From positions 1 through 64,000 of the forward strand of contig NZ_NFKI01000013.1 of assembly GCF_002160305.1 (NCBI RefSeq): 64,000 nucleotides of DNA. The letters are read 5' to 3'. The notes below the pieces were generated by a model that saw only the letters and a list, made by a program, of their open reading frames with translations, was not told the DNA's origin and did no database searches. Position 1 is the first letter of the stretch. The number at the start of each line of letters is the position of its first letter. A program made the translations under genes and the position numbers. Shown piece by piece: positions 1 to 64,000 of this stretch. The DNA is from Pseudoflavonifractor sp. An184. GTDB lineage: Bacteria > Bacillota > Clostridia > Oscillospirales > Oscillospiraceae.

Positions 1-335
1 GCCCTGAATGCCTTGCATGGCAAGGCGTTCAGCGAGCGCAGCGAGGACTTTTGCGCCGAACACCGGCGCAAAAGTAACGGCATTTTTGCAGGCTGTCGGA
101 AAAGTCCTTAGACTTTTTCGACAGCCTGAGTGCGGGCCTATGGCCCGCACTTTCAGTTTGCCGAAAAACCTCTATTAAGAGGAATCCGCCCGAGTTATGG
201 CGGGGGAGCTCGAGGGGGCGGCAGCCCGCCTCGAGTGGGATCGAATGCTCCGAACGCCTTGCACGGCAAGGTGTTCGGCGAGCACAGCGAGGACTTTTGC
301 GCCGCACAGCGGCGCAAAAGTAACAGCATTTTTTA
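1..335. repeat. Tandem copies of a TIR-type intergenic repeat element
   Basis: No gene is seen before the sigma factor. The stretch holds two copies of an about 88-nt block (1-87 and 247-334: ...gcgagcrcagcgaggactttt..., ending in a T-run after 'aaaagtaac'). Between them are a 40-nt hairpin ending at 130 (arms 'GGCTGTCGGAAAAGTC' / 'GACTTTTTCGACAGCC'), a locus-specific palindrome at 131-151 with a TAT loop, and a unit starting 'TCAGTTTGCCGAAAAAC'. The same units in the opposite orientation lie at 22551-22773, where they form one element with terminal inverted repeats. The first copy runs off the left edge of the window. Confidence 0.8.
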
Positions 336-343
336 AAAACTTG

Positions 344-371
344 GGAACCATTTCTCTCTCAAACCCATCTA
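344..371 (+). promoter_or_regulatory. Possible ECF-type promoter of the sigma/anti-sigma pair
   Basis: A GGAACC element (344-349) is followed after 16 nt by CATCTA (366-371), 37 nt upstream of the sigma factor start. GAAC-type -35 elements are typical of promoters read by ECF sigma factors, so autoregulation is plausible. No good sigma-A promoter with 17-nt spacing is visible here. This is a single-site guess. Confidence 0.3.
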
Positions 372-407
372 TATAGTGTCCGGACAAATGAGAGGAGGCG
401 GTGGACG

Positions 408-899
408 ATGAAGGAAGACCATGGGGAGCGGCAGGAATTTGCCGCCCTGGTCCAGGCCCACAGCCGCGCCCTGTTTCGGGCGGCCCGGGCGCTTCTGGAC
501 AGCGACGCGGCCGCCGAGGACGCGGTGGGGGAGGCCGTCCTGCTGGCCTGGCAGGCCTTTCCCAGGCTGCGGCGGCGGGAGTCGGCCCGGGCCTGGCTGC
601 TGAAAATCACGGTGAACTGCGCCTATGACCAGCGCCGCCGGGCGCGGCCCACCGTCCCCCTGGAGGAGGCGGCCTGTGCCGCCGCCCCCGCCCAGGAGCC
701 CCTGGGGCTGTGGGAGCTGGTCCAGGCCCTGCCGGAGGAGCAGCGCCTGGCGGTGACGCTCTACTACTACGACGGCCTGTCGGTGGGGGAGATCGCCCAG
801 GTGCTGGGGGCGCCCCAGGGGACCGTCAAATCCCGCCTGTCCCGGGGCCGGGACAAGCTGCGGGAGCGTTTGCGAGAGGAGGGTATCTATGAGCTTTGA
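408..899 (+). CDS. ECF-family RNA polymerase sigma factor
   Basis: A 163-residue extracytoplasmic-function sigma factor that would direct RNA polymerase to a small regulon. Region 2 spans about residues 10-77 (FRAARALLDSDAAAEDAVGE, then RAWLLKITVNCAYDQRRR, the usual region 2.4 end). Region 4 spans about 105-157 with the helix-turn-helix GEIAQVLGAPQGTVKSRLSR. Length and two-domain layout are normal for the family. A GAGGAGG ribosome site precedes the ATG at 408. Its last 11 nt overlap the next gene, a membrane protein with a cytoplasmic N-terminus, which is the usual arrangement for a sigma factor and its anti-sigma factor. The regulon and signal are not known. Confidence 0.9.
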   Translation: MKEDHGERQEFAALVQAHSRALFRAARALLDSDAAAEDAVGEAVLLAWQAFPRLRRRESARAWLLKITVNCAYDQRRRARPTVPLEEAACAAAPAQEPLGLWELVQALPEEQRLAVTLYYYDGLSVGEIAQVLGAPQGTVKSRLSRGRDKLRERLREEGIYEL

Positions 900-1851
900 A
901 CCATGGGACCGGGAGCTGCGGGAGCGGGCCCAGAGGGAGGACTGCCCCATCCCGGAGGGATTTTCGGCGCGGCTGGAGGAGCAGCTGGAGCGGCTGCCGG
1001 AGCGGAGCGGGGGCCGGAAGTGGGGAAGGCGGCGGATTCTGGTGCTGCTGGCGGCCGCCCTGGCCCTGACGGCCTGCACCGCCGGGACGGTGGGCATAGC
1101 CCTGCGGCAGAATACCATCCAACGGGTGAAGAACGAGGGGGCCGGCCGCTGGGAGGTCATCAAGGCGGAGGAGGCCGGAGAGCCCACCCCGGAGGTGCAC
1201 GTGCGGGAAAATCTGCCCAGAGACTATGAACCTGTACCTCTGGAGCAGGTGTTGGAGAATATGTCCCAGCTTGGATATTCGCTGGTGAGCCGCGAGCAGG
1301 GCGGCCCGGAGGACGACTGGAGGGAGCGCTGCATTTGGGAGGACAGCCAGACCGAGACCCAGACCGTCTTTTACTGGGCGGACTCCATGGCTGATCTGGA
1401 GTCCTTCTGGCCCGAAGCAGTCCCCCACGCTTTCTGGCTGGACGGCCAGTACACCCCGTCCCCCATGGGCATGTCCTATGGCTATGACGCGGACCTGGCT
1501 ACCGGGGAGGTCTGGGGCCGTTATTTCAGCGGAGAGTATACGGGGGAGGATGGGGCGGCCTTTGAATTTGGCTTTACCTATAACGCACGGTATACCTGGC
1601 CGGACTGGTACTCGGTGGACCTGACAGGACAGGAGTACCAGGAGCAGTACGAGACTAAGGACGGGGCGGTGGTGTCCATTGAGATCATTCCGTCGGTCAC
1701 GGGAAAATCTGTTTTCTATACCGCCATCAGCACAGAGCACACGATCTGCACGCTCCACGGCACCCAGATGGAGCTGGAGGAGATCCGGGACATTCTGGAC
1801 CACCTGGAGCTGTCCCAGCTGCTCACCTACCAGCCGGAACCAACCGAATAG
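889..1851 (+). CDS. Single-pass membrane protein, probable anti-sigma factor
   Basis: A 320-residue protein with an N-terminal cytoplasmic part of about 47 residues rich in Arg/Glu, one transmembrane segment at about 48-72 (ILVLLAAALALTACTAGTVG) and a large extracytoplasmic domain. The C-terminal part (hydrophilic beta-rich sequence ending in an ELEEIRDILDHLEL helix) resembles the DUF4367-like sensor domains common on clostridial ECF anti-sigma proteins, but I cannot confirm the family by eye. Translation is coupled to the sigma factor by an 11-nt overlap. The likely role is to hold the sigma factor at the membrane until an envelope signal releases it. The role is inferred mainly from context. 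Confidence 0.7.
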   Translation: MSFEPWDRELRERAQREDCPIPEGFSARLEEQLERLPERSGGRKWGRRRILVLLAAALALTACTAGTVGIALRQNTIQRVKNEGAGRWEVIKAEEAGEPTPEVHVRENLPRDYEPVPLEQVLENMSQLGYSLVSREQGGPEDDWRERCIWEDSQTETQTVFYWADSMADLESFWPEAVPHAFWLDGQYTPSPMGMSYGYDADLATGEVWGRYFSGEYTGEDGAAFEFGFTYNARYTWPDWYSVDLTGQEYQEQYETKDGAVVSIEIIPSVTGKSVFYTAISTEHTICTLHGTQMELEEIRDILDHLELSQLLTYQPEPTE

Positions 1852-1856
1852 ACGCA

Positions 1857-1893
1857 AAAGCAGGCCCCCCGGAACGCCGGGGGGCCTGCTTTG
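1857..1893. terminator. Rho-independent terminator between convergent genes
   Basis: A strong GC hairpin (GCAGGCCCCCCGG / CCGGGGGGCCTGC) is flanked by A-run and T-run, so it can work in both directions. It lies between the convergent anti-sigma gene and thrS. Confidence 0.85.
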
Positions 1894-1915
1894 ATAAAAT
1901 CGAATTTGGGTTTGA

Positions 1916-3682
1916 TTACCGGATCACCTTGGTGCGCACGTCCTCGGCGATGATGGCCTCGAAGTCGGCCAGGGACATGGCGCCCTGGTCCTCGCCGGAG
2001 CGCAGGCGCAGGGAGACCGTTTCATTCTCCATATCCCGGTCGCCCACCACCAGCATATAGGGGACCTTCTCCAGCTGGGCCTCCCGGATCTTCTTGCCGA
2101 TCTTCTCGCTGCGGTGGTCCACCTCCACCCGGTAGCCGTCGCCGTCCAGCTTCTGGGCGATCTGGTCGGCGTACTGGGCGGCCCGGTCGGTGACGGGCAG
2201 GATCTTCACCTGGACGGGGGCCAGCCAGGCGGGGAAGGCCCCGGCGAAGTGCTCGGTGATGACGCCGATGAAGCGCTCGATGGAGCCCAGCACCACCCGG
2301 TGGATCATGACGGGGCGATGCTTCTGGCCGTCCTCGCCGGTATACTCCAGCTCGAAGCGCTCAGGCAGCTGGCTGTCCAGCTGGATGGTGCCGCACTGCC
2401 AGGTGCGGCCCAGGGAGTCGGCCAGATGGAAGTCCAGCTTGGGGCCGTAGAAGGCGCCGTCGCCCTCGTTGATGACGAAGTCCTTGCCCATGTCGGTGAT
2501 GGCGTCCTTCAGGATGTCCTGGTTGTGCTCCCACTGCTCCACGGTGCCGATGTGGTCCTCGGGCATGGTGGACAGCTCGATGGTGTAGCTCAGGCCGAAG
2601 GTGGAGTACACCTCGTCAAACAGGCGGACGGTCTCCTGAATCACGTCCTTGAGCTGGTCCTGGGTCATGAAGATGTGGGCGTCGTCCTGGCTGAAGCAGC
2701 GCACCCGGAACAGGCCGTGGAGGGCGCCGGACAGCTCGTGGCGGTGGACCAGGCCGATCTCACCCACCCGCAGGGGCAGATCCCGGTAGGAGTGGGGCTC
2801 GCTGGCGTAGACCAGCATGCCGCCGGGGCAGTTCATGGGCTTGATGGCGTAGTCCTCGCCGTCGATGACGGTGGTGTACATGTTCTGCTTGTAGTGGTCC
2901 CAGTGGCCGGAGCGCTCCCACAGCTGACGGTTCAGGATGATGGGGGTGGAGATCTCCACATAGCCGTACTTCTTGTGGATCTGACGCCAGTAGTCCAGCA
3001 GAGTGTTCTTCAGCACCATGCCCTTGGGGAGGAAGAAGGGGAAGCCGGGGCCCTCGTCCCGGAGCATGAACAGTCCCAGCTCCTTGCCCAGGCGGCGGTG
3101 GTCCCGCTTCTTGGCCTCCTCAATGCGCTGCAGGTAGGCGTCCAGCTCGTCCTTCTTGGGGAAGGCGATGCCGTAGATGCGCTGCAGGGTCTCCCGGTTG
3201 GAGTCGCCCCGCCAGTAGGCGGCGTTGCAGGCGGTGAGTTTTAATGCGTTGCCCTTCACCCGGCCGGTGGAGTCCAGGTGGGGGCCGGCGCACAGGTCGG
3301 TGAACTCCCCCTGCTTGTAGAAGGAGATGTGGGCGTCCTCGGGCAGGTCGTTGATAAGCTCCACCTTATAGGGCTCGCCCTTCTCCTCCATGAACTTCAG
3401 GGCCTCGGCCCGGGGCAGCTCGAACCGCTCCAGCTTCAGCTTCTCTTTACAAATCTTCCGCATCTCCGCCTCGATCTTCTCCAGGTGCTCGGGGGTGAAG
3501 GCGAAGGGGGCGTCCATATCGTAGTACCAGCCCTCGTCGATGGAGGGGCCGATGGCCAGCTTCACCTCGGGCCACAGGCGCTTCACCGCCTGGGCCATGA
3601 TGTGGGAGCAGGTGTGCCAGTAGGTCTGGCGGTACTCGGGATTTTCAAAGGTAAATTCGTTGTTTTTCACTTCTTCGGACAT
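1916..3682 (-). CDS. thrS: Threonine--tRNA ligase lacking the TGS domain
   Basis: Class II threonyl-tRNA synthetase, 588 residues with the chosen start. The editing domain shows HTCSH near residue 23 and CAGPH further on. The catalytic core has the zinc ligand Cys in MNCPGGMLVY, motif 2 in VHRHELSGALHGLFRVRCFS, QDDAHIFM and motif 3 MIHRVVLGSIERFIG. The anticodon-binding domain begins at about PAWLAPVQVKILPV. The ATG at 3682 is preceded by GAGGAGG at good spacing; an in-frame codon 19 positions further up has no such site. Most bacterial ThrS are about 640 residues and start with an about 60-residue TGS domain; this one begins directly at the editing domain. It is controlled by the T-box leader upstream. 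Confidence 0.97.
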   Translation of the reverse strand: MSEEVKNNEFTFENPEYRQTYWHTCSHIMAQAVKRLWPEVKLAIGPSIDEGWYYDMDAPFAFTPEHLEKIEAEMRKICKEKLKLERFELPRAEALKFMEEKGEPYKVELINDLPEDAHISFYKQGEFTDLCAGPHLDSTGRVKGNALKLTACNAAYWRGDSNRETLQRIYGIAFPKKDELDAYLQRIEEAKKRDHRRLGKELGLFMLRDEGPGFPFFLPKGMVLKNTLLDYWRQIHKKYGYVEISTPIILNRQLWERSGHWDHYKQNMYTTVIDGEDYAIKPMNCPGGMLVYASEPHSYRDLPLRVGEIGLVHRHELSGALHGLFRVRCFSQDDAHIFMTQDQLKDVIQETVRLFDEVYSTFGLSYTIELSTMPEDHIGTVEQWEHNQDILKDAITDMGKDFVINEGDGAFYGPKLDFHLADSLGRTWQCGTIQLDSQLPERFELEYTGEDGQKHRPVMIHRVVLGSIERFIGVITEHFAGAFPAWLAPVQVKILPVTDRAAQYADQIAQKLDGDGYRVEVDHRSEKIGKKIREAQLEKVPYMLVVGDRDMENETVSLRLRSGEDQGAMSLADFEAIIAEDVRTKVIR

Positions 3683-3700
3683 AGAAATAACCTCCTCATA

Positions 3701-3813
3701 AGCCTTCCCCTTCAGGGGAAGGTGGCATTTGCGGAGCAAATGACGGATGAGGCGGTCCTGTATCCGGCCTCATCAGTCTCGCTTCGCTCGACAGCTTCCC
3801 CTAAAGGGGAAGC
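3701..3813. repeat. Two inverted copies of the CTTCCCC-type hairpin repeat in the thrS 5' region
   Basis: Copy one (3701-3754) reads GCCTTCCCC-TTC-AGGGGAAGG, then the stem CATTTGC-GGA-GCAAATG, then ACGGATGAGG. Copy two (3766-3813) is in reverse orientation with CTTCCCC-TAAA-GGGGAAG and a less perfect second stem. They lie between the T-box terminator and the thrS ribosome site, so they are part of the thrS mRNA. Related copies occur at 7305, 7807, 14402, 16649, 16763 and 24019. Confidence 0.75.
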
Positions 3814-3836
3814 CAGTGTTTCGGGGCAAAACAAAA

Positions 3837-4145
3837 CGCCTCACCCCTGAGTGTGTCAGGGGTGAGGCGTAAATAATCCAATACGTCCCACGGTTCCACC
3901 CTGCTTACGGCCCCAAAACAGGCCGTCGCTTGTGACCGCTGTAACGGGCGGGCCCGGCATAGCTTTCTGCCGAACAGAACGCGAGGGGCAGAGTGGAGGT
4001 CCATTCTGCATTCTGCATTCTGCATTCTGCATTCGCCAGCGGCTCTGGAGTGGTACCGGCTGCAAAAGCTCGCAGGACGCTTCCAGCCTCTGCGTCCCTC
4101 TCTGGGCGGATTTTGCGGCTTCTTCTCCATCGTTGCCAATTTGAC
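3837..4145 (-). promoter_or_regulatory. T-box riboswitch leader of thrS
   Basis: On the minus strand the conserved T-box AGGGTGGAACCG is at 3902-3891. It is followed by a strong hairpin (3869-3837, CGCCTCACCCCTGA / TCAGGGGTGAGGCG) and a T-rich run (3836-3827), which is the terminator that competes with the antiterminator. About 310 nt of leader follow a near-consensus promoter. A likely threonine specifier ACC is at 4054-4052 in GGTACCACTCC, but I have not modelled Stem I. Uncharged tRNA-Thr should stabilise the antiterminator and raise ThrS. A 7-nt tandem repeat sits inside the leader at 4003-4034. Confidence 0.88.
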
Positions 4146-4151
4146 AGGGGT

Positions 4152-4180
4152 ACTATATCACCGGGGAGGAGAATTGTCAA
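4152..4180 (-). promoter_or_regulatory. Sigma-A promoter for the thrS T-box transcript
   Basis: Minus strand TTGACA (4180-4175), 17-nt spacer, TATAGT (4157-4152). It points into the T-box leader and gives a start near 4145. Confidence 0.85.
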
Positions 4181-4251
4181 GGTGGGAAATTGAAACATCG
4201 GATATCCCCGTGGGGAAAGGAGGCACTTTGCCTGAAATCCAGGGAATTTTC

Positions 4252-4280
4252 TTGACCCCCTACCGGCGGAATGATACAAT
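4252..4280 (+). promoter_or_regulatory. Sigma-A promoter for the xpaC-telA operon
   Basis: TTGACC (4252-4257), 17-nt spacer, TACAAT (4275-4280), 54 nt upstream of the xpaC ATG. It is arranged back to back with the thrS promoter, 72 nt away. Confidence 0.75.
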
Positions 4281-4333
4281 GGGGGCAAGATATCCGGTCC
4301 TGAACAGCACATTGGCCGGAGGAGGAAACTGCC

Positions 4334-5146
4334 ATGGCAAAGCATGTAAAGCGTTCGGTAATCCCCATCTATCTGGTGGGGGTGGTGTGGCTGGTGTTCG
4401 GGCTGGGCCTGCGCCTGTACCAGCCGGTGGATTATATCCTGTGCGCCCTGGTCTCGGTGGCGGCGTTTGTGGTGGGAAAGGCCATTTTCCCGGATAAGAG
4501 CTACCAGATCGCCGGCGGGGAGGACGAGGAGGAGAAGAAGCAGGCGGAGCAGGAGGCCCAGAAGCGCGCCGAGGAGGCCCACGCCGCCCGGGAGAAGGCC
4601 CAGGCGGAGCGGGAGGAGCGGCAGCGCCGGGAGCAGGAGGAGAAGGCCCGCCAGGCCCAGCAGGCCAAGAGCACCGGCAATCTGGAGATCGACAAGCTGA
4701 TCCTGGAGCGGGAGCGGGCTTTAAGTGAGATGCGCCGCCTCAACGACAGCATCGAGGACGAGACCATCTCCGCCCAGATCGACCACCTGGAGGAGGTCAC
4801 CCGGCAGATCATCGACCAGGTGATCCAGGAGCCCAAAAAGCTCCCCCAGATCCGCCGGTTTTTGAACTACTTCCTGCCCACCACCTTAAAAATCCTCAAC
4901 GCCTATGACCGGATGGACGCCGTGGGCATCTCCGGGGAGAATATCGACGCCACCAAGGCCAAGGTGGAGGACATGATGGGCACCATCGTGAAGGCCTTCG
5001 ACAAACAGCTGGACTCCCTCTTTGGGGCGGAGGCCATGGACATCTCCACCGACATCACCGTCATGGAGAACCTGCTGGCCCAGGAGGGGCTGGCCGGACC
5101 GGAGCGGCCCAAGACCTCCGGAGATGGGACCACCCTGGAGTTATAA
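4334..5146 (+). CDS. xpaC: XpaC-family 5-bromo-4-chloroindolyl phosphate hydrolysis protein
   Basis: A 270-residue membrane-anchored protein. Two hydrophobic segments lie at about 9-27 and 33-50, followed by a highly charged coiled-coil stretch (about 58-112, Glu/Lys/Ala/Arg-rich) and a helical C-terminal domain (QIDHLEEVTRQIIDQV, then RFLNYFLPTTLKILNAYDRM) characteristic of XpaC. The family name comes from an old phosphatase phenotype; the biochemical role is unclear. XpaC genes are commonly next to telA, as here (5987-7222), so the two probably work together in envelope or toxic-compound tolerance. AGGAGG precedes the ATG. Its C-terminal coding part is repeated as a damaged copy at 5557-5700. 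Confidence 0.88.
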   Translation: MAKHVKRSVIPIYLVGVVWLVFGLGLRLYQPVDYILCALVSVAAFVVGKAIFPDKSYQIAGGEDEEEKKQAEQEAQKRAEEAHAAREKAQAEREERQRREQEEKARQAQQAKSTGNLEIDKLILERERALSEMRRLNDSIEDETISAQIDHLEEVTRQIIDQVIQEPKKLPQIRRFLNYFLPTTLKILNAYDRMDAVGISGENIDATKAKVEDMMGTIVKAFDKQLDSLFGAEAMDISTDITVMENLLAQEGLAGPERPKTSGDGTTLEL

Positions 5147-5160
5147 TAAGGAGAAATCCC

Positions 5161-5529
5161 ATGAAAGTTCAAAGGGACGCCACCCCCAAAAGCAGCTGGC
5201 GGCCTCTGGGATCAGCCCTGCTGTTTGCTGCGATGGCAGTTATTTTGATTTGGCTGTCTGCTGGAGACGGGGAGCATTTTCCCAACGGCATCATGTTAGC
5301 CGCGGGCGCTGTCTTGTGCGCCCTGCTGGAACTGTCCCGCTGGGTTGGCAGAGAAATGGGGCATGGAATGCGGCTTTTTCGCGCAGCCCTTGTTACCGGT
5401 CTGCTGATTCTCAGTGGAGCGGCCGGAAATCTTGTGATGCCGGAGCAGTGGATTGTCCTGGGGCTTTGTTCCATATGGACGCTGACCCTGTGGTATGAGT
5501 TTTTTTACCACCTTCGAAGAGACGACTGA
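5161..5529 (+). CDS. Small membrane protein of unknown function
   Basis: A 122-residue protein starting 14 nt after xpaC, with AAGGAG ahead of the ATG. It has about four hydrophobic segments (about 16-33, 42-58, 72-92, 97-115). I recognise no family. Its place inside the xpaC-telA operon suggests co-expression with both. It uses fewer GC-rich codons than xpaC and is followed directly by the xpaC fragment at 5557. Confidence 0.7.
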   Translation: MKVQRDATPKSSWRPLGSALLFAAMAVILIWLSAGDGEHFPNGIMLAAGAVLCALLELSRWVGREMGHGMRLFRAALVTGLLILSGAAGNLVMPEQWIVLGLCSIWTLTLWYEFFYHLRRDD

Positions 5530-5556
5530 CTGGAAACAATTTTTAGATATTCTTTC

Positions 5557-5700
5557 AAAATCTTCAACACCTATGCCCGGATGGACGCTATGGACATCTC
5601 CACCGACGTCACCATCATGGAGAACCTGCTGGCCCAGAAGGGACTGAGTGGACCGGAGCGGCCCAAGACCTCCGGGGAGAGGACTACCCTGGAGCTGTAA
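5557..5700 (+). pseudogene. Truncated, internally deleted copy of the xpaC 3' end
   Basis: Read in frame, 5557-5589 encodes KIFNTYARMDA, matching XpaC KILNAYDRMDA (4889-4921). 5590-5700 encodes MDISTDVTIMENLLAQKGLS and on to TLEL-stop, matching 5036-5146 over exactly 111 nt. The 114 nt between these blocks in xpaC (4922-5035) are missing, an in-frame 38-codon deletion. No start codon or ribosome site fits upstream. It looks like the remains of a tandem duplication of the xpaC end plus the following small gene. Confidence 0.85.
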
Positions 5701-5720
5701 GAAAAGGGGAGGGATTATTG

Positions 5721-5927
5721 ATGAAACCTGAAAAGCAGTCTCCCGGCAAAAAAATCTGTTTGATCGTGGCTTTGATATGGACTGTGGGGGCGGTTTTGTG
5801 GGGCGCGCAGATTTGGAGCGCTCTGAAAACTGACGCCTCAAGCTGGGGACATTATATCTTGCTGCTCCTGCTGTTTGCGGCCTGCGCCCTTCGCTGGTTC
5901 TGGAAATGGCTGCATACTGAAACATAA
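5721..5927 (+). CDS. Small two-helix membrane protein
   Basis: A 68-residue protein with two hydrophobic segments (about 14-32 and 41-58) and a Trp/Lys-rich C-terminus. The start at 5721 is chosen because GGGGAGGG precedes it at suitable spacing. It sits behind the xpaC fragment exactly as the 122-residue membrane protein sits behind intact xpaC, so it may descend from the same duplication, although sequence similarity between the two is weak by eye. Function unknown. Confidence 0.6.
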   Translation: MKPEKQSPGKKICLIVALIWTVGAVLWGAQIWSALKTDASSWGHYILLLLLFAACALRWFWKWLHTET

Positions 5928-5986
5928 GACAGATAACATACAAACATACAGACGTAGGAAATGTAAATTTTAGGAGGAACACGACT

Positions 5987-7222
5987 ATGAGCGATAATCT
6001 GGATATGACCCCGCACCTGACTCTGACGCCCGAGGCGGACGCGGCTGCGGCCGCCGCCCCTGCCGCCCCGGAGGCCCCCACCCTGACCCTGGACCCCGGC
6101 GCGGCGGCCCAGGAAGCCGCCCCGGTGCAGGGTGAGAGCGTCCTCTCCGAGGAGGAGCGGCAGAAGCAGCGGGACGCCAACGCGGTGAAGCTGGACGAGT
6201 CCATGCTCACCGAGGCGGAGCGGAAGATGGTGGACGAGTTCGCCCAGAAGATCGACGTCACCGACTCCAGCGTGGTGCTCCAGTACGGGGCCGCCGCCCA
6301 GAAGAACATCGCCTCCTTCTCGGAGAACGCCCTGAACAGCGTGCGCACCAAGGATTTGGGCGAGGTGGGCGAGGCCCTGTCCTCCCTGGTGGTGGAGCTG
6401 AAGGGCTTTGGCCAGGAGGAGGACGAGGGCGGCATCTTCGGCTTTTTCAAGAAGAAGCGGGACAAGCTGGAGGCCATGAAGGCCAGCTACGCCAAGGCGG
6501 AGGTCAACGTGGACAAGATCGTCCGGGCCCTGGAGAACCACCAGGTGGTGCTGATGAAGGACATCGCCATGCTGGACCAGATGTACGAGCTGAACACCAA
6601 GTACTACAAAGAGCTCACCATGTATATCATCGCCGGTAAGAAGCGCCTGGAGTATTTACGCACCCACGATTTGGAGGATTTAAAGCAGAAGGCGGCCAAG
6701 TCGGGGAGCCAGGAGGACGCCCAGGCCTACAACGACTTTGCCAACCTGTGCAGCCGGTTTGAGAAGAAGATCCACGACCTGGAGCTCACCCGGATGATCT
6801 CCGTCCAGATGGGCCCCCAGACCCGTCTGCTCCAGAACAACGACACCCTCATGCTGGAGAAGATCCAGTCCTCCCTGGTGAACACCATCCCCCTGTGGAA
6901 GAGCCAGATGGTGCTGGCCCTGGGGCTGGAGCACTCCCGCCAGGCCACCCAGGCCCAGTCCGCCGTTACCGAGATGACCAACCAGCTGCTCCAGAAGAAC
7001 GCGGACATGCTGAAAATAGGCACCGTGGAGACCGCCCGGGAGGCCGAGCGCTCCATCGTGGACATTAAGACCCTCCAGCACACCAACGAGCAGCTCATCT
7101 CCACCCTGGACGAGGTGATGAAGATTCAGAACGAGGGCAGCCAGAAGCGGAAAGAGGCCGAGGTGGAGCTGGGAAGAATCGAGGGCGAGCTGAAGCAGAA
7201 GCTGCTGGAACTGAGAGGCTGA
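5987..7222 (+). CDS. telA: TelA-family toxic anion resistance protein
   Basis: A 411-residue soluble, strongly helical protein. The first 60 residues are Ala/Pro-rich and probably disordered. The TelA domain covers about 65-400, with typical stretches FGFFKKKRDKLEAMKASYAK, DIAMLDQMYELNTKYYKELT, YIIAGKKRLEYLR and SLVNTIPLWKSQMVLALGLE. TelA proteins were named for tellurite resistance and are also linked to nisin and cell-wall antibiotic tolerance; the mechanism is not established. AGGAGG precedes the ATG. It is the last gene of the xpaC operon. Confidence 0.92.
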   Translation: MSDNLDMTPHLTLTPEADAAAAAAPAAPEAPTLTLDPGAAAQEAAPVQGESVLSEEERQKQRDANAVKLDESMLTEAERKMVDEFAQKIDVTDSSVVLQYGAAAQKNIASFSENALNSVRTKDLGEVGEALSSLVVELKGFGQEEDEGGIFGFFKKKRDKLEAMKASYAKAEVNVDKIVRALENHQVVLMKDIAMLDQMYELNTKYYKELTMYIIAGKKRLEYLRTHDLEDLKQKAAKSGSQEDAQAYNDFANLCSRFEKKIHDLELTRMISVQMGPQTRLLQNNDTLMLEKIQSSLVNTIPLWKSQMVLALGLEHSRQATQAQSAVTEMTNQLLQKNADMLKIGTVETAREAERSIVDIKTLQHTNEQLISTLDEVMKIQNEGSQKRKEAEVELGRIEGELKQKLLELRG

Positions 7223-7261
7223 TTTCTATTTTTGACCGCGGGGATTTTGCAGTCTGCTCCT

Positions 7262-7858
7262 TTTAAGCCTTCCCCCGGCGGATGAGAGGTGCTCCCCCTC
7301 CAAAAGCCTTCCCCCTGGGGGGAAGGTGGCTGGCCGAAGGCCAGACGGATGAGGGGGCAGGTTTTGCAACAATTTCATGTTACGCAGGGAGGATTTCGCC
7401 GCCTGCGGGCGGCGAGTTCCTTTGCCCATGGCGGCAAAGGAACCAAAACGCCACCGGGGACGCGGCCGATGGACTACGGCTCCGCCTAGGTCCATAGGAC
7501 CGCTTTCCCCGGACCCCATTACGGGGGTTATCCCTTTGGCTCGGTATTGAATTTCCGGCGCGCAAAAATGGAGTGGCTGTCCGCGATTCCTCCCGGCCCA
7601 CTAGGGCCTGGGTTTGCAAAAATTGCAGCTGCTGCGGTTCCACAACAGCGCCTGGCTCTGCCGAACCAATGCTCCCGGTTCATTTCCGCCGTAGGGGCGG
7701 GTCCCAGACCCGCCCGTCCCGGATGGTTTGTAATCTCTTCGTAGGGGCGGCCACATGGGGCCGCCCGGTTCTCCCCCGATGGACGGGAGGACCAAGCCCA
7801 TCGGGCCCTCCCCCTACCAGAGGGAAGGTGTCTGGTCAAAGACCAGACGGATGAGGGT
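7262..7858. repeat. Composite intergenic repeat region
   Basis: About 700 bp without a convincing gene between telA and the TPM gene. In order it holds a truncated and a full CTTCCCC/GGGGAAGG repeat (7265-7290, 7305-7357); a module with 'GATTTCGCCGCCTGCGGGCGG' type hairpin and GTTCCTTTGCC-ATG-GCGGCAAAGGAAC (about 7378-7442); 'GGACGCGGCCGATGGACTAC' and 'CATTACGGGG' modules (7451-7530); a module with 'CCGGCGCGCAAAA' and 'GGCCCACTAGGGCCTGGG' (7550-7680); two GTAGGGGCGG hairpins (7692-7775); and a final CTTCCC-type repeat with stem TCTGGTC-AAA-GACCAGA (7807-7858). The same module order recurs near 14.5 kb and 16.2 kb. Confidence 0.8.
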
Positions 7859-7935
7859 GCGCACCCGGACTGCGGTCCCCGCCCGGGATCAGCGAACTTT
7901 TTAGGGAAATGTCATACTTGAGAAATGGAGACGCC

Positions 7936-8997
7936 ATGAAAATTTTTCGAAAAACAGGGGTGGCCGTCCTGCTCACGGTGCTGATGATCGCCGCCGCCAT
8001 TGGAATCGGCCGGTGGCGGGGCGCCCAGGCGGAGGCTGTGCCGCCCCCCTCGTCGGAGCTGGACACCTCTCTGTCCGCCGGCACCTACCTGAACTGGATC
8101 AGCGACGGGGCGGATGTGCTCTCAGACGCCCAGGAGAACCAGATCGCCCTGTACAACGCCAACTGGGTGGAGCGGTACGACAGCCTCATCGCCGTGGCCA
8201 CGGTGTCCTCCCTCTCGGAGGACATCGGCGACTACGCCTATAACCTGGGGGTGGAGATCGAGCTGGCCTCCGCCGACGGCATCCTGGTAGTGAATGCGGA
8301 AAACGGGGACTGCTATCTGGCGGTGGGGCCGGACTACCCCATGACGGACAGCCAGGTGTCCTCCTATCTGGACCGGTACCTCTATGAGGACGCCATGGCC
8401 GGAAACTTTGGCGCGGGGGTGCTGAACCTCTTTGACGGAATCAACGAGTTCTACCTGGACAACTACGGTCTGGGCTATCTGGACAACAGCGGGAATCAGG
8501 TATACGGCGGACGCAGCGCCGGGGAGATGCTGGGCGCGGTGGTGGTCCTGCTGGTGATTCTGGTGGTGATTGCCAGCGTGCTGGACAGCATGCGCTATAC
8601 CTCCTACCGCCAGCGGTACTACGGCGTGCCCAATCCCCCCTATGTGTTCCGTCCCATCCTGTTCTGGCACGGCCCCGGCTGGGGCTGGTACCGGCGGCGT
8701 TGGCGGCGGCCCCCTCCGCCTCCCCCCAGAGGGCCTCGGGGCCCGGGCGGGCGGCCCGGCGGAGGCGGCTTCAACGGCTTCCAGGGGCCCGGCGGCTTCG
8801 GCGGCTCGGGAGGAAGCCGGGGCGGCGGATTTTCCGGCGGAGCCCGCGGCGGGGGCTTCTCCCGGGGCGGCGGGTTTGGAGGCGGCTTCGGCGGTTCCCG
8901 CGGGGGCGGCTTCGGCGGCGGCGCCCGCGGAGGAGGGTTCTCCCGGGGCGGCGGCTTCGGGGGAGGCTCCCGGGGCGGCGGATTTGGCCGCAGATAA
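7936..8997 (+). CDS. TPM-domain membrane protein with Gly/Arg-rich tail
   Basis: About 353 residues. A signal anchor lies at about 7-26 (GVAVLLTVLMIAAAIGIG), an extracytoplasmic TPM (YgcG/Psb32-type) domain at about 45-170 (YLNWISDGADVLSDAQENQI, DGILVVNAENGDCYLAVGPD), and a second membrane segment at about 200-222 (AVVVLLVILVVIASV). The last 100 residues are low-complexity Pro, Gly, Arg, Phe and Ser (GGGFSRGGGFGGG-type repeats). TPM proteins of this layout are often tied to membrane-protein turnover or envelope stress, but this one is not assigned. The ATG at 7936 is favoured over one nine codons upstream because of the purine-rich AAATGGAGA before it. Confidence 0.8.
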   Translation: MKIFRKTGVAVLLTVLMIAAAIGIGRWRGAQAEAVPPPSSELDTSLSAGTYLNWISDGADVLSDAQENQIALYNANWVERYDSLIAVATVSSLSEDIGDYAYNLGVEIELASADGILVVNAENGDCYLAVGPDYPMTDSQVSSYLDRYLYEDAMAGNFGAGVLNLFDGINEFYLDNYGLGYLDNSGNQVYGGRSAGEMLGAVVVLLVILVVIASVLDSMRYTSYRQRYYGVPNPPYVFRPILFWHGPGWGWYRRRWRRPPPPPPRGPRGPGGRPGGGGFNGFQGPGGFGGSGGSRGGGFSGGARGGGFSRGGGFGGGFGGSRGGGFGGGARGGGFSRGGGFGGGSRGGGFGRR

Positions 8998-9039
8998 CGC
9001 CCCGGAAGGCCGCTTCCTTATCACAGTACGCACAAGAAA

Positions 9040-9077
9040 CGGACCGTACCTGGAGTCAGGTGCGGTCCGCTTTTTTA
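9040..9077 (+). terminator. Rho-independent terminator after the TPM gene
   Basis: Inverted repeat CGGACCG...CGGTCCG followed by CTTTTTT. Confidence 0.8.
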
Positions 9078-9205
9078 TGTTTTGCAAATACAAAACGGAT
9101 ATACTGAAATATAAAATACGGTTTGGAGTGGAAATTCCGGACATACAGGGGGACGAGACCTCATATAGATAGGAGGAACAAACGAGTTTGGGAGTGTGAT
9201 CCAGG

Positions 9206-9874
9206 ATGAAGCAGACCGGGACGGACGTCAACCGCATGGTCCTCCACGGCCGGGCCGCCCACCCGCCCGCCTTTTCCCACCGCAACCATGAGGTGGAGTT
9301 TTTTTCCTTTCCCCTGGTGGTGGGCCGCCTGTCCGGGGCGGCCGATCAAGTGAATGTGATGGCTCCCCGCGCCCTGCTGGAGGGCTGCGGCTGGCTGGAG
9401 CGGGGGGAGGAGGTCACAGTCCGGGGAGAGGTGCGCACCTTCAACAACCGCTCCGGGGTGGGAAGCCGCCTGGTCATCAGCGTGTTCGCCAAGGAGCTGC
9501 TCCTGGAGGAGCGGGAGGACGAGAACCGTCTGCTGCTCTCCGGCACCCTGTGCAAGCCTCCCAGCCTGCGCTCCACCCCCCTGGGTCGGACCATCTGCGA
9601 CATGATTCTGGCGGTGAACCGCCGGTACGGCCGGGCCGACTACCTGCCCTGCATCGCCTGGGGCAGCCTGGCCCACCTGTGCGGAGAGATGGCGGTGGGC
9701 AGCTCTCTGGGCCTGGACGGCCGCCTGCAGAGCCGTACATACACCAAGAATCTGGGGGACCGGGTGGAGGAGCGCACCGCCTTTGAGGTGTCCATTATGA
9801 ACCTGCTCCCTCTGGAGGAGGTCCGGCTGGGCCGGGAGTTGCCCGTCCGTGGGGGGAGCAGAGGGGCCATATAG
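9206..9874 (+). CDS. Single-stranded DNA-binding-protein-like protein (two OB-type halves)
   Basis: A 222-residue protein. The N-terminal half reads like a degenerate SSB OB-fold (VNRMVLHGRAAHPPAFSHRN, then EEVTVRGEVRTFNNRSGVGS). The second half repeats the pattern with clearer SSB features (LLLSGTLCKPPSLRSTPLGR, ICDMILAVNRRYGRADYLPC, IAWGSLAHLC). It lacks the acidic C-terminal tip of housekeeping SSB, so it is likely an accessory ssDNA-binding protein. It is next to recJ, an ssDNA exonuclease, but a terminator and promoter separate the two genes. Start assignment rests on reading frame and length; no strong ribosome site is visible just upstream. Confidence 0.75.
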   Translation: MKQTGTDVNRMVLHGRAAHPPAFSHRNHEVEFFSFPLVVGRLSGAADQVNVMAPRALLEGCGWLERGEEVTVRGEVRTFNNRSGVGSRLVISVFAKELLLEEREDENRLLLSGTLCKPPSLRSTPLGRTICDMILAVNRRYGRADYLPCIAWGSLAHLCGEMAVGSSLGLDGRLQSRTYTKNLGDRVEERTAFEVSIMNLLPLEEVRLGRELPVRGGSRGAI

Positions 9875-9887
9875 CGCAAACGCCAGG

Positions 9888-9920
9888 GGGCGGCCGGACC
9901 AGGCCGCCCCTCTTTTTTTA
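9888..9920 (+). terminator. Rho-independent terminator after the SSB-like gene
   Basis: GGGGCGGCC...GGCCGCCCC hairpin followed by TCTTTTTTT. Confidence 0.85.
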
Positions 9921-9921
9921 C

Positions 9922-9951
9922 TTGTAACAATTCACCAAACTATGCTATAAT
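9922..9951 (+). promoter_or_regulatory. Sigma-A promoter of recJ
   Basis: TTGTAA (9922-9927), 18-nt spacer, TATAAT (9946-9951) with an extended -10 TGC directly before it. It lies 62 nt upstream of the recJ start. Confidence 0.75.
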
Positions 9952-10013
9952 ATTTTTTGATACTGCCGTAATATACCTGTTGGTCCCACACAGGCGGAAG
10001 GAGGTGACCGGCC

Positions 10014-12080
10014 ATGCGGTATAAGCAGTGGAAAATCGCCCATCCCTCCCCGGAGGGGCGGGCCCAGCTGGAGCGGGCCGGCATTCCCTCCCTTCTGGCC
10101 TGCGTCCTGTCCGCCCGGGGCGTGACAGAGCCGGAGCAGGCATGGAAGCTGCTCACCCCCGGGGAAGAGCCGCTGCTGGACCCCATGCTGCTCAAGGACA
10201 TGGACAGGGCGGTCCTCCGGGTCACCCGGGCCCTGAAGCGGGGGGAGACCATTGCGGTCTATGGGGACTACGACGTGGACGGCATTACGGCCACCTGTCT
10301 GCTCACCGACTGCCTCACCCGGCTGGGGGGGCGGGTGCGCTCCTACATCCCCGACCGGCTGGAGGAGGGCTACGGCCTCAATCAGGAGGCCGTCCTCCAC
10401 CTGGCCCGGCAGGGGGTCACGCTGATCATCACGGTGGACTGCGGCATCACCGCCGCCCGGGAGGTGGAGTTTGCCCGGGAGCTGGGGATTGACGTGGTCA
10501 TCACCGACCACCATGAGTGCAAGCAGGCCATCCCGGAGGCTGCGGCGGTGGTGGACCCCCACCGCCCCGACTGTCCCTACCCCTTCAAGGGGCTGGCCGG
10601 CGTGGGGGTGGCCCTGAAGCTGGCCATGGCGGCGGCGGGACCGGACCGGGCCGGCCTGGTGTTCCGGGAGTACGCCGATCTGGCGGCGGTGGGCACCGTG
10701 GCCGACGTGATGCCCATGACGGGGGAGAACCGGACCATTGTCCAGACCGGGTTGGCCGCCCTGGCCCACCCCAGGCGGGTGGGGCTGGCCCAGCTGATGG
10801 AGGAGGCCGGCCTGGGGGACAAGCCGGTGACCTCGGTGTCCATCGGCTACACCCTGGCCCCCCGGATCAACGCGGCGGGGCGGATGGGGCAGGCCGATCT
10901 GGCCGCCGAGCTCCTCCTCACCCGGGACCCGGGCCGCGCGGCCGCTCTGGCCCAGGAGCTGTGCGCCCTGAACCGGGAGCGGCAGACCATTGAGTGCGAG
11001 ATTTTCCAGGAGTGCGTTCAGCGGCTGGAGCGCCGGCCCCAGTCGGGCGTCATCCTTTTGGCGGACGAGCATTGGCACCAGGGTGTGGTGGGCATTGTGG
11101 CCTCCCGCCTGACGGAGAAGTACTCCTGCCCGGTCTTTATGGTCTGCCTGGACCAGGGAATGGGCAAGGGCTCCTGCCGGTCCTGGGGCGGGGTCAACCT
11201 GTTTCACCTGCTGACCCAGTGCCAGGACCTGCTGGAGGGCTTCGGGGGCCACGCCATGGCCGCCGGCTTCACCGTCCGGGAGGAAAACATCCCCGCCCTG
11301 GAGCGCCGCCTGCGCCAGCTGGTGCTGGAGGAGCAGGCGGGAGAGGAGCTGCCCTCCCTGCTGGACATCGACGCGGCGGTCCTGCCCCAGGAGCTCACCG
11401 TGGAGGCGGTGGAGGCCCTGGACGCCCTGGAGCCCTGCGGGGCGGGCAATCCCAGGCCGGTGCTGGTACTCACCGGGGCCCATGTGATCAGCGCCGCCCA
11501 GGTGGGCCGGGGGCGGCATTTGAAGCTGCGGCTGGAGGGGCGGGGCGTCCCGTTGGACGCCATCTTCTTCTCGGTGGATGGGAGCGAGCTGGGGCTGACC
11601 CCCGGCTGCCGGGTGGACGTGGCCTTCTATCCCCAGATCAACGACTTCCGCGGGGTGCGCTCGGTCCAGCTCCAGGTGGTGGACCTGCGCCACGCCATGA
11701 CCCGGGCCCAGCTGGAGCAGTCCATCTATGAGAAGTACCGCCAGGGGGAACCCCTCTCCCCCCAGGAGGCCCAGTCCCTGCTGCCCACCCGGGCGGAATT
11801 TGTCTGCCTGTGGCGCTATCTGGAGCGCCAGTGCGCCGGGCAGACTTTTCTGGAGGACACCCTGGCCCGCATCGCCCAAAAATCCGCCCGCTCCGGCGGC
11901 CAGAGCGAGCGGCCCAACCACACCCTGGTGTGTCTGGAGGTCATGGAGGAGCGGGGGCTCATCTCCCTGGAGCGCCAGTCCGGGCGGGTGCAGATCACCC
12001 TCCACCGTTTGGAGCACAAGGTGGATTTGAACGCCTCCGCCATTCTGCGCCGCCTGCGGGAGGCTACGCAGGAAACATAG
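10014..12080 (+). CDS. recJ: Single-stranded-DNA-specific exonuclease RecJ
   Basis: A 688-residue 5'-3' ssDNA exonuclease of recombination and repair. The DHH domain shows VYGDYDVDGITATC near residue 82, VDCGITAA, and ITDHHECKQAIPEAAAVVDP near 165. The DHHA1 domain has GGHAMAAGFTV near 410. An OB-type domain and a C-terminal extension follow (LWRYLERQCAGQTFLEDTLA). The length is between that of E. coli RecJ (577) and B. subtilis RecJ (786). A perfect AAGGAGGTGA ribosome site precedes the ATG. recJ followed by relA/spoT, dtd and an MBL hydrolase is a common clostridial gene order. Confidence 0.96.
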   Translation: MRYKQWKIAHPSPEGRAQLERAGIPSLLACVLSARGVTEPEQAWKLLTPGEEPLLDPMLLKDMDRAVLRVTRALKRGETIAVYGDYDVDGITATCLLTDCLTRLGGRVRSYIPDRLEEGYGLNQEAVLHLARQGVTLIITVDCGITAAREVEFARELGIDVVITDHHECKQAIPEAAAVVDPHRPDCPYPFKGLAGVGVALKLAMAAAGPDRAGLVFREYADLAAVGTVADVMPMTGENRTIVQTGLAALAHPRRVGLAQLMEEAGLGDKPVTSVSIGYTLAPRINAAGRMGQADLAAELLLTRDPGRAAALAQELCALNRERQTIECEIFQECVQRLERRPQSGVILLADEHWHQGVVGIVASRLTEKYSCPVFMVCLDQGMGKGSCRSWGGVNLFHLLTQCQDLLEGFGGHAMAAGFTVREENIPALERRLRQLVLEEQAGEELPSLLDIDAAVLPQELTVEAVEALDALEPCGAGNPRPVLVLTGAHVISAAQVGRGRHLKLRLEGRGVPLDAIFFSVDGSELGLTPGCRVDVAFYPQINDFRGVRSVQLQVVDLRHAMTRAQLEQSIYEKYRQGEPLSPQEAQSLLPTRAEFVCLWRYLERQCAGQTFLEDTLARIAQKSARSGGQSERPNHTLVCLEVMEERGLISLERQSGRVQITLHRLEHKVDLNASAILRRLREATQET

Positions 12081-12125
12081 CATTTAGCCGCCGGCGGCGG
12101 CTGAATTTAAGAAAAAGGTGATCGT

Positions 12126-14366
12126 ATGGACCCAATTTTGGAACGCTATCAGGCTTTGGAGGACAAGGTGGCCTCCTATACTCCGAATCTGGACACCAAG
12201 CGCCTGTATGAGGCCTTTACCTATGCGGATACCGAGCACCACGGCCAGCTGCGCAAGAGCGGCGAGCCCTATATCATCCACCCCCTGGCGGTAGCCGACA
12301 TTGTGGCCGACCTGGGCCTGGATGTGGACTCGGTGATTGCCGCCCTGCTCCACGACTGCATTGAGGACACCGGCGCCACCCACGAGGAGATCGCCAAGAA
12401 GTTCGGAACCTCGGTGGCCGATCTGGTGGAGGGCGTCACCAAGCTGACCCGGGTGCAGTACGTCTCCAAGGAAGAGGAGCAGATGGAGAATTTACGGAAG
12501 ATGCTCATGGCCATGGCCCATGACATCCGGGTGATCCTCATTAAAATCTGCGACCGGCTCCACAACATGCGCACCATGGAGTACCAGTCCCCCAAGAAAC
12601 AGCGGGAGAAGAGCCTGGAGACCATGGAGATCTACGCCCCTCTGGCCCACCGCTTGGGCATGCAGAAGCTGAAGTGGGAGCTGGAGGACCTGTCCCTGCG
12701 CTACCTGGACCCGGTGGGGTACAAGGAGATCGAGGACGAGATGGCCAAGCGCTCCGCCGCCCACGAGGAGTTTTTGGCCTCCATCCAGCTGCGCATCCAG
12801 CAGCGCATGGAGCAGGAGGGCATCCGCTGCAAGGTCTATGGGCGGGTGAAGCACACCTACTCCATCTACCGCAAAATGTTTACTCAAAACAAGACGCTGG
12901 ACGAGATTTTTGACCTGTATGCCTTCCGGGTGATTGTGGACGACATCCCCGAGTGCTATAACGTCCTGGGCTGCATTCACGACATGTTCAAGCCGGTGCT
13001 GGGCCGCTTCAAGGACTATATCGGCACCCCCAAGCCCAATATGTACCAGTCCCTCCACACCACCGTCATCGGCCGGGAGGGCATCCCCTTTGAGGTGCAG
13101 ATCCGCACCTGGGAGATGCACCAGACGGCGGAGTACGGCATTGCCGCCCACTGGAAGTACAAGCAGGGGATGGCCAATAAGAAGCTGGGCAGCGAGGGGG
13201 ACTTCGAGTGGGTGCGCAAGCTGCTGGAGAGCCAGCAGGACACCGACGCGGAGGAGTTCGTCCGCACCCTGAAGGTGGACATGTTCTCCGACGAGGTGTT
13301 TGTGTTCACCCCCAACGGGGATGTGAAGAGCCTGCCCGCCGGGGCCACTCCCATCGACTTCGCCTATAATATCCACTCGGCCATCGGCAACAGCATGGTG
13401 GGCGCCCGGGTGAACGGCCGGATGGTCCCCTATGACACCCAGCTGAAAAACGGCGACATTGTGGAGGTGCTCACCTCCAAGTCCGCCAAGGGACCCAGCC
13501 GGGACTGGCTGAAGATCGCCAAGAGCAACGAGGCCCGGAACAAGATCCGCCAGTGGTTCAAGCGGGAGCGCCGGGAGGAGAACATCGCCACCGGCCGGGC
13601 TCTGTTTGAGTCCGAGCTGAAACACGCCAAGATCCCCCTCTCCGCCATCACGGCGGAGGACGTGCTGCCCAACATCCTTCGGAAGGTGCGCTTCGGCACC
13701 CTGGATGAGCTGTACGCCTCCATCGGCTACGGGGGCACCACCGCCGTCAAGAGCGTGGCCCGGATCAAGGACGAGCTGCTGCGCCTGGGCCGCCTGAAGG
13801 CGGAGAAGGCGGCCGCCGCCGCCCGCACCACCGCCGAGAGCGTCATCGTCCCCGGCTCCACCGCCCAGGTGGACCCTCTGCAGCTGAAGGGCTCCAACAA
13901 GCACTCCGACTCGGGCATCATCGTGGAGGGGCTGGGCAACTGTCTGGTGAAATTCGCCAAGTGCTGCACCCCCGTCCCCGGCGATCCGGTGGTGGGCTTC
14001 ATCACCCGGGGCTACGGCGTGTCCGTCCACCGGGCCGACTGCCCCAACGCCGACCCGGACCGGCGCAAGCCGGAGGAGGCCTCCCGCTGGGTGCGGGTGG
14101 CCTGGGTGAGCAGCCCCCTGCCCAACTACAAGACCTCCCTGGAGCTGTCCTCCAAGGACCGGGACGGCCTGACCCTGGACGTGGCCATGGCCCTGTCCGC
14201 CGCCAAGGTGAAGGTGACCGCCCTGTCCGCCCGCTCCCAGCCCGACGGCCACGCCATCGTCCGCATCGAGGTGGAGGTCAAGGACAAGGACGAGCTGGCC
14301 GGCGTCATCAATAAGCTTAACAATATCCAGGGCGTCTACCATGTGGCGCGGGTGTCAGGGAAATAA
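12126..14366 (+). CDS. relA: Bifunctional (p)ppGpp synthetase/hydrolase RelA/SpoT
   Basis: A 746-residue Rel enzyme that makes and degrades the stringent-response alarmone. The HD hydrolase domain has YIIHPLAVADIVADL and the metal motif LLHDCIEDTG (about residues 55-85). The synthetase domain has RVKHTYSIYRKM, FRVIVDD, and VLGRFKDYIGTPKPNMYQSL; the RxKD type motif (RFKD) marks a bifunctional enzyme rather than a synthetase-only RelA. A TGS domain (DEVFVFTPNGDVKSLPAGAT) and a C-terminal ACT domain follow. AAAAAGGTGAT precedes the ATG. It lies 45 nt after recJ and is likely read through from it. Confidence 0.97.
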   Translation: MDPILERYQALEDKVASYTPNLDTKRLYEAFTYADTEHHGQLRKSGEPYIIHPLAVADIVADLGLDVDSVIAALLHDCIEDTGATHEEIAKKFGTSVADLVEGVTKLTRVQYVSKEEEQMENLRKMLMAMAHDIRVILIKICDRLHNMRTMEYQSPKKQREKSLETMEIYAPLAHRLGMQKLKWELEDLSLRYLDPVGYKEIEDEMAKRSAAHEEFLASIQLRIQQRMEQEGIRCKVYGRVKHTYSIYRKMFTQNKTLDEIFDLYAFRVIVDDIPECYNVLGCIHDMFKPVLGRFKDYIGTPKPNMYQSLHTTVIGREGIPFEVQIRTWEMHQTAEYGIAAHWKYKQGMANKKLGSEGDFEWVRKLLESQQDTDAEEFVRTLKVDMFSDEVFVFTPNGDVKSLPAGATPIDFAYNIHSAIGNSMVGARVNGRMVPYDTQLKNGDIVEVLTSKSAKGPSRDWLKIAKSNEARNKIRQWFKRERREENIATGRALFESELKHAKIPLSAITAEDVLPNILRKVRFGTLDELYASIGYGGTTAVKSVARIKDELLRLGRLKAEKAAAAARTTAESVIVPGSTAQVDPLQLKGSNKHSDSGIIVEGLGNCLVKFAKCCTPVPGDPVVGFITRGYGVSVHRADCPNADPDRRKPEEASRWVRVAWVSSPLPNYKTSLELSSKDRDGLTLDVAMALSAAKVKVTALSARSQPDGHAIVRIEVEVKDKDELAGVINKLNNIQGVYHVARVSGK

Positions 14367-14369
14367 TGG

Positions 14370-14985
14370 ATTTTGCAGGGGGATTTCGCCGCCCCCCCTT
14401 TTAGCCTTCCCCTCGGGGGCCGACTCCCCTTGTCAAGGGGAGATGGCCGAAGGCCAGAGGGGATAGGGAAAGGTGCCCCCGAAGGGGGCGGATGAGGGGG
14501 CAGGTTTCGGATTTCCTTTTGTGGGGCGCGCCGTTTTGCAGGGTTTCGCCCTGCGGGGCGAGTGACTTTCTGGACGGCCAGAAAGTCACCAATGGCCCAG
14601 GCCACCCTCTCTTGCCCCTTTGGGGCAATTCACCTTGAGAACCGCTAGGGGGCGGGCGCAATCGGCGGTTCGGCAAAGCCTCCCGCCTCCATGCCGCCCG
14701 TCCCCTAGAACCCCCATTACGGGGGGTACCCCTTGGGGTGGGCAAAGCATTCCCGGCGCACAAAATCTGAGTGGCCTCCGCGATTTATTCCGGGCCACTG
14801 GGCCCTGGGTTTGCAAAAATTGCCGCTGTTGCGGTTTACCGCCTGCGCCTGGCTTTGCCGAGCCATCGCTCCTGGTGTGAATTCGGACGGGAGGCCCAAG
14901 GGCCTCCCCTACCCAGATTAAGAATCGTTTTTGGAAAGCCGTAGGGGAGGGGCTTGCCCCTCCCGCCGCCGTGACGGTGAAATTC
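14370..14985. repeat. Composite intergenic repeat region between relA and dtd
   Basis: About 620 bp with no gene. It holds a nested CTTCCCC/CTCCCC repeat (14402-14501), in which one hairpin repeat is inserted in another; a 'TTTTGCAGGGTTTCGCCCTG' module with the stem GTGACTTTCT-ggacggcc-AGAAAGTCAC (14534-14590); a variable middle; a 'CATTACGGGG' block (14714-14726); and the 'CCGGCGCACAAAATCTGAGTGG ... GGGCCACTGGGCCCTGGG' block (14749-14815) ending in Gly/Pro-codon-like low-complexity DNA and a GTAGGGG hairpin near 14940. The order of modules matches 7378-7740 and 16170-16510. Confidence 0.8.
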
Positions 14986-15013
14986 TCACAAGAATCTAAA
15001 AGGTTGTGAAACA

Positions 15014-15448
15014 ATGCGTGCAGTAGTCACAAGAGTATCCTCCGCCTCCGTCTCCATTGACGGCAATACGGTGGGGGCCATTGAAAAGGGATACCTGGTC
15101 CTGCTGGGGGTGGGCCCCAGCGACACCGAGGCCGTGGCCGACAAGCTGGCGGAGAAGATCTGCAATCTCCGGGTGTTTGAGGATGAGAACGGCAAGATGA
15201 ACCTGAATCTGGAACAGGTGGGGGGCTCCCTTCTGGTGGTGTCCCAGTTCACCCTGTACGCCGACACCTCCTCTCGCCGCCCGGGGTTCACCGGGGCCGC
15301 CAAGCCCGATCTGGCCGTCCCCCTGTACGAGCGCTTTATGGAGACCTGCCGCGCCCGGGGCTTCCAGGTGGAGCACGGGGAGTTCGGCGCGGACATGCAG
15401 GTGGCCTCGGTGAACGACGGACCGGTCACCATCCTATTTGAGTTATGA
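15014..15448 (+). CDS. dtd: D-aminoacyl-tRNA deacylase
   Basis: A 144-residue Dtd, which removes D-amino acids (and glycine from tRNA-Ala) mischarged to tRNA. The two signature motifs are present: [11 protein letters not shown] (about residues 77-87) and the C-terminal [12 protein letters not shown] carrying the Gly-Pro pair that excludes L-amino acids. [11 protein letters not shown] is also typical. Length is normal for the family. It is followed by an MBL hydrolase, a gene neighbour seen widely in clostridia. Confidence 0.95.
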
Positions 15449-15531
15449 GATAGGAGTGAGGAGATAGGAGATATTCCCATCTCGCCGGATAACGCGTTTA
15501 TCTCCTATCTCCTATCTCATCACTCCTATCT
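15447..15531. repeat. ATAGGAG inverted repeat starting at the dtd stop codon
   Basis: The left arm GAGATAGGAGTGAGGAGATA begins inside the dtd TGA stop. The right arm (15500-15531) is ATCTCCTATCTCCTATCTC followed by ATCACTCCTATCT. Each arm is built from tandem ATAGGAG/CTCCTAT units. A second copy lies at 33049-33163, also starting inside a TGA stop codon. Confidence 0.8.
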
Positions 15532-15553
15532 AAAAACACGGGGGTAGATTTTT

Positions 15554-16168
15554 ATGAAGGTAAAAATGATGCAGGTGGGACCCATCGGCACCAACTGCTA
15601 TATTCTGGAGGACGACAAGACCAACAAGGCCGCCGTCATCGACCCGGGCGACGAGGCGGACAAGATCGCCCAGGTGCTTCAAAAGGACGGGGCGGAGGTG
15701 GAGTACATCCTCCTCACCCACGGCCACTACGACCACACCACCGGAGTGCCCGATCTGAAGAAGCGCTTCCCGGACGCCCAGGTGTATATCCACCAGGCGG
15801 ACGCCAACGGGGCCGGGTCCACCCTGTACCCACTGGCCGGGCAGGTGGCCGGTTTGAAGCACTACAAGGAGGGGGACAGTCTCACCCTGGGTTCCCTCAC
15901 CATCCAGGTGATGGAGACCCCGGGCCACTCCCCCGGCTCCGTCACCCTGCGGGTGGGGGACGTGCTCTTTACCGGGGACACCCTGTTCTGCGGCTCCTGC
16001 GGCCGCACCGACCTGCGGGGGGGCAGCTATGAGCAGATCATGGCCTCCCTCAAGCGGTTGGGAGAGCTGGAGGGGGACTTCCATGTGTGTCCCGGACACG
16101 ACCGGACCTCCACCCTGGAGCAGGAGCGGAGGTATAATCCGTTTTTGATGGAGGCTATGAGAGGGTAA
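15554..16168 (+). CDS. MBL-fold metallo-hydrolase (glyoxalase II-like)
   Basis: A 204-residue metallo-beta-lactamase-fold hydrolase. The metal-binding motif THGHYDH is at residues 55-61, with a later HSPGSV and GDTLFCGSCGRTDL (metal-bridging Asp) and a terminal VCPGHDRTST His. This matches the small glyoxalase II-like group found next to dtd and hemZ in clostridia; the substrate is not known, a thioester such as hydroxyacylglutathione being only the family default. The ATG follows 'GGGGGTAGATTTTT', a weak ribosome site. Confidence 0.88.
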   Translation: MKVKMMQVGPIGTNCYILEDDKTNKAAVIDPGDEADKIAQVLQKDGAEVEYILLTHGHYDHTTGVPDLKKRFPDAQVYIHQADANGAGSTLYPLAGQVAGLKHYKEGDSLTLGSLTIQVMETPGHSPGSVTLRVGDVLFTGDTLFCGSCGRTDLRGGSYEQIMASLKRLGELEGDFHVCPGHDRTSTLEQERRYNPFLMEAMRG

Positions 16169-16169
16169 G

Positions 16170-16900
16170 CCTTTTTGCAGGGTTTCGCCCTGCGGGGCGA
16201 GTGACTTTCTCAGCGATGAGAAAGTCACCAAAGAATCGCCGGGGGACGCGGCCGGTGGACTACGGCTCCGCTGACGCTCCGCCTAGGTCCACAGGACCGC
16301 TTACCCCCGGTCCCCCCATTACGGGGAACGCGTACCTGCTGGATTTTGCAGAATTACCGGCGCGCAAAATCTGAGTGACACTCTAAATTCCTGCCGGGCC
16401 ACTGGGCCCTGGGTGGGTGGAAAATGAGAGCTGGTGCGGTTCTACTTCCGCGCCTGACCCGGCCGAGCAAACGCTCCGGGTTTGATTTCCACCGTAGGGG
16501 CGGCCTTTGGCCGCCTGCGGGCGCGCACAGCGCGCCCCTACTGCAACCGGTTCGGTTATGCCGTAGGGGAGGGGACGACTCCCCTTATCAAGGGGAGATG
16601 TCGAGCGCAGCGAGACAGAGGGGATAGGGATTTGCCCCTCCCGCAATGCCTCCCCCTTTAGGGGAGGGTGGCTGGCCGAAGGCCGAGAGAAGCCACCCTG
16701 GGGTGTGCCCCCGCCGCCGAATTGGGATGGCATCCGTAGGGGCGACTCTTGCGGTCGTCCGTAAGCCTTCCCCCCGTCAGGGGGAAATGGCCGAAGGCCA
16801 AAGGGGGTAGGGACAGGCGCCCCCGAAGGGGGCGGATGAGGGTGCCCACCGGGAATTGCCCGGCTCTTTCGTAGGGGCGGCACACCTGAGCCGCCCTCTG
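16170..16900. repeat. Composite intergenic repeat region, left flank of the XRE cassette
   Basis: More than 700 bp without a gene. It holds the 'TTTTGCAGGGTTTCGCCCTG' module with stem GTGACTTTCT-cagcgatg-AGAAAGTCAC (16173-16230); 'GGACGCGGCCGGTGGACTAC' to 'CATTACGGGG' (16244-16326); 'CCGGCGCGCAAAATCTGAGTG' to 'GGGCCACTGGGCCCTGGG' (16358-16415); GTAGGGGCGG hairpins (16495-16545); a CTCCCC/GGGGAG repeat with TCGAGC-GCA-GCGAGA stem (16578-16628); a CTCCCCCTTTAGGGGAGGG repeat (16649-16690); and a nested CTTCCCC repeat (16763-16846). Parts of 16436-16735 recur in inverted orientation at 17627-17905. Confidence 0.8.
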
Positions 16901-16936
16901 GGGAAGCTCCGGTCGCTTCGGCAGGGCGCGCGCCCT

Positions 16937-17206
16937 TTACCTCTCCCCCAGCAGCCCCTCCAGGATCTCCCGGCGGAGATTCAGACCGAACAGATAATAC
17001 GCCCGGCTCTCCCAGCCGCAGTATTGATTCAGCCGGTCTTCAAAGGTAAAATACCACTGGCGGCCCATGGTCTCCTCCAGCTCCTGGGCCAGCGCGTAAT
17101 ATTCCTCCCGGGCCTGGATATATTCCGGGATGCTCTCGCAGAATCGGCAGACTTGTTCCGGAAGTTCGGGGTTGTCGAAGAAAATACTGTGAAGCAGACA
17201 GTTCAT
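16937..17206 (-). CDS. Small protein, possibly DUF6809-like
   Basis: An 89-residue protein (MNCLLHSIFFDNPELPEQVC at the N-terminus). The start at 17206 is chosen because GGAGGG precedes it and a longer reading would run through the promoter. Sequence pattern (short N-terminal 'LL..I...N....E', central Glu-rich helix, C-terminal helix ending RREILEGLLGER) resembles the small DUF6809 proteins of clostridia, but I am not certain. It is divergently transcribed from an XRE regulator and has a perfect consensus promoter inside a long palindrome, so it is probably repressed by that regulator. Confidence 0.6.
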   Translation of the reverse strand: MNCLLHSIFFDNPELPEQVCRFCESIPEYIQAREEYYALAQELEETMGRQWYFTFEDRLNQYCGWESRAYYLFGLNLRREILEGLLGER

Positions 17207-17222
17207 CCTATATCCCTCCAAT

Positions 17223-17272
17223 ATGCAACTTTTGGTCATATTCATTATATACGACCACAAGTTGCATGTCAA
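17223..17272. promoter_or_regulatory. Palindromic operator overlapping a perfect consensus promoter
   Basis: Two 15-nt arms, ATGCAACTTTTGGTC (17223-17237) and GACCACAAGTTGCAT (17253-17267), match at 14 of 15 positions with a 15-nt spacer. On the minus strand the -35 TTGACA (17272-17267) and -10 TATAAT (17249-17244) have a 17-nt spacer, so the right arm fills the promoter spacer. The -10 falls between the two arms. The likely binder is the XRE protein encoded at 17291. Confidence 0.85.
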
Positions 17273-17290
17273 GAAGGAGTGTTCTTTTCC

Positions 17291-17512
17291 ATGCCTGATT
17301 TATCTGAGCGTCTCCGCATTTTGCGGAAAGAAAAGGGATTGACGCAACAAGAGGTTGGTGACACTCTTGGAAAATCCCTGCGGGCCTATCAATACTATGA
17401 ATCCGGCACGCGCCGCCCAGAATATCCTCAACTCTTGGCCCTGGCTGACTTTTTTGACGTGAGCCTGGACTACCTCACCGGCCGCAGCGAGACCCGGGAG
17501 CGGATGCCGTAG
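17291..17512 (+). CDS. XRE-family transcriptional regulator
   Basis: A 73-residue Cro/CI-type helix-turn-helix protein that is almost only DNA-binding domain: LRKEKGLTQQEVGDTLGKSL, then RAYQYYESGTRRPEYPQLLA and FDVSLDYLTGRS. The ATG at 17291 is preceded by AAGGAGTG. It probably binds the palindrome at 17223-17267 and represses the divergent small gene, and perhaps itself. The pair is flanked by inverted copies of the same intergenic repeats. Confidence 0.85.
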   Translation: MPDLSERLRILRKEKGLTQQEVGDTLGKSLRAYQYYESGTRRPEYPQLLALADFFDVSLDYLTGRSETRERMP

Positions 17513-17516
17513 GACC

Positions 17517-17945
17517 TGTGTAGGCGGGCGGCCGCAGGGGTCGCCCCTACAAAAATACAAAAGCCTGTCCGGTGAACGCCGTAGGGGCCGGTCCCAGACC
17601 GGCCCGCCGGTTAACGGATTGCGTTTCGAACTACGGCGGCGGGGGCACACCCCAGGGTGGCTTCTCTCGGCCTTCGGCCGATTCACCTTCAGCCCCCGCC
17701 CTACGGTATTCTTCTGACAATGCTTGCTCCGTAGACTGCCCCTCTCCTACGGTATAACCGAAACGGTTGCGTAGTAGGGGCGCGCTGTGCGCGCCCGCGG
17801 GCGGCCAAAGGCCGCCCCTACGGCGGAAACGAACCCGGAGCGTTGGCTCGGCAAAGCCAGGCGCAGGAGTGGAACCGCACCATTTAAAATTCTCCGCCAA
17901 GTCGGCCCCCAGGGGGAAGGCTAAAAATAGGGAGGCGGCGAAACT
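17517..17945. repeat. Composite intergenic repeat region, right flank of the XRE cassette
   Basis: No gene. It holds GTAGGGG-type hairpins (17521-17553, 17580-17612), then modules in reverse orientation relative to 16436-16735: 'GGCGGGGGCACACCCCAGGG' (17637-17656), 'TCTCGGCCTTCGGCCGA' (17666-17682), 'TAACCGAAACGGTTGC' (17755-17770), the GCGCGC/GGCCGCCC hairpins (17775-17822), 'GAACCCGGAGCGTTGGCTCG' (17831-17850), and a reversed CTTCCCC end (17905-17930). Confidence 0.75.
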
Positions 17946-17975
17946 CCCCAAAAAAACAATTCAAGTGGTACTGTT

Positions 17976-19478
17976 ATGAAGCTGTATTTTGAAATTCCCA
18001 ACTACAACTGGCAGCCGGAGCGCTACAAATACTCGGTGGAGCAGATGATGCTCATGCTGTTCCCCGGGGAGCGCCCGGAGTACCCGGAGGGGTACGCCCC
18101 CTCCGGCAACGAGGCGGTTTTTTCTCTGGACCGGAAGCCGGACCGGACGGCGGTGACCGCCCGGGTCACCCGCCCCGAGGGGACCGCCCAGGGAGAGACC
18201 CAGGTGGAGAGCCGCCTTCTGGACGAGGCCCCGGAGCGGGTGTACCACACCCTCCAGCACGCCCTGAAGATGGCCTTCTACCAGGCGGGGACCGCCGTGC
18301 TGGGCCAGGAGCCCCCCTGGGGGGCCCTCACCGGGGTGCGCCCGGTGAAGCTGCCCACCCGTTGCATGCTGGCGGGGGGCACGCCCGAGCAGGCCCAGGC
18401 CGAGCTGGAGGGGGAGTACCGGGTCTCCCCCCTCCGGGCCAAGCTGGCGGTGGACTGCGCCCAGGCCAGCCTGGCGGTGGACCGGGAGGTACGGGAGGAC
18501 CAGGTGTCCCTGTACATCGGGATTCCCTTCTGTCCCACCCGGTGCGCCTACTGCTCCTTTGTGTCCGCCGACGTGGGCCGGACCCTGAAGCTGGTGGAGC
18601 CCTATCTGGAGGCGGTGCTGGAGGAGGTGGAATATACCGGCCGGGTTTTGAGGGAGAGCGGCCTGTCCATCCACTCCCTGTATGTGGGGGGCGGCACCCC
18701 CACCACCCTGTCCGCCGGACAGCTGGAGCGGCTGTTTTCCTCCGCCCGGGCGCATCTCCCCCTGGAAACCTGCGTAGAGTATACCGTGGAGGCGGGCCGC
18801 CCGGACACCATCACCCGGGAGAAGCTGGAGGTCTTGCGGGACCAGGGGGTGGAGCGCATATCCATCAACCCCCAGACCCTGGAGGACGAGGTGCTTGCCG
18901 CCATCGGACGGAAACACTCCGCCCAAGACATTCTGGATGCCTACGCCCTGGCCCGGGAGGTGGGCTTCGACTCCATCAACATGGACCTGATCGCCGGCCT
19001 GCCCCGGGACTCCTTTGAGGGGTTCCGCCGCTCCCTGGAGGGGGTGCTGGCCCTGCGTCCGGAGAATGTCACCGTCCACACCCTGGCCCTGAAGAAGGGT
19101 TCCCGGCTGATGGAGGAGGGCGGCGCTCTCCCCAGCGGGGAGGAGACCGCCCGCATGCTGGACTTCTCCCGGGACACGCTGCGGGAGGCGGGCTTCCTGC
19201 CCTATTACCTGTACCGGCAGAAGTACATGTCCGGCTCGTTGGAAAACGTGGGCTGGTGTCTCCCCGGCAAGGAGAGCGTCTATAATATCATCATGATGGA
19301 GGAGCTGCAGACGGTGGTCTCCATCGGAGGCGGCGGGGTCACCAAGCTGGTGGACCGGAAAAACGGGCGGATCGTCCGCCTGCCCAACCCCAAGTACCCC
19401 CACGACTACCTGTCCTCCCGGGACAAGATTCTGGCCCAGAAGGACGAAATCGCGGCCTTTTACCGGGACCGGACTTAG
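17976..19478 (+). CDS. hemZ: Oxygen-independent coproporphyrinogen dehydrogenase HemZ
   Basis: A 500-residue radical SAM protein of the HemN/HemZ group. The 4Fe-4S motif CPTRCAYC lies in IGIPFCPTRCAYCSFVS near residue 180, after an about 170-residue N-terminal extension typical of HemZ. GGGTPTTLSAGQLERLF and the TIM-barrel continuation RISINPQTLEDEVLAAIGRK follow. HemZ is annotated as an oxygen-independent coproporphyrinogen III oxidase; in heme-poor clostridia its true substrate is open. The ATG at 17976 has no strong ribosome site before it. It closes the recJ-relA-dtd-MBL-hemZ gene order seen in clostridia. Confidence 0.92.
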   Translation: MKLYFEIPNYNWQPERYKYSVEQMMLMLFPGERPEYPEGYAPSGNEAVFSLDRKPDRTAVTARVTRPEGTAQGETQVESRLLDEAPERVYHTLQHALKMAFYQAGTAVLGQEPPWGALTGVRPVKLPTRCMLAGGTPEQAQAELEGEYRVSPLRAKLAVDCAQASLAVDREVREDQVSLYIGIPFCPTRCAYCSFVSADVGRTLKLVEPYLEAVLEEVEYTGRVLRESGLSIHSLYVGGGTPTTLSAGQLERLFSSARAHLPLETCVEYTVEAGRPDTITREKLEVLRDQGVERISINPQTLEDEVLAAIGRKHSAQDILDAYALAREVGFDSINMDLIAGLPRDSFEGFRRSLEGVLALRPENVTVHTLALKKGSRLMEEGGALPSGEETARMLDFSRDTLREAGFLPYYLYRQKYMSGSLENVGWCLPGKESVYNIIMMEELQTVVSIGGGGVTKLVDRKNGRIVRLPNPKYPHDYLSSRDKILAQKDEIAAFYRDRT

Positions 19479-19551
19479 GCCCTGCTTGACATGTCAACAT
19501 GCCCAGAGCGCGGATTTGAACACAGCCGATTGACAGAAAGGAGTTTTTCCC

Positions 19552-20490
19552 ATGGCTTATCAACTGCAGGAGATCAACCGCCGCATCCAGACGGACGTCC
19601 AGGAGTTCCTGGCCGAGTGCGACGACAACTACGCCCAGCGGGTGTCCCTGGCCGCGGATAAAATCCTCACCAATCTGGAACACAGCCCCATCGTGCTCCT
19701 CTCCGGCCCCTCCGGCTCCGGAAAGACCACCACCGCCATGAAAATCGCCGAGGAGCTCCAGCGCCGGGGGGTCAACACCCACGCGGTGGCGATGGACAAC
19801 TACTTTCATACCATCAACCCCCGCACCGCTCCCCGGACCCCGGAGGGGGACATCGACTACGAATCCCCCCTGTGCCTGGATATGGAGCTGCTGGACCGGC
19901 ACTTCACCGCCCTGTCCAAAGGGGAGGAGATCTGGATTCCGAAGTATGAGTTTGCCCGGCATATGCGCAATGACAGCCGGGCCACTCCCCTGAAGCTGGG
20001 CAAGAATGAGATCGTGGTGTTCGAGGGCATCCACGCCCTCAACAACGACATCGCCGGCCGCCACCCGGAGGCCACCAAGCTGTACATCTCCGCCCGGTCC
20101 AACGTCAACGAGGGCTCCGTCCTGCGCTTCAAGGGCACCTGGATGCGCCTGACCCGCCGGGCGGTGCGGGACTACAACTTCCGGGGCACCGATGTGGAGG
20201 ACACCCTGGAGATGTGGGCCAATGTGCGCCGGGGGGAGAAGCTGTACATCTCCCCCTACAAGAACCGGGCGGATATCATCTTCGACTCCTCCCTCCCCTA
20301 TGAGGTGTCGGTGATGAAGAATTACGCCCTGCCCCTTCTCCAGGCGGTGCCCGAGGAGAACGTGCGCCGCGCCGAGCTGCTGGAGCTCATCGAGGCCTTC
20401 CAGTACTTCGAGCCCATCGCCCCGGAGCTGGTGGATCAAGACTCCCTCCTCCGGGAGTTCATCGGCGGCGGCAGCTACCACTACTCCTGA
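19552..20490 (+). CDS. Uridine-kinase-like nucleoside kinase
   Basis: A 312-residue P-loop kinase. The Walker A GPSGSGKTT is at about residues 50-58, followed by VAMDNYFHTINPRTAPRTPE (substrate-binding aspartate) and IVVFEGIHALNN (Walker B-like), all typical of the phosphoribulokinase/uridine kinase family. The size fits the clostridial 'nucleoside kinase' group rather than Udk (about 210). It would phosphorylate a nucleoside such as uridine or cytidine in salvage. AAAGGAG precedes the ATG. It lies 73 nt after hemZ. Confidence 0.88.
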   Translation: MAYQLQEINRRIQTDVQEFLAECDDNYAQRVSLAADKILTNLEHSPIVLLSGPSGSGKTTTAMKIAEELQRRGVNTHAVAMDNYFHTINPRTAPRTPEGDIDYESPLCLDMELLDRHFTALSKGEEIWIPKYEFARHMRNDSRATPLKLGKNEIVVFEGIHALNNDIAGRHPEATKLYISARSNVNEGSVLRFKGTWMRLTRRAVRDYNFRGTDVEDTLEMWANVRRGEKLYISPYKNRADIIFDSSLPYEVSVMKNYALPLLQAVPEENVRRAELLELIEAFQYFEPIAPELVDQDSLLREFIGGGSYHYS

Positions 20491-20549
20491 TCCATCTGTT
20501 GGGGCGGCCAGCGGCCGCCCAACAAAGAACGAGAAACTAAGGTGATACC

Positions 20550-22433
20550 ATGACAGGACCAACCATTTTTGACTCCCGGGACATCCGGTATAAGGACCCC
20601 TATGGGGCGGTGGCCTCGGGGACCAAGGTGACGCTGACGCTGCGCCCTCCGCGGGCGGAGGGCTACTCCTGGGCCCGCCTGTCCGCCCGCTTTGAATTCT
20701 GGGCGGATGAGACGGCGGAGATCCCCATGCCCTGGTCCGGCCTGGACGGGGACCGGGACGTGTTCACCTGCGTGCTGGATACCGTGGACTATGTGGGCTT
20801 GGTGTGGTATACCTTCACCCTGGAGCGGCTGGACGGCAAAAAGGGGGAGCAGCTGGGCCCCTTCCAGCTCACGGTGTACGACGGCGGCGAGGCGGTCCCC
20901 GCCTGGTTTGGGGAGGGGATGACCTATCAGATCTTCCCCGACCGGTTCCGCCGTCTCCGGGTCCCCGACCCCAAGGGGATGGTGGGAGGGCGGTGGGTAC
21001 ACGCCGCCTGGCAGGACGAGCCGGAGTACCGCCCCGACCACAGCGGGGAGATCCGCAACCGGGACTTCTTCGGGGGCAGCTTGCAGGGGGTGGAGGAAAA
21101 GCTGGACTACCTCCACAGCCTGGGGGTGCGCACCCTGTACTTCTGCCCCATCTTTGAGGCGGCGGAGAACCACCGGTACGGCACCGCCGATTACCGCGCC
21201 ATCGACCCCATGCTGGGCACCGAGGAGGACTTCTCCCGCCTGTGCCGGGAGGCCCACCGCCGGGATATGCGGGTGATGCTGGACGGGGTGTTCAACCACA
21301 CCGGCTTCGTGAGCCGCTATTTCAACGGGGACGGCTTCTACCCGGAGCTGGGGGCCCACCAGAGCCAGGACTCCCCCTACTACTCCTGGTACAACTTCTA
21401 TCAGTGGCCCGACCAGTACGAGAGCTGGTGGGGCATCTACTCCCTCCCCTCCATGAACGAGCACGACCCCGCCTACCGGGAGTTCATCTTCGGCGGAGAG
21501 GACTCGGTGGTCCGCCGGTGGCTCCGGGCCGGAGCGGACGGCTGGCGGCTGGATGTGGCCGACGAGCTCCCCGACGACTTTGTGGCCGGCATCCACGCCG
21601 CCGCCCGGGCGGAGAAGCCCGACGCGGTGGTCATCGGCGAGGTGTGGGAGGACGGCTCCACCAAGGTGGCCTATGGGGTGCGCCGGAAGCACATCCTGGG
21701 CAGGCACTGCGACGGCCTGATGAACTACCCCTTCCGGGGGGCCGCTCTGGACTACCTGCGGGGGGGCGACGCGGCGGACTTCATGGAGACCATGGAGACC
21801 CTGCGGGAGAACTACCCCCCCTTCGCCTACTACTCGGCCATGAACTCCCTGGGCACCCACGACACCCCCCGCATCCTCACCCTCCTGGGGGTGGGCAGCG
21901 AGTGCCGGGAGCGCTCCCGAGAGTGGCGGGCCAGCTTCCGCATGGAGGCCGACCAGCGCCGCCGGGGCAAGGAGCTGCTGAAGCTGGGGGCCGCCCTGCT
22001 GTTTGCCTTCCCCGGCTCCCCCACGGTGTACTATGGGGACGAGGCGGGGATGGAGGGCTTTGAGGACCCCTTCAACCGCCGCACCTTCCCCTGGGGGAGA
22101 GAGGACTATGAGTTGCTGGGCTGGTTCACCCGCCTGGGCCACCTGCGGCAGGAGTCCCCCGCCCTGCGCCGGGGGGACATCCGCTACCGGGCGGCCCAGG
22201 GTCCCCTGCTGGCCTTCACCCGGTCGGCGGAGGGGGAGACCATCCTGGCCGCCTTCAACACCGGAGGCGAGTCCGCCGAGCTGCGTCTGGAGGACGCGGA
22301 GCGCATCGAGCTCCTCCTGGGGTCGGCCCGGTTTCAGATCTCCGCCCAGGGGCATGTGCTCACCCTGCCCCCCCGGACCGGCAGCCTGCTGAAGCTGTCT
22401 GTGGGCAGCGACGGCCCGCAGGAGCCGGACTGA
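20550..22433 (+). CDS. GH13 alpha-glucan hydrolase (neopullulanase/cyclomaltodextrinase type)
   Basis: A 627-residue glycoside hydrolase family 13 enzyme acting on alpha-1,4-linked glucans. An N-terminal beta-sandwich (about 1-120) precedes the barrel. Catalytic regions are all present: MLDGVFNHTG (region I), DGWRLDVADELP (region II, nucleophile Asp), VVIGEVWEDG (region III, acid/base Glu) and SLGTHDTPR (region IV). There is no signal peptide, so it acts inside the cell on imported maltodextrins or glycogen. A C-terminal beta domain follows. No transporter lies beside it. It starts 59 nt after the nucleoside kinase. Confidence 0.93.
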   Translation: MTGPTIFDSRDIRYKDPYGAVASGTKVTLTLRPPRAEGYSWARLSARFEFWADETAEIPMPWSGLDGDRDVFTCVLDTVDYVGLVWYTFTLERLDGKKGEQLGPFQLTVYDGGEAVPAWFGEGMTYQIFPDRFRRLRVPDPKGMVGGRWVHAAWQDEPEYRPDHSGEIRNRDFFGGSLQGVEEKLDYLHSLGVRTLYFCPIFEAAENHRYGTADYRAIDPMLGTEEDFSRLCREAHRRDMRVMLDGVFNHTGFVSRYFNGDGFYPELGAHQSQDSPYYSWYNFYQWPDQYESWWGIYSLPSMNEHDPAYREFIFGGEDSVVRRWLRAGADGWRLDVADELPDDFVAGIHAAARAEKPDAVVIGEVWEDGSTKVAYGVRRKHILGRHCDGLMNYPFRGAALDYLRGGDAADFMETMETLRENYPPFAYYSAMNSLGTHDTPRILTLLGVGSECRERSREWRASFRMEADQRRRGKELLKLGAALLFAFPGSPTVYYGDEAGMEGFEDPFNRRTFPWGREDYELLGWFTRLGHLRQESPALRRGDIRYRAAQGPLLAFTRSAEGETILAAFNTGGESAELRLEDAERIELLLGSARFQISAQGHVLTLPPRTGSLLKLSVGSDGPQEPD

Positions 22434-22524
22434 CCGGACAAATGCGGGCCTTTCCGGGAGCGGGCCGCTTGAAGGACCGCTCCCTCTGCTCCAAATTTCA
22501 TTTTTCTTACTCTTTAGAACAGAA

Positions 22525-22803
22525 GGGGGCACGACCTGGGTCGTGCCCCCTCAGGCTGTCGAAAAAGTCCAAGGACTTTTCCGACAGCCTGAAAAAATGC
22601 CGTTACTTTCCCGCCGCTGCGCGGTGGAAAAGTCCTCGCTGCGCTCGCTGAACGCCTTGCCCTACAAAGCATTCAGGGCATTTGATCCCACTCGAGGCGG
22701 GCTGCCGCCCCCTCGAGCTCCCCCGCCAATACTCGGGTGGATTCGTCTAAACAGAGGTTTTCCGACAAGCTGAGGGGGCACGACCTGGGTCGTGCCCCCT
22801 TTA
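22525..22803. repeat. TIR-bounded miniature element between two identical terminator hairpins
   Basis: The 26-nt hairpin with arms GGGGGCACGACC / GGTCGTGCCCCC occurs at 22525-22550 and again, identical, at 22774-22799, where it is followed by TTTATTTG. Between them lies a 223-nt element that begins TCAGGCTGTCGAAAAA and ends with the complement of TCAGCTTGTCGGAAAA, i.e. terminal inverted repeats matching at 13 of 16 positions. The body corresponds to 1-335 in inverted orientation. No coding sequence fits in it. Confidence 0.88.
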
Positions 22804-23243
22804 TTTGTATAAGGGGAGCCGCCCGCTAGGCGTGTGATTCCCAAAAGCCGGTGGGGAAGAATAAAAGACTCCTGTTAGGGCAAGCGTGCGGTCCACCAGA
22901 TGTGCAAAAATTGACAGGGAGGTATGATTCGTAATGGGAATGAGTGACATAAACCATTTATCTCACACAAGATGAAATTGCAAATACATGTGCACAGTCC
23001 CGCCGTATCTCCTGTGCCATCGTATTTACATTTCTTCCTGCCGGCCGCGCGCTCTCCTGGCAGCTCAGATCACCCACATGATGGTTTCCTATACTGCGTT
23101 CTTTTTTGCTGGGATGATGGCGGCTCGAGTAGTCCCACTGGAGTCCTGGTTGTGTGGGTCCCCCATTCTTTCACAGGGGCCGATGCGAACTCTTTTTGCT
23201 CAATCCAAAGTGTTATGCTGTATCGTGTAATTTGTCTGGGCAA
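22804..23243. other. Gene-poor stretch
   Basis: About 440 bp with no convincing gene. Short open frames exist on the plus strand but lack ribosome sites and family features. Base composition drops compared with the GH13 gene, and the last 60 bp contain TGTGA/TCACA palindromes described separately. It may hold decayed coding sequence; I cannot identify it. Confidence 0.5.
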
Positions 23244-23301
23244 TGTGATATTTTTCACACAAATCGCTTGACAGTCCTCTGGAAATGTGATATATTTCAC
23301 T
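23244..23301 (+). promoter_or_regulatory. Promoter with two TGTGA-N6-TCAC palindromes
   Basis: A strong sigma-A promoter: TTGACA (23268-23273), 17-nt spacer, TATATT (23291-23296). Palindrome one, TGTGA-TATTTT-TCACA, is at 23244-23259, just upstream of the -35. Palindrome two, TGTGA-TATATT-TCACT, is at 23286-23301 and its central six bases are exactly the -10. The centres are 42 bp apart, about four helical turns. It drives the DUF3796-XRE pair. Confidence 0.85.
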
Positions 23302-23389
23302 CATAAGATGTTAGAAATTTCTCACATCAAACTGTGCCGCCCCACTCCGGAGGCGGGATGGCGCAGACGCTTGGAAAGGAGTTTTTTCC

Positions 23390-23743
23390 ATGAAACATCC
23401 CTTTAACTACCTGGGACTGCTGTCCCTGCCCGCCCTGGCGGCCCTGCTGTACTTCCCAACCGGAAAGATCGACTTCATCGGTTTTCTGGGCTTCCTGGCC
23501 TTTTTCCGGTATTTTTGGGTGAATCCAGACGAGCTGTTCCTGCACACCCTGCGCCGCTCGGCCACCGCCGCCTACCTCATCCAGTGCGTCACTCTGGCCC
23601 CCTTCATGCTGGTGTTCTTTGCTCTGGACCCCCAGAGCAATCCGGTGGGGCCCGCCCTGGCCTCCAGCTTCGCTGTGGCGCTGATCTTCTTCTGCCTGCA
23701 CCACAGCTGGCTGGAGTGGAAGGAGATGAAGGAGGTCGCATGA
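23390..23743 (+). CDS. DUF3796-like membrane protein
   Basis: A 117-residue protein with about four hydrophobic segments (about 5-22, 28-43, 57-78, 88-105). The layout and the [12 protein letters not shown] stretch, ahead of an XRE regulator that overlaps its stop by ATGA, match the small DUF3796 membrane proteins that travel with YozG-type regulators in clostridia. AAAGGAG precedes the ATG. Function unknown; the pair may sense or respond to envelope conditions. Confidence 0.75.
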
Positions 23744-23940
23744 GCCTGACCACAAAGATCCGGGAGTACCGGGCGCGGGATAAACTGAGCCAGGAGGAGC
23801 TGGCCCAAAAGGTGGGGGTCCGGCGGGAGACCATCGGAAACCTGGAGAACGGGAAGTATAACCCCTCCCTGAAGCTGGCCATGGACATCGCCAAGGTGTT
23901 TGGATGCACCGTGGAGGAGCTGTTTTTCTTTGAGGATTGA
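23740..23940 (+). CDS. XRE-family regulator (YozG-like)
   Basis: A 66-residue minimal helix-turn-helix protein: [20 protein letters not shown], then [20 protein letters not shown] and [14 protein letters not shown], the classic small Cro-like repressor. The ATG overlaps the stop of the membrane protein gene (ATGA, 23740-23743), so translation is coupled. It is a candidate to bind the two palindromes at the shared promoter. Confidence 0.9.
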
Positions 23941-24018
23941 TGCGGGCTTGCCGCCTTGCAGGGAGCTGTCCTGCGGGGCGGCGGCTTTCTTTTTCGCATT
24001 TTGCCGCCCGCGCCTCTC

Positions 24019-24145
24019 CAGCCTTCCCCCTGGGGGGAAGGCGGCACGGCAAAGCCGTGACGGATGAGGGGGCAGATTTCGGATTGGGTTCGTTGTATGC
24101 AGGGGGGTATTTCGCCGCCCCGGCGGCGAGTTACTTTCTGCCCGA
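24019..24145. repeat. CTTCCCC-type hairpin repeat and truncated long-repeat module
   Basis: 24019-24072 reads GCCTTCCCCC-TGG-GGGGAAGG, then the stem CACGGC-AAA-GCCGTG, then ACGGATGAGGGGG. 24098-24145 resembles the start of the long composite repeat (TTTCGCCGCC, GTTACTTTCTG) but is cut short within its second hairpin. Confidence 0.75.
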
Positions 24146-24214
24146 GCGGATTGTCAAGTGAAGTGCAACGGTTTGTGGAAAAAGAGTTCAAGAGGAGATT
24201 TCCAGCCCAGGCAT

Positions 24215-24367
24215 ATGTACAACGACCAGTCTGAGGACTATGTCAAATCCCGGGAGGACATTGAGTTTGAGGTCCAGGCGGTCACCGAAATGATGCAGGA
24301 CCACGGCTACTCCCAGGAGGAGATCGACGCATACATCCAGCAGATGAAGGCGGACTATGCCCGGTAA
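24215..24367 (+). CDS. Small acidic protein of unknown function
   Basis: About 50 residues (MYNDQSEDYVKSREDIEFEV at the start, ending QQMKADYAR), acidic and helical. A GAGGAG lies about 17 nt before the ATG at 24215, longer than usual, so the start is uncertain; a further in-frame ATG at 24158 is possible but sits in repeat DNA. The next reading frame starts at an ATG overlapping its end (24357). No family recognised. Confidence 0.5.
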   Translation: MYNDQSEDYVKSREDIEFEVQAVTEMMQDHGYSQEEIDAYIQQMKADYAR

Positions 24368-24538
24368 GTCTGGCCAGGAGCCGAATACAGACCGTATTTT
24401 GACCGCCTGGATCAACCATACGGAGCGGGTGATCTCCTTCCACCCGGCGCCGGGTACCTGCGGCTCCGCACCCGGGACGCCGACGGATTCTGGAACAAGG
24501 TCCGCGCCCTGGTGGAGGAGGGCTACCGCCTGCAATAG
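24357..24538 (+). pseudogene. Small gene with an apparent -1 frameshift
   Basis: The frame opened at 24357 reads sensibly to about ILTAWINHTERVISFHPAP (24396-24450). From there a different frame gives GYLRLRTRDADGFWNKVRAL and on to EEGYRLQ-stop at 24538. Joined, they form a plausible about 60-residue protein of a type I associate with small uncharacterised clostridial proteins ('..VLSFH..GF..'). One base seems missing near 24449. It could be a real decay, a programmed shift at the CCGGGT site, or a sequencing error. Confidence 0.5.
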
Positions 24539-24540
24539 CA

Positions 24541-24573
24541 AAAAAGCACCCCCGATGGGGGTGCTTTTTTGCC
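24541..24573. terminator. Bidirectional terminator
   Basis: AAAAAAGCACCCCC-GAT-GGGGGTGCTTTTTT between convergent genes. Confidence 0.9.
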
Positions 24574-24577
24574 GGTC

Positions 24578-25933
24578 TCAGTCGTCCCGCTCGTAGTCCA
24601 GAATGGCGCCGTCGGCGGCGCTGATGGTGTACTCGTACTCCCAGCCGCCGGTCTTGAATTCGATCTCGTACTCCAGGCGGCCATCGTCGTACTCCTGTTT
24701 GACCTCCAGGCCGTAGACCTGATCCTGGGAGACCCCGGCGTGATTCAGGGCGGCGGCCAGGGCGGCCTCTCTGCCGATATCTGCGGAAGTGCCGCCGGCC
24801 CCGGACTGGGCCGTCCCGCTCCCCGCGCCGGAGGGAACATTCCCCGAGGCCCCGCCGCTCCCCGCGCCGGAGCCGGTCTGGGTCCGGCCCCCCTCCTGGG
24901 AGGACTTCACCACCGCCCCGGTGCTGGCGTCGATGTCGTACTCGTACTCCGCCCCATTGGCGTAGAACTCCAGCTCATACACCATGCGGCCGTCCTCATA
25001 GTCGAAGTCCACCTCGCCCATGGTCACCTGGCTTGCGTCCAGCCCCGCGTGGGCGAAGGCGGCGCTCTTGGCGGCCTCCACACCGATGTAGGCGCTGTCA
25101 CTGGCCTGGCCGGAGGACTGGATGGCGGGGGCGGGCTCCGCCGCCGTCCCGCTCCCCGAGGTCCCGTCCCCTGTGGACGGCTCCGCGGGGGCGGTGATCA
25201 GGGAGGTGTACAGCAGGTTCAGGTCGTTGATGGACAGCCCCACCAGCTCCTCAAAGGTGTGCAGGCTGTTCCCGTTGTCCACGATGGTCTGGATGAGAGC
25301 GGCCTTGCCGGTGGTGATGCCGTAGGTGTCGGAGAGCTCCTGGAGCTGCTGGCTGTTCTGGATGGTCTGGGACAGGATGGCCCCGTTCACCGAGGTGTTG
25401 GCCAGGATGGCGTCCGCCTGGTCGGTGAGCTCCTGCTGGAGCCGGGCCCCCCGTCCGGCGTCGTCGTCCTCCACAGTGATGAGGATGGAGTTGGCAAGCT
25501 CATCCACATAGCCGTTGGTGAGCAGGGCCCCCACAATGGCGTTCATGGCCACGTCCAGCTGGACCCCAGTCAGGTCCATCCCGGCCAGAATGTCCCCCCC
25601 GTCCTCGTTCACCGGGACGGCGGAGAGAACGGTTTCCTTGGCGTTCACATTCAGGGTGACGCTGGGGTTCACGTCCAGAGAGACCACCGAGGCCACCGTG
25701 TTATTTTGCAGGTACCAGCCCCCTCCGCCTGCCGCCACAATCAGGGCCAGGCAGGCGGCCGCCGCCAGCGGGGCCCAGCGGCGCTTCTTCTTCCGGGCGG
25801 CCGCCTCAAAGGGGATGGGGGTCTGTTCTGTCCGCGCCTTTGGGGAGATGCGGGCCAGTACCCCCTGGAAATCGTCGGGGGCGGCGTGCTCCAGTGCGGT
25901 GCGCAGTTTCTGCTCCAGTTCCTGATCCGTCAT
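24578..25933 (-). CDS. RsgI-like anti-sigma factor with two PepSY domains
   Basis: A 451-residue membrane protein. A cytoplasmic N-terminus (about 1-50) contains a KKKRR stop, followed by one transmembrane segment (about 51-73). The extracytoplasmic part begins with VVSLDVNPSVTLNVNAKETV, the signature of RsgI-type anti-sigma proteins. Two PepSY-like repeats come at the C-terminus (VEAAKSAAFAHAGLDASQVT... and REAALAAALNHAGVSQDQVY...), each with a paired 'YELEF..G.EYEYDI' strand, separated by Gly/Ser-rich linkers. The ATG at 25933 overlaps the sigma factor stop. It presumably binds the ECF factor and senses an envelope signal. Confidence 0.85.
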   Translation of the reverse strand: MTDQELEQKLRTALEHAAPDDFQGVLARISPKARTEQTPIPFEAAARKKKRRWAPLAAAACLALIVAAGGGGWYLQNNTVASVVSLDVNPSVTLNVNAKETVLSAVPVNEDGGDILAGMDLTGVQLDVAMNAIVGALLTNGYVDELANSILITVEDDDAGRGARLQQELTDQADAILANTSVNGAILSQTIQNSQQLQELSDTYGITTGKAALIQTIVDNGNSLHTFEELVGLSINDLNLLYTSLITAPAEPSTGDGTSGSGTAAEPAPAIQSSGQASDSAYIGVEAAKSAAFAHAGLDASQVTMGEVDFDYEDGRMVYELEFYANGAEYEYDIDASTGAVVKSSQEGGRTQTGSGAGSGGASGNVPSGAGSGTAQSGAGGTSADIGREAALAAALNHAGVSQDQVYGLEVKQEYDDGRLEYEIEFKTGGWEYEYTISAADGAILDYERDD

Positions 25934-26508
25934 CGGGCGTCGCCTCCTTCCAGTTTCTGTTTCAGCTTTGACAGGGCGCGGCGGTACTTGGACAGCACCG
26001 TGGACAGGGGCAGCTCCAGGAGCTGGGCGATCTCCCGGTGCTTGAGTCCCGCCGTCACGTGGAGCATGATGATCTGCCGCTCCTGGTCGGACAGGGTGGA
26101 CAGGGCCGCCGCCAGGATGGTGCGGTCCTCGGTGGTCACGTCGTGGGAGTCGATGGCGAAGGACGCCCAGTCCTCCGGGGGCAGGTCCTGGGTGCGGGCG
26201 CGCTCCCGCAGCTTCATCAGGGCCAGGTTCCGGGCGATGGCCAGCAGCCAGGCCATGGGCGTCCCCTGGGGTCGGTACTGCTCCGCCTTCTCCCAGGCCC
26301 GGACAAAGGTGTCCTGGGTCACGTCCTCGGCGTCGTGGCCGTGGCGGAGGATGGACAGGGCCAGGCCGTACACCGCCGTCCTGGTGCGGCGGTACAGCTG
26401 TCCCAGGGCCTCCTGGTCCCCGGCGGCCAGCCCCGCCATCAGGGGCTCCAGCTCCTCCCCCCGAATGGCTCCGTATTCCGTTTGCAGCGCGGCAAGCACA
26501 GTCCACAT
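25930..26508 (-). CDS. ECF-family RNA polymerase sigma factor
   Basis: A 192-residue ECF sigma factor. Region 2 covers about 28-95 (LGQLYRRTRTAVYGLALSIL, DAEDVTQDTFVRAWEKAEQY) and region 4 about 130-182 (LSDQERQIIMLHVTAGLKHR, then LPLSTVLSKYRRALSKLKQK). The ATG at 26508 is preferred because AGGAG lies nine nt upstream; an earlier GTG at 26541 has no ribosome site. A four-base overlap couples it to the anti-sigma gene. This is the second such module in the window and is more closely of the SigV/SigW-with-RsgI-like type than the one at 408. Confidence 0.9.
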   Translation of the reverse strand: MWTVLAALQTEYGAIRGEELEPLMAGLAAGDQEALGQLYRRTRTAVYGLALSILRHGHDAEDVTQDTFVRAWEKAEQYRPQGTPMAWLLAIARNLALMKLRERARTQDLPPEDWASFAIDSHDVTTEDRTILAAALSTLSDQERQIIMLHVTAGLKHREIAQLLELPLSTVLSKYRRALSKLKQKLEGGDAR

Positions 26509-26584
26509 GGCTTCGTTACTCCTGTCATCTGTATAATGCACCAGAGCGGCGTTTTATTGCATCCAAAGAAAAATTTTTGATCGG

Positions 26585-26614
26585 CTGGGAGCCCGCGGGC
26601 TCCCGCTTTTTATT
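26585..26614 (+). terminator. Hairpin with T-run upstream of gluQ
   Basis: GGGAGCCCGCGGGCTCCC followed by GCTTTTTATTA on the plus strand. It lies between two divergent genes, so its purpose is unclear; it may block antisense transcription into gluQ. Confidence 0.6.
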
Positions 26615-26647
26615 ATACGGCTTCCCGCCCGTTTTGCAAGGGGGTCC

Positions 26648-26676
26648 TTGCGCCGGGCGGGCGGGTGTGGTATGGT
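26648..26676 (+). promoter_or_regulatory. Probable promoter of gluQ
   Basis: TTGCGC (26648-26653), 17-nt spacer, TATGGT (26671-26676), 30 nt before the start codon. Confidence 0.55.
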
Positions 26677-26705
26677 AGAGGCGAACAAGCAAAGGAGCTG
26701 AGACC

Positions 26706-27626
26706 ATGGAGAAGAAAACGGCGGTGTGCGGCCGCTTTGCCCCCAGCCCCAGCGGGCGGATGCACCTGGGCAACCTGTGGTCCTGCCTGCTCGCCTGGCT
26801 GGCGGCCCGGAGCCAGGGGGGGCGGATGGTCCTCCGGCTGGAGGACCTGGACCCGGACCGGTGCACCCAGGCCTGGTGCGACCAGGTGATGCGGGATCTG
26901 GAGTGGCTGGGCCTCGACTGGGACAATGAGCCGGTGTACCAGAGCCGCCGCACCGACATCTACCGTTCCGCCTTTACGCAGTTAGAGGAGCGGGGCCTTG
27001 TCTACCCCTGCTACTGCACCCGGGCGGAGCGCCTGGCCGCCTCCGCCCCCCACCGCTCTGACGGGGTGGTAATCTACGACGGCCGGTGCCGCCGTCTCTC
27101 CTCCCAGGAGCGGGAGGAGCTCTCCCGCACCCGCCGCCCCGCCTGGCGGGTGGAGGTGCCGGAGGAGACGGTCTCCTTCGTGGACCGCATCCAGGGCCCC
27201 TTCTCCCAGAATCTGGCCCGGGACTGCGGGGACTTCATCCTCCGCCGGTCCGACGGGGTGTACGCCTATCAGCTGGCGGTGGTGGTGGACGACGCCGCCA
27301 TGGGGGTCACCCAGGTGGTGCGGGGGAGCGACCTGCTGGACTCCACCCCAAGGCAGCTCTGGCTCCAGGAGGAGCTGGGATTCCCTCACCCGGAGTACGG
27401 TCACGTGCCCCTTCTCCTGGCCCCCGACGGGCGGCGGCTGGCCAAGCGGGACCGGGACCAGGAGCTGGGGAAGCTCCAGTCCAGATACACCGCCCCGGAG
27501 CTGGTGGGCCGTCTGGCCCATCTGGCGGGGCTCATCCCGGAGCCCGTCCCCATCACCCCGGCGGAGCTGCTCCCCCAGTTTTCCTGGGAAAAGCTCCCCA
27601 AAGAGGACAGGACCGCGCCCAGGTAG
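26706..27626 (+). CDS. gluQ: Glutamyl-Q tRNA(Asp) synthetase
   Basis: A 306-residue GluRS paralogue that lacks the anticodon-binding domain and attaches glutamate to queuosine at position 34 of tRNA-Asp. The class I HIGH-type motif appears in FAPSPSGRMHLGNL (residues 10-23), LRLEDLDPDR binds the substrate, YPCYCTRAER holds the zinc-binding cysteines, and the KMSKS equivalent is LAKRDRDQEL. Length matches GluQ-RS (about 300) and not GluRS (about 480). AAAGGAG precedes the ATG. Confidence 0.93.
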   Translation: MEKKTAVCGRFAPSPSGRMHLGNLWSCLLAWLAARSQGGRMVLRLEDLDPDRCTQAWCDQVMRDLEWLGLDWDNEPVYQSRRTDIYRSAFTQLEERGLVYPCYCTRAERLAASAPHRSDGVVIYDGRCRRLSSQEREELSRTRRPAWRVEVPEETVSFVDRIQGPFSQNLARDCGDFILRRSDGVYAYQLAVVVDDAAMGVTQVVRGSDLLDSTPRQLWLQEELGFPHPEYGHVPLLLAPDGRRLAKRDRDQELGKLQSRYTAPELVGRLAHLAGLIPEPVPITPAELLPQFSWEKLPKEDRTAPR

Positions 27627-27639
27627 CCCCGCTTTTCGT

Positions 27640-27833
27640 CATCTTTCACAAATCATCGGAAACCAACAAAAAGCACTGGAAAAAAGCCGCGCATTTCGGT
27701 ATAATGAAACGCACCCAAAGCCCCGCGTCCCGCACAACGGTCCGCAGGGCTTTCTTTCGCCCGGGGCGTTCGTGCCTCCCGCGGGGCGGCATGTGTAGAG
27801 AGAGGAAAACAAAAGAAAGGGAGCGAATCAGAC
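27640..27833 (+). other. Leader region of the AGCS symporter
   Basis: About 200 bp without a gene. TATAAT is at 27700-27705 with only a weak -35. An AAAGCCC...GGGCTTT stem (27717-27756) followed by CTTTC looks like a terminator or attenuator. I looked for the glycine riboswitch often found before AGCS genes and did not see its core. Confidence 0.4.
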
Positions 27834-29240
27834 ATGCTAAACGACATCGTTCTAGCAATCAGCAATTTCATGTACACCTACCTGCTCATTATCATTCTGC
27901 TGGCCGGAGGATTTTACTTCACCTTCCGCACCCGCTTCATCCAGTTCCGGATGTTCCGGGAGTCCCTGCGGGTGGTGACAGAGCGCCCCGACCGGGCCGG
28001 TTCTGTCTCCTCCTTCCAGGCTCTGATGGTGTCCACCGCCTCCCGCGTGGGAACCGGCAACATCATCGGCGTGTCGGTGGCCATCTGTATCGGCGGCTAC
28101 GGGGCCGTGTTCTGGATGTGGCTCATCGCCATCATCGGCGGCGCCACCGCCTTCATTGAGTCCACCCTGGCCCAGATCTATAAGCGCCGCAACACGGAGA
28201 CCGGCGAGAGCTACGGCGGCCCCGCCTACTACATTGAGGCCGCCCTCCACAGCCGCCCCCTGGCCATGCTCTTTGCCCTGAGCCTTATCGCCACCTACGC
28301 CGGCGGCTTCAACATGCTGTGCTCCTTCAACCTCCAGTCCACCTTCTCCGGCTATGGTTTCTACAACGAGGGCGTCACCCCCTGGATCATCGGCGGCGTC
28401 GCCGCCCTGCTCACCGCCTTCTGCGTCATGGGCGGCGGCAAGCGGATTATCGCCGTGGCCTCCACCCTGGTGCCCTTCATGGGCGGCCTGTATGTGCTGG
28501 TGGCCATCATCGTGGTGGTGCTGAATCTGGAGCTGCTGCCCCAGGTGTTCGGACGCATCTTCCAGGGCGCCTTCGACTTCCAGGCCATCTTTGCCGGCTT
28601 TACCGGCTCCGCTCTGATGCAGGGCATCAAGCGCGGCCTGTTCTCCAATGAGGCCGGCGTGGGCTCCGCCCCCAACGCCGCCGCCTCCGCCAACGTGAGC
28701 CACCCGGTGAAGCAGGGCCTGGTGCAGATGCTGTCCGTCTTCCTGGACACCCTGCTCATCTGCTCCGCCACCGCTCTGATGCTCCTGTGCTCCGGCGTGG
28801 AGCCCACCGAGGCCGCCCAGGGCGCCCCCTATGTGCAGGCCGCCCTGTCCGCCGTCTTCGGCAGCGTGGGCCCCATCTTCATCACCGTGGCCATGGTCCT
28901 CTTCGCCTTCACCACCCTCATCGGCAACCTGTACTATGTGGACAACGCCCTGGCCTATCTGATGAAGCGGGTCCCCTCCAAGCAGTTTATGGTGGTGTTC
29001 CGCATCGTGGCCGTGCTGCTGATCTTCGTGGGCGCCGGCCTGAGCATCGACCTGGTGTGGAACCTGGCCGATGTGCTCATGGGCGTCATGGTGATGATCA
29101 ACATTCCGGTGATCTTTATTCTCGCCCGCCCGGCCCTGGCCGCTCTGAAGGACTACACGGCCCAGCGCAAGACCGGCCGCAACCCCGTGTTCAAGGCCGC
29201 CAGCATCGACCTGAAGGAAAAGACCGACTACTGGAACTAA
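27834..29240 (+). CDS. Alanine/glycine:cation symporter (AGCS family)
   Basis: A 468-residue inner-membrane transporter importing alanine or glycine with sodium or protons. About 11 hydrophobic segments are visible. Family signatures are GNIIGVSVAI (about 75-85), MWLIAIIGGATAFIESTLAQ and GLFSNEAGVGSAPNAAASAN (about 265-285). Length is typical. The ATG at 27834 has AAGGGAG before it. Nearby gluQ suggests no direct pathway link. Confidence 0.93.
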   Translation: MLNDIVLAISNFMYTYLLIIILLAGGFYFTFRTRFIQFRMFRESLRVVTERPDRAGSVSSFQALMVSTASRVGTGNIIGVSVAICIGGYGAVFWMWLIAIIGGATAFIESTLAQIYKRRNTETGESYGGPAYYIEAALHSRPLAMLFALSLIATYAGGFNMLCSFNLQSTFSGYGFYNEGVTPWIIGGVAALLTAFCVMGGGKRIIAVASTLVPFMGGLYVLVAIIVVVLNLELLPQVFGRIFQGAFDFQAIFAGFTGSALMQGIKRGLFSNEAGVGSAPNAAASANVSHPVKQGLVQMLSVFLDTLLICSATALMLLCSGVEPTEAAQGAPYVQAALSAVFGSVGPIFITVAMVLFAFTTLIGNLYYVDNALAYLMKRVPSKQFMVVFRIVAVLLIFVGAGLSIDLVWNLADVLMGVMVMINIPVIFILARPALAALKDYTAQRKTGRNPVFKAASIDLKEKTDYWN

Positions 29241-29259
29241 ACGGTTCAAAAATAGACGA

Positions 29260-29294
29260 AGCGGCCCCCGGCCATACGCCGGGGGCCGCTTTTT
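29260..29294 (+). terminator. Rho-independent terminator after the symporter
   Basis: AGCGGCCCCCGGC / GCCGGGGGCCGCT with a following T-run. Confidence 0.9.
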
Positions 29295-29327
29295 GCGGAG
29301 TTGGATTGCATTCCCGTTCCGGCGCAC

Positions 29328-29356
29328 TTGCGAAAGACCTCCTGGTCTGCTATGAT
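29328..29356 (+). promoter_or_regulatory. Promoter of the leader peptide-MATE transcript
   Basis: TTGCGA (29328-29333), exact 17-nt spacer, TATGAT (29351-29356). Confidence 0.75.
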
Positions 29357-29381
29357 GCAAGGTGAGAATGGAGGGATACAT

Positions 29382-29453
29382 ATGCCTGCCTTTATGCTGG
29401 TGTGCACCGACCTGCGGTACGTCAGGGCCTTTGAGGGGAGGGAAGCGCCATGA
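29382..29453 (+). CDS. Putative 23-residue leader peptide coupled to the MATE gene
   Basis: MPAFMLVCTDLRYVRAFEGR followed by EAP-stop. GGAGGGA lies at the right distance before its ATG, and its TGA overlaps the MATE start as ATGA (29450-29453). The promoter start would fall just upstream, so this is the first cistron. It could couple or attenuate translation of the exporter in response to a drug. No homologue is recalled; the reading rests on the ribosome site, frame and overlap. Confidence 0.55.
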   Translation: MPAFMLVCTDLRYVRAFEGREAP

Positions 29454-30805
29454 GCGGCACACGGGACCAGGGAAACATCCTGGGGACCATGCCGGTGGAC
29501 CGGCTGGTGCTCACCATGTCCGCCCCCATCATGGTCTCTATGCTGGTGAGCGCCGTCTACAACCTGGTGGACAGCATCTATGTGGCCCAGGTGAGCGACC
29601 TGGACTTCCTGGCCCTCAGCTATGCCTACCCGGTGCAGCTGATGATGGTGGCCTTCTGCACCGGCATTGGAGTGGGCTTCAACGCCACCTTCGCCCAGCG
29701 CCTGGGGGAGGGGAAGGGGGAGGAGGCCAACCGGGTGGCCTGTCACGGATTTTTGTTTTATACCCTGTGCTGGCTGCTGTTTCTGGCCTTCGCCCTGTTT
29801 GGAGCCCCCCTGTTTTTCCGGCTGTCCACCGGCGACCCGGTGGTGGCCCGGGCGGGAGTGGAGTACCTCACCATCTGCTGCGGGGCGTCCATCGGCATGT
29901 GCATGCAGTTTTTGACCGAGCGGCTGCTCCAGACCACCGGGCACCCCGCCGGCTTTATGATCGTCCAGGGTTCCGGGGCGGTGCTGAATATCGTCCTGGA
30001 CCCGGTGTTCATCTTCGGCCTGGATATGGGGGTGGCCGGGGCGGCGGTGGCCACGGTGATCGGACAGATCTCCGGGGCCTGCATCGGATTTTTCCTGCTG
30101 TGGCGCATCCGCCGGGAGTTCTCCGTCTCCTTCCGGGGCTTCCGGCCCAGCGGAGCCCTCTCGGGGGAGATGCTGCGCATCGCCGCCCCCGCCGTGGTCA
30201 TGCAGTCCCTGTCCAGCTTCATGTCCCTGGGCCTCAACCAGCTGCTCACCCTGTGGTCCCAGACGGGGGTGTTCGTGCTGGGGGTCTACTTCAAGATTCA
30301 GACCTTTGTGTTTATGCCCATCTTCGGGGTGAGCAACGGCCTCATCCCCATCCTCAGCTACAACTACGGAGCCCGATCCCCGGGCCGGATCACCCGGTCC
30401 ATCCGGTTCAGCCTGGCTCTGGCGGTGGGCATCGGGCTGGGGGGTGCGGTTCTGCTGTGTCTGGCCGCCTCGCCCCTGCTGCGGTACTGCTTCCAGGCGG
30501 GGGAGCAGGCGGCGGCCATGGGGGTCCCGGCCCTGAGGATGACCGCCCTGGCCTTTCCCGTCGCGGCGGTGAGCATTATCCTCTCCGCCTCCTTCCAGTC
30601 CCTGGGGCGGAGCACCCGCTCCCTGCTGGTGTCCCTGCTGCGGCAGATTGTCCTGCTGCTGCCCATTGCCGCCCTGTTTCTGTATTTTGCCCCCGGTCAG
30701 GTCTGGCTGTCCTTCCTGTGCGCCGAGGTCCTCTCCTGTCTGGCCGCCGCGGCCCTCTACCGGAGGACCATACGGCCCCGCATCCGCGCCCTGGAGGGGA
30801 AATAA
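29450..30805 (+). CDS. MATE-family multidrug efflux transporter
   Basis: A 451-residue 12-helix exporter that uses an ion gradient to expel cationic drugs or metabolites. Typical MATE sequence: LVLTMSAPIMVSMLVSAVYN and LVDSIYVAQVSDLDFLALSY at the start, FMIVQGSGAVLNIVLDPVFI in the middle (first-half end), then GMLRIAAP-like and FGVSNGLIPILSYNYGAR in the second half. AGGGGAGGG precedes the ATG, which overlaps the stop of the leader peptide. Confidence 0.94.
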   Translation: MSGTRDQGNILGTMPVDRLVLTMSAPIMVSMLVSAVYNLVDSIYVAQVSDLDFLALSYAYPVQLMMVAFCTGIGVGFNATFAQRLGEGKGEEANRVACHGFLFYTLCWLLFLAFALFGAPLFFRLSTGDPVVARAGVEYLTICCGASIGMCMQFLTERLLQTTGHPAGFMIVQGSGAVLNIVLDPVFIFGLDMGVAGAAVATVIGQISGACIGFFLLWRIRREFSVSFRGFRPSGALSGEMLRIAAPAVVMQSLSSFMSLGLNQLLTLWSQTGVFVLGVYFKIQTFVFMPIFGVSNGLIPILSYNYGARSPGRITRSIRFSLALAVGIGLGGAVLLCLAASPLLRYCFQAGEQAAAMGVPALRMTALAFPVAAVSIILSASFQSLGRSTRSLLVSLLRQIVLLLPIAALFLYFAPGQVWLSFLCAEVLSCLAAAALYRRTIRPRIRALEGK

Positions 30806-30808
30806 AAT

Positions 30809-30848
30809 CAGAGCCTGCCGCATGTTTTCTTTGCGGCAGGCTCTGACT
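30809..30848. terminator. Hairpin between convergent MATE and cdd
   Basis: CAGAGCCTGCCGCA / TGCGGCAGGCTCTG. The T-rich side (GATTTTATTT) is on the minus strand, so it serves cdd best. Confidence 0.7.
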
Positions 30849-30861
30849 GTGCGGCGGGGCG

Positions 30862-31257
30862 TCACGCCAGCGATTTGGGCCCGAAGCCGCAGGGCAGCAG
30901 CTCCGAGAGGAGAGCCTCCTGAAATGTTCCGTCCCCCCGGGCGGCCAGCACCCGCAGGTCTGGGGCGAACTCATAGAGCATCTGGCGGCAGCTTCCGCAG
31001 GGCCAGCAGTAGTCCTGTCCCCGGCCCGCGATGGCAAGGGTGGTCCAATCGTCCCGGTGTCCCTCGCTGACGGCTTTCAGCAGGGCGGTGCGCTCGGCGC
31101 AGATGGCGGAGCCGAAGGCGGCGTTTTCCACATTACAGCCGGTGAACACCGTCCCGTCCTCACACAGCAGCGCCGCCCCCACGGGAAATCTGGAGTAGGG
31201 CGCATAGGAAAATTGGTGCATGGCAAAGGCTCGCTCCACCAGCTCCTGGTCGGTCAT
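30862..31257 (-). CDS. cdd: Cytidine deaminase
   Basis: A 131-residue zinc enzyme of pyrimidine salvage (cytidine to uridine). Motifs: SYAPYSRFPVGAAL, CNVENAAFGSAICAERTAL (the zinc Cys and catalytic Glu) and CWPCGSCRQMLYEF (PCxxC zinc ligands). The start at 31257 is the second of two close ATGs and is the one spaced properly from AAGGAGGG. It faces the pyrimidine biosynthesis operon from about 500 bp away on the other strand. Confidence 0.95.
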   Translation of the reverse strand: MTDQELVERAFAMHQFSYAPYSRFPVGAALLCEDGTVFTGCNVENAAFGSAICAERTALLKAVSEGHRDDWTTLAIAGRGQDYCWPCGSCRQMLYEFAPDLRVLAARGDGTFQEALLSELLPCGFGPKSLA

Positions 31258-31346
31258 GGGGCATCCCTCCTTGAGATGGTCTGTTCCCATTATAGACCGC
31301 GGATAAGTACCGCGCAAGGGAAGGCTTTTCCCCTGCGCAGATGGGG

Positions 31347-31523
31347 TCACATGCCCATGGCGTCGGTGAGGGTCTCCACCGCCTCGCTCACGTGCTTGGC
31401 CGCCTTGCGGGCGGCCCGCTTCACCCGCCGCTGGGAAGGAGCCATGGTCATGCCCAGGGCTGCGCCCGCCGCCGCTCCGGCGGTCAGGCCCAGCATAAAT
31501 GTGCCAAAACCGTGTCCGTTCAT
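31347..31523 (-). CDS. Small YtxH-like membrane-helix protein
   Basis: A 58-residue protein: a Gly/Ala-rich hydrophobic helix (FMLGLTAGAAAGAALGMTMA) followed by a basic amphipathic tail (RRVKRAARKAAKHVSEAVET). The ATG at 31523 has AAGGAGGA before it. The pattern resembles small YtxH-type proteins; function unknown. Confidence 0.65.
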   Translation of the reverse strand: MNGHGFGTFMLGLTAGAAAGAALGMTMAPSQRRVKRAARKAAKHVSEAVETLTDAMGM

Positions 31524-31647
31524 TCCGCGTCTCCTCCTTTTCCGCCGCCCCGCCGGCTTTCGGCGAAAGAGAAATGCGGGAGATCTCACGTCGAAAGCGG
31601 GCGCGGCCGGCCTGTGCTTATTCTTTCCCGAAGCGGGGAAAAATCCG

Positions 31648-31676
31648 TTGCTAAATCCTGTTGCTTCCGCTATAAT
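31648..31676 (+). promoter_or_regulatory. Promoter of the pyrimidine operon
   Basis: TTGCTA (31648-31653), 17-nt spacer, TATAAT (31671-31676). The leader of about 85 nt contains the hairpin TCCAGCC-GAG-GGCTGGA (31733-31749) shortly before the GGAGG of pyrC. I see no clear PyrR-binding consensus or terminator. Confidence 0.75.
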
Positions 31677-31766
31677 TTAACGTAGTGCCCTTTGCGCATT
31701 TTTTACACATTTGACTACCTTGATTTTACGTTCCAGCCGAGGGCTGGACGACGGAGGAACAAAACC

Positions 31767-33050
31767 ATGAGTCTTTTGATTCAAAACGGCCGGGTGGTGG
31801 ACCCGGTGAGCGGCACCGTCTCCATTCTGGACCTGTATGTGGAAAACGGCCGGGTGCTCCAGCTGGAGCGGGACATCCGGGCGGAGGCCGATCAGGTCAT
31901 TGACGCCACCGGAATGGTGGTGTGTCCCGGACTGGTGGATATGCATGTCCATCTCCGGGACCCGGGGCTGACCTACAAAGAGGATATTTTTACCGGAACC
32001 GCCGCCGCCGCCCGGGGGGGCGTCACCGCCGTGGCCTGCATGGCCAACACCAAGCCCACGGTGGACACCCCGGAGCAGATCCAGTATATCCGGGAGAAGG
32101 CATCCCAGGCCTGCGGCGTCCACGTGTACCCCATCGGGGCGGTGTCCGTGGGGCTGCAGGGGGGCGAGCTCACCGACGCCGACGCCCTGAAAAAGGCGGG
32201 GGCCATCGCCCTGTCCGACGACGGGTGCAATGTGGACAACGCCAATCTGATGCGGGACGCCCTCATCCACGCCAAGCGGCTGGAGCTCCCCGTCCTGTGC
32301 CACTGCGAGGACACCTCCATGGTGGCCAACCGGGCGGTGAACGAGGGCAGCGTCTCCCGCCAGCTGTGGATGGAGGGCCGCCCCGCCATCGCCGAGGAGA
32401 TCATGGTCATGCGGGACGCCATGCTGGCCGAGGAGACCGGGGCCCATGTGCACATCTGTCACATATCCACCGCCAAGGCGGTGGATATCGTGCGCCGGAT
32501 GAAGAAGCGTGGAGTCGCCCTCACCTGTGAGACCTGTCCCCAGTACTTCACCCTCACCGAGGACGAGGTGCTCACCCAGGGCTCCATGGCCCGGGTGAAC
32601 CCGCCCCTGCGCACCGCCAAGGACATCAAGGGCATCATCGCCGGGCTGAAGGACGGCACCATCGACGCCATCGCCACCGACCACGCCCCCCACTCCGCCG
32701 AAGAGAAGGCCCGCCCCCTGGCCAAGGCCCCCAGCGGCATGATCGGCCTGGAGACCTCCCTGGCCATCACCCTCACTGAGCTCTACCACACCGGGCGGAT
32801 GAAGCTGCCCGACCTGATCCGGCGGATGACCTACAACCCCGCCTCCATCCTCCGCCTGCCCACCAAGGGGCGGCTGAGCCTGGGCAGCGACGCGGACATC
32901 ACCATCTTCGACCCGGAGGAGGAGTGGACCATCGACCCGGAGCAGTTCGTCTCCAAGGCCCGGAACACCCCCTTCGCCGGACGGAAGGTAAAGGGCCGCG
33001 TGAAGTACACCATCGTAGGCGGGAACATCATCTATCAAGACGAAATTTGA
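31767..33050 (+). CDS. pyrC: Dihydroorotase
   Basis: A 427-residue type I dihydroorotase, the third step of UMP synthesis. Zinc ligands are in VDMHVHLRDPG (residues about 58-68), the His in LCHCEDTSM, ICHISTAKAV, and the catalytic Asp in IATDHAPHS. The ATG at 31767 follows GGAGGAAC. It is the first gene of a pyrC-pyrF-zinc ribbon-pyrK-pyrD cluster. A repeat begins within its stop codon. Confidence 0.96.
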   Translation: MSLLIQNGRVVDPVSGTVSILDLYVENGRVLQLERDIRAEADQVIDATGMVVCPGLVDMHVHLRDPGLTYKEDIFTGTAAAARGGVTAVACMANTKPTVDTPEQIQYIREKASQACGVHVYPIGAVSVGLQGGELTDADALKKAGAIALSDDGCNVDNANLMRDALIHAKRLELPVLCHCEDTSMVANRAVNEGSVSRQLWMEGRPAIAEEIMVMRDAMLAEETGAHVHICHISTAKAVDIVRRMKKRGVALTCETCPQYFTLTEDEVLTQGSMARVNPPLRTAKDIKGIIAGLKDGTIDAIATDHAPHSAEEKARPLAKAPSGMIGLETSLAITLTELYHTGRMKLPDLIRRMTYNPASILRLPTKGRLSLGSDADITIFDPEEEWTIDPEQFVSKARNTPFAGRKVKGRVKYTIVGGNIIYQDEI

Positions 33051-33170
33051 GATAGGAGTGAGAAGATATGAGATAGGAGTTAAGGTGCGCACCGCAGGTG
33101 CGCCATTGAAAAATGTCCGGCGGAGCCGGACACCATCACTCCTATCTGCTATCTCCTATCTCCTCACTCA
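33049..33170. repeat. ATAGGAG inverted repeat between pyrC and pyrF
   Basis: Left arm GAGATAGGAGTGAGAAGATA then TGAGATAGGAG (33049-33080) and right arm TCACTCCTATCTGCTATCTC then CTATCTCCTCACTC (33136-33169) are imperfect complements. The loop holds two small hairpins: GGTGCGC-ACCGCA-GGTGCGCC region (33083-33103) and TGTCCGGC-GGA-GCCGGACA (33114-33132). The left arm starts in the pyrC TGA. Second copy of the family at 15447. Confidence 0.8.
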
Positions 33171-33196
33171 ATTCCGGTAAGGGAGGAAACATTTTT

Positions 33197-34123
33197 ATGT
33201 CCTTTGACGTGTTACAGGAGAAGATCATCGAAAAACAAAACCCCACCGTGGCCGGGCTGGACGCCCGCATCGAGTATGTGCCCGAGCACATCCGCAAGGC
33301 CTGCTATGAGCAGTACGGCCTCAGCCTGCGGGGGGCCTGCGAGGCCATCTGGCAGTTCAACGTGGGGCTCATCGACGCCCTGTGCGGCGTGGTCCCGGCG
33401 GTAAAGCCCCAGGCGGCCTACTATGAGAATCTGGGCTGGCGGGGGATGGAGCTGCTGGAGCGCACCATTCGCTATGCCAAGGGCAAGGGCCTCTTCGTCA
33501 TCGCCGACATCAAGCGGGGGGACATCGGCTCCACCGCCACCGCCTACGCCGAGGGCTGGCTCTCCGGCGTGCCGGTGGAGGGCGAGGTGTTCAAGTCCTT
33601 TGACGCGGACTGCGTCACCCTCAACGGCTACATGGGGTCTGACTCGATCAAGCCCTTCCTGGAGGCCGCCAAGGGGGAGGACAAGTGCGCCTTTGTGCTG
33701 GTCAAGACCTCCAACCCCGGCTCCGGGGAGCTCCAGGATTTGAAGCTGGCCGACGGCCGCACCATCTACGAGGCCATGGGCGAGCTCAACGAGTCCATCG
33801 CCGCCGGCACCCAGGGCAAGTACGGCTTCACCATGGCCGGGGCCGTCACCGGGGCCACCTACCCCGAGCAGATTCAGGAACTGCGGGCCCGGCTGCCCCA
33901 CACCTTCTTCCTGGTCCCCGGCTACGGGGCCCAGGGGGGCACCGCCGCCGACGTGAAGCACGCCTTCAACGAGAAGGGCCACGGGGCCATCGTCAACTCC
34001 TCCCGGGGTATCATGTGCGCCTGGAAGAAGACGGGGAACAACGGCCTGGATTTCGCCCAGGCCGCTCGGGACGCCGCCATCGCCATGCGGGATGATATTG
34101 CCCAGTTTGTGACGGTACTGTAA
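33197..34123 (+). CDS. pyrF: Orotidine-5'-phosphate decarboxylase (type 2)
   Basis: A 308-residue PyrF of the longer type 2 clade; the last step to UMP. Catalytic residues are in FVIADIKRGDIGSTATAYAE (the D-x-K-R-x-D core) and the phosphate loop in LVPGYGAQGG. VGLIDALCGVVPAVKPQAAY is also characteristic. The ATG at 33197 follows GGGAGGAAAC. Length is normal for type 2 and about 70 residues longer than type 1. Confidence 0.96.
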   Translation: MSFDVLQEKIIEKQNPTVAGLDARIEYVPEHIRKACYEQYGLSLRGACEAIWQFNVGLIDALCGVVPAVKPQAAYYENLGWRGMELLERTIRYAKGKGLFVIADIKRGDIGSTATAYAEGWLSGVPVEGEVFKSFDADCVTLNGYMGSDSIKPFLEAAKGEDKCAFVLVKTSNPGSGELQDLKLADGRTIYEAMGELNESIAAGTQGKYGFTMAGAVTGATYPEQIQELRARLPHTFFLVPGYGAQGGTAADVKHAFNEKGHGAIVNSSRGIMCAWKKTGNNGLDFAQAARDAAIAMRDDIAQFVTVL

Positions 34124-34151
34124 AACCACGGTTCAAAAGGAGGCCGCAATC

Positions 34152-34763
34152 ATGGCGCAGAGATGCATTTTCTGCGGGAAGGAGCTGGGCTTTTTCAACC
34201 GGGATGACACGTTGTGCGGCGGAGTGACTCAGCCCACCTGTTCCGAGTGCTACAAGACGCTCCGGGACCTCGGCCAAAAGGAGCGGGGTGAGCGTGCCCT
34301 CGCCACCGGGCGGGCAGTGGACCCGGAGGAGATCGCTGCCAATATACAGCGGGAAGAACAGAAGGAGCAGGCCGCCCAGGAACGGCAGGAGAAGGCCCGC
34401 CAGGTCCTGCGCACCGGTCAGACCTGCCTGCGCTGCGGCGGGCCCATGGAAAAGTATGGGACCAAGCTGTTTCACCTGGGGGACGAGGGCCTGATGGGGC
34501 CGGTGGCCCGGGACGGGCTGTTCGCCTCCTGGCTGGAGGCGGATGTCATCCGGTGCGCCCAGTGCGGCAGGGCGGAGTTCTACCTCCCCGAGCCCCCGAA
34601 GATCCCCAGTGAACCGGCGGAGGAGCAGGTCACCTGCCCTGTGTGCGGCACTGAGCACAGCTCCCTGAGCGGCTGCCCCACGTGCGCCCTGAACTGGGCC
34701 AGGGGCCGGCGGCCGGCGGAGACCAGGAGAGAGAAGGAGAAGAAGCCCCCCTGGGAGGGGTGA
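34152..34763 (+). CDS. Multi-zinc-ribbon protein of unknown function
   Basis: A 203-residue soluble protein with three pairs of Cys-x-x-Cys knuckles: CIFC with CSEC (about 5-33), CLRC with CAQC (about 96-138) and CPVC with CPTC (about 161-175). A Glu/Gln/Arg-rich helix (about 58-90) links the first two. The ribosome site AAAGGAGG is strong. It sits between pyrF and pyrK in the pyrimidine operon, 28 nt after pyrF. No enzymatic motif is visible; it may bind metal or nucleic acid. Confidence 0.8.
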   Translation: MAQRCIFCGKELGFFNRDDTLCGGVTQPTCSECYKTLRDLGQKERGERALATGRAVDPEEIAANIQREEQKEQAAQERQEKARQVLRTGQTCLRCGGPMEKYGTKLFHLGDEGLMGPVARDGLFASWLEADVIRCAQCGRAEFYLPEPPKIPSEPAEEQVTCPVCGTEHSSLSGCPTCALNWARGRRPAETRREKEKKPPWEG

Positions 34764-34835
34764 CGCCCCGGACCGCCGCCGTTTGAACCGTTTTGTAACA
34801 GAGAATCAGAATTTCCCGAAAGGGTGATGCCAAGT

Positions 34836-35615
34836 ATGAAAGTAGAACGCAAGTGTAAGATCGTATCCAAGGACTGGCTCAACCGCGACGCCGTCTATAT
34901 GGTGCTGGAGGTGGGGGACATGGTCCGCACCTCCTGGAAGGGGCCGGGCCAGTTCGTCCACGTCAAATGCGGGGATTCCCTGCTCCTGCGCCGGCCCATC
35001 TCCGTGTGCTCCTGTATGGAGGAGGAGCCGGAGGACACCCTGGCCATCGTCTTCGAGGTCCGGGGCGAGGGCACCCAGTGGCTGGCCAACCGCCCCGCGG
35101 GCCACAGCGTGGACGTGATGGGGCTGCTGGGCAACGGATTTACTATGAAGCCCGAGGGCCGCTATCTGCTGGTGGGGGGCGGCATCGGCGTGCCCCCCAT
35201 GCTGGGCTGCGCCCAGTATACGGCGGGGAAATCCACCGCCATTGTGGGCTTTCGCTCCAAGGAGAAGGCCATCCTGCTGGACCGCCTGGAGAAGGAGTGC
35301 GCCAAGGTGCTGACCGCCACCGACGACGGCTCTCTGGGCTGCCACGGCTTTGTGGACGCCCTGGTCCGCCAGGAGCTCTCTGAGGACAAGAACTACGACG
35401 CCGTCCTGGCCTGCGGCCCCAAGCCCATGCTCCGGAACGTGGCCAAAGTGGCCCAGGAGTTCGGCGTGCCCTGCCAGGTGTCCATGGAGGAGCGCATGGG
35501 CTGTGGCGTGGGGGCCTGCCTGGTGTGCGCATGTGACATGAAGGATGGCAGCCGGAAGCACGTGTGCAAGGACGGCCCGGTGTTTGATTCCAAGGAGGTG
35601 GACTGGGATGCCTAA
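34836..35615 (+). CDS. pyrK: Dihydroorotate dehydrogenase B electron-transfer subunit
   Basis: A 259-residue FAD and 2Fe-2S protein that passes electrons from PyrD to NAD+. The FAD-binding RRPISVCSC lies near residue 56, a GGGIGVPPML nucleotide motif near 115, and the cluster cysteines are in MGCGVGACLVCACDMKDGSR near 220-240. The ATG at 34836 is preferred to upstream GTG/ATG codons because GAAAGGGTGAT is spaced for it. Its end overlaps pyrD by 8 nt. Confidence 0.95.
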   Translation: MKVERKCKIVSKDWLNRDAVYMVLEVGDMVRTSWKGPGQFVHVKCGDSLLLRRPISVCSCMEEEPEDTLAIVFEVRGEGTQWLANRPAGHSVDVMGLLGNGFTMKPEGRYLLVGGGIGVPPMLGCAQYTAGKSTAIVGFRSKEKAILLDRLEKECAKVLTATDDGSLGCHGFVDALVRQELSEDKNYDAVLACGPKPMLRNVAKVAQEFGVPCQVSMEERMGCGVGACLVCACDMKDGSRKHVCKDGPVFDSKEVDWDA

Positions 35616-36531
35616 CGTGGATATGAGCGTCACCCTGGCGGGGGTGAACCTGAAAAATCCCGTGGTGGTGGCCTCGGGCACCTTCGGCTTCGGCCGGGAG
35701 TACAACCAGTTTTACGACCTGGGGGAGCTGGGGGGTATCTGCGCCAAGGGGCTGACCCTCCACCGCCGGGAGGGAAATCCTGCCCCCCGTATCGCCGAGA
35801 CGCCCATGGGCATCCTAAACTCCGTGGGGCTTCAGAACCCCGGGGTGGACGCGTTTATCGAGGAGGAGCTGCCCTTCCTGCGGCAGTTTGATACAAAAGT
35901 CATCGCCAACATCTCCGGCAACACCCCGGAGGAGTACGGCGTCATGTGCGAGAAGCTGTCCGGGGCCGGAGTGGACATGATCGAGGTGAACATCTCCTGC
36001 CCCAACGTGAAGGCGGGAGGGCTGGCCTACGGCACCCGGCCCGAGCTGGCCGCCGAGGTCACCAAGGTGGCCAAGGCCCACGCCGGGAAAACCCCGGTGA
36101 TGGTGAAGCTCTCCCCCAATGTGACCGATATCACCGAGATCGCCAAGGCGGTGGCCGACGCCGGGGCGGACGCCCTGTCCCTCATCAACACCCTGCGGGG
36201 GATGCGCATCGACGTGAACACCGGCCGGCCCATTTTGAAGATGAACACCGGCGGCCTGTCCGGCCCCGCCGTCCTGCCCGTGGCGGTGCGGATGGTGTGG
36301 GAGGTGTCCTGCGCCCTTCCCGGCATGCCCATCCTGGGCATGGGCGGGGTGTCCAAGGGGGAGGACGCGGCCCAGCTGATGCTGGCGGGGGCCTCCGCCG
36401 TGGCGGTGGGCACCGCCCTGTTCGCCGACCCCTACGCCCCCATCTCCGTCCGGGACGGCCTGGAGCAGATCGCCGCCCGGAAGGGGCTCTCGAAGGTCTC
36501 CGAGCTCACCGGCGGAGTGAAGCCCTGGTAA
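35608..36531 (+). CDS. pyrD: Dihydroorotate dehydrogenase B, catalytic subunit
   Basis: A 307-residue class 1B dihydroorotate dehydrogenase. VVVASGTFGFGREY, the active-site Cys in VNISCPNVKAGG, VKLSPNVTDITEIAK, and the FMN phosphate loop in GMGGVSKGEDAAQLMLAGAS are all present. A Cys base and a linked PyrK define the NAD-dependent 1B type. AAGGAGG lies inside the pyrK end, so translation is coupled. Confidence 0.97.
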   Translation: MPNVDMSVTLAGVNLKNPVVVASGTFGFGREYNQFYDLGELGGICAKGLTLHRREGNPAPRIAETPMGILNSVGLQNPGVDAFIEEELPFLRQFDTKVIANISGNTPEEYGVMCEKLSGAGVDMIEVNISCPNVKAGGLAYGTRPELAAEVTKVAKAHAGKTPVMVKLSPNVTDITEIAKAVADAGADALSLINTLRGMRIDVNTGRPILKMNTGGLSGPAVLPVAVRMVWEVSCALPGMPILGMGGVSKGEDAAQLMLAGASAVAVGTALFADPYAPISVRDGLEQIAARKGLSKVSELTGGVKPW

Positions 36532-36582
36532 CTGCGGCGGAGGCATGTCCGCCCCTGTGATTTCTGGTTGGGAGGTCCCGCC

Positions 36583-36903
36583 ATGCTGGAGGAACTGATT
36601 ATTGATATCCTGCCCCCGATCATCTCCATCTGCGAGCTGATGGGCATTTTCGTGGTGGCGGTGTCCGCCCTCCGGGCCTTCTGGCACTACTGCCGGGGGC
36701 TGGTCAGCCGAACGCCTCGGGACGTGAAGTTCGAGCTGGCCAACGGTCTGGCCACCAGCCTGGAGTTTAAAATGGCGGCGGAGATTCTGAAAACCGTCCT
36801 GGTGCGGGACCTGAACGAACTCATCGTGCTGGGTGCGGTGGTCCTTCTCCGGGCCCTGCTCTCCCTGCTCATCCATTTTGAGATGAAGGAGCACCACACT
36901 TGA
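36583..36903 (+). CDS. DUF1622 membrane protein
   Basis: A 106-residue protein with two hydrophobic helices (about 5-27 and 78-97). The middle part RDVKFELANGLATSLEFKMA, then EILKTVLVRDLNELIVLGAV, is the DUF1622 signature. Function unknown. GGGAGG precedes the ATG at 36583. It follows pyrD by about 50 nt and may be co-transcribed. Confidence 0.85.
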   Translation: MLEELIIDILPPIISICELMGIFVVAVSALRAFWHYCRGLVSRTPRDVKFELANGLATSLEFKMAAEILKTVLVRDLNELIVLGAVVLLRALLSLLIHFEMKEHHT

Positions 36904-36975
36904 CGGCTCCGGGCGGAGGAGCGCTCCTCCGCCCAGACCGTGTTTCAACGCTTACATAAAGGACTGGAACTCCAT

Positions 36976-38148
36976 ATGACCACACTCTATTTGATCCGCC
37001 ACGCTGAGGCGGAGGGGAATTTATACCGCCGCATCCACGGGTGGTACGACGCTCTGGTCACCCCCAACGGACTGCGTCAGATCGAGGCCCTGGAGGGCCG
37101 CTTTGCCGGTGTGCCCGTGGACGCGGTGTACTCCAGCGATTTGTACCGCACCAAGACCACGGCCAAAGCCGTCTACCTCCCCAAGGGGTTACCTCTGCAC
37201 ACCGACCCCGGCCTGCGGGAGGTCCATATGGGGGACTGGGAGGACCGCCCCTGGGGAGAGATCCGGGAGACGGACGGGGAGCGGCTGACCCTCTTTAACC
37301 GCAGCGATCCCGTCTGGCGGGCCCCCAACGGGGAGAGCCTGGGCCAGGTGGGGGAGCGGATGGAGCGCACCATCCGGGCCATCGCGCAAAAACACCCGGA
37401 CCAGACGGTGGCCCTGTTCAGCCACGGCACCGCCATCCGTCAGTTTCTGGCCAACGTCCGGGGGGTGAAGCCGGAGGACTGGCACACCCTGCCCCACGCG
37501 GACAACACCGCCGTCACCTGCCTGGCCTGGGACGGGGAGAGCTTCCACGTGATCTTCGAGGGGGACAATACCCACCTGGACGACTCCATCTCCACTCTGG
37601 CCCGCCAGTCCTGGTGGCGGAAGGGGCCTAACAAAGGGGAGGACGTGAATCTGTGGTTCCGGCCCCTGAACCGGGAGAAGGACCGGGAGGCCTACCTGGC
37701 CGCCCGGCGGGACGCCTGGATCTCCATCCATGGGGCGGACGTGCCCTTTGACGGTCCCGCCTTCTGGGAGGGGGCCCTCCAGGTCATGGACCAGGACCCC
37801 TGGGCGGTGACTGCCGTCATGGCCAGGGAGGAGTTTGCCGGGCTGCTCCAGCTCTCCCCCCAGCGCTGCCAGGAGGAGGGGGCCGGGTTCCTGTCCCTGT
37901 GCTACCTGACTCCCGCTTTCCGGGGGAAGGGACTAGGGGTCCAGCTGCTGGGTCAGGCGGTCTCCTTTTACCGCCCCAAGGGCCGCACCAGCCTGCGCCT
38001 GCGGTGCTCCGCCGCCAATGAGCCGGTCCAGCGCTTCTGCGCCAAGCACGACTTCCACAAGGCCGGCGAGGAGCAGGTGGGGGGCCGCACCCTGGATATT
38101 CTGGAAAAGTACATCGGAATGGGAGAACCGGCCGGCCAGACCGTTTGA
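36976..38148 (+). CDS. Histidine phosphatase fused to a GNAT acetyltransferase
   Basis: A 390-residue two-domain protein. The N-terminal about 205 residues are a phosphoglycerate-mutase-like phosphatase: LIRHAEAEGNLYRR with the catalytic His, VYSSDLYRTKTTAKAV, LREVHMGDWEDRPWGEIRE, and FSHGTAIRQFL with the second His. The C-terminal about 155 residues read as a GNAT N-acetyltransferase: FLSLCYLTPAFRGKGLGVQL (acetyl-CoA loop RGKGLG) then FCAKHDFHKAGEE. The start at 36976 avoids an unlikely N-terminal extension. The substrates are unknown. A convergent terminator follows. Confidence 0.88.
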   Translation: MTTLYLIRHAEAEGNLYRRIHGWYDALVTPNGLRQIEALEGRFAGVPVDAVYSSDLYRTKTTAKAVYLPKGLPLHTDPGLREVHMGDWEDRPWGEIRETDGERLTLFNRSDPVWRAPNGESLGQVGERMERTIRAIAQKHPDQTVALFSHGTAIRQFLANVRGVKPEDWHTLPHADNTAVTCLAWDGESFHVIFEGDNTHLDDSISTLARQSWWRKGPNKGEDVNLWFRPLNREKDREAYLAARRDAWISIHGADVPFDGPAFWEGALQVMDQDPWAVTAVMAREEFAGLLQLSPQRCQEEGAGFLSLCYLTPAFRGKGLGVQLLGQAVSFYRPKGRTSLRLRCSAANEPVQRFCAKHDFHKAGEEQVGGRTLDILEKYIGMGEPAGQTV

Positions 38149-38187
38149 CGGCGGCTGAACGGCCGGGACCCTGCCATAGGATAGAAA

Positions 38188-38226
38188 AATGCCTGCGGCC
38201 GCTGAAAGCGGCCGCAGGCATTTCTT
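38188..38226. terminator. Bidirectional terminator
   Basis: AAATGCCTGCGGCCGCT-gaa-AGCGGCCGCAGGCATTT between convergent genes. Confidence 0.9.
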
Positions 38227-38843
38227 TATTTCTCGGGATAATCCCGCTGTGCCAGATCCAGGATGATCTCCACGCACCGGTCGATGCCCAGCACGCCGGA
38301 GTCCAAGGTGATGTGGTAGTTCTGAGCCATGCCCCACTCCCGGTCGGTGTAGTGCTTGTAGTTCACCCGGCGGCGGGTGTCCTTGTCCGCCAGCCGCTTC
38401 TCCGGGGCCTTCTCCGACTCGCCGTACAGCCGGACGATGCGGTCGGCCCGGAAGGGGACGGCGGCGTGGATGAAGGTGTGCAGGCAGTCCTCCCGCTCCC
38501 GGAGGATGTAGTCGGCGCACCGGCCCACAATGACGCAGGGCCCCTTCTCCGCCAGATCCTGAATGACCCGGTACTGGATGGTCCACAGAAAGTCGGAGGC
38601 GGACATGCCCCCCATCACGCCAGGCGTTCCCCGGCCCAGAAAGGCGTAGGCAAAGCGGTTTTTCCCGGGGGCGGACTCGCCGCGCTCCTCAATGAATTTG
38701 GGATCGAAGCCGCTCTCCAGGGCCACCTGCTTCACCAGCTCCTTGTCATAGCAGGGGACGCCCAGCCGCTCGGCCACGGTTTTCCCGATGGTGCGGCCGC
38801 CGCTGCCGAATTCCCGGCTGATGGTGATGATGTTCTTTTTCAT
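38226..38843 (-). CDS. Cytidylate-kinase-like family protein
   Basis: A 205-residue P-loop protein: MKKNIITISREFGSGGRTIG (a variant Walker A), GVPCYDKELV, CVIVGRCADYIL and DTRRRVNYKHYTDREWG. This is the cytidylate-kinase-like group widespread in clostridia, distinct from housekeeping Cmk; the substrate is not established. AAAGGAGG is nine nt before the ATG. A TATAAT (minus strand, 38903-38898) lies upstream with a weak -35. Confidence 0.85.
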   Translation of the reverse strand: MKKNIITISREFGSGGRTIGKTVAERLGVPCYDKELVKQVALESGFDPKFIEERGESAPGKNRFAYAFLGRGTPGVMGGMSASDFLWTIQYRVIQDLAEKGPCVIVGRCADYILREREDCLHTFIHAAVPFRADRIVRLYGESEKAPEKRLADKDTRRRVNYKHYTDREWGMAQNYHITLDSGVLGIDRCVEIILDLAQRDYPEK

Positions 38844-39034
38844 GGAAACATGCCTCCTTTGCGCTTCCGGAAGCCCAACTCCCGTATGGATGCCCCTATT
38901 ATACAACAAATCCACCCCTCTGCGCCAGTTTTTTGTGTGCGGTCCTGAAAAACCGGCGGGCAAAAAGCCGGCGGATAGGCGGCATTGCTGAAAATATCCG
39001 GGAAATCTTGTGAAAAAGTACGGGCCGCTCCCCC

Positions 39035-39074
39035 TTGACAATACCTAGAATATCAAGGTATTCTATACCTAGAA
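39035..39074 (+). promoter_or_regulatory. PadR operon promoter/operator
   Basis: TTGACA (39035-39040), 18-nt spacer, TATTCT (39059-39064). The inverted repeat TAGAATA-N6-TATTCTA (39046-39052 / 39059-39065) covers the spacer and -10, and the direct repeat ATACCTAGAA occurs at 39041-39050 and 39065-39074. PadR repressors typically bind such AT-rich dyads in their own promoters. Confidence 0.8.
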
Positions 39075-39123
39075 GGACAAGGCATCAAGAGTAGATAAAA
39101 GTTTTCAAAAGGAGGTTTTTTGG

Positions 39124-39453
39124 ATGAAGCTGGACAAAGGATTGATCGCGGGCAGCAGCACGCTGCTGGTCCTCTCTCTGCTGGAGAAGGAGGACATGTA
39201 CGGGTATCAGATGATCACGGAGCTCTCCCGCCGCTCCAACGACACCTTCCAGATGAAGGAGGGCACCCTCTACCCCATCCTCCACGCCCTGGAGAAAGCC
39301 AAGTACCTGTCTGCCTACCAGCAGGAGGCCCCCACCGGCCGGGTGCGGAAGTATTACGCCATCACCCCCCGAGGCCGGGAGCTGCTCTCGGAGAAGAAGG
39401 CGGAGTGGGCGCAGTTCTCCCACGGGGTGGACCAGGTCCTCTCCTTTACCTGA
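39124..39453 (+). CDS. PadR-family transcriptional regulator
   Basis: A 109-residue winged-helix regulator: LVLSLLEKEDMYGYQMITEL, then MKEGTLYPILHALEKAKYLS and GRVRKYYAITPRGRELL, the standard PadR core with a short C-terminal helix. GGAGG precedes the ATG. It heads an operon of four membrane protein genes, a common setting for PadR regulators of envelope or lantibiotic-response genes. It probably represses from the dyad at 39046-39065. Confidence 0.93.
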   Translation: MKLDKGLIAGSSTLLVLSLLEKEDMYGYQMITELSRRSNDTFQMKEGTLYPILHALEKAKYLSAYQQEAPTGRVRKYYAITPRGRELLSEKKAEWAQFSHGVDQVLSFT

Positions 39454-39466
39454 GCGGAGGAACGCC

Positions 39467-40234
39467 ATGGGAGAGAAACAAGAGCGGACCCCGGCGGAGG
39501 GCTGGCTGGACAAAGCCACGGCGGGCATCCGCTTTGGGCCGGACCGGAGAGAGGTGCGCCGGGAGCTGGAGGAGCACCTGGAGGACAAGGCCCTGGACTT
39601 TCAGCGCATCTTTCCCGGCCTGACCGAGGACGAGGCAAAGGAGCGGGCCGCCGCCGAGATGGGAGACCCGGTGGAGATCGGGAAGGAGCTGGCCAAAATT
39701 CACAGGCCCTGGCTGGGGTACTTATGGCGGGCCAGTCAGGTGTTGCTGGGTCTGGTACTGCTGAGCTTTCTGGCAGAGGTGGGGACCTTGGCCCCCCATG
39801 CGGGTATCCGAAGTGATAGGGAAGCGGAGCCCGGATGGGTTGTGGAAGCAGCTTTTGCGGGACAGGAGCCGGTGCGGATCAACAACTATACCCTTTGGGT
39901 GGAGGAAGCGGCCCTGATCCAGGGGATGGGGGAGCTGCACATCACCTGGCGGGCGGCCAGCCCCCGCTTTTGGGAGATGCCAGACGGGGAGTTCAGCCAG
40001 GCGTGGACCGCGGTGGACGACCGGGGAACCGTCTATACCAGCATCTGGGACCAGACCTGGGATGGGGAACGTATGCTCCCCTATGTCGGTTCCGTGCAAT
40101 TTACAGGCGCTCTGGTGTGGAGTGGGGAACAGACTGTCTATGGCGTGCCCCAGGAGGCACAGTGGATTCAAATCAACATTGAGACGGGTGAAGGGACCAT
40201 CCCCGTGGTGCTGGAGCGGGAGGAGACGCAATGA
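39467..40234 (+). CDS. Membrane protein with permease-prefix-like domain, module 1 gene A
   Basis: A 255-residue protein. The N-terminal about 75 residues (DKATAGIRFGPDRREVRREL, then AAEMGDPVEIGKELAKIHRP) look like the cytoplasmic 'permease prefix'/DUF1700-like helix bundle that follows PadR genes. WLGYLWRASQVLLGLVLLSF is a membrane segment (about 86-105). The rest is extracytoplasmic. It overlaps the next gene by ATGA. It is paralogous to 40984-41793 (same order and motifs, e.g. WLGYLWRASQ, TWRA.SPRFWE, 'VPxxAQW'). Confidence 0.75.
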   Translation: MGEKQERTPAEGWLDKATAGIRFGPDRREVRRELEEHLEDKALDFQRIFPGLTEDEAKERAAAEMGDPVEIGKELAKIHRPWLGYLWRASQVLLGLVLLSFLAEVGTLAPHAGIRSDREAEPGWVVEAAFAGQEPVRINNYTLWVEEAALIQGMGELHITWRAASPRFWEMPDGEFSQAWTAVDDRGTVYTSIWDQTWDGERMLPYVGSVQFTGALVWSGEQTVYGVPQEAQWIQINIETGEGTIPVVLEREETQ

Positions 40235-40959
40235 AAAAGAGAACGCTGAGCCGAAAGGAAAAGATCGCGCGTAATCTGCTGCTGGCCCTGTGCTTCGGCT
40301 TTGTGGTCTGGGCCAGCCAGGGCGGGCCCATGCCCACGGCGGAGTTGACCTTCCGGCAGATGGAGCGGACCAGATTTCTCGCCCGAAGCGAAATTATGTG
40401 CACTTGGGAAACGCCCCTCTCCGTGGGGGAGCTGGGGACCTCTTCCGCCAGGGCCGTCCTGGTGGGCCGGTATACCGATCAAATTGCCGTGGGCTGCCTC
40501 TTTCAGCTCAACAACCCCTTTGGCAATAGGCTGACCCTGTGGCCCCGGGAGGAGGAGATCACGCCGGTTCCTCTGTCCGCCCTTCTCCAGGGAGAGGACG
40601 GGACCCTGTTCCATGTGCTGCTGTTCCTGGAGGTCCCGGAGGAGGCGGCCGGAGCCCAGGCGACCATCACAGGCCGGATCGAGAACGCAAAGGAGCCGGT
40701 GGAGACGATTCAGGGGGAGCGCTGGGCCGACGGGGTGTGGGCCTTCTGGTTTCCCATCGACTCCGCCCTCACCACCGACGGGGATCTGAAGTACGGTACC
40801 AAGGATCTGGAGGGCCTGCCCTATACCCTGGAGCTGTACCGGACGGACGGGGGTCCGCTTACGGAGCAGGAGGGGACCCTGCCGGAGAATTTCCAGCCGG
40901 GCGTCATCTATGACCCAGGACTGTATGATGTTCTGAATGATATTCTTCTGAACCAATAG
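40231..40959 (+). CDS. Single-pass membrane protein, module 1 gene B
   Basis: A 242-residue protein with one N-terminal transmembrane segment (about 13-30, NLLLALCFGFVVWASQGGPM) and an extracytoplasmic beta-rich domain (NRLTLWPREEEITPVPLSAL). It starts inside the stop of gene A. It has exactly the same length as module 2 gene B (41790-42518) and shares the start (RNxLLA), the 'P.P...ELR/TFRxMER..FL' stretch and 'LWPRE....P'. Function unknown. Confidence 0.7.
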   Translation: MKKRTLSRKEKIARNLLLALCFGFVVWASQGGPMPTAELTFRQMERTRFLARSEIMCTWETPLSVGELGTSSARAVLVGRYTDQIAVGCLFQLNNPFGNRLTLWPREEEITPVPLSALLQGEDGTLFHVLLFLEVPEEAAGAQATITGRIENAKEPVETIQGERWADGVWAFWFPIDSALTTDGDLKYGTKDLEGLPYTLELYRTDGGPLTEQEGTLPENFQPGVIYDPGLYDVLNDILLNQ

Positions 40960-40983
40960 ATTGTTCGGAAAGGGGATGAGACC

Positions 40984-41793
40984 ATGGAGCAGGATAACGG
41001 CCACCCCGTGGCCCAGTGGCTGGACAGGGCCACGGAGGGGATTCGATTCGGCCCCGACCGGAAAGCGGTCCGGGCCGAGCTGGACGGCCACCTGGACGAC
41101 AAAATTCAGGATTTACAGCGCATCTTCCCGGACCTGTCCGCATGGGAGGCCACCCAGATGGCCCTGTCCGGCATGGGCGACCCGGAAGAGATCGGGAGGG
41201 AGCTGGCCAAGCTCCACAAGCCCTGGCTGGGGTACCTATGGCGGGCCAGCCAGATCACCCTGGGCGTTGTGCTGGCTGTGGGAGTCTGCCAAATCGGCGG
41301 GTGGCTCTGGACCCAGGTCACCGCCCCGAACGTTGGGGGCACCCAGGACAGCTGGGCGGTGGAGATCCCCTTCTCCGGCGGGACGGTCCAGGCGGGGCAG
41401 TACGCCATTCAGGCGGAGGGGACCCTGTGCCTCTTGGAGGAGGGGGACGACCTGGGGACCCTGGAGGTGACCTGGCGGGCGTCGAGCCCCCGGTTCTGGG
41501 AGAGCCCCTCCTATAACGAATACTGGTGGGCCGAGGATGACCAGGGAAATGTCTACATCAGCCGGGCTGAGGGGCGGATGAGCAACGTCCTCCGGGGGCT
41601 GGTGGTGGACCAGAATGGGCACAATCGGTACCGGGAGGTTTATGGGCCCAGCTGGAGGCGCTCCGGCCTGGGGTGGTGGGATGACGGCCAGGTGAGCAGC
41701 GTGCCCCGGGACGCCCAGTGGGTCCGCCTGGTGCTGGACATCGGGGAGGAGCCCATCACCATTTTGCTGGAGCGGGAGGAGGATGGACCGTGA
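40984..41793 (+). CDS. Membrane protein with permease-prefix-like domain, module 2 gene A
   Basis: A 269-residue paralogue of 39467-40234. The N-terminal bundle is AQWLDRATEGIRFGPDRKAV through SGMGDPEEIGRELAKLHKPW, then a membrane segment LGYLWRASQITLGVVLAVGV (about 80-100) and an extracytoplasmic domain. Ends in ITILLEREEDGP, compared with IPVVLEREETQ in the first copy. AAAGGGGATGAGACC precedes the ATG. It overlaps the next gene by GTGA. Confidence 0.75.
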   Translation: MEQDNGHPVAQWLDRATEGIRFGPDRKAVRAELDGHLDDKIQDLQRIFPDLSAWEATQMALSGMGDPEEIGRELAKLHKPWLGYLWRASQITLGVVLAVGVCQIGGWLWTQVTAPNVGGTQDSWAVEIPFSGGTVQAGQYAIQAEGTLCLLEEGDDLGTLEVTWRASSPRFWESPSYNEYWWAEDDQGNVYISRAEGRMSNVLRGLVVDQNGHNRYREVYGPSWRRSGLGWWDDGQVSSVPRDAQWVRLVLDIGEEPITILLEREEDGP

Positions 41794-42518
41794 AACGAGG
41801 AAAACTGGGCCGCCGGGGGCGGATTTTTCGGAACTTCCTGCTGGCCGGGGTGCTGGGCGCGCTGATCTGGACGTGCGCCGGCTGGCCCGTCCCCGCCCGG
41901 TGGGAGCTGCGCCGCCTGGAGCGGGAGGCCTTCCTGTCCCCCCACTCCCAATTTCAGGGGAGCGTCCAGGTGGACCAGAGAGAGTGGCTGGTGGGACTGA
42001 CCCCGCGCTGGCTGGTGATGGGGCGGCAAAATGAGTTCCGCCTGTGGCCCCGGGAGGGGGACGGGCCGGTGCTGGCCCCGATACCCGAGTGGGCTACTGC
42101 GGGCAGAGAAATCTGTGTGGTGGCGGCGGGCGCGCCCCAGGGGACGGCCTCCGCCCAGCTGACCGTGGAGGTCTCCCACTGGTACGCTTCGTTCGGGGGA
42201 AGCTCCTCCTACAGCTCCCAGCGGGAGGACATCCTGAGGAGCTGGCCGTGGCCGGACAGCTCGCCGGAGTACCGCTCTGAAACTGTCACTCTGGAGGGGG
42301 AGCCCATGGAAGAGGGGGCCTTTCAGTTTGTCTTGGGCGAGGAGGAGATGCGGGGCACCGGGGATTATATCTGGAGACATGTGGAGGAGTGGGGCCTTTA
42401 TCAGGGATACTACCAAATTTCTCCCATCAACTGCCGCCTGACCGCGGTCTTTTACGATGAATCCGGGCGGGAGCTGGACCGGGCGGAGCTCCAGAACGCC
42501 GAAGCCTGGGAAAGATAA
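41790..42518 (+). CDS. Single-pass membrane protein, module 2 gene B
   Basis: A 242-residue paralogue of 40231-40959, starting at a GTG that overlaps the stop of gene A (GTGA, 41790-41793). Basic N-terminus (RGKLGRRGRIFRN), a membrane segment (FLLAGVLGALIWTCAGWPVP), then an extracytoplasmic domain with RQNEFRLWPREGDGPVLAPI. GTG was chosen because the longer reading would extend through gene A. Function unknown; both modules are probably expressed under PadR control. Confidence 0.7.
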   Translation: MKRGKLGRRGRIFRNFLLAGVLGALIWTCAGWPVPARWELRRLEREAFLSPHSQFQGSVQVDQREWLVGLTPRWLVMGRQNEFRLWPREGDGPVLAPIPEWATAGREICVVAAGAPQGTASAQLTVEVSHWYASFGGSSSYSSQREDILRSWPWPDSSPEYRSETVTLEGEPMEEGAFQFVLGEEEMRGTGDYIWRHVEEWGLYQGYYQISPINCRLTAVFYDESGRELDRAELQNAEAWER

Positions 42519-42555
42519 AAACGGGCGGCTCCATCTGGAGCCGCCCGCTGCGGTG
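42519..42555. terminator. Terminator between the PadR operon and ppk
   Basis: CGGGCGGCTCC-ATCT-GGAGCCGCCCG (42522-42547). The T-run (TTTTTATC) is on the minus-strand side, so it mainly serves ppk. Confidence 0.8.
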
Positions 42556-42562
42556 TTTGAGT

Positions 42563-44689
42563 TTATTTTCCCCGGCCGAACAGCCGCTTCCAGAGGGACT
42601 CCTTGCCCTTCTTGGGCTTGGCGGGGCGCTCGGGGATGGACTGCTCCTCCTGGATGGCCTCCTCCTGGAAGACCTCCTGGCTGCAGCAGGGGGCGCTGCC
42701 CACCTTCCGGGCGTGCCACTCCCCGTCGGGGCCCAGCTGGCGGGCCTTCACGTTGTCGGAGGTGAGCACGTCGATGATGTGGAAGATTTTCTTCCGCACC
42801 TCCGGGGAGAGCACCGGACAGGCCACCTCCACCCGCCGCTCGGTGTTCCGGGTCATAAAGTCGGCGGAGGAGATGTACAGGGCGGCGTCCTCCCCACGGC
42901 CGAAGCGGTAGATGCGGGTGTGCTCCAGGTACCGCCCCACAATGGAGAACACGGTGATGCGGTCGGTGAGGCCGGCGATGCCCGGCAGCAGGCAGCAGAT
43001 GCCCCGCACGTTCATCACCACCTCCACCCCCGCCTGGGAGGCCTGGGCCAGCTTGTCGATAAGCTTCCGGTCGGTGATGGAGTTGAGTTTCAGGAAGATA
43101 TAGCCGTCTCTGCCCTTGGCGATCTCCCGGTCGATGTGCTCCATGCACTTGTCCCGCAGCTGGTAGGGGGAGACCAGCAGCTGCTTGTAGTTTCCCTCCA
43201 TGTTGGCGGTGGCCATGTTCCGGAACAGGGCGGCGGCGTCCTCGCCGATCTCCGGCCGGGCGGTCATCAGGCACAGGTCGGTGTACTGCTTGGCGGTCTT
43301 TTCGTTGTAGTTGCCGGTGCCCACCTGGGTGATATACTGGATCTTGCCCTTGTCCCGGCGGGTGATGAGGCACACCTTGGAGTGGACCTTGATGTTCTCC
43401 GCCCCGTACAGGATGGTGCAGCCCGCCTCCTCCATGCGCTCGGCCCACTGGATGTTGTTCTGCTCGTCAAAGCGGGCCCGCAGCTCCATGAGGGCGGTGA
43501 CCTCCTTGCCGTTCTCGGCGGCGGCGCACAGGTACTCGGCCAGCTTGGCCTTGGAGGCCAGGCGGTAGATGGTGATTTTGATGGACAGCACGTCCGGATC
43601 GGAGGAGGCCTCCCGCACCAGGTGCAGGAAGGGGTCCATGGACTGGAAGGGGTAGAACAGCAGCACGTCGTGGTGGAGCACCTGGGGCAGCACCTTCTCC
43701 TCCGGGCGGAGGAAGTTGCTGGCCTTGGGGGTGTAGGGGGGATAGCACAGGGCGGTCTTGCTCTCGGGGGGCAGCTGGCCCTCCAGGGAGAAGACGTACT
43801 TCATGCGCAGGGGGGATTTGGAGAAGAACACCTGCTCCCGGGAGAGGTTCAGCTGCCTGCACAGAAAGTCAATGGCCCGGTCGTCCCGGCCGCCCTGGAG
43901 CTCCAGACGTACCGGGGCCAGGCGGTTGCGCTTTTTCACGATCTTCCGCATGTGCTGGCGGAAGTCCTCGTCCACCTCGTAGGTCTCGTCCTCGGGGCTG
44001 ATGTCCGCGTTCCGGGTCACCGAGGCCACCGCCTTCCCCTGGACCGAGAAGGCGGGGAAGAGCCGCTTGGCGTACTCCAGGATCACGTCCTCGGTGAGAA
44101 TGTACCGCAGTCCCCGCTCCCGGAGAGTGAAGTAGGGGGGGAGGCTCTGGGGCACCGGGATCAGCCCCAGGGACTGCTGGCCCTCGCTCTCCAGGCGCAG
44201 AACCACGTTCAGGGTCTTGTTGGACAGGTGGGGGAAGGGGTGGCGGGAATCCACCACCTGGGGGGACAGGATGGGGCGCACCTCATCCTGGAACCAGTTT
44301 TCCACCTGCTTGCGCTCCTTGGTGTCCATCTCGTCCATGGACATGCGGCAGATGTTGCAGGCCCGCAGGCGGCTCTCCAGCTGCTCCACCACCTTGTCCC
44401 GCTGCTTGTACAGGGGAGTCACCGCCTTGAAAATGGCCTGGAGCTGCTGCTCCGGGGTCTGGCCGGTGCGGCTGTCGATGTGCTCCTCCTTCACCAGAGT
44501 CATGTCGTACAGGGAGCCCACCCGGATCATGAAGAACTCGTCCAGGTTGCTGGTGAAGATGGCGGCAAACTTGAGCCGCTCCATCAGGGGGACGCTCTCG
44601 TCCTTGGCCTCCTCCAGCACCCGCTCGTTGAAGCGCAGCCAGGACAGCTCCCGGTCCTGGGTATATCGGGTATCTACTTCTTTTGCCAT
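42563..44689 (-). CDS. ppk1: Polyphosphate kinase 1
   Basis: A 708-residue PPK1, which reversibly builds polyphosphate from ATP. N-terminal ELSWLRFNERVLEEAKDESV and IFTSNLDEFFMIRVGSLYDM are hallmarks. The two PLD-like catalytic halves contain IKVHSKVCLITRRD (the autophosphorylated His) and TQVGTGNYNEKTAKQYTDL, then YISSADFMTRNTERRVEVAC. The start at 44689 follows GAGAGGG and avoids an unrelated N-terminal extension. The ppx gene lies 19 nt upstream on the same strand, so both are one operon. Confidence 0.96.
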   Translation of the reverse strand: MAKEVDTRYTQDRELSWLRFNERVLEEAKDESVPLMERLKFAAIFTSNLDEFFMIRVGSLYDMTLVKEEHIDSRTGQTPEQQLQAIFKAVTPLYKQRDKVVEQLESRLRACNICRMSMDEMDTKERKQVENWFQDEVRPILSPQVVDSRHPFPHLSNKTLNVVLRLESEGQQSLGLIPVPQSLPPYFTLRERGLRYILTEDVILEYAKRLFPAFSVQGKAVASVTRNADISPEDETYEVDEDFRQHMRKIVKKRNRLAPVRLELQGGRDDRAIDFLCRQLNLSREQVFFSKSPLRMKYVFSLEGQLPPESKTALCYPPYTPKASNFLRPEEKVLPQVLHHDVLLFYPFQSMDPFLHLVREASSDPDVLSIKITIYRLASKAKLAEYLCAAAENGKEVTALMELRARFDEQNNIQWAERMEEAGCTILYGAENIKVHSKVCLITRRDKGKIQYITQVGTGNYNEKTAKQYTDLCLMTARPEIGEDAAALFRNMATANMEGNYKQLLVSPYQLRDKCMEHIDREIAKGRDGYIFLKLNSITDRKLIDKLAQASQAGVEVVMNVRGICCLLPGIAGLTDRITVFSIVGRYLEHTRIYRFGRGEDAALYISSADFMTRNTERRVEVACPVLSPEVRKKIFHIIDVLTSDNVKARQLGPDGEWHARKVGSAPCCSQEVFQEEAIQEEQSIPERPAKPKKGKESLWKRLFGRGK

Positions 44690-44708
44690 AGCTTCTATTC
44701 CCTCTCTC

Positions 44709-45641
44709 TTATGTGGATGGCGTGATTTTGCTCTGGTCCTCCAGGGGTTCCCCCAGCACCCGGGCCAGGAGATAGCCCTCCCGCACGCCGCAGGCGCTGG
44801 CGGTGATGGTCTGGGCCCCATAGGCCTTGGCGATGGTGTCCAGGGCCAGCAGGCCGGGAATGATGGTGTGAATCCGGTCCGGGACGGTCTTCAGCAGCAG
44901 CCGCAGCTCGTCCCTGCCCGGCTTCTTCAGCCGCTGGAGCATCTCCTTCAGCTCGTCCCGGTCCAGGCTCCGGTCCCCCGCGGGGCGGTCGAACATGGCG
45001 TTGGCCACCTTGCAGGCGGCCCGGACGGTGCCGCCCACGCCGCAGATGTGCCGGGCGGGGGGATGCTGGGGGACGAACTGCTCCAGCTGCTCCTCCACGG
45101 CCCGGCGGATGGCCCTCCGCTCCTCCTTGGTGGGGTGAAGCTTGGAGACGTACTTGCTGAACAGGGACAGGGAGCCCACCGACAGGCTGCATGCGCTCTG
45201 AATGGCCCGGTTCCGGTAGGAGACCAGCTCGGTGGAGCCGCCGCCCAGGTCGGCCAGCAGTCCGGTGTACAGCCCGGCGTTCTGGATGGCCCCCCGGAAG
45301 GAAAGCTCGGCCTCCTCCCGGCCGGAGAGCACGTCCACCCGCAGCCCGGTGGCCGCCATCACCGCCCCCACCGCCTCCTCCGTGTTGGAGATGTTCCGCA
45401 GGGAGGCGGTGGCGAACACCCGCAGGTCGGGCAGCTCCAGGTTGTCCATGAGGGAGCGGTAGCCCTGCAAAGTCTGACAGGCCACCTCGATCCCCTCGGG
45501 GGTGAGGGCCCCGTGGCGGACGTAGCCGGCCAGGCCGGCCATCACCTTTCGGTTCATGAGCAGGCGGATCTCCCCGCCCTCGCACTTGTAGATGGACAGG
45601 CGGACGGTGTTGGACCCCACGTCCGCGATTCCGTAGATCAT
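44709..45641 (-). CDS. ppx: Ppx/GppA-family exopolyphosphatase
   Basis: A 310-residue actin-like-fold phosphatase that degrades polyphosphate or pppGpp. MIYGIADVGSNTVRLSIYKC is the phosphate-1 motif; LADLGGGSTELV (about 138-150) the phosphate-2 motif; ICGVGGTVRAA the adenosine-like motif. It corresponds to the short Ppx form without the C-terminal HD domain. It is the first gene of the ppx-ppk1 operon. A TATACT extended -10 (TGG before it) lies upstream at about 45723-45718 with no good -35. Confidence 0.92.
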   Translation of the reverse strand: MIYGIADVGSNTVRLSIYKCEGGEIRLLMNRKVMAGLAGYVRHGALTPEGIEVACQTLQGYRSLMDNLELPDLRVFATASLRNISNTEEAVGAVMAATGLRVDVLSGREEAELSFRGAIQNAGLYTGLLADLGGGSTELVSYRNRAIQSACSLSVGSLSLFSKYVSKLHPTKEERRAIRRAVEEQLEQFVPQHPPARHICGVGGTVRAACKVANAMFDRPAGDRSLDRDELKEMLQRLKKPGRDELRLLLKTVPDRIHTIIPGLLALDTIAKAYGAQTITASACGVREGYLLARVLGEPLEDQSKITPST

Positions 45642-45801
45642 AATGCTGTTCCCTCGCTTTAAACGCTCCGCCTGACGCGGGGATGGAGGCGCCGAACGTG
45701 AGCATAAGTAATTTTTAGTATACCACAGCTTTGTAAAAATGGCGTATATTTTTCGTAAAAATGAGAAGATTTTTCCAGCCGGACACTTTGGAGCGGTTAT
45801 G

Positions 45802-45873
45802 TTAAGTCTAATTTAAATGTTTGAAAATCCTTGATTAAATGCCCTTGAAGCCGGTTTTTTCCGGTGCTATACT
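45802..45873 (+). promoter_or_regulatory. Promoter of the SLH phosphoesterase with a possible Pho box
   Basis: TTGAAG (45845-45850), 17-nt spacer, TATACT (45868-45873). The spacer is itself an inverted repeat CCGG-TTTTTT-CCGG. Upstream, TTAAGT (45802-45807) and TTAAAT (45813-45818) repeat with an 11-bp period, which resembles PhoP binding half-sites; only two are seen and they are imperfect. The remaining 45642-45983 DNA holds no gene. Confidence 0.55.
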
Positions 45874-45983
45874 GTGGCGCGGAACGGAAACCGTCCCCCA
45901 ATTCGGACCGGATGTGCGCCGCTTGTGTTGGCCTCGGACGGCCCCGTTGGAAACTCTAAGGAAGAAAGAGGGAGTCAAACAAA

Positions 45984-47990
45984 ATGCGCAGATATCGAAC
46001 TGTGTTGGCCTGCTCTCTGAGCGCGCTGGCCCTGGCGGGAGCCTGTATCCCCGCGCTGGCCACTCCGTACAACGACAGCAGCGTGACCGGCGGCTCGGAG
46101 GCCTGGAACCAGTGGGTTCAGGAGTGGGAGACGGTCGCCACGGATTACACCAAGGTGTCCCTCACCCCCGGCGAGGATGAGACGCAGCTGAACTTCGCCT
46201 GGTACAGCCAGAACAACGGCTCTGCCGCCACCCCCGTGGTCCACTTCGGCACCGACCCCAGCAGCCTCACCGCCTTCACCGGCACCGCCGCGGCGGTGGA
46301 CACCAGCCTGACCGACGGCGTGGCCTATGACTACAACCATGTGACGGTCACCGGCCTGCAGGAGAACACCACCTACTACTACACCGTGGAGAAGAACGGG
46401 GTCCAGACCGAGCCCGTGGAGTACACCACCGGAAGCTTCTCCTCCATCAAGATGCTCTATGTGGGCGACCCCCAGATCGGCGCCTCCAAGGGCCAGACTC
46501 AGGGCAGCGAGTCCCTGAACGCCGACTCCGGCGCCGCCAACACCGCCGCCCGGAACGACAGCTTCGGCTGGAACCGGACCCTGGAGATCGCGGCGCAGCA
46601 GAACCCCGACCTGAACTTCATCATCTCCGCCGGCGACCAGGTCAACAAGACCGGCCAGGCCAAGGAGGAGGAGTACGCGGGGTATCTGGACCCGGAGGTG
46701 CTGGCCTCTCTGCCTGTGGCCACCACCATCGGCAACCACGACTCTCTGAATCCCGACTACACCTACCACTTCAATAACCCCAACGCCACCGATTACGGCG
46801 CCACCCAGGCCGGCGGCGACTACTACTACTCCTACGGCCCGGGCCTGTTCATCGTGCTGAATACCAACAACTACAACGCCGCCGAGCATGAGCAGGCCAT
46901 CGCCGAGGCCGTGGCCGCCTACCCCGACGCCAAGTGGCGTGTGGTCACCATCCACCAGGATATCTACGGCTCCGGCCTGGACCACTCCGACACCGACGGC
47001 ATGATCCTGCGCACCCAGCTCACCCCCATCTTCGATGAGTACGACATCGACGTGGTGCTCCAGGGCCATGACCACACTTACAGCCGCTCCAAGATCCTCT
47101 ACGGAGACGGCCAGACCCACGGCGCCTACCAGTTCCAGCTGGATGAGACCGGTCTGGACTACGACTGGGATCACGCCTACAACATCGCCACCGGCGAGCA
47201 GATCCCCCTGTACCCTGAGGACGGCGACACGGCGGGGCAGGCCCTCCAGTCCGCCTTCCAGCAGGACAACCTGTGCTACACCATCGAGGATGTGAGCGGC
47301 ACCACCGTGGTCAACCCCCAGGGCACCCTGTACATGACCGCCAACTCCGCCTCCGGCTCCAAGTTCTACGAGCTGCTGGCCACCCAGCAGGACTACATCG
47401 CTGTCCGCAGCCAGAACTGGCTGCCCAGCTATTCGGTGATTGAGATGGATGAGGACTCCTTCACCATCGACACCTATCAGATCACCGCCGACGGCCAGGT
47501 GGAGGCCATTGACCAGACCTTCACCATTGAGAAGCAGGAGAACGCCCCTGAAACTCCGGTGGAGGCCCAGCCCATGACCCGTGCCGACGCGGTGCAGGCC
47601 CTCTATGAGGACGCCGGCTCCCCCGCGGCCTCCGGCGCCTCCTTCACCGACGTGTCCGGCGACGCCGCCTACGCCCAGGCCGTGGCCTGGGCCGCTCAGA
47701 ACGGCATCGCGGCCGGCAATGGGGACGGCACCTTTGCCCCCAATGCCCCCGTCACCCGGGAGCAGCTGGCTGTAATGCTCAGCCGCTATGCCGCCCTTCA
47801 GGGCCGCGCCCTGTCTGCGGGCCAGGATGCCCTGAATGCCTGCTCCGACGCCGCGTCTGTCTCCGGCTGGGCCCAGAGCGGTGTGGCGCAGGTGCTCAAC
47901 GGCGGGCTGCTCACCGCGGAGAATGGACAGTTTGCGCCCAAGGCGACTGCCATGACCGACGAGCTGGCCAACGCCCTCGCCCAGCTGTAA
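45984..47990 (+). CDS. Secreted SLH-anchored metallophosphoesterase (purple acid phosphatase-like)
   Basis: A 668-residue exported protein. A signal peptide covers about 1-27 (CSLSALALAGACIPALA). A fibronectin-type/purple-acid-phosphatase N domain (about 45-150) precedes the metallophosphoesterase domain: MLYVGDPQIGASKG (metal D), FIISAGDQVNKTG, TTIGNHDSLNP (GNHD), VTIHQDIYGSG and VLQGHDHTYSRSKI. The C-terminus (about 530-668) has S-layer homology repeats (NGIAAGNGDGTFAPNAPVTR) that tether it to the cell wall. It would release phosphate from organic phosphates outside the cell. It is divergent from ppx-ppk1. Confidence 0.92.
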   Translation: MRRYRTVLACSLSALALAGACIPALATPYNDSSVTGGSEAWNQWVQEWETVATDYTKVSLTPGEDETQLNFAWYSQNNGSAATPVVHFGTDPSSLTAFTGTAAAVDTSLTDGVAYDYNHVTVTGLQENTTYYYTVEKNGVQTEPVEYTTGSFSSIKMLYVGDPQIGASKGQTQGSESLNADSGAANTAARNDSFGWNRTLEIAAQQNPDLNFIISAGDQVNKTGQAKEEEYAGYLDPEVLASLPVATTIGNHDSLNPDYTYHFNNPNATDYGATQAGGDYYYSYGPGLFIVLNTNNYNAAEHEQAIAEAVAAYPDAKWRVVTIHQDIYGSGLDHSDTDGMILRTQLTPIFDEYDIDVVLQGHDHTYSRSKILYGDGQTHGAYQFQLDETGLDYDWDHAYNIATGEQIPLYPEDGDTAGQALQSAFQQDNLCYTIEDVSGTTVVNPQGTLYMTANSASGSKFYELLATQQDYIAVRSQNWLPSYSVIEMDEDSFTIDTYQITADGQVEAIDQTFTIEKQENAPETPVEAQPMTRADAVQALYEDAGSPAASGASFTDVSGDAAYAQAVAWAAQNGIAAGNGDGTFAPNAPVTREQLAVMLSRYAALQGRALSAGQDALNACSDAASVSGWAQSGVAQVLNGGLLTAENGQFAPKATAMTDELANALAQL

Positions 47991-48034
47991 TCAGCGGACG
48001 GGGATAGGGCGCTGAAGCCCCCTGATGTTACTTA

Positions 48035-48070
48035 CGGGCACACCCCGGCTGACGCCGGGGCGTGCCCGCT
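48035..48070 (+). terminator. Rho-independent terminator
   Basis: CGGGCAC-a-CCCCGGC / GCCGGGG-c-GTGCCCG followed by CTTTC, after the SLH phosphoesterase. Confidence 0.75.
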
Positions 48071-48100
48071 TTCAGACTGTGAGGAAATGAGGAAATACGG

Positions 48101-49279
48101 ATGCGCAATCTCAATCTGGACCCCAAGTATTTGCTGAAGCGGTGGGGGCCCCCCATTCTGTTGCTGTTGTTTTTTCTGGCCTTTGTCATCTGGATCAATC
48201 AGGTGGACAAGACACCGCTGGTATCCCGGGAGGGGCAGACCTTTGAAAAGGCGGTAGTCACCGAAATTATCCAGGACAACCTCATGCCGGACGGAAGCCG
48301 GGTGGGAGAACAGCGGATCATGGTCCGCATGCTCACCGGCCCCAAGGAGGGGGAGGAGCTGGAGACCACCAGCAGCTCCGGGTATCTGTTCGGCGCCGGA
48401 TGCACCGTGGGCATGCACGTGGTAGTGATGCAGAGCATTGCCGGGGATACAGTGATCAACACCGTTTACACCCAGGACAGAGAGATGACTATTTATATCT
48501 TTGCCGCCCTCTATCTGGTGGTGCTCTGCCTTGTGGGCGGAAAGCAGGGGCTGAAGGGGGCCCTGGGACTGGTGTTTACCTTTTTGTGCATCCTGTTTGT
48601 ATATCTGCCGCTGGTGTATCGGGGATACTCCCCCTTCTGGGTGGCGGTATTTGTGTGCATCATCACCACGCTGGTCACCATGTACCTCATCGGCGGTCCC
48701 ACCAAAAAGACGGTGGTGGCCACGGGGGGCACCGTTGCCGGAGTGGTGATCGCCGGGTTTTCCGCCACAATCTTCAGCATCGCCTCCGGGATTTCCGGAT
48801 GGAATGTGTCGGATATTGAGAGCCTGCTCACCCTCTGGAATGTGAGCGGGATTCAGGTGGGCGGCCTGCTGTTCTCCGGCCTGCTCATCTCCAGCCTGGG
48901 TGCTGTGATGGACGTGGCTATGTCCATCGGCAGCTCGATTGGAGAGATCCACGCCCAGAACCCCACGATCTCCCGAAAGGAGCTGTTTAAGGCGGGGATG
49001 CATGTGGGCCGGGATATGATGGGCACCGACAGCAACACCCTGATTCTGGCCTTTGCCGGCGGCAGCGTGAGCATGCTGGTGCTGGATTACGCCTATGACC
49101 TGCCCTATCAGCAGATCATCAACTCCAACAATATCGGCATCGCCATCATGCAGGGGCTGTCCGGCAGCTTCGGCATTGTGCTGGCGGTTCCGGTGACCGT
49201 CCTGCTGGCGGTGCTGCTCTACACCCATGAGCCGGCCCCGGCCTCCGGGAAGCCGCTCCCCGAGTTGCCTGAGAACTGA
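48101..49279 (+). CDS. YibE/F-family membrane protein
   Basis: A 392-residue protein: an N-terminal anchor (PPILLLLFFLAFVIWINQVD), an about 100-residue extracytoplasmic domain, then about seven membrane helices. IYIFAALYLVVLCLVGGKQG and the block SSLGAVMDVAMSIGSSIGEI with MHVGRDMMGTDSNTLILAF are the YibE/F signature. These proteins are suggested transporters or partners of transporters; the substrate is unknown. 'GAGGAAATGAGGAAA' precedes the ATG. Confidence 0.9.
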   Translation: MRNLNLDPKYLLKRWGPPILLLLFFLAFVIWINQVDKTPLVSREGQTFEKAVVTEIIQDNLMPDGSRVGEQRIMVRMLTGPKEGEELETTSSSGYLFGAGCTVGMHVVVMQSIAGDTVINTVYTQDREMTIYIFAALYLVVLCLVGGKQGLKGALGLVFTFLCILFVYLPLVYRGYSPFWVAVFVCIITTLVTMYLIGGPTKKTVVATGGTVAGVVIAGFSATIFSIASGISGWNVSDIESLLTLWNVSGIQVGGLLFSGLLISSLGAVMDVAMSIGSSIGEIHAQNPTISRKELFKAGMHVGRDMMGTDSNTLILAFAGGSVSMLVLDYAYDLPYQQIINSNNIGIAIMQGLSGSFGIVLAVPVTVLLAVLLYTHEPAPASGKPLPELPEN

Positions 49280-49287
49280 AAAACAGA

Positions 49288-49520
49288 GAAAACTCCCGCT
49301 TCGGAGCCGTCCGAAGCGGGAGTCAAACTGTCAAAACCATATACTTTAAGGGTTCAGAGGGAAAGATAGTGTGAAAGAAAACCGTCAGGGTTGTCTTTCA
49401 CGTGCAATCACCTCACTTTCCAGAACGGTTTATCGTTCTGGAAAGTGCTGTCAGCTTGTTGAAAAGATTTTTTCGACAAGCTGAACTCCCGCTCCGGATG
49501 ACTCTGGAGCGGGAGCTTTT
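49288..49520. repeat. Run of five hairpins between yibE/F and sstT
   Basis: In order: ACTCCCGCTTCGGA-gccg-TCCGAAGCGGGAGT (49292-49323); GTGAAAGA ... TCTTTCAC (49371-49402); CACTTTCCAGAACG ... CGTTCTGGAAAGTG (49413-49449); TCAGCTTGTTGAAAAG-ATTTTTTCGACAAGCTGA (49450-49483); ACTCCCGCTCCGGA-tgac-TCTGGAGCGGGAGC with a T-run (49485-49520). The first and last are diverged copies of one terminator. The fourth equals the two terminal inverted repeats of the 22551-22773 element joined end to end. Confidence 0.85.
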
Positions 49521-49544
49521 TCAAATCGCGAAGCGTAGGCGGGG

Positions 49545-50762
49545 TCAAACCTTCCGCTGTGCCCGGGGGCGCTGAGACAGCTCCGCCACGGCGGTGTAGA
49601 GCACGTCGGTGGAGGAGTTGATGGCGGTCTCGCAGGAGTCCTGAATGACGCCCACGATGAAGCCCACGCCCACCACCTGCATGGCCACGTCGTTGGAGAT
49701 GCCGAACAGGCTGCAGGCCAGGGGGACCAGCAGCAGGGAGCCGCCGGCCACGCCGGAGGCGCCGCAGGCGCTGATGGCGGACAGCACGCACAGCACCACC
49801 GCGGTGGGGAAGTCCACCGGGATGCCGAGGGTGTGGGCCGCGGCGAGCGACAAAATGGAGATAGTAATGGAGGCGCCGCCCATATTGATGGTGGAGCCCA
49901 GGGGGATGGACACGGCGTAGGTGTCCTCGTTCAGGCCCAGCTCCTCGCACAGCTTCAGGTTAACAGGAATATTTGCGGCGGAGCTGCGGGTGAAAAAGGC
50001 GGTGAGGCCGCTGCGCCACAGGCATTTGAGCACCAGTGGATAGGGGTTGCGGTGCAGGAAGATGAAGGCGATGAGCGGATTGACCACCAGGGCCACAAAC
50101 ACCATGGTCCCAACCAGCAGCAGGAGAAGCCGGCCATAGCTGGCCAGAGAGTCGATTCCCAGCTGGGAGATGGAGTTGAACACCAGGCCGAGAACGCCGA
50201 AGGGGGCGCAGCCGATGATCCAGCGAACCACCTGAGAGACTGCGTCCGCCAGCTCGCCCAGGGCCCGCTTGGTGCCGTCTCCGGCTTTCCGCAGGGCGAT
50301 GCCCAGCAAAACCGCCCAGGCCAGAATCCCGATGTAATTGGCGTTTACCAGGGCGTCCACCGGATTGGATACCAGGTTCATCAGCAGGGTGTTCAGCACC
50401 TCGCCGATGCCGCCGGGGGAGGCGGTCTGGCTCTGCGCCTCCGTGAGCTTCAGAGTGACCGGGAACAGAAAGCTGGTGATTACCGCCACGCAGCCGTCGA
50501 TAAAGGTCCCCAGCAGATAGAGGAGAATGACCCGGGACATGTTGGTCTTCTGCCCCTCCTGGTGGCGGGAGAGGGCGGTCATCACCAAAAACAGCACCAG
50601 CAGCGGGGCCACCGCCTTCAGGGCGCCCACAAACAAATCGCCCAGCAGTCCGATGGGAGCGGCCTGGGGAACCGCCAGCCCCAGCACGACGCCAATGATC
50701 AGACCGCCCAGGATTCGGAGCACCAGACTGCTCTCATTCCACTTTTTTAACAGATTTTTCAT
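49545..50762 (-). CDS. sstT: Serine/threonine:sodium symporter SstT
   Basis: A 405-residue dicarboxylate/amino acid:cation symporter. About eight helices and two hairpins; signatures [20 protein letters not shown] (the serine-rich hairpin), [20 protein letters not shown] (NMGGAS substrate/ion site) and the C-terminal [18 protein letters not shown], all close to SstT. It imports serine and threonine with sodium. An extended -10 TATACT lies upstream on the minus strand near 50809-50804. Confidence 0.93.
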
Positions 50763-50900
50763 GGTTTTCCATCCATTCCTTCCCTTTTTCGAGTGGGAAC
50801 TTTAGTATACCACGATTTGGCCCGGGCCGCCTACCCCGCATTTTGGAGAACAACTGTCTTTTTAGGAGGGACAATTCAGGCAGGAACGACAAATTTCCCC

Positions 50901-51341
50901 TTACCCGCTTAGGAAATACAGCAGGAGACCATAGAGGATGCTGGCGCTGATGCCATATACCAGCACCGGCCCGGCCACCACAAAGAGCTTGGCCGCCGTG
51001 CCGGTGATGAATCCCTCGCTTTTGAACTCCAGGGCGGGGGACACCATGGCGTTGGCAAAGCCGGTGATGGGCACCAGGGTGCCCGCCCCTGCCCGCTTGG
51101 CCAGCTTGTCAAACCACCCCAGGCCGGTGAGCACCGCCGCCGCAAAGACCAAGGTCACCGACACGGCGGTCCCAGCCTGTTCCTGGTCTAGTCCCAGGTT
51201 CTGGTACCAATTCAGCAGAGCCTGCCCCAGTGCGCAGATGGCCCCGCCCACCCCGAAGGCCCAGGCCACATCCCGCCACAGGGGGGAGGGCTTTACGCGG
51301 GCCTGGACCAGACGGCTGTACTCCTGATTGCTGATCTCCAT
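50901..51341 (-). CDS. spoVAC: Stage V sporulation protein AC
   Basis: A 146-residue membrane protein of the SpoVA channel that moves dipicolinic acid into the forespore. Typical start (NQEYSRLVQARVKPSPLWRD) and segments WAFGVGGAICALGQALLNWY, VPITGFANAMVSPALEFKSE and FVVAGPVLVYGISASILYGL. spoVAD and spoVAE, usually next to it, are not here. The ribosome site (AGAAGGGATG) is moderate. Its presence shows that the host can form spores or recently could. Confidence 0.92.
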   Translation of the reverse strand: MEISNQEYSRLVQARVKPSPLWRDVAWAFGVGGAICALGQALLNWYQNLGLDQEQAGTAVSVTLVFAAAVLTGLGWFDKLAKRAGAGTLVPITGFANAMVSPALEFKSEGFITGTAAKLFVVAGPVLVYGISASILYGLLLYFLSG

Positions 51342-51487
51342 TGTGAGACATCCCTTCTATATGAAAGTGCGGACTTCAGACAGTCCCGGTGCATGTTAGC
51401 CTGCCCGGCGGGCAGAAAACTATGCGCCGGGAGGTATGGACCGGCCCTTTCCCGCATACAGTGACACCAGAAAGAGGTGGTATGGGA

Positions 51488-52003
51488 ATGGTATACGGGA
51501 AAAAACAAATCGGACTCGCCTTTTTGCTCACCGCCCTGGCCGGGTGCCTGCTCCACGGACTGTATGCCCTCTGGCCCAACGCATTTACAGCTCTGGTGGC
51601 TCCCATCTGGGAGAGCCTCTGGGAGCACTTGAAAATTTTGGCCTGGCCCTATCTGGCCGCCGCTCTGGTCCTCACCTGGAACCGCCCCACAGGAATTCGG
51701 CCCTGGCTGCTCAGCCTGCTGCTCATGTGCGCCGGGATGCTGGGGGCGGGGTACCTGTACCACATCGTTCTGGGGGGCGAGTCCTTCTGGCCGGACCTGG
51801 TGCTGTATCTGCTCCTTCTGCTGTTTGGCTTCTGGTTTCCACGGCGGTTCTCCGGCCCCTTCGAGGGGGTGAGATGGAAGCTGCCCCTGGCGGGGGTGGT
51901 GGTCCTCCTGCTGCTGATGGTCCTGTTTACCCTGTCGCCCCCGGACCTCCTGCTGTTTGTGGACCTGTCCGGGGCGGACACCTGGAGCCAGCTGCCCTGC
52001 TGA
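51488..52003 (+). CDS. DUF6512-like membrane protein
   Basis: A 171-residue protein with about five membrane helices (LAFLLTALAGCLLHGLYALW; YLAAALVLTW; LLSLLLMCAGMLGAGYLYHI; DLVLYLLLLLFGFWF; LPLAGVVVLLLLMVLF). The stretch APIWESLWEHLKILAWPYL recalls DUF6512 proteins of clostridia; I am moderately sure. The ATG at 51488 is preferred to the one at 51482 because it gives seven nt spacing from AGAGGTGG. Divergent from spoVAC. Function unknown. Confidence 0.65.
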   Translation: MVYGKKQIGLAFLLTALAGCLLHGLYALWPNAFTALVAPIWESLWEHLKILAWPYLAAALVLTWNRPTGIRPWLLSLLLMCAGMLGAGYLYHIVLGGESFWPDLVLYLLLLLFGFWFPRRFSGPFEGVRWKLPLAGVVVLLLLMVLFTLSPPDLLLFVDLSGADTWSQLPC

Positions 52004-52075
52004 CCTCTTTTCTTTCCCCCGCGGCTCTGGTATACTGACTATACTAACGGGTGACAGCGGGAGGGAGGAGCAGCC

Positions 52076-52636
52076 ATGGTACTGTATGGGGCGGAGCATC
52101 TGACGGAGCGCGCTCAGGCCTATGACCTGCTGGAGCGGGCGGCCCGCCTCCACTGGGGCTGGGACCGGCTGCCGGAGGTGGCCAGGGAGGAGCGGGGAAA
52201 GCCTTACTTTCCCGAAGCGCCTCAGTACCACTTCAATCTCTCCCACAGCGGGCCCTTTGCCCTGTGCGCCCTGTCGGACCGCCCGGTGGGGGTGGACATC
52301 CAGGTGGTCCGCCCAGCCTGGTCCCCCAAGCTGGTGGACCGCAGCTGCACGCCGGAGGAGCGGTCCTGGCTGGCGGCGCTGGGGGACCGGCCGGAGGACT
52401 TCGCCGCCCTGTGGGCGTGCAAGGAGAGCTTGGGGAAGGAGAGCGGTTATGGCGTCCCCCATCCCCCCTCCCGGCTGTCGGTCCCGCTGCCCGGAGACGG
52501 GGGACCGCTCCGCCCGGGGGAGGCGTATCTGCTGGAGGGGCGGCGGCTCCGGGTCTACGCCGGCCGGGGCTGGCGGGGGGCGGTGTGCGCCTGGGAGGAG
52601 CCGCCGGAGGAGATCCGGTGGCTGACGCTGTTTTGA
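52076..52636 (+). CDS. 4'-phosphopantetheinyl transferase
   Basis: A 186-residue Sfp-superfamily enzyme that loads the phosphopantetheine arm onto a carrier protein. Motifs: FNLSHSGPFALCALSDRPVG, VGVDIQVVR (metal Asp, about residue 73) and WACKESLGKESGYG (about 113-125, the WxxKE core). Its size fits the short clostridial group that may serve as the cell's acyl carrier protein synthase or act on a secondary-metabolite carrier; no such cluster is adjacent. GGAGGGAGGAG precedes the ATG. Confidence 0.9.
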   Translation: MVLYGAEHLTERAQAYDLLERAARLHWGWDRLPEVAREERGKPYFPEAPQYHFNLSHSGPFALCALSDRPVGVDIQVVRPAWSPKLVDRSCTPEERSWLAALGDRPEDFAALWACKESLGKESGYGVPHPPSRLSVPLPGDGGPLRPGEAYLLEGRRLRVYAGRGWRGAVCAWEEPPEEIRWLTLF

Positions 52637-52914
52637 AAATTTATGTTCGGACGGAGGGGGCCTGCCGGGTCAAGGGGCGGGCCCTCTGTTTTTGTGCCTG
52701 AAACGTATAATAAAACTCCACTTTGAGCCGGAATGTAGGGGTGCAATACACATTGGACGGTTCTATAAAAAGAGGGAGGACATGGAAACCTTGCGTCCAG
52801 CTGTTGGTCGCAACTCAACTTTGACCGATGAGGCCCGATCCTTCATCCTTTTTCTTCCCCTGTCTAATATCTATTGTAGTCCTACACCTGCACGCTGGAA
52901 ATTCCGGAAAGTGC
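52637..52914. other. Stretch with no supported gene
   Basis: About 280 bp between the transferase and the tRNA promoter. An open frame of 52 codons from an ATG at 52782 has a good GGGAGG site (METLRPAVGRNSTLTDEARS) but no recognisable family and runs through the tRNA promoter, so I do not call it. A GGGCC...GGCCC hairpin near 52657-52690 with a following T-run is a likely terminator for the transferase. Confidence 0.45.
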
Positions 52915-52943
52915 TTGACTTCTGCAAAAAAGTCCGGTAAAAT
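52915..52943 (+). promoter_or_regulatory. Promoter ahead of the tRNA-Thr region
   Basis: TTGACT (52915-52920), 17-nt spacer, TAAAAT (52938-52943). It points towards the tRNA-like copies and the tRNA-Thr gene. Confidence 0.65.
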
Positions 52944-52994
52944 AATACAGCCGTCTATTTATGCCCGGTTCACATCAGACTTGTTTCCTATACT

Positions 52995-53185
52995 GCTGTG
53001 ACTCAATGGCAGCGCGTCTCACGCGTGGTAGGAAGACCGTCGGTTGTCCGTAAGGTCAGCAATCCCAACCCGCCCAAAAGTCAATATGCTGGAATAGCTC
53101 AGTCGGTAGAGCAGCTGATTCGTAATCAGCAGGTCGCCGGTTGTCCGTAAGGGCAGCGACTCTAAGCCTACTCAAAAGTCTATAT
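52995..53185 (+). repeat. Tandem partial tRNA copies upstream of tRNA-Thr
   Basis: 53088-53137 is an exact 50-nt copy of the first 50 nt of the tRNA-Thr gene at 53186. It then diverges into a tail (53138-53185, CGGTTGTCCGTAAGGGCAGC...). The same tail, slightly diverged, lies at 53041-53087, after a sequence with a tRNA-like D-arm (GACTCAATGGCAGCGC). The repeat period is 98 bp. The partial copies have no T-arm or acceptor 3' strand, so they cannot fold as normal tRNAs. Confidence 0.8.
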
Positions 53186-53261
53186 GCTGGAATAGCTCAG
53201 TCGGTAGAGCAGCTGATTCGTAATCAGCAGGTCGCGTGTTCAAGTCACGTTTCCAGCTCCA
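53186..53261 (+). tRNA. tRNA-Thr(CGU)
   Basis: Cloverleaf by eye: acceptor GCTGGAA / TTCCAGC, D-arm GCTC-AGTCGGTA-GAGC, anticodon arm GCTGA-TTCGTAA-TCAGC with anticodon CGT, T-arm GCGTG-TTCAAGT-CACGT, discriminator T and an encoded CCA (53259-53261). It reads ACG codons. A terminator follows directly and a mobile element begins downstream, which makes the gene the likely integration site. Confidence 0.93.
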
Positions 53262-53295
53262 AAAAAGCTCCTTGTTCAACAAGGAGCTTTTTTGT
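53262..53295 (+). terminator. Terminator of the tRNA transcript
   Basis: AAAAAAGCTCCTTGTT / AACAAGGAGCTTTTTT. Confidence 0.9.
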
Positions 53296-53324
53296 TTTAC
53301 AAAATCAGCGAATCATGATACCAT
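53296..53324 (+). promoter_or_regulatory. Possible promoter of the restriction-modification operon
   Basis: TTTACA (53296-53301), 17-nt spacer, TACCAT (53319-53324), 67 nt before the res start. Confidence 0.45.
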
Positions 53325-53390
53325 GTTTATTATAAAAATTGGGAAATATCGATTGGAATGGACGCCGAAGGATCAAAAAGGAGACCGCTG

Positions 53391-56261
53391 ATGTTTTATC
53401 AAATGATCACCAACGCACGGGATCGTTGGTTTGCCTCCTCCACCTGTACTGCGCGGGAGGTCGTAAAATATATTGAGCAGACGAACCAGATGCGTGACGC
53501 CCAGGTGGATGCCATCAAGACATATCTGTACCTGAAAATCGCCTGTGGATGTGCGCCGCTCTCGCAGTTATTTTGCCAGGGGGCATTCAATACCCTGGAC
53601 TTGGAGCAGGAGGAAATTTCCACCAGCGTCCGTGACTTTCTGGCTGCCCATCCTGCTGCTGCGGCGCTGTTTGAATATGCCTGTCTAAAAAATGACAGCG
53701 GGGAACAGGTTTCCGAGATGCTGGAAAAGCAAATCCGCAAAGACCCGGAGAGTATTGATTATGAAATACTCTTCCAGAAGGCCTTCTATGGGGTGTCCTA
53801 TACAGACTACCTGTTCAGTCTCCCCATGGGAGCGGGAAAGACCTATCTGATGGCAGCATTCATTTACCTGGATCTGTATTTTGCCAGAAATGAACCGAAT
53901 AACCCAGCCTTTGCCCACAACTTTATGATCTTCGCTCCCTCCGGCCTGAAGTCCTCTGTGGTGCCAAGTTTGAAGACCATCCAGCGGTTTGACCCCACCT
54001 GGGTGATCCCGGAACCGGCCGCCTCGGAGATCAAGCGGCAGCTGTCTTTTGAGGTACTGGATCAGTCCAAGACCGCGAAGAAATCCAACAAGACGAAAAA
54101 TCCCAATGTGCAGAAGATCGCCAATCATCAGCCCCTTTCCGAACTGTTCGGCCTGGTGGCTGTGACCAACGCAGAAAAGGTGATCCTGGATCGTATTCAG
54201 GAAAAGGCCGGACAGATCAGTATGTTTGAGGAAAGCGATGATGAAAAGGATCGCCAGGCCAACGAGCTGCGAAACCTGATCGGAAAGCTGCCCTCTTTAT
54301 CTGTATTTATCGATGAGGTTCACCACGCGGTCAGTGATGAGATCAAGCTCCGTGCGGTGGTCAACAAGTGGGCGGAAAATCAGACCATCAATTCCGTTAT
54401 CGGATTCTCTGGTACGCCCTATCTGGAAAAGGCAGAAAAAATCCAGGTGACAGCTGGCTTCTCCGTCTCCTCTGCTGAAATTTCCAATATTGTCTATTAC
54501 TATCCTCTGATCGACGGCGTGGGGAATTTCCTCAAGCGGCCCATCGTGAAGATCGCCGATCTGCCGGACAGCAGCCGGATCATCGACCACGGCGTCCGGG
54601 AATTTCTGGACAGCTACAAGGATACCGTCTACCCAGACGGGACTTGTGCCAAGCTGGGGATCTACTGCGGGACCATCGAGAAGCTGGAGGAGATGGTCTA
54701 TCCTCTGGTGGCCGGCATTACAGCGGAATACGGCCTGTCCGCTGACTGTATCCTAAAATTCCATAAAGGCAATAAGCAGTATCCCCAGCCGGCGGACAGC
54801 CAGATGGAATTTGACAGCCTGGACCAGTCCTTCTCCAAGATCCGCATCATTCTGTTGGTGCAGATCGGGAAAGAGGGCTGGGACTGCCGAAGCCTGACAG
54901 GAATCGTCCTCTCCCAGGAGGGGGACTGTCCCAAAAACATGGTGCTCCAGACGGCCTGCCGCTGTCTGCGCCAGGTGCAAAAGGACGCCTTAGAGACCGC
55001 GCTCATTTACCTTAACAGCAGCAACGCGGACAAACTCAACAGCCAGCTGCAAAAGCAGCACCATATCTCCCTGCAGGAATTTGCCGACGCGGATCATCAC
55101 AAGATCCGGCTGAACCGCTATGACCGGACAAAGTATCTTCGGCTCCCAAAAGTTGATTTCTACCAGCTGAAGATCCACTATGAAACCCTGATCACAGATA
55201 AGGCACGGCCGGAGGAGACACTGCCTGCCGCTTGTGAAGGGACTCAAGCGGCCACGGGGATCATCAAAACCACCGACCTCTCCATGAAGATTATAGAGAG
55301 AAATGTGGATGATGAGGAGCGCGGCGACACTCCTGCTGTCTACTACCCTTGGCTCTATGGAATCGTCCGTAGTTCCCTGGGAACCCTCACCATGGAACAG
55401 CTGCGCCCCTATGACTGTGTCCTGCGGGAGGTATTTCAGAAGATTACTTATCAGCGGGGAGCGGGCCGCTGTTTCAGTTCTAAGTACAACCGGGCCGCGG
55501 TGGAGGCAAATATCCGGAAGGCGTTCTGCGACAGCCGCTCCTTTGAGACGAAGGAGGAGCGCATCCCCCAGTCGGCCAGCTTGCTGAATATTGCGAACTT
55601 CACGCCGGTGGTAGAGACAACGACTCCGGATGCCTACTGCCCCAAACAGGAGCAGGTGGAGAAGATCATCCTGGACGACCAGGGTAAACTGAAAATGAAG
55701 CCGGACATTCAGGCGGCAATTCTGGCTCTGGAGGCAGATGACAGCGCGGCAAATCGGGCGATCGCGGCCACGCTCCGAAAGCAGAATTCCTCCCACCCCC
55801 AGAAGGACCGCTCCTTCCACTATCTGCCCTATCACACCGACAGCCCCTTTGAACAGGATTTCCTGAATGAGGTACTCACCTTCCCGGAGGTGGAAGGATT
55901 GGGGCTGGAGGTCTACTACAACGGAGACCGGGCGCTGACCGAGTTTAAGATCAAGTGCTACCGGAATAGTGGGGGCCGCTGGGAGTATGTGGGGATGTAC
56001 ACTCCGGACTTCCTGATCCTCCAACGGAAGGACGGTGTGATTCACAAGGTAATGATCGCCGAGACCAAGGGCAAAATCTATGCCAGCGATCCCAAGTTCA
56101 AAGACAAGCGGACTTTTATGGAGACGGAGTTCCTCCGTCAGAACAACGCCGCCTTCGGTTATGAGCGGTTCGAGTATCTGTACTTAGAGGACAGTATGCC
56201 GGAGCGGGAGCGGCTTGCGCTGACACATAAGAAGATTTGTGAGTTTTTTGAGGAGAAGTAG
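53391..56261 (+). CDS. Type III-like restriction enzyme subunit (DEAD/DEAH helicase-nuclease)
   Basis: A 956-residue superfamily 2 helicase fused to a nuclease. Walker A PMGAGKT is at about 145-151, the DEAH-box variant DEVHH at about 307-311, motif III-like GFSGTP at about 337, and a motif VI-like QTACRCLRQ at about 519. The C-terminus has a PD-ExK nuclease pattern, TPDFLILQ followed by MIAETKGK (about 870-893). This is the Res architecture. The ATG at 53391 follows AAGGAG. Unlike classical type III systems (mod then res), here res is first and mod is third. Confidence 0.88.
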   Translation: MFYQMITNARDRWFASSTCTAREVVKYIEQTNQMRDAQVDAIKTYLYLKIACGCAPLSQLFCQGAFNTLDLEQEEISTSVRDFLAAHPAAAALFEYACLKNDSGEQVSEMLEKQIRKDPESIDYEILFQKAFYGVSYTDYLFSLPMGAGKTYLMAAFIYLDLYFARNEPNNPAFAHNFMIFAPSGLKSSVVPSLKTIQRFDPTWVIPEPAASEIKRQLSFEVLDQSKTAKKSNKTKNPNVQKIANHQPLSELFGLVAVTNAEKVILDRIQEKAGQISMFEESDDEKDRQANELRNLIGKLPSLSVFIDEVHHAVSDEIKLRAVVNKWAENQTINSVIGFSGTPYLEKAEKIQVTAGFSVSSAEISNIVYYYPLIDGVGNFLKRPIVKIADLPDSSRIIDHGVREFLDSYKDTVYPDGTCAKLGIYCGTIEKLEEMVYPLVAGITAEYGLSADCILKFHKGNKQYPQPADSQMEFDSLDQSFSKIRIILLVQIGKEGWDCRSLTGIVLSQEGDCPKNMVLQTACRCLRQVQKDALETALIYLNSSNADKLNSQLQKQHHISLQEFADADHHKIRLNRYDRTKYLRLPKVDFYQLKIHYETLITDKARPEETLPAACEGTQAATGIIKTTDLSMKIIERNVDDEERGDTPAVYYPWLYGIVRSSLGTLTMEQLRPYDCVLREVFQKITYQRGAGRCFSSKYNRAAVEANIRKAFCDSRSFETKEERIPQSASLLNIANFTPVVETTTPDAYCPKQEQVEKIILDDQGKLKMKPDIQAAILALEADDSAANRAIAATLRKQNSSHPQKDRSFHYLPYHTDSPFEQDFLNEVLTFPEVEGLGLEVYYNGDRALTEFKIKCYRNSGGRWEYVGMYTPDFLILQRKDGVIHKVMIAETKGKIYASDPKFKDKRTFMETEFLRQNNAAFGYERFEYLYLEDSMPERERLALTHKKICEFFEEK

Positions 56262-56263
56262 AC

Positions 56264-57106
56264 ATGGACTGGATAGATTATAGGGAAAGATTAGGCATTG
56301 GGTTTTCAGATCAAGACAAAGCATCATATTTCATGGTTAAAATTTTTAATATTCTTGATGCTAATTCGACTATATTGCGTACCCAAATTGATGAAAACGA
56401 GTATTTTGAATTCTGTAATATGACGGGTACCCCGATGAAACATGGCCAGTTATATGGTGACGGTTTAGAACTTATCACAAATACCCTACGTCGAAACAGT
56501 AAGACGTTGACACAATTTCTTGCTTATTATGTCGCATTTATTAATTGCCAGACCGATAATAATTACAAGAAACTTACAAGAGAAAATTATAAAAATATAG
56601 TATGTAACTTGCTTGACGAGTCTCACATTCCGTTTAGCATTATGGAAGATAAGGATGGGTATTTCATTTTTCCAAAAGGGGCAAAAGAACTGGATGATGC
56701 TCTGATTTCACAACCTTTGGAATGGTTAAGTCAGTATCCAAACGCCAGAAAAACATATATCATTGCGTTACATCAATATGCAGATGGAATATATATTCGC
56801 GATGTTGCCGACAATTTAAGGAAAGCGTTAGAAACATTTCTCCAAGAATTTCTTGGAAATGATAAGAATCTTGAATCAAATAAGAATGAGATTTGTAAAT
56901 ATTTAGGACAGCAAGGTGTGGATGCGGGTATTTCCGGATTGTTTCAACCACTGATTAATTCGTATAAAAATGTCAATGACCGAATTGCAAAACATAATGA
57001 CCGTGTAGATGAAAAATTGCTTGAATTTTTGCTCTATCAAACGGGGGTGCTGATTCGCATGGTCTTGAGCGTGAAAGGAATGGAGGCCGAAACTAATGCC
57101 GATTAA
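56264..57106 (+). CDS. AT-rich gene of unknown function inside the restriction operon
   Basis: A 280-residue soluble protein starting two nt after the res stop; its last 11 nt overlap the mod start. Composition is far more AT-rich than both neighbours, with sharp edges at about 56262 and 57090, so it was acquired separately. The N-terminal half is unrecognised. The C-terminal part (NLRKALETFLQEFLGNDKNL, then YKNVNDRIAKHNDRVDEKLL and YQTGVLIRMVL) is helical with an Arg-x3-His pattern (RIAKH) that faintly recalls HEPN/Abi RNase domains. I do not assign a function. Confidence 0.8.
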   Translation: MDWIDYRERLGIGFSDQDKASYFMVKIFNILDANSTILRTQIDENEYFEFCNMTGTPMKHGQLYGDGLELITNTLRRNSKTLTQFLAYYVAFINCQTDNNYKKLTRENYKNIVCNLLDESHIPFSIMEDKDGYFIFPKGAKELDDALISQPLEWLSQYPNARKTYIIALHQYADGIYIRDVADNLRKALETFLQEFLGNDKNLESNKNEICKYLGQQGVDAGISGLFQPLINSYKNVNDRIAKHNDRVDEKLLEFLLYQTGVLIRMVLSVKGMEAETNAD

Positions 57107-58955
57107 ATATATCCCCTTCATCCCAGAACCTGTCGAGGGGCAGGCTGTGCTGGGCAATTTCAACCGCATCCTCAAGTACAAGGGCGCGGACGATGTGTCC
57201 ATGGTGCTCCAGCGGGGGATGCCACTGTACGAGATGGAGAAACAGGAGACGGTGGGCGGGAACCCGGACGGTAACCTGGTGATCCGGGGGGAGTGCGTCT
57301 CCGCCTGTGCCTATCTGAAGGATCGGGGCATCCAGGTGGATCTGGTCTATATCGATCCGCCTTTTGCCAGCGGCGCCGACTACGCCAAGAAGGTCTACAT
57401 CCGCCGGAATCCCAAGGTGGCCGAGGCCATCGCCCAGGCGGAGCAGGAGCTGGACATCGACGAGCTGAAAGCCTTTGAGGAGAAGATGTACGGCGATGTG
57501 TGGGACAAGGAGAAGTACCTCAACTGGATGTATGAGAACCTCATGGCCATCAAGAGCGTCATGAGCGAGACGGCTTCTATCTACGTACATTTGGATTTTC
57601 ATGTTGGGCACTATGTCAAAATCCTATTGGACGAGATTTTTGGAGAAGATAACTACCAAAATGATATATATTGGTATTACTACAACAAATTGCACGGTGC
57701 AACTAAACAGGTATTCCCCAGAGCAACTGATATGATTCTTTATTATGTAAAAAATCGTGAAGCGGGTTTTACATTTCATCACTTGACAGAGGAACGGGAG
57801 AAGCCTATTAAAAAACTTAAATATAGCTTTGTTAATGGGCATATTCAAAATGATAAGGATGAAAGCGGAAAGTCTATTACCTATTTGAGTACTGAACGGC
57901 AGATAGATAATGTATGGAAAATCTCAATGCTTCAACCCGCAGATAAAACAGAACCTACTGGCTATGCAACCCAAAAACCAGAAGCACTTCTCGAACGCAT
58001 TATCAAAGCCTCCTCCAACGAGGGGATGCTGGTCGCCGACTTTTTCGGCGGCAGCGGTGTCACGGCGGCGGTGTCCAGCAAGCTGGGCCGCCGGTTCATC
58101 CACTGTGACATCGGCCTCAACTCCATCCAGACCACCCGGGACCGCCTGAAAACGGACGGGGCCCAGTTTCAGGTGCTGGAGATCAAGGACGGCGTCCAGC
58201 TCTACCGCAACCCGGTCCAGACCATGGACAAGATCAAATCCCTGATCCCCGGCTTGAAAAACGAGGACTCCCTGGACTCCTTCTGGGAGGGTGCCGTCAC
58301 CGACAGCAGGCTGGGCACCATCCCGGTCTATGTCCCCAACCTGATGGACAGCTCCTCCAAGCTGCTGGATGTGGTGACCATGAACCGCATCATCCACCAG
58401 GCCATCCCCGACCTGGACAGCAGCATCAAAAAGGTCATCGTCTACTACATCGACATCACCAGTGAGGAGGAGATCCGTAAGTTCATCGCCCAGGACGACA
58501 GCACCGATGTGGAGATCGAGCTGCGGGATCTGAAAGCGGTGCTGGACGGCGTGGTCATCGGCGACTGGGCGGAATTCCATGTGGAGGAGCGGACAGACGA
58601 CCTCTTCGGCCGTTATGCCGTGGTGGTGGATGCCTTTGTCAGCGACCGGGTGCTCCAGAAGATCGACGAGTTTAACCAAAAGGCCCGCATGAACGCCACT
58701 GCCAAGAAGCCCTTTAAGCCCATCGAGATCAGCGACACCGGCCTGGAGCTGATCGAGTACCTGAGCCTGGACTGCACCGCCGGCCAGGGCGAATGGCACT
58801 CCGACAGCGAGATCAAGATCGACAAAAATGGCTTTGTCATCCGCAACGGCGAGAAAACCAAGGAATTCTGGGACGGAACGATCCGCAGTGAGAAGAAGCC
58901 CCTGCGGCTGAAGATCCGCAATATCTGCGGGGACGAGACGGTCTGGGAGGTGTGA
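57096..58955 (+). CDS. Type III-like DNA methyltransferase subunit (Mod)
   Basis: A 619-residue beta-class (N4-cytosine/N6-adenine) DNA methyltransferase. Motif IV comes first, VYIDPPFASGADY (about 85-95; DPPF instead of DPPY), and motif I later, VADFFGGSGVTAA (about 313-325), with GYATQKPEALLERII just before it. The region between (about residues 165-303) is the target recognition domain. It is encoded by AT-rich DNA while both ends are GC-rich, so the recognition domain looks swapped in. The C-terminal about 290 residues probably contact Res. Translation is coupled to the preceding gene by an 11-nt overlap. Confidence 0.9.
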   Translation: MPIKYIPFIPEPVEGQAVLGNFNRILKYKGADDVSMVLQRGMPLYEMEKQETVGGNPDGNLVIRGECVSACAYLKDRGIQVDLVYIDPPFASGADYAKKVYIRRNPKVAEAIAQAEQELDIDELKAFEEKMYGDVWDKEKYLNWMYENLMAIKSVMSETASIYVHLDFHVGHYVKILLDEIFGEDNYQNDIYWYYYNKLHGATKQVFPRATDMILYYVKNREAGFTFHHLTEEREKPIKKLKYSFVNGHIQNDKDESGKSITYLSTERQIDNVWKISMLQPADKTEPTGYATQKPEALLERIIKASSNEGMLVADFFGGSGVTAAVSSKLGRRFIHCDIGLNSIQTTRDRLKTDGAQFQVLEIKDGVQLYRNPVQTMDKIKSLIPGLKNEDSLDSFWEGAVTDSRLGTIPVYVPNLMDSSSKLLDVVTMNRIIHQAIPDLDSSIKKVIVYYIDITSEEEIRKFIAQDDSTDVEIELRDLKAVLDGVVIGDWAEFHVEERTDDLFGRYAVVVDAFVSDRVLQKIDEFNQKARMNATAKKPFKPIEISDTGLELIEYLSLDCTAGQGEWHSDSEIKIDKNGFVIRNGEKTKEFWDGTIRSEKKPLRLKIRNICGDETVWEV

Positions 58956-59030
58956 AATGCCCCTCCAGCTTCAATTAAATTATTGAATCCAGACAGGAAA
59001 TAGCTACTAAAATAGATGAGCCACATAATA

Positions 59031-59068
59031 AACGTGCCAGAAACTTCCCCTTGTTTCTGGCACGTTTC
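59031..59068. terminator. Bidirectional terminator between convergent operons
   Basis: AAACGTGCCAGAAAC / GTTTCTGGCACGTTT type hairpin with flanking T- and A-rich ends. Confidence 0.85.
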
Positions 59069-59077
59069 CTATATTGT

Positions 59078-60379
59078 TCAAAGTCTCCGATTGCTCTGAT
59101 ACTCGATTATCCACCAAATTAATCCAAATATAAACAGAAGAATAACAACAATGAAACCCTGTTCAAATGGCACTCCAAAGTGCTCCTCTATAACATCAAG
59201 AGTTCCAATCGCACCAATTAAAGAGATGACATAAAGCAAAATGTTCAAAATTGTAGCATTTCTGTTTTTCTTTAGATCATTCTGTACAGTTAAATAGGAT
59301 ATTTTTAGTTGAAGAGCTTCAAAATGCTTTTTGTACGTCACACTCTCCTTAATGCAGTTTAACAGATTGTGCGTTTCTATTGGAAGGTTTGGTGAGCAAA
59401 AGAGATTTTGCAAATACATATTATTTCTTACCAGCCTATGTATGTCGGTTTCGTCTTCAAGGTTAGTTATTTGGAAAACATGAATATAAAGTTTTACCGC
59501 CTCCAATATAATTGCTGTAAACAGAACAGCGGTAATTTCATTATTATTAAAGTTTGAAATTACACTACACCCGTCTTGCGGATAATACTCATACAAGTTT
59601 ACAGTGCTAATATCTTTAATGGTGGAAACTGGTTCTTTAGTACCCATAAGCTTGCATAAATAGTCCGGAATGTTTTCTATATTATTGGAAAAAACCACTG
59701 TATCATGGACAAATGAATATTCTTGGGCACGGGAGGATTTATTTGATAGTTCCCATATAAAATTAGAAATCATTTCATATATAACTTCAGGCGTTCTCAT
59801 GTCCGCATTGGTAGTATGCTCCACATCAAAAAATTGATATTTTTCAATATGGAGCAAATTATAGTTTTTTGTCTTTGCGCCCACATCATCTTTTGATAGG
59901 GGTTTTCCAGTCTTATAGTCTATGATTTCAAAGACGACAAACCAGACGCCATTCATCATAAATGCGCCCGCATCCACTTGATACATTTGACCGTTAATCC
60001 AAACGAGAAAAGGATCAAGCCAAATAGTAAATGAAATTTTGAAATAGCGACTATCTAAAAAAACAGATTGCGCATGCCGAAGATTGGTATAAAAGCCAGA
60101 ATCTTTTACGGTATCAGCAGTACCGAGTGGCTTGAAAGAAAACGTACTTCCTTGATGTACATAATCATATTCAACTTTTACTTTCAAATTTCCATCAACA
60201 GAGATAAAGACATCATCTGTTGCAATAAAAGATAGATGGTGCTTTATTAGCAGAGATTGTATATTCTGCTTTTTTCCAAGATGAAATAGCCGATAGATTT
60301 TTCTCGAAATTCTGTTTGCCGTCGTCATAGTATAGTGTGTTGGATCGTATGCACTTATAAATAAAACAGTGTCACCCAC
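59078..60379 (-). CDS. AT-rich membrane protein of unknown function
   Basis: A 433-residue protein with a long soluble N-terminal region and two C-terminal transmembrane helices (NILLYVISLIGAIGTLDVIE and GFIVVILLFIFGLIWWIIEY), ending in a basic tail. It starts at GTG (60379), with AGGAGG ten nt upstream. It lies 35 nt after the DUF6076 gene and is likely in its operon, yet is much more AT-rich. A soluble domain plus a C-terminal two-helix anchor is a layout seen in phage-defence effectors, but no known effector motif is visible. Unassigned. Confidence 0.75.
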   Translation of the reverse strand: MGDTVLFISAYDPTHYTMTTANRISRKIYRLFHLGKKQNIQSLLIKHHLSFIATDDVFISVDGNLKVKVEYDYVHQGSTFSFKPLGTADTVKDSGFYTNLRHAQSVFLDSRYFKISFTIWLDPFLVWINGQMYQVDAGAFMMNGVWFVVFEIIDYKTGKPLSKDDVGAKTKNYNLLHIEKYQFFDVEHTTNADMRTPEVIYEMISNFIWELSNKSSRAQEYSFVHDTVVFSNNIENIPDYLCKLMGTKEPVSTIKDISTVNLYEYYPQDGCSVISNFNNNEITAVLFTAIILEAVKLYIHVFQITNLEDETDIHRLVRNNMYLQNLFCSPNLPIETHNLLNCIKESVTYKKHFEALQLKISYLTVQNDLKKNRNATILNILLYVISLIGAIGTLDVIEEHFGVPFEQGFIVVILLFIFGLIWWIIEYQSNRRL

Positions 60380-60414
60380 TTGTAATTAACCTCCTGTTCA
60401 GCTTACAGATTATC

Positions 60415-61800
60415 TTACTTCGGCCAAATCGTTTCCATGGAGCTTCTGGCCGCCTCAGCGATCAAACGTTTCATGAGCTCCATCTGTGGATCAGGCTCGT
60501 GAGGGACAAGCATCTCCTCCAACTCCTTGGCGTGGGCCTTGGGATCCACCGGATTCTCCACACCGTAACGGTCGTGGAGACTGGCATGTCCGCCCCTTGC
60601 CTTTCGGATCTGCTCCCCAGCGGTGATCACAGTCCATTCCGGATTGTCTGCGGACAGATCCAGGTGCATCATATTCACAAACAGTTTCTCTGGAACAAAG
60701 TCCATGTCCCGCTTGATGTACGCCCGCCAAGATGTCCGGTCCGGCTCGGGGAGCGTATCCCGGGCGGCTTTGTGGGTGTTCAGGTCCCCGTCTATGTCGA
60801 TCCGCCGAAGGAACTCCTCGGCGGAGATGCCGCCCGCCTGATATTCCTTCTTTGCCTCACGCGCCCCGTCCAGCCATGCCTCGTACTGCGTTCTGCCGAA
60901 AGGGAGCAAGTGGTTTTCCCCATCCGGGCCAGCCAGCTCCAGCCGGTTGGCCCGCTCCTCCAGCCGCCGGCGCAGGCGCTCGTAGATCGCCAGTGCCTCA
61001 TCCGTCTCTGCCCGGAACCGGCGCATGCGCTTAGCCCCCTCCTGCTTGCATGGTCTTCCATCCACTTCTCCGTAACAGTATCGGGACTCCGCCTCGGTTC
61101 TTGGCACAAAATACTGCCAGCAGTTCTCGCAGCGGGCGATCCGCTGCCTGTCCTGCTGAAAGTAGAGAGACAGCTCCGCCAGACAGAGTTCGTACAGATC
61201 ACGCAGAGCATATTCCCTGACTGTGCCCACGGGAGCACCAGCCTGTTTCGGCAAAAAGCGGATGGGAAACGTTCGGTCAATGAGGCCCGGCCAGGTGTCC
61301 TCCAGCGCACGGAAGCGGTCCCGTTGAGTTCCGCGCTCGAAGTCCGCAAAGCCGATCTCAAAAATGTTTTTCATCCGATTCTGCAGAAAACATGGGTGGC
61401 GCAATGCATTCAAAACAGCAAAGGCCTTTCGAGAGGCAAAAATCGGCTGCCCATCATCCAGCAGCTTTGTAGCAGGAGCCAGGTAATACAAGACATCCCA
61501 ATACGCTGCGGGCATAATTTCCGCGAGTTGCCCCGCCAAGGGGATTGCCTGCTGCGCGAAGTCCTCATAGTCCTCGTAGGGCACCTCGCTGCGCTCCTCA
61601 AACACATCGTGCTCCTCCCACAGGCGTTCTACCGAGGCCCGATAAGAGGAAAAATCAAAGTTCACAAAGGAGACCAGCTCCTCGGTGGGCGACTGCCCGT
61701 GCAGATGCATCTCCTGGCCGTCCAGCCAAACCAAGATCAACTCAACCGTCTCCCCGGTATCTGTCAAAAGATAGATACCGGGTTTTCTTTTTCTGTCCAT
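60415..61800 (-). CDS. DUF6076-like protein
   Basis: A 461-residue soluble protein. The middle contains a zinc-knuckle-like cluster (CENCWQYFVPRTEAESRYC ... GRPC), after which comes a charged helical region (RMRRFRAETDEALAIYERLR). The overall pattern matches DUF6076 proteins, which are frequent accessory genes on clostridial integrative and mobilizable elements; no function is known. The ATG at 61800 is preferred because an AGGGCGG site precedes it. It is divergent from the RepA-like gene. Confidence 0.75.
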   Translation of the reverse strand: MDRKRKPGIYLLTDTGETVELILVWLDGQEMHLHGQSPTEELVSFVNFDFSSYRASVERLWEEHDVFEERSEVPYEDYEDFAQQAIPLAGQLAEIMPAAYWDVLYYLAPATKLLDDGQPIFASRKAFAVLNALRHPCFLQNRMKNIFEIGFADFERGTQRDRFRALEDTWPGLIDRTFPIRFLPKQAGAPVGTVREYALRDLYELCLAELSLYFQQDRQRIARCENCWQYFVPRTEAESRYCYGEVDGRPCKQEGAKRMRRFRAETDEALAIYERLRRRLEERANRLELAGPDGENHLLPFGRTQYEAWLDGAREAKKEYQAGGISAEEFLRRIDIDGDLNTHKAARDTLPEPDRTSWRAYIKRDMDFVPEKLFVNMMHLDLSADNPEWTVITAGEQIRKARGGHASLHDRYGVENPVDPKAHAKELEEMLVPHEPDPQMELMKRLIAEAARSSMETIWPK

Positions 61801-61946
61801 AGTCTGCCGCCCTTCCGTCGCATCGACTTTTGCAGAAAACAGGGAAGTTCCTTTCCTATGTAAGTTTTCTTTTCCTGATTTTATCATGAGAACGGCGGAA
61901 AAGAAACTATCGCTTTTGAGAACATACAGGAAAGGATGTGTAGGAA

Positions 61947-62927
61947 ATGGCGCCTGATTTGAAACTCATCTCCATGGACGAGATCAAAGCAGAGGAGGTG
62001 AAATGGCTCTGGTATCCGTACCTTCCGCGAGGGAAGCTGACCATTGTCCAGGGTGACCCCGGCGAGGGCAAGACCACCTTCGTGCTGGCGGTGATCGCCG
62101 CCCTGACCCGGGGCGAGACTCTGCCGGAGAGTGAAAAAACGCTGGAACCGCTGAATGTGATCTACCAGACGGCGGAGGACGGGTTGGCGGACACCATCAA
62201 GCCACGGCTGGATGCCGCCGGTGCGGACTGCGCCCGGGTGTTGGTCATCGACGAGAGCCAACAGGAGCTGACCCTCTGCGACCAGCGGCTGGAGCAGGCG
62301 GTTCGCCGGACTGGGGCACAGCTCATTGTGCTGGATCCCATCCAGGCATATCTGGGAAACGATGTGGACATGCATAGGGCCAATGAGGTACGTCCCGTTT
62401 TGAAACGGGTGGCGGCTATGGCGGAGCGCACTGGCTGCGCCGTGATCCTCATCGGGCACATGAACAAGGCTCAAGGGCTGAAGTCCGGCTACCGTGGACT
62501 GGGCTCCATCGACTTTCGGGCGGCGGCCCGGAGTGTCCTGGTGGTGGGGCGGCTGAAAGAGGATCCAACGGTGCGTGTGGTCGCCCAGGACAAGAACAGC
62601 CTTGCTCCAGAGGGAAAGTCGATTGCCTTCCTGCTGGATGGGGAGCACGGCTTCCAGTGGAAGGGGGCCTGCGACCTGTCGGTGGACGATGTGCTCAGCG
62701 GCAGCGGAAAGCTCCAGACCAAGACCACCCAGATGGAGGAGGTGCTGGAGCAGGTGCTCACAGAACCTGTGCCAGCAGAGGCAGTGCTGAACCGAGCGAA
62801 GGAACTGGGTGTGTCGGAGCGCACGCTGATGATCGCCAAGAAAAACTTGGGCGTCGTTTCAGAGAAACGGGGCAGCCAGTGGTATTGGCGGCTACCGGAG
62901 CAAGGCTGTAAGGATGTAACGGTATAA
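61947..62927 (+). CDS. RepA-like AAA-family ATPase
   Basis: A 326-residue RecA/KaiC-fold ATPase similar to RSF1010 RepA helicase-type proteins. Walker A is GDPGEGKTTF (about 36-45), Walker B LIVLDPIQAYLG (about 128-139), with VILIGHMNKAQG and GSIDFRAAARSVL as sensor regions. The C-terminal about 70 residues form a winged-helix-like domain (PAEAVLNRAKELGVSERTLM). Such proteins help replication of mobilizable elements after excision. AAAGGATG precedes the ATG. Confidence 0.88.
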   Translation: MAPDLKLISMDEIKAEEVKWLWYPYLPRGKLTIVQGDPGEGKTTFVLAVIAALTRGETLPESEKTLEPLNVIYQTAEDGLADTIKPRLDAAGADCARVLVIDESQQELTLCDQRLEQAVRRTGAQLIVLDPIQAYLGNDVDMHRANEVRPVLKRVAAMAERTGCAVILIGHMNKAQGLKSGYRGLGSIDFRAAARSVLVVGRLKEDPTVRVVAQDKNSLAPEGKSIAFLLDGEHGFQWKGACDLSVDDVLSGSGKLQTKTTQMEEVLEQVLTEPVPAEAVLNRAKELGVSERTLMIAKKNLGVVSEKRGSQWYWRLPEQGCKDVTV

Positions 62928-63105
62928 GGGTGTTGCAATCTTGCATTCTTCCTCCTCTGCAGATAACGGCCACAGAGGAGCGGAGATTCCGTCGACGGAG
63001 ATTCCTCCCGTTCGGGAGGGCAAGCATCGCGTCCGGCTATACGCCGGCCACAGTTCCGGGGCGCTGCCCCGGCCCCCAGCCCCTGAAGGGGAGAGAGGAG
63101 TATCA
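62928..63105. other. Candidate oriT region
   Basis: About 180 bp between the ATPase and mobC with dense inverted repeats: CTCCTCTG (62952-62959) / CAGAGGAG (62973-62980) around AGATAACGGC; a direct repeat GGAGATTCC (62982-62990, 62997-63005); CCTCCCG-TT-CGGGAGG (63004-63019); CCGGC-TATA-CGCCGG (63033-63048); and a GGGG/CCCC stem before mobC. Relaxase and MobC genes start just downstream, the usual place for a transfer origin. The nic site is not identified. Confidence 0.45.
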
Positions 63106-63417
63106 ATGCAGAGAGAAAAGAAAACGGAGATCATCACCCTACGGGTGACGCCCCGCACCAAAGACCGCATCCGGGCCAAAGCGCAGGAGCTGGGCCTGAC
63201 CGTCACTGACTACCTGTGTCTGTGCGGTCTGGGCAAGAAAATCGTCCAGGTGGACGGCCTGGACAAGGTGCTGTCCGAACTGAAAGCCCAGGGGCGGAAT
63301 CTCAATCAGCTCACCACCCTGGCCAACATGGGAAAGATCACCGTCGTGTACGGGGACAGGCTGGCGGAGAACTACGGACAGGTCAGCGAGCAGCTCCGGC
63401 AGCTCCTGCGGAGGTGA
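63106..63417 (+). CDS. mobC: MobC-like relaxosome protein
   Basis: A 103-residue basic protein: EIITLRVTPRTKDRIRAKAQ (ribbon-helix-helix type N-terminus), LGLTVTDYLCLCGLG, then LKAQGRNLNQLTTLANMGKI, the conserved MobC/BfmC-like 'GxNLNQLT' stretch. It helps the relaxase at the transfer origin. The ATG at 63106 follows GAGAGAGGAG. It ends four nt before the relaxase start. Confidence 0.88.
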   Translation: MQREKKTEIITLRVTPRTKDRIRAKAQELGLTVTDYLCLCGLGKKIVQVDGLDKVLSELKAQGRNLNQLTTLANMGKITVVYGDRLAENYGQVSEQLRQLLRR

Positions 63418-63421
63418 CGGG

Positions 63422-64000
63422 ATGGCCACTTTCACCGCAATCAAAAATCGTGGTGGCGGCAGAGGCGCTCTCGGCGGTGTGCTGCGATACACCCAACAGG
63501 AGGAAAAAACGCTGTGGGAGGGGCGGCAGCTGGTGACCGGTTGGAACTGCACCGCCCAGTCCGCCCTCTCCGAAATGCAGCTCACCAAGGAGCGGTATCG
63601 GAAAACGGACGGGCGGCAGTACTACCACTTCGTCCAGTCCTTCGCAGAGACGGACGACCTGACGCCCCAGGAGGTCCACACCATCGGTCTGGAGCTGGCC
63701 CAGCGGGAGTTCCCCAATTTCGAGGTGCTGGTGGCCACCCACATCGACACTGGCCATCTGCACAATCACCTGGTGGTGAACAGCGTCTCTTTCCAAAACG
63801 GCAAGAAACTCCACCAGAGCGCCGCTGACCTACAGGCCCACCGGCTGGCCAGTGATGAAATATGCCTTGCCCATGGACTGGAAATTTTGCCTCCGCCCCA
63901 GAAGCAGATGAAACAGAAGCGGATAGGCAGTCGGGAATACCGCTCTGCCGCCAAGGGCGAGAGTTGGAAGTTCCGGCTGACCCGTGCCATCGACCTGTGT
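63422..64000 (+). CDS. Relaxase/mobilization nuclease (MobA/VirD2 type), truncated by window end
   Basis: The first about 193 residues of a relaxase that nicks the transfer origin and leads the strand into the recipient. YYHFVQSFAETDDLTPQEVH and the metal-binding three-His motif HIDTGHLHNHLVVNSVSF (about 107-124) are diagnostic. The likely catalytic Tyr is in the N-terminal LRYTQQEEKT region. The C-terminal part is outside the window. The ATG at 63422 follows the GGAGGTGA that ends mobC. Confidence 0.93.
   Translation, partial: MATFTAIKNRGGGRGALGGVLRYTQQEEKTLWEGRQLVTGWNCTAQSALSEMQLTKERYRKTDGRQYYHFVQSFAETDDLTPQEVHTIGLELAQREFPNFEVLVATHIDTGHLHNHLVVNSVSFQNGKKLHQSAADLQAHRLASDEICLAHGLEILPPPQKQMKQKRIGSREYRSAAKGESWKFRLTRAIDLC

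Follow-up and report, generated by a model that had tools for sequence, protein, structure and literature searches.

What has happened where a terminator hairpin stands, letter for letter the same, on both sides of a short stretch of noncoding DNA? The locus is in a window of 64,000 nucleotides, by which we mean the whole stretch analyzed (contig C35, positions 1-64000), of Pseudoflavonifractor sp. An184, whose genome (G000) is a 3.59-Mb draft in 162 contigs. Our reading, which we hold with a probability of roughly 0.8, is that the element is a nonautonomous MITE moved in trans by a DDE transposase of the IS1182 family, and that joining to an extruded cruciform, followed by gap repair, duplicated the entire hairpin. 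The main site is made up of the following features:

22524-22551, plus strand: left target duplication, consisting of A, the 26-nt terminator hairpin, and T (repeat comparison)
22551-22592, plus strand: palindromic left end of 42 nt, the TIR followed by its own inverted copy, outer T included (sequence)
22552-22772, plus strand: MITE proper, 221 nt, CAG...CTG (sequence reading, ORF list)
22773-22800, plus strand: right target duplication, the same as the left (repeat comparison)
22800-22806, plus strand: T-tail TTTATTT on the right hairpin copy, its first T being the last base of the duplication (sequence)

The element proper begins with CAGGCTGTCGAAAAA and ends with TTTTCCGACAAGCTG, and no ORF of at least 100 amino acids in the window's ORF list overlaps it. 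Each target copy reads A-GGGGGCACGACC-TG-GGTCGTGCCCCC-T, 28 nt in all, and the right copy runs on into TTATTT. The 26-nt hairpins at 22525-22550 and 22774-22799 have the same letters and the second retains its T-tail, just as the initial annotation of this DNA had described. That annotation had drawn a 223-nt element with 16-nt TIRs. The TIRs stand: allowing up to three mismatches, their pattern has 12 matches in the window against a shuffle mean of 1.88, and 12 was reached in 0 of 100 shuffles. The length does not, because the outermost T and A of those TIRs are part of the 28-nt target duplications; we assign them to the target since the base outside CAG in IS copies of a same-genus relative may be T, A, C, or G. 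The element is short (221 nt) and noncoding, has TIRs, and is dispersed in many copies (40 scored genome candidates), as expected of a MITE; it also has a target duplication and element-free sites in relatives, some of these being anchored by one flank.

Does the arrangement recur? Across the whole genome the TIR pattern, with at most one mismatch, gave 183 matches compared with 0 for a reversed control. A search of G000 with the MITE body listed 66 rows, from which 40 main places were used; the other 26 are mostly the inverted copy within the palindromic end, together with the shorter matches C117:3-112 and C127:14764-14913. Flanking hairpins, which the initial annotation had made the touchstone of its proposal, adjoin both ends in 27 of the 40 best matches, and the remaining 13 mostly have one end truncated or off the contig. 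The copies on C127 and C135 have the right hairpin cut, and the one on C82 is flanked by a whole hairpin at one end and half a hairpin at the other. The same adjoining test found a hairpin at 247 of 5000 random window positions. The hairpin sequence itself differs at nearly every locus of the genome. Contigs C11, C19, C57, C68, C89, C94, C108, C122, and C128 all start inside the MITE, so the short repeat seems to break the draft assembly and the true copy number may be higher.

From stretches of this genome totaling 229 kb, we collected 36 insertions flanked by direct repeats (16-40 nt); having a repeat was the condition for inclusion, and small related elements of 156-204 nt are among them. 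The center of the repeat coincides with that of the hairpin to within 0.5 nt in 70 of the 72 repeat copies, and a centered stem scoring at least 8 is present in 32 of 36 left copies versus 4 of 1800 shuffles. The unit that is duplicated is thus the hairpin itself. One variant without the left palindrome (C132:1313-1468, 156 nt) has identical 28-nt hairpin copies on both sides. At least four T residues within nine bases of the 3' tail were counted at 32 of 36 sites, contig orientation and chance level being uncontrolled, and the target at C79:10615, a palindrome with little T-tail or A-tract, was used all the same. When all sets are pooled, the repeats of 92 insertions span 16-41 nt, even and odd lengths alike. 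The two copies are identical in 64 of these 92 pairs, which had been picked for similarity, and differ in 28.

Three of the 92 pairs (C78:16294-16514, L236, and L132) consist of a left hairpin and, on the right, its exact reverse complement, as if one hairpin had been flipped about its axis. The script flagged C78:16294 and C90:25954 as inverted, of which the latter is inexact and is not counted; L236 and L132 were spotted by eye and then confirmed.

If the hairpin was duplicated on insertion, what do relatives without the element have at the corresponding places? The best matches to the window among 15 genomes searched are G010 and G075, and the element is present in at least 18 of 64 genomes of the genus, part of the candidates having been scored. 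Relatives have a single hairpin and no element at three of the four sites compared, the hairpin letters having diverged at most of these element-free sites. At the window site, G010 has a single hairpin with its T-tail; the homologous left flank is the only anchor, the right flank being on another contig. In G075 the counterpart has diverged beyond legibility. At the L007 site, both genomes have a single hairpin beside a homologous right flank, and the left side contains extra DNA (about 1 kb in G010, a different short insert in G075). The L008 site is likewise a single hairpin beside a homologous right flank in both, the left flank being located elsewhere. Together with the flanking hairpins, these sites, partly read from one flank, support the target duplication that had been proposed from the window alone.

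The fourth site, L003, could be compared in G010 only, as G075 has no spanning contig. Both flanks are homologous, and between them, where G000 has the window-type MITE, lies a different element of 204 nt, the third small one (L213, G010:C167, about 73660-73900). It is flanked in turn by a terminator hairpin of its own, present in two identical copies. As read from its sequence, this is an independent insertion.

The window has two further sites. The one at its start comprises:

1-128, minus strand: second copy of the MITE, truncated where the contig starts, 91% identical (alignment)
130-150, plus strand: hairpin separating both copies (sequence)
154-334, minus strand: third MITE copy, without the palindromic end, 86% identical (alignment)

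Here one copy of the element beside a palindrome at 131-151 had been described. Element and hairpin are both present, in the form of two reverse copies (1-128 and 154-334) with the hairpin at 130-150; no hairpin was seen at the truncated end of the site. The order element-hairpin-element occurs at window positions 1-334, at the end of C127, and at the start of C117, and it is to be expected if a duplicated hairpin is targeted again. The other site contains:

49292-49323, plus strand: hairpin, left copy (sequence)
49324-49483, plus strand: 160-nt small element belonging to a second family, its right terminus similar to that of the MITE (sequence, alignment)
49485-49516, plus strand: hairpin, right copy, diverged (sequence)

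That an element lies between two diverged hairpin copies had been correctly seen. The 34 nt taken for two directly joined TIRs are, in fact, the palindromic end of this different element, the other end of which adjoins the left hairpin copy. A relative of 161 nt at C97:83794-83954, which agrees with it in 138 of 161 aligned columns, is also placed between two diverged hairpin copies. This second small family is represented by window 49324-49483, L193, and L194. Alignments of G010 and G075 span 49324-49483, and the insertion there is therefore probably older than the split of these species. Elsewhere in the window, 53088-53149, just upstream of tRNA-Thr, is an Rfam tRNA match of 34.4 bits (gathering threshold 29) without an ARAGORN call.

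Which enzyme might have moved the element? The NCBIfam profile NF033551 (IS1182 family transposase) was searched against 40 genomes, G000 included, and found matches in 16. The complete genome G007, of the same genus, has 29 of them. Its IS measures 1590 nt from CAG to CTG and starts CAGCCTGTCGAAAAAGTC, compared with CAGGCTGTCGAAAAAGTC in the MITE; the left ends agree at 17 of 18 bases, and the left end of the IS at L081 in G007 has 14 consecutive nucleotides in common with the MITE end. The partner transposases score 394.7 and 399 bits to NF033551, for which the cut-off is 270, and contain the domains DDE_Tnp_1_6, DDE_Tnp_1, and DUF772. When the MITE was compared with four IS sequences, no match was found in its interior, and the longest common run, 14 nt, is terminal. 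In the 162-contig draft of G000 we found no IS1182 copy whose ends match; of its four NF033551 matches, one (L084) is full length, and it has another type of terminus. Given the shared ends and the want of an own-genome copy that matches them, mobilization in trans by an IS1182-family transposase is what we infer from the sequences. The missing mover is no bar to filing the element under IS1182, since a MITE can outlive its mover, and the latter may have been lost from G000 or may be unassembled.

The IS copies themselves have the same habit. We inspected 40 IS places, 29 of them in G007 and 11 in G011, further G011 fragments being left out. Both ends were located in 35 of these 40, and a direct repeat was found by script in 19 of the 35. 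The 16 copies without one include L115, in which the repeat copies differ through a 1-nt indel, leaving 15. The script found a hairpin at both ends in 14 of the 16, the two being unlike each other except at L115; at the remaining two copies, L129 and L138, one longer hairpin, missed by the script, is visible by eye. Under the test used for these genomes, 67 of 3000 random window positions had a hairpin, and on the two tests (247/5000 and 67/3000) chance association is rejected. Several of the mismatched end hairpins recur, sometimes reversed, at the ends of other copies (L126/L127, L126/L123, L129/L138, and L130/L133). They are likely to be scars of recombination between IS copies, an explanation that accounts for some of the mismatched copies and not for all.

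How widespread is this habit? A scan of GTDB genomes kept 80 loci among more that matched, and 65 were examined, after 8 copies in AP018533 (taken as G011) and 7 partial ones had been left out. Both ends were not found in 17, and 5 are at a contig edge, leaving 43 testable copies. A direct repeat holding a hairpin is present in 37 of these 43, mostly from Bacillota; 35 passed the threshold of the script, and L284 and L293 were recognized by eye. They include copies from Enterococcus, Streptococcus ictaluri, Neobacillus, Saccharibacillus, Anaerococcus, Fenollaria, Peptoniphilus, Acetobacterium, Chakrabartyella, Claveliimonas, several Oscillospiraceae, and one MAG labelled Chloroflexota. The other 6 of the 43 have no direct repeat, and two of the copies, L229 and L231, are not evidently hairpin-flanked on both sides. 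An IS1182 copy on a Bacillus subtilis plasmid has a whole duplicated hairpin. On two E. faecium plasmids, no duplicated hairpin was seen at the ISEfa7 copy L304, which has similar ends, or at the matching unannotated place L307; L308 and L309 give no clear picture of their flanks.

A tree built from 39 transposases places the duplicating copies in a single group of 32 rows, the support for which is moderate (82/99) and below the starred level. The group also contains rows without a repeat, as well as ISEfa7, and the B. subtilis copy is outside it on a long branch. IS1182 relatives with other termini are outside the duplicating group as well, on long branches with uncertain joins. The copies of Enterococcus, Neobacillus, Streptococcus ictaluri, Chakrabartyella, and the B. 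subtilis plasmid have CAG...CTG termini and whole-hairpin duplication in common with the MITE; they differ in having a transposase gene and a length of about 1.5-1.6 kb, whereas the window element is gene-less and 221 nt long.

How could a transposase duplicate exactly one hairpin, whatever its length? The target would be a palindrome that can fold into a hairpin, which in practice usually means a rho-independent terminator. In an extruded cruciform, the 5' feet of the two hairpins are neighbors at the four-way junction, and on linear DNA they are a whole hairpin apart; it is to these two feet that the two 3' ends of the element would be joined. Gap repair would then copy the hairpin on both sides, giving a duplication that is a complete stem-loop of any length, with the outer tails retained, the left copy keeping an A-tract and the right copy the T-tract. 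The hairpin would set the length of the duplication because the ends are joined at the two feet. The lengths of 16-41 nt, odd and even, are at odds with a single fixed spacing of the cuts in linear DNA, where the joints would be separated by 16-41 bp and would fall on every face of the helix. As each copy keeps only its outer tail, transcripts from the left would first meet a hairpin without a T-tail. The cruciform as the form recognized and the steps of repair are the inferred part of this scheme. We lean, by a small margin, toward a broader statement: that a large group of IS1182 transposases, with their MITEs, targets the extruded DNA cruciform, that DNA structure and not the protein sets the duplication length, and that each insertion records a cruciform formed in vivo.

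Other explanations have to be weighed against this one. The hairpins adjoin most intact ends, and one could suppose that they belong to the mobile unit, the element carrying its own flanking terminators. Nearly every locus has its own hairpin, however, and element-free relatives keep a hairpin at the corresponding place, so we give this idea virtually no credence and reject hairpins carried by the element, different as they are at nearly every locus. Tandem hairpins present before insertion are rejected too, relatives having a single hairpin at three of four sites. Could the second hairpin have formed later, through slippage or gene conversion at palindromes next to the element? The three exactly reverse-complementary pairs indicate that hairpins can be reworked, but most pairs are identical (64 of 92, selected for similarity) and the repeats adjoin the element ends, and we find such an origin hardly credible.

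A fixed duplication of about 27 bp on linear DNA, combined with a mere preference for terminators that places hairpins in the repeats by accident, would suit the many repeats of 24-30 nt, and long target duplications are a feature of IS1202-group elements. What counts against it is the range of 16-41 nt, together with the centering of the hairpin to 0.5 nt or less in 70 of the 72 own-genome repeat copies; we regard it as very improbable, and a fixed or, as in the IS1202 group, near-constant length is rejected on the spread over 92 insertions. Instead of a double-stranded cruciform, the target might be a hairpin in single-stranded DNA, formed on the template of the lagging strand or where a transcription bubble has stalled. 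The mostly terminator-like targets (32/36 by the uncontrolled T count given above) would be in keeping with this. By reasoning, though, both strands have to be joined at opposite feet if a clean direct duplication is to result, and an extruded cruciform provides for this directly; the palindrome at C79:10615 was also targeted, with little T-tail or A-tract. We consider a single-stranded target unlikely, and the extruded cruciform remains our preferred reading.

Although the initial annotation knew of no named element with such a habit, the MITE belongs with the IS1182 family, in which IS1272 targets terminator hairpins, albeit with hairpin loss (PMC4923244, PMC5678879). IS1272 and TnSha1 are IS1182-family elements with 16-bp IRs that enter hairpins without a sequence consensus, several of them confirmed terminators (PMC4923244, PMC5678879); they resemble the group of the MITE in transposase family and in hairpin targets. 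The outcome differs: the hairpin is replaced by IS1272 (Wan et al. 2017, PMC5678879) or partly deleted on insertion of TnSha1 (Furi et al., PMC4923244), with no target duplication, whereas the window MITE has duplicated a whole one. Replacement of the IS1272 type, with the hairpin lost or split and nothing duplicated, does not describe our family, which has two-sided hairpins at 27 of 40 places and 36 insertions with direct repeats.

Nearer to IS1272 are L083 (G003:C9, about 405-1925), an ISPsp5 copy, and a Terribacillus plasmid copy. They have an IS1182-type transposase and palindromic surroundings with other termini, and their flanks look by eye like the two arms of one split hairpin, without a direct repeat. 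Whole-hairpin duplication was drawn by Wan et al. 2017 as hypothetical pathway b, a possibility for which the available text of that article reports no element (PMC5678879); here it is observed. The small multicopy repeats SPRITE, BOX, and RUP of S. pneumoniae, of which SPRITE is terminator-like, and other bacterial MITEs are discussed in PMC10969869, where the available text does not mention the whole-hairpin target duplication that the window MITE has. Hairpin targeting in the IS1182 family was thus known from IS1272, and what appears to be new, within the literature searched and the portions of it available, is whole-hairpin duplication as an observed habit.

No description of such duplication as an observed rule was found in that literature, the search of which was not exhaustive. 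ISfinder tables reportedly give direct repeats of 0 to 60 bp for IS1182, and specialists may therefore have noticed parts of this habit.

The length of a target duplication is usually taken as a constant of each transposase. Here it follows the target hairpin, from 16 to 41 nt, which suggests that the transposase measures DNA shape rather than length. For the element, the habit may offer a low-damage niche: insertion is mostly at terminator-like sites, and at either outer side a hairpin remains entire, tail included. Mismatched flanking hairpins can, in turn, mark past recombination between copies. The family offers a handle on two questions, namely, how a DDE transposase recognizes the shape of DNA and whether the palindromes of ordinary terminators are extruded as cruciforms in chromosomes.
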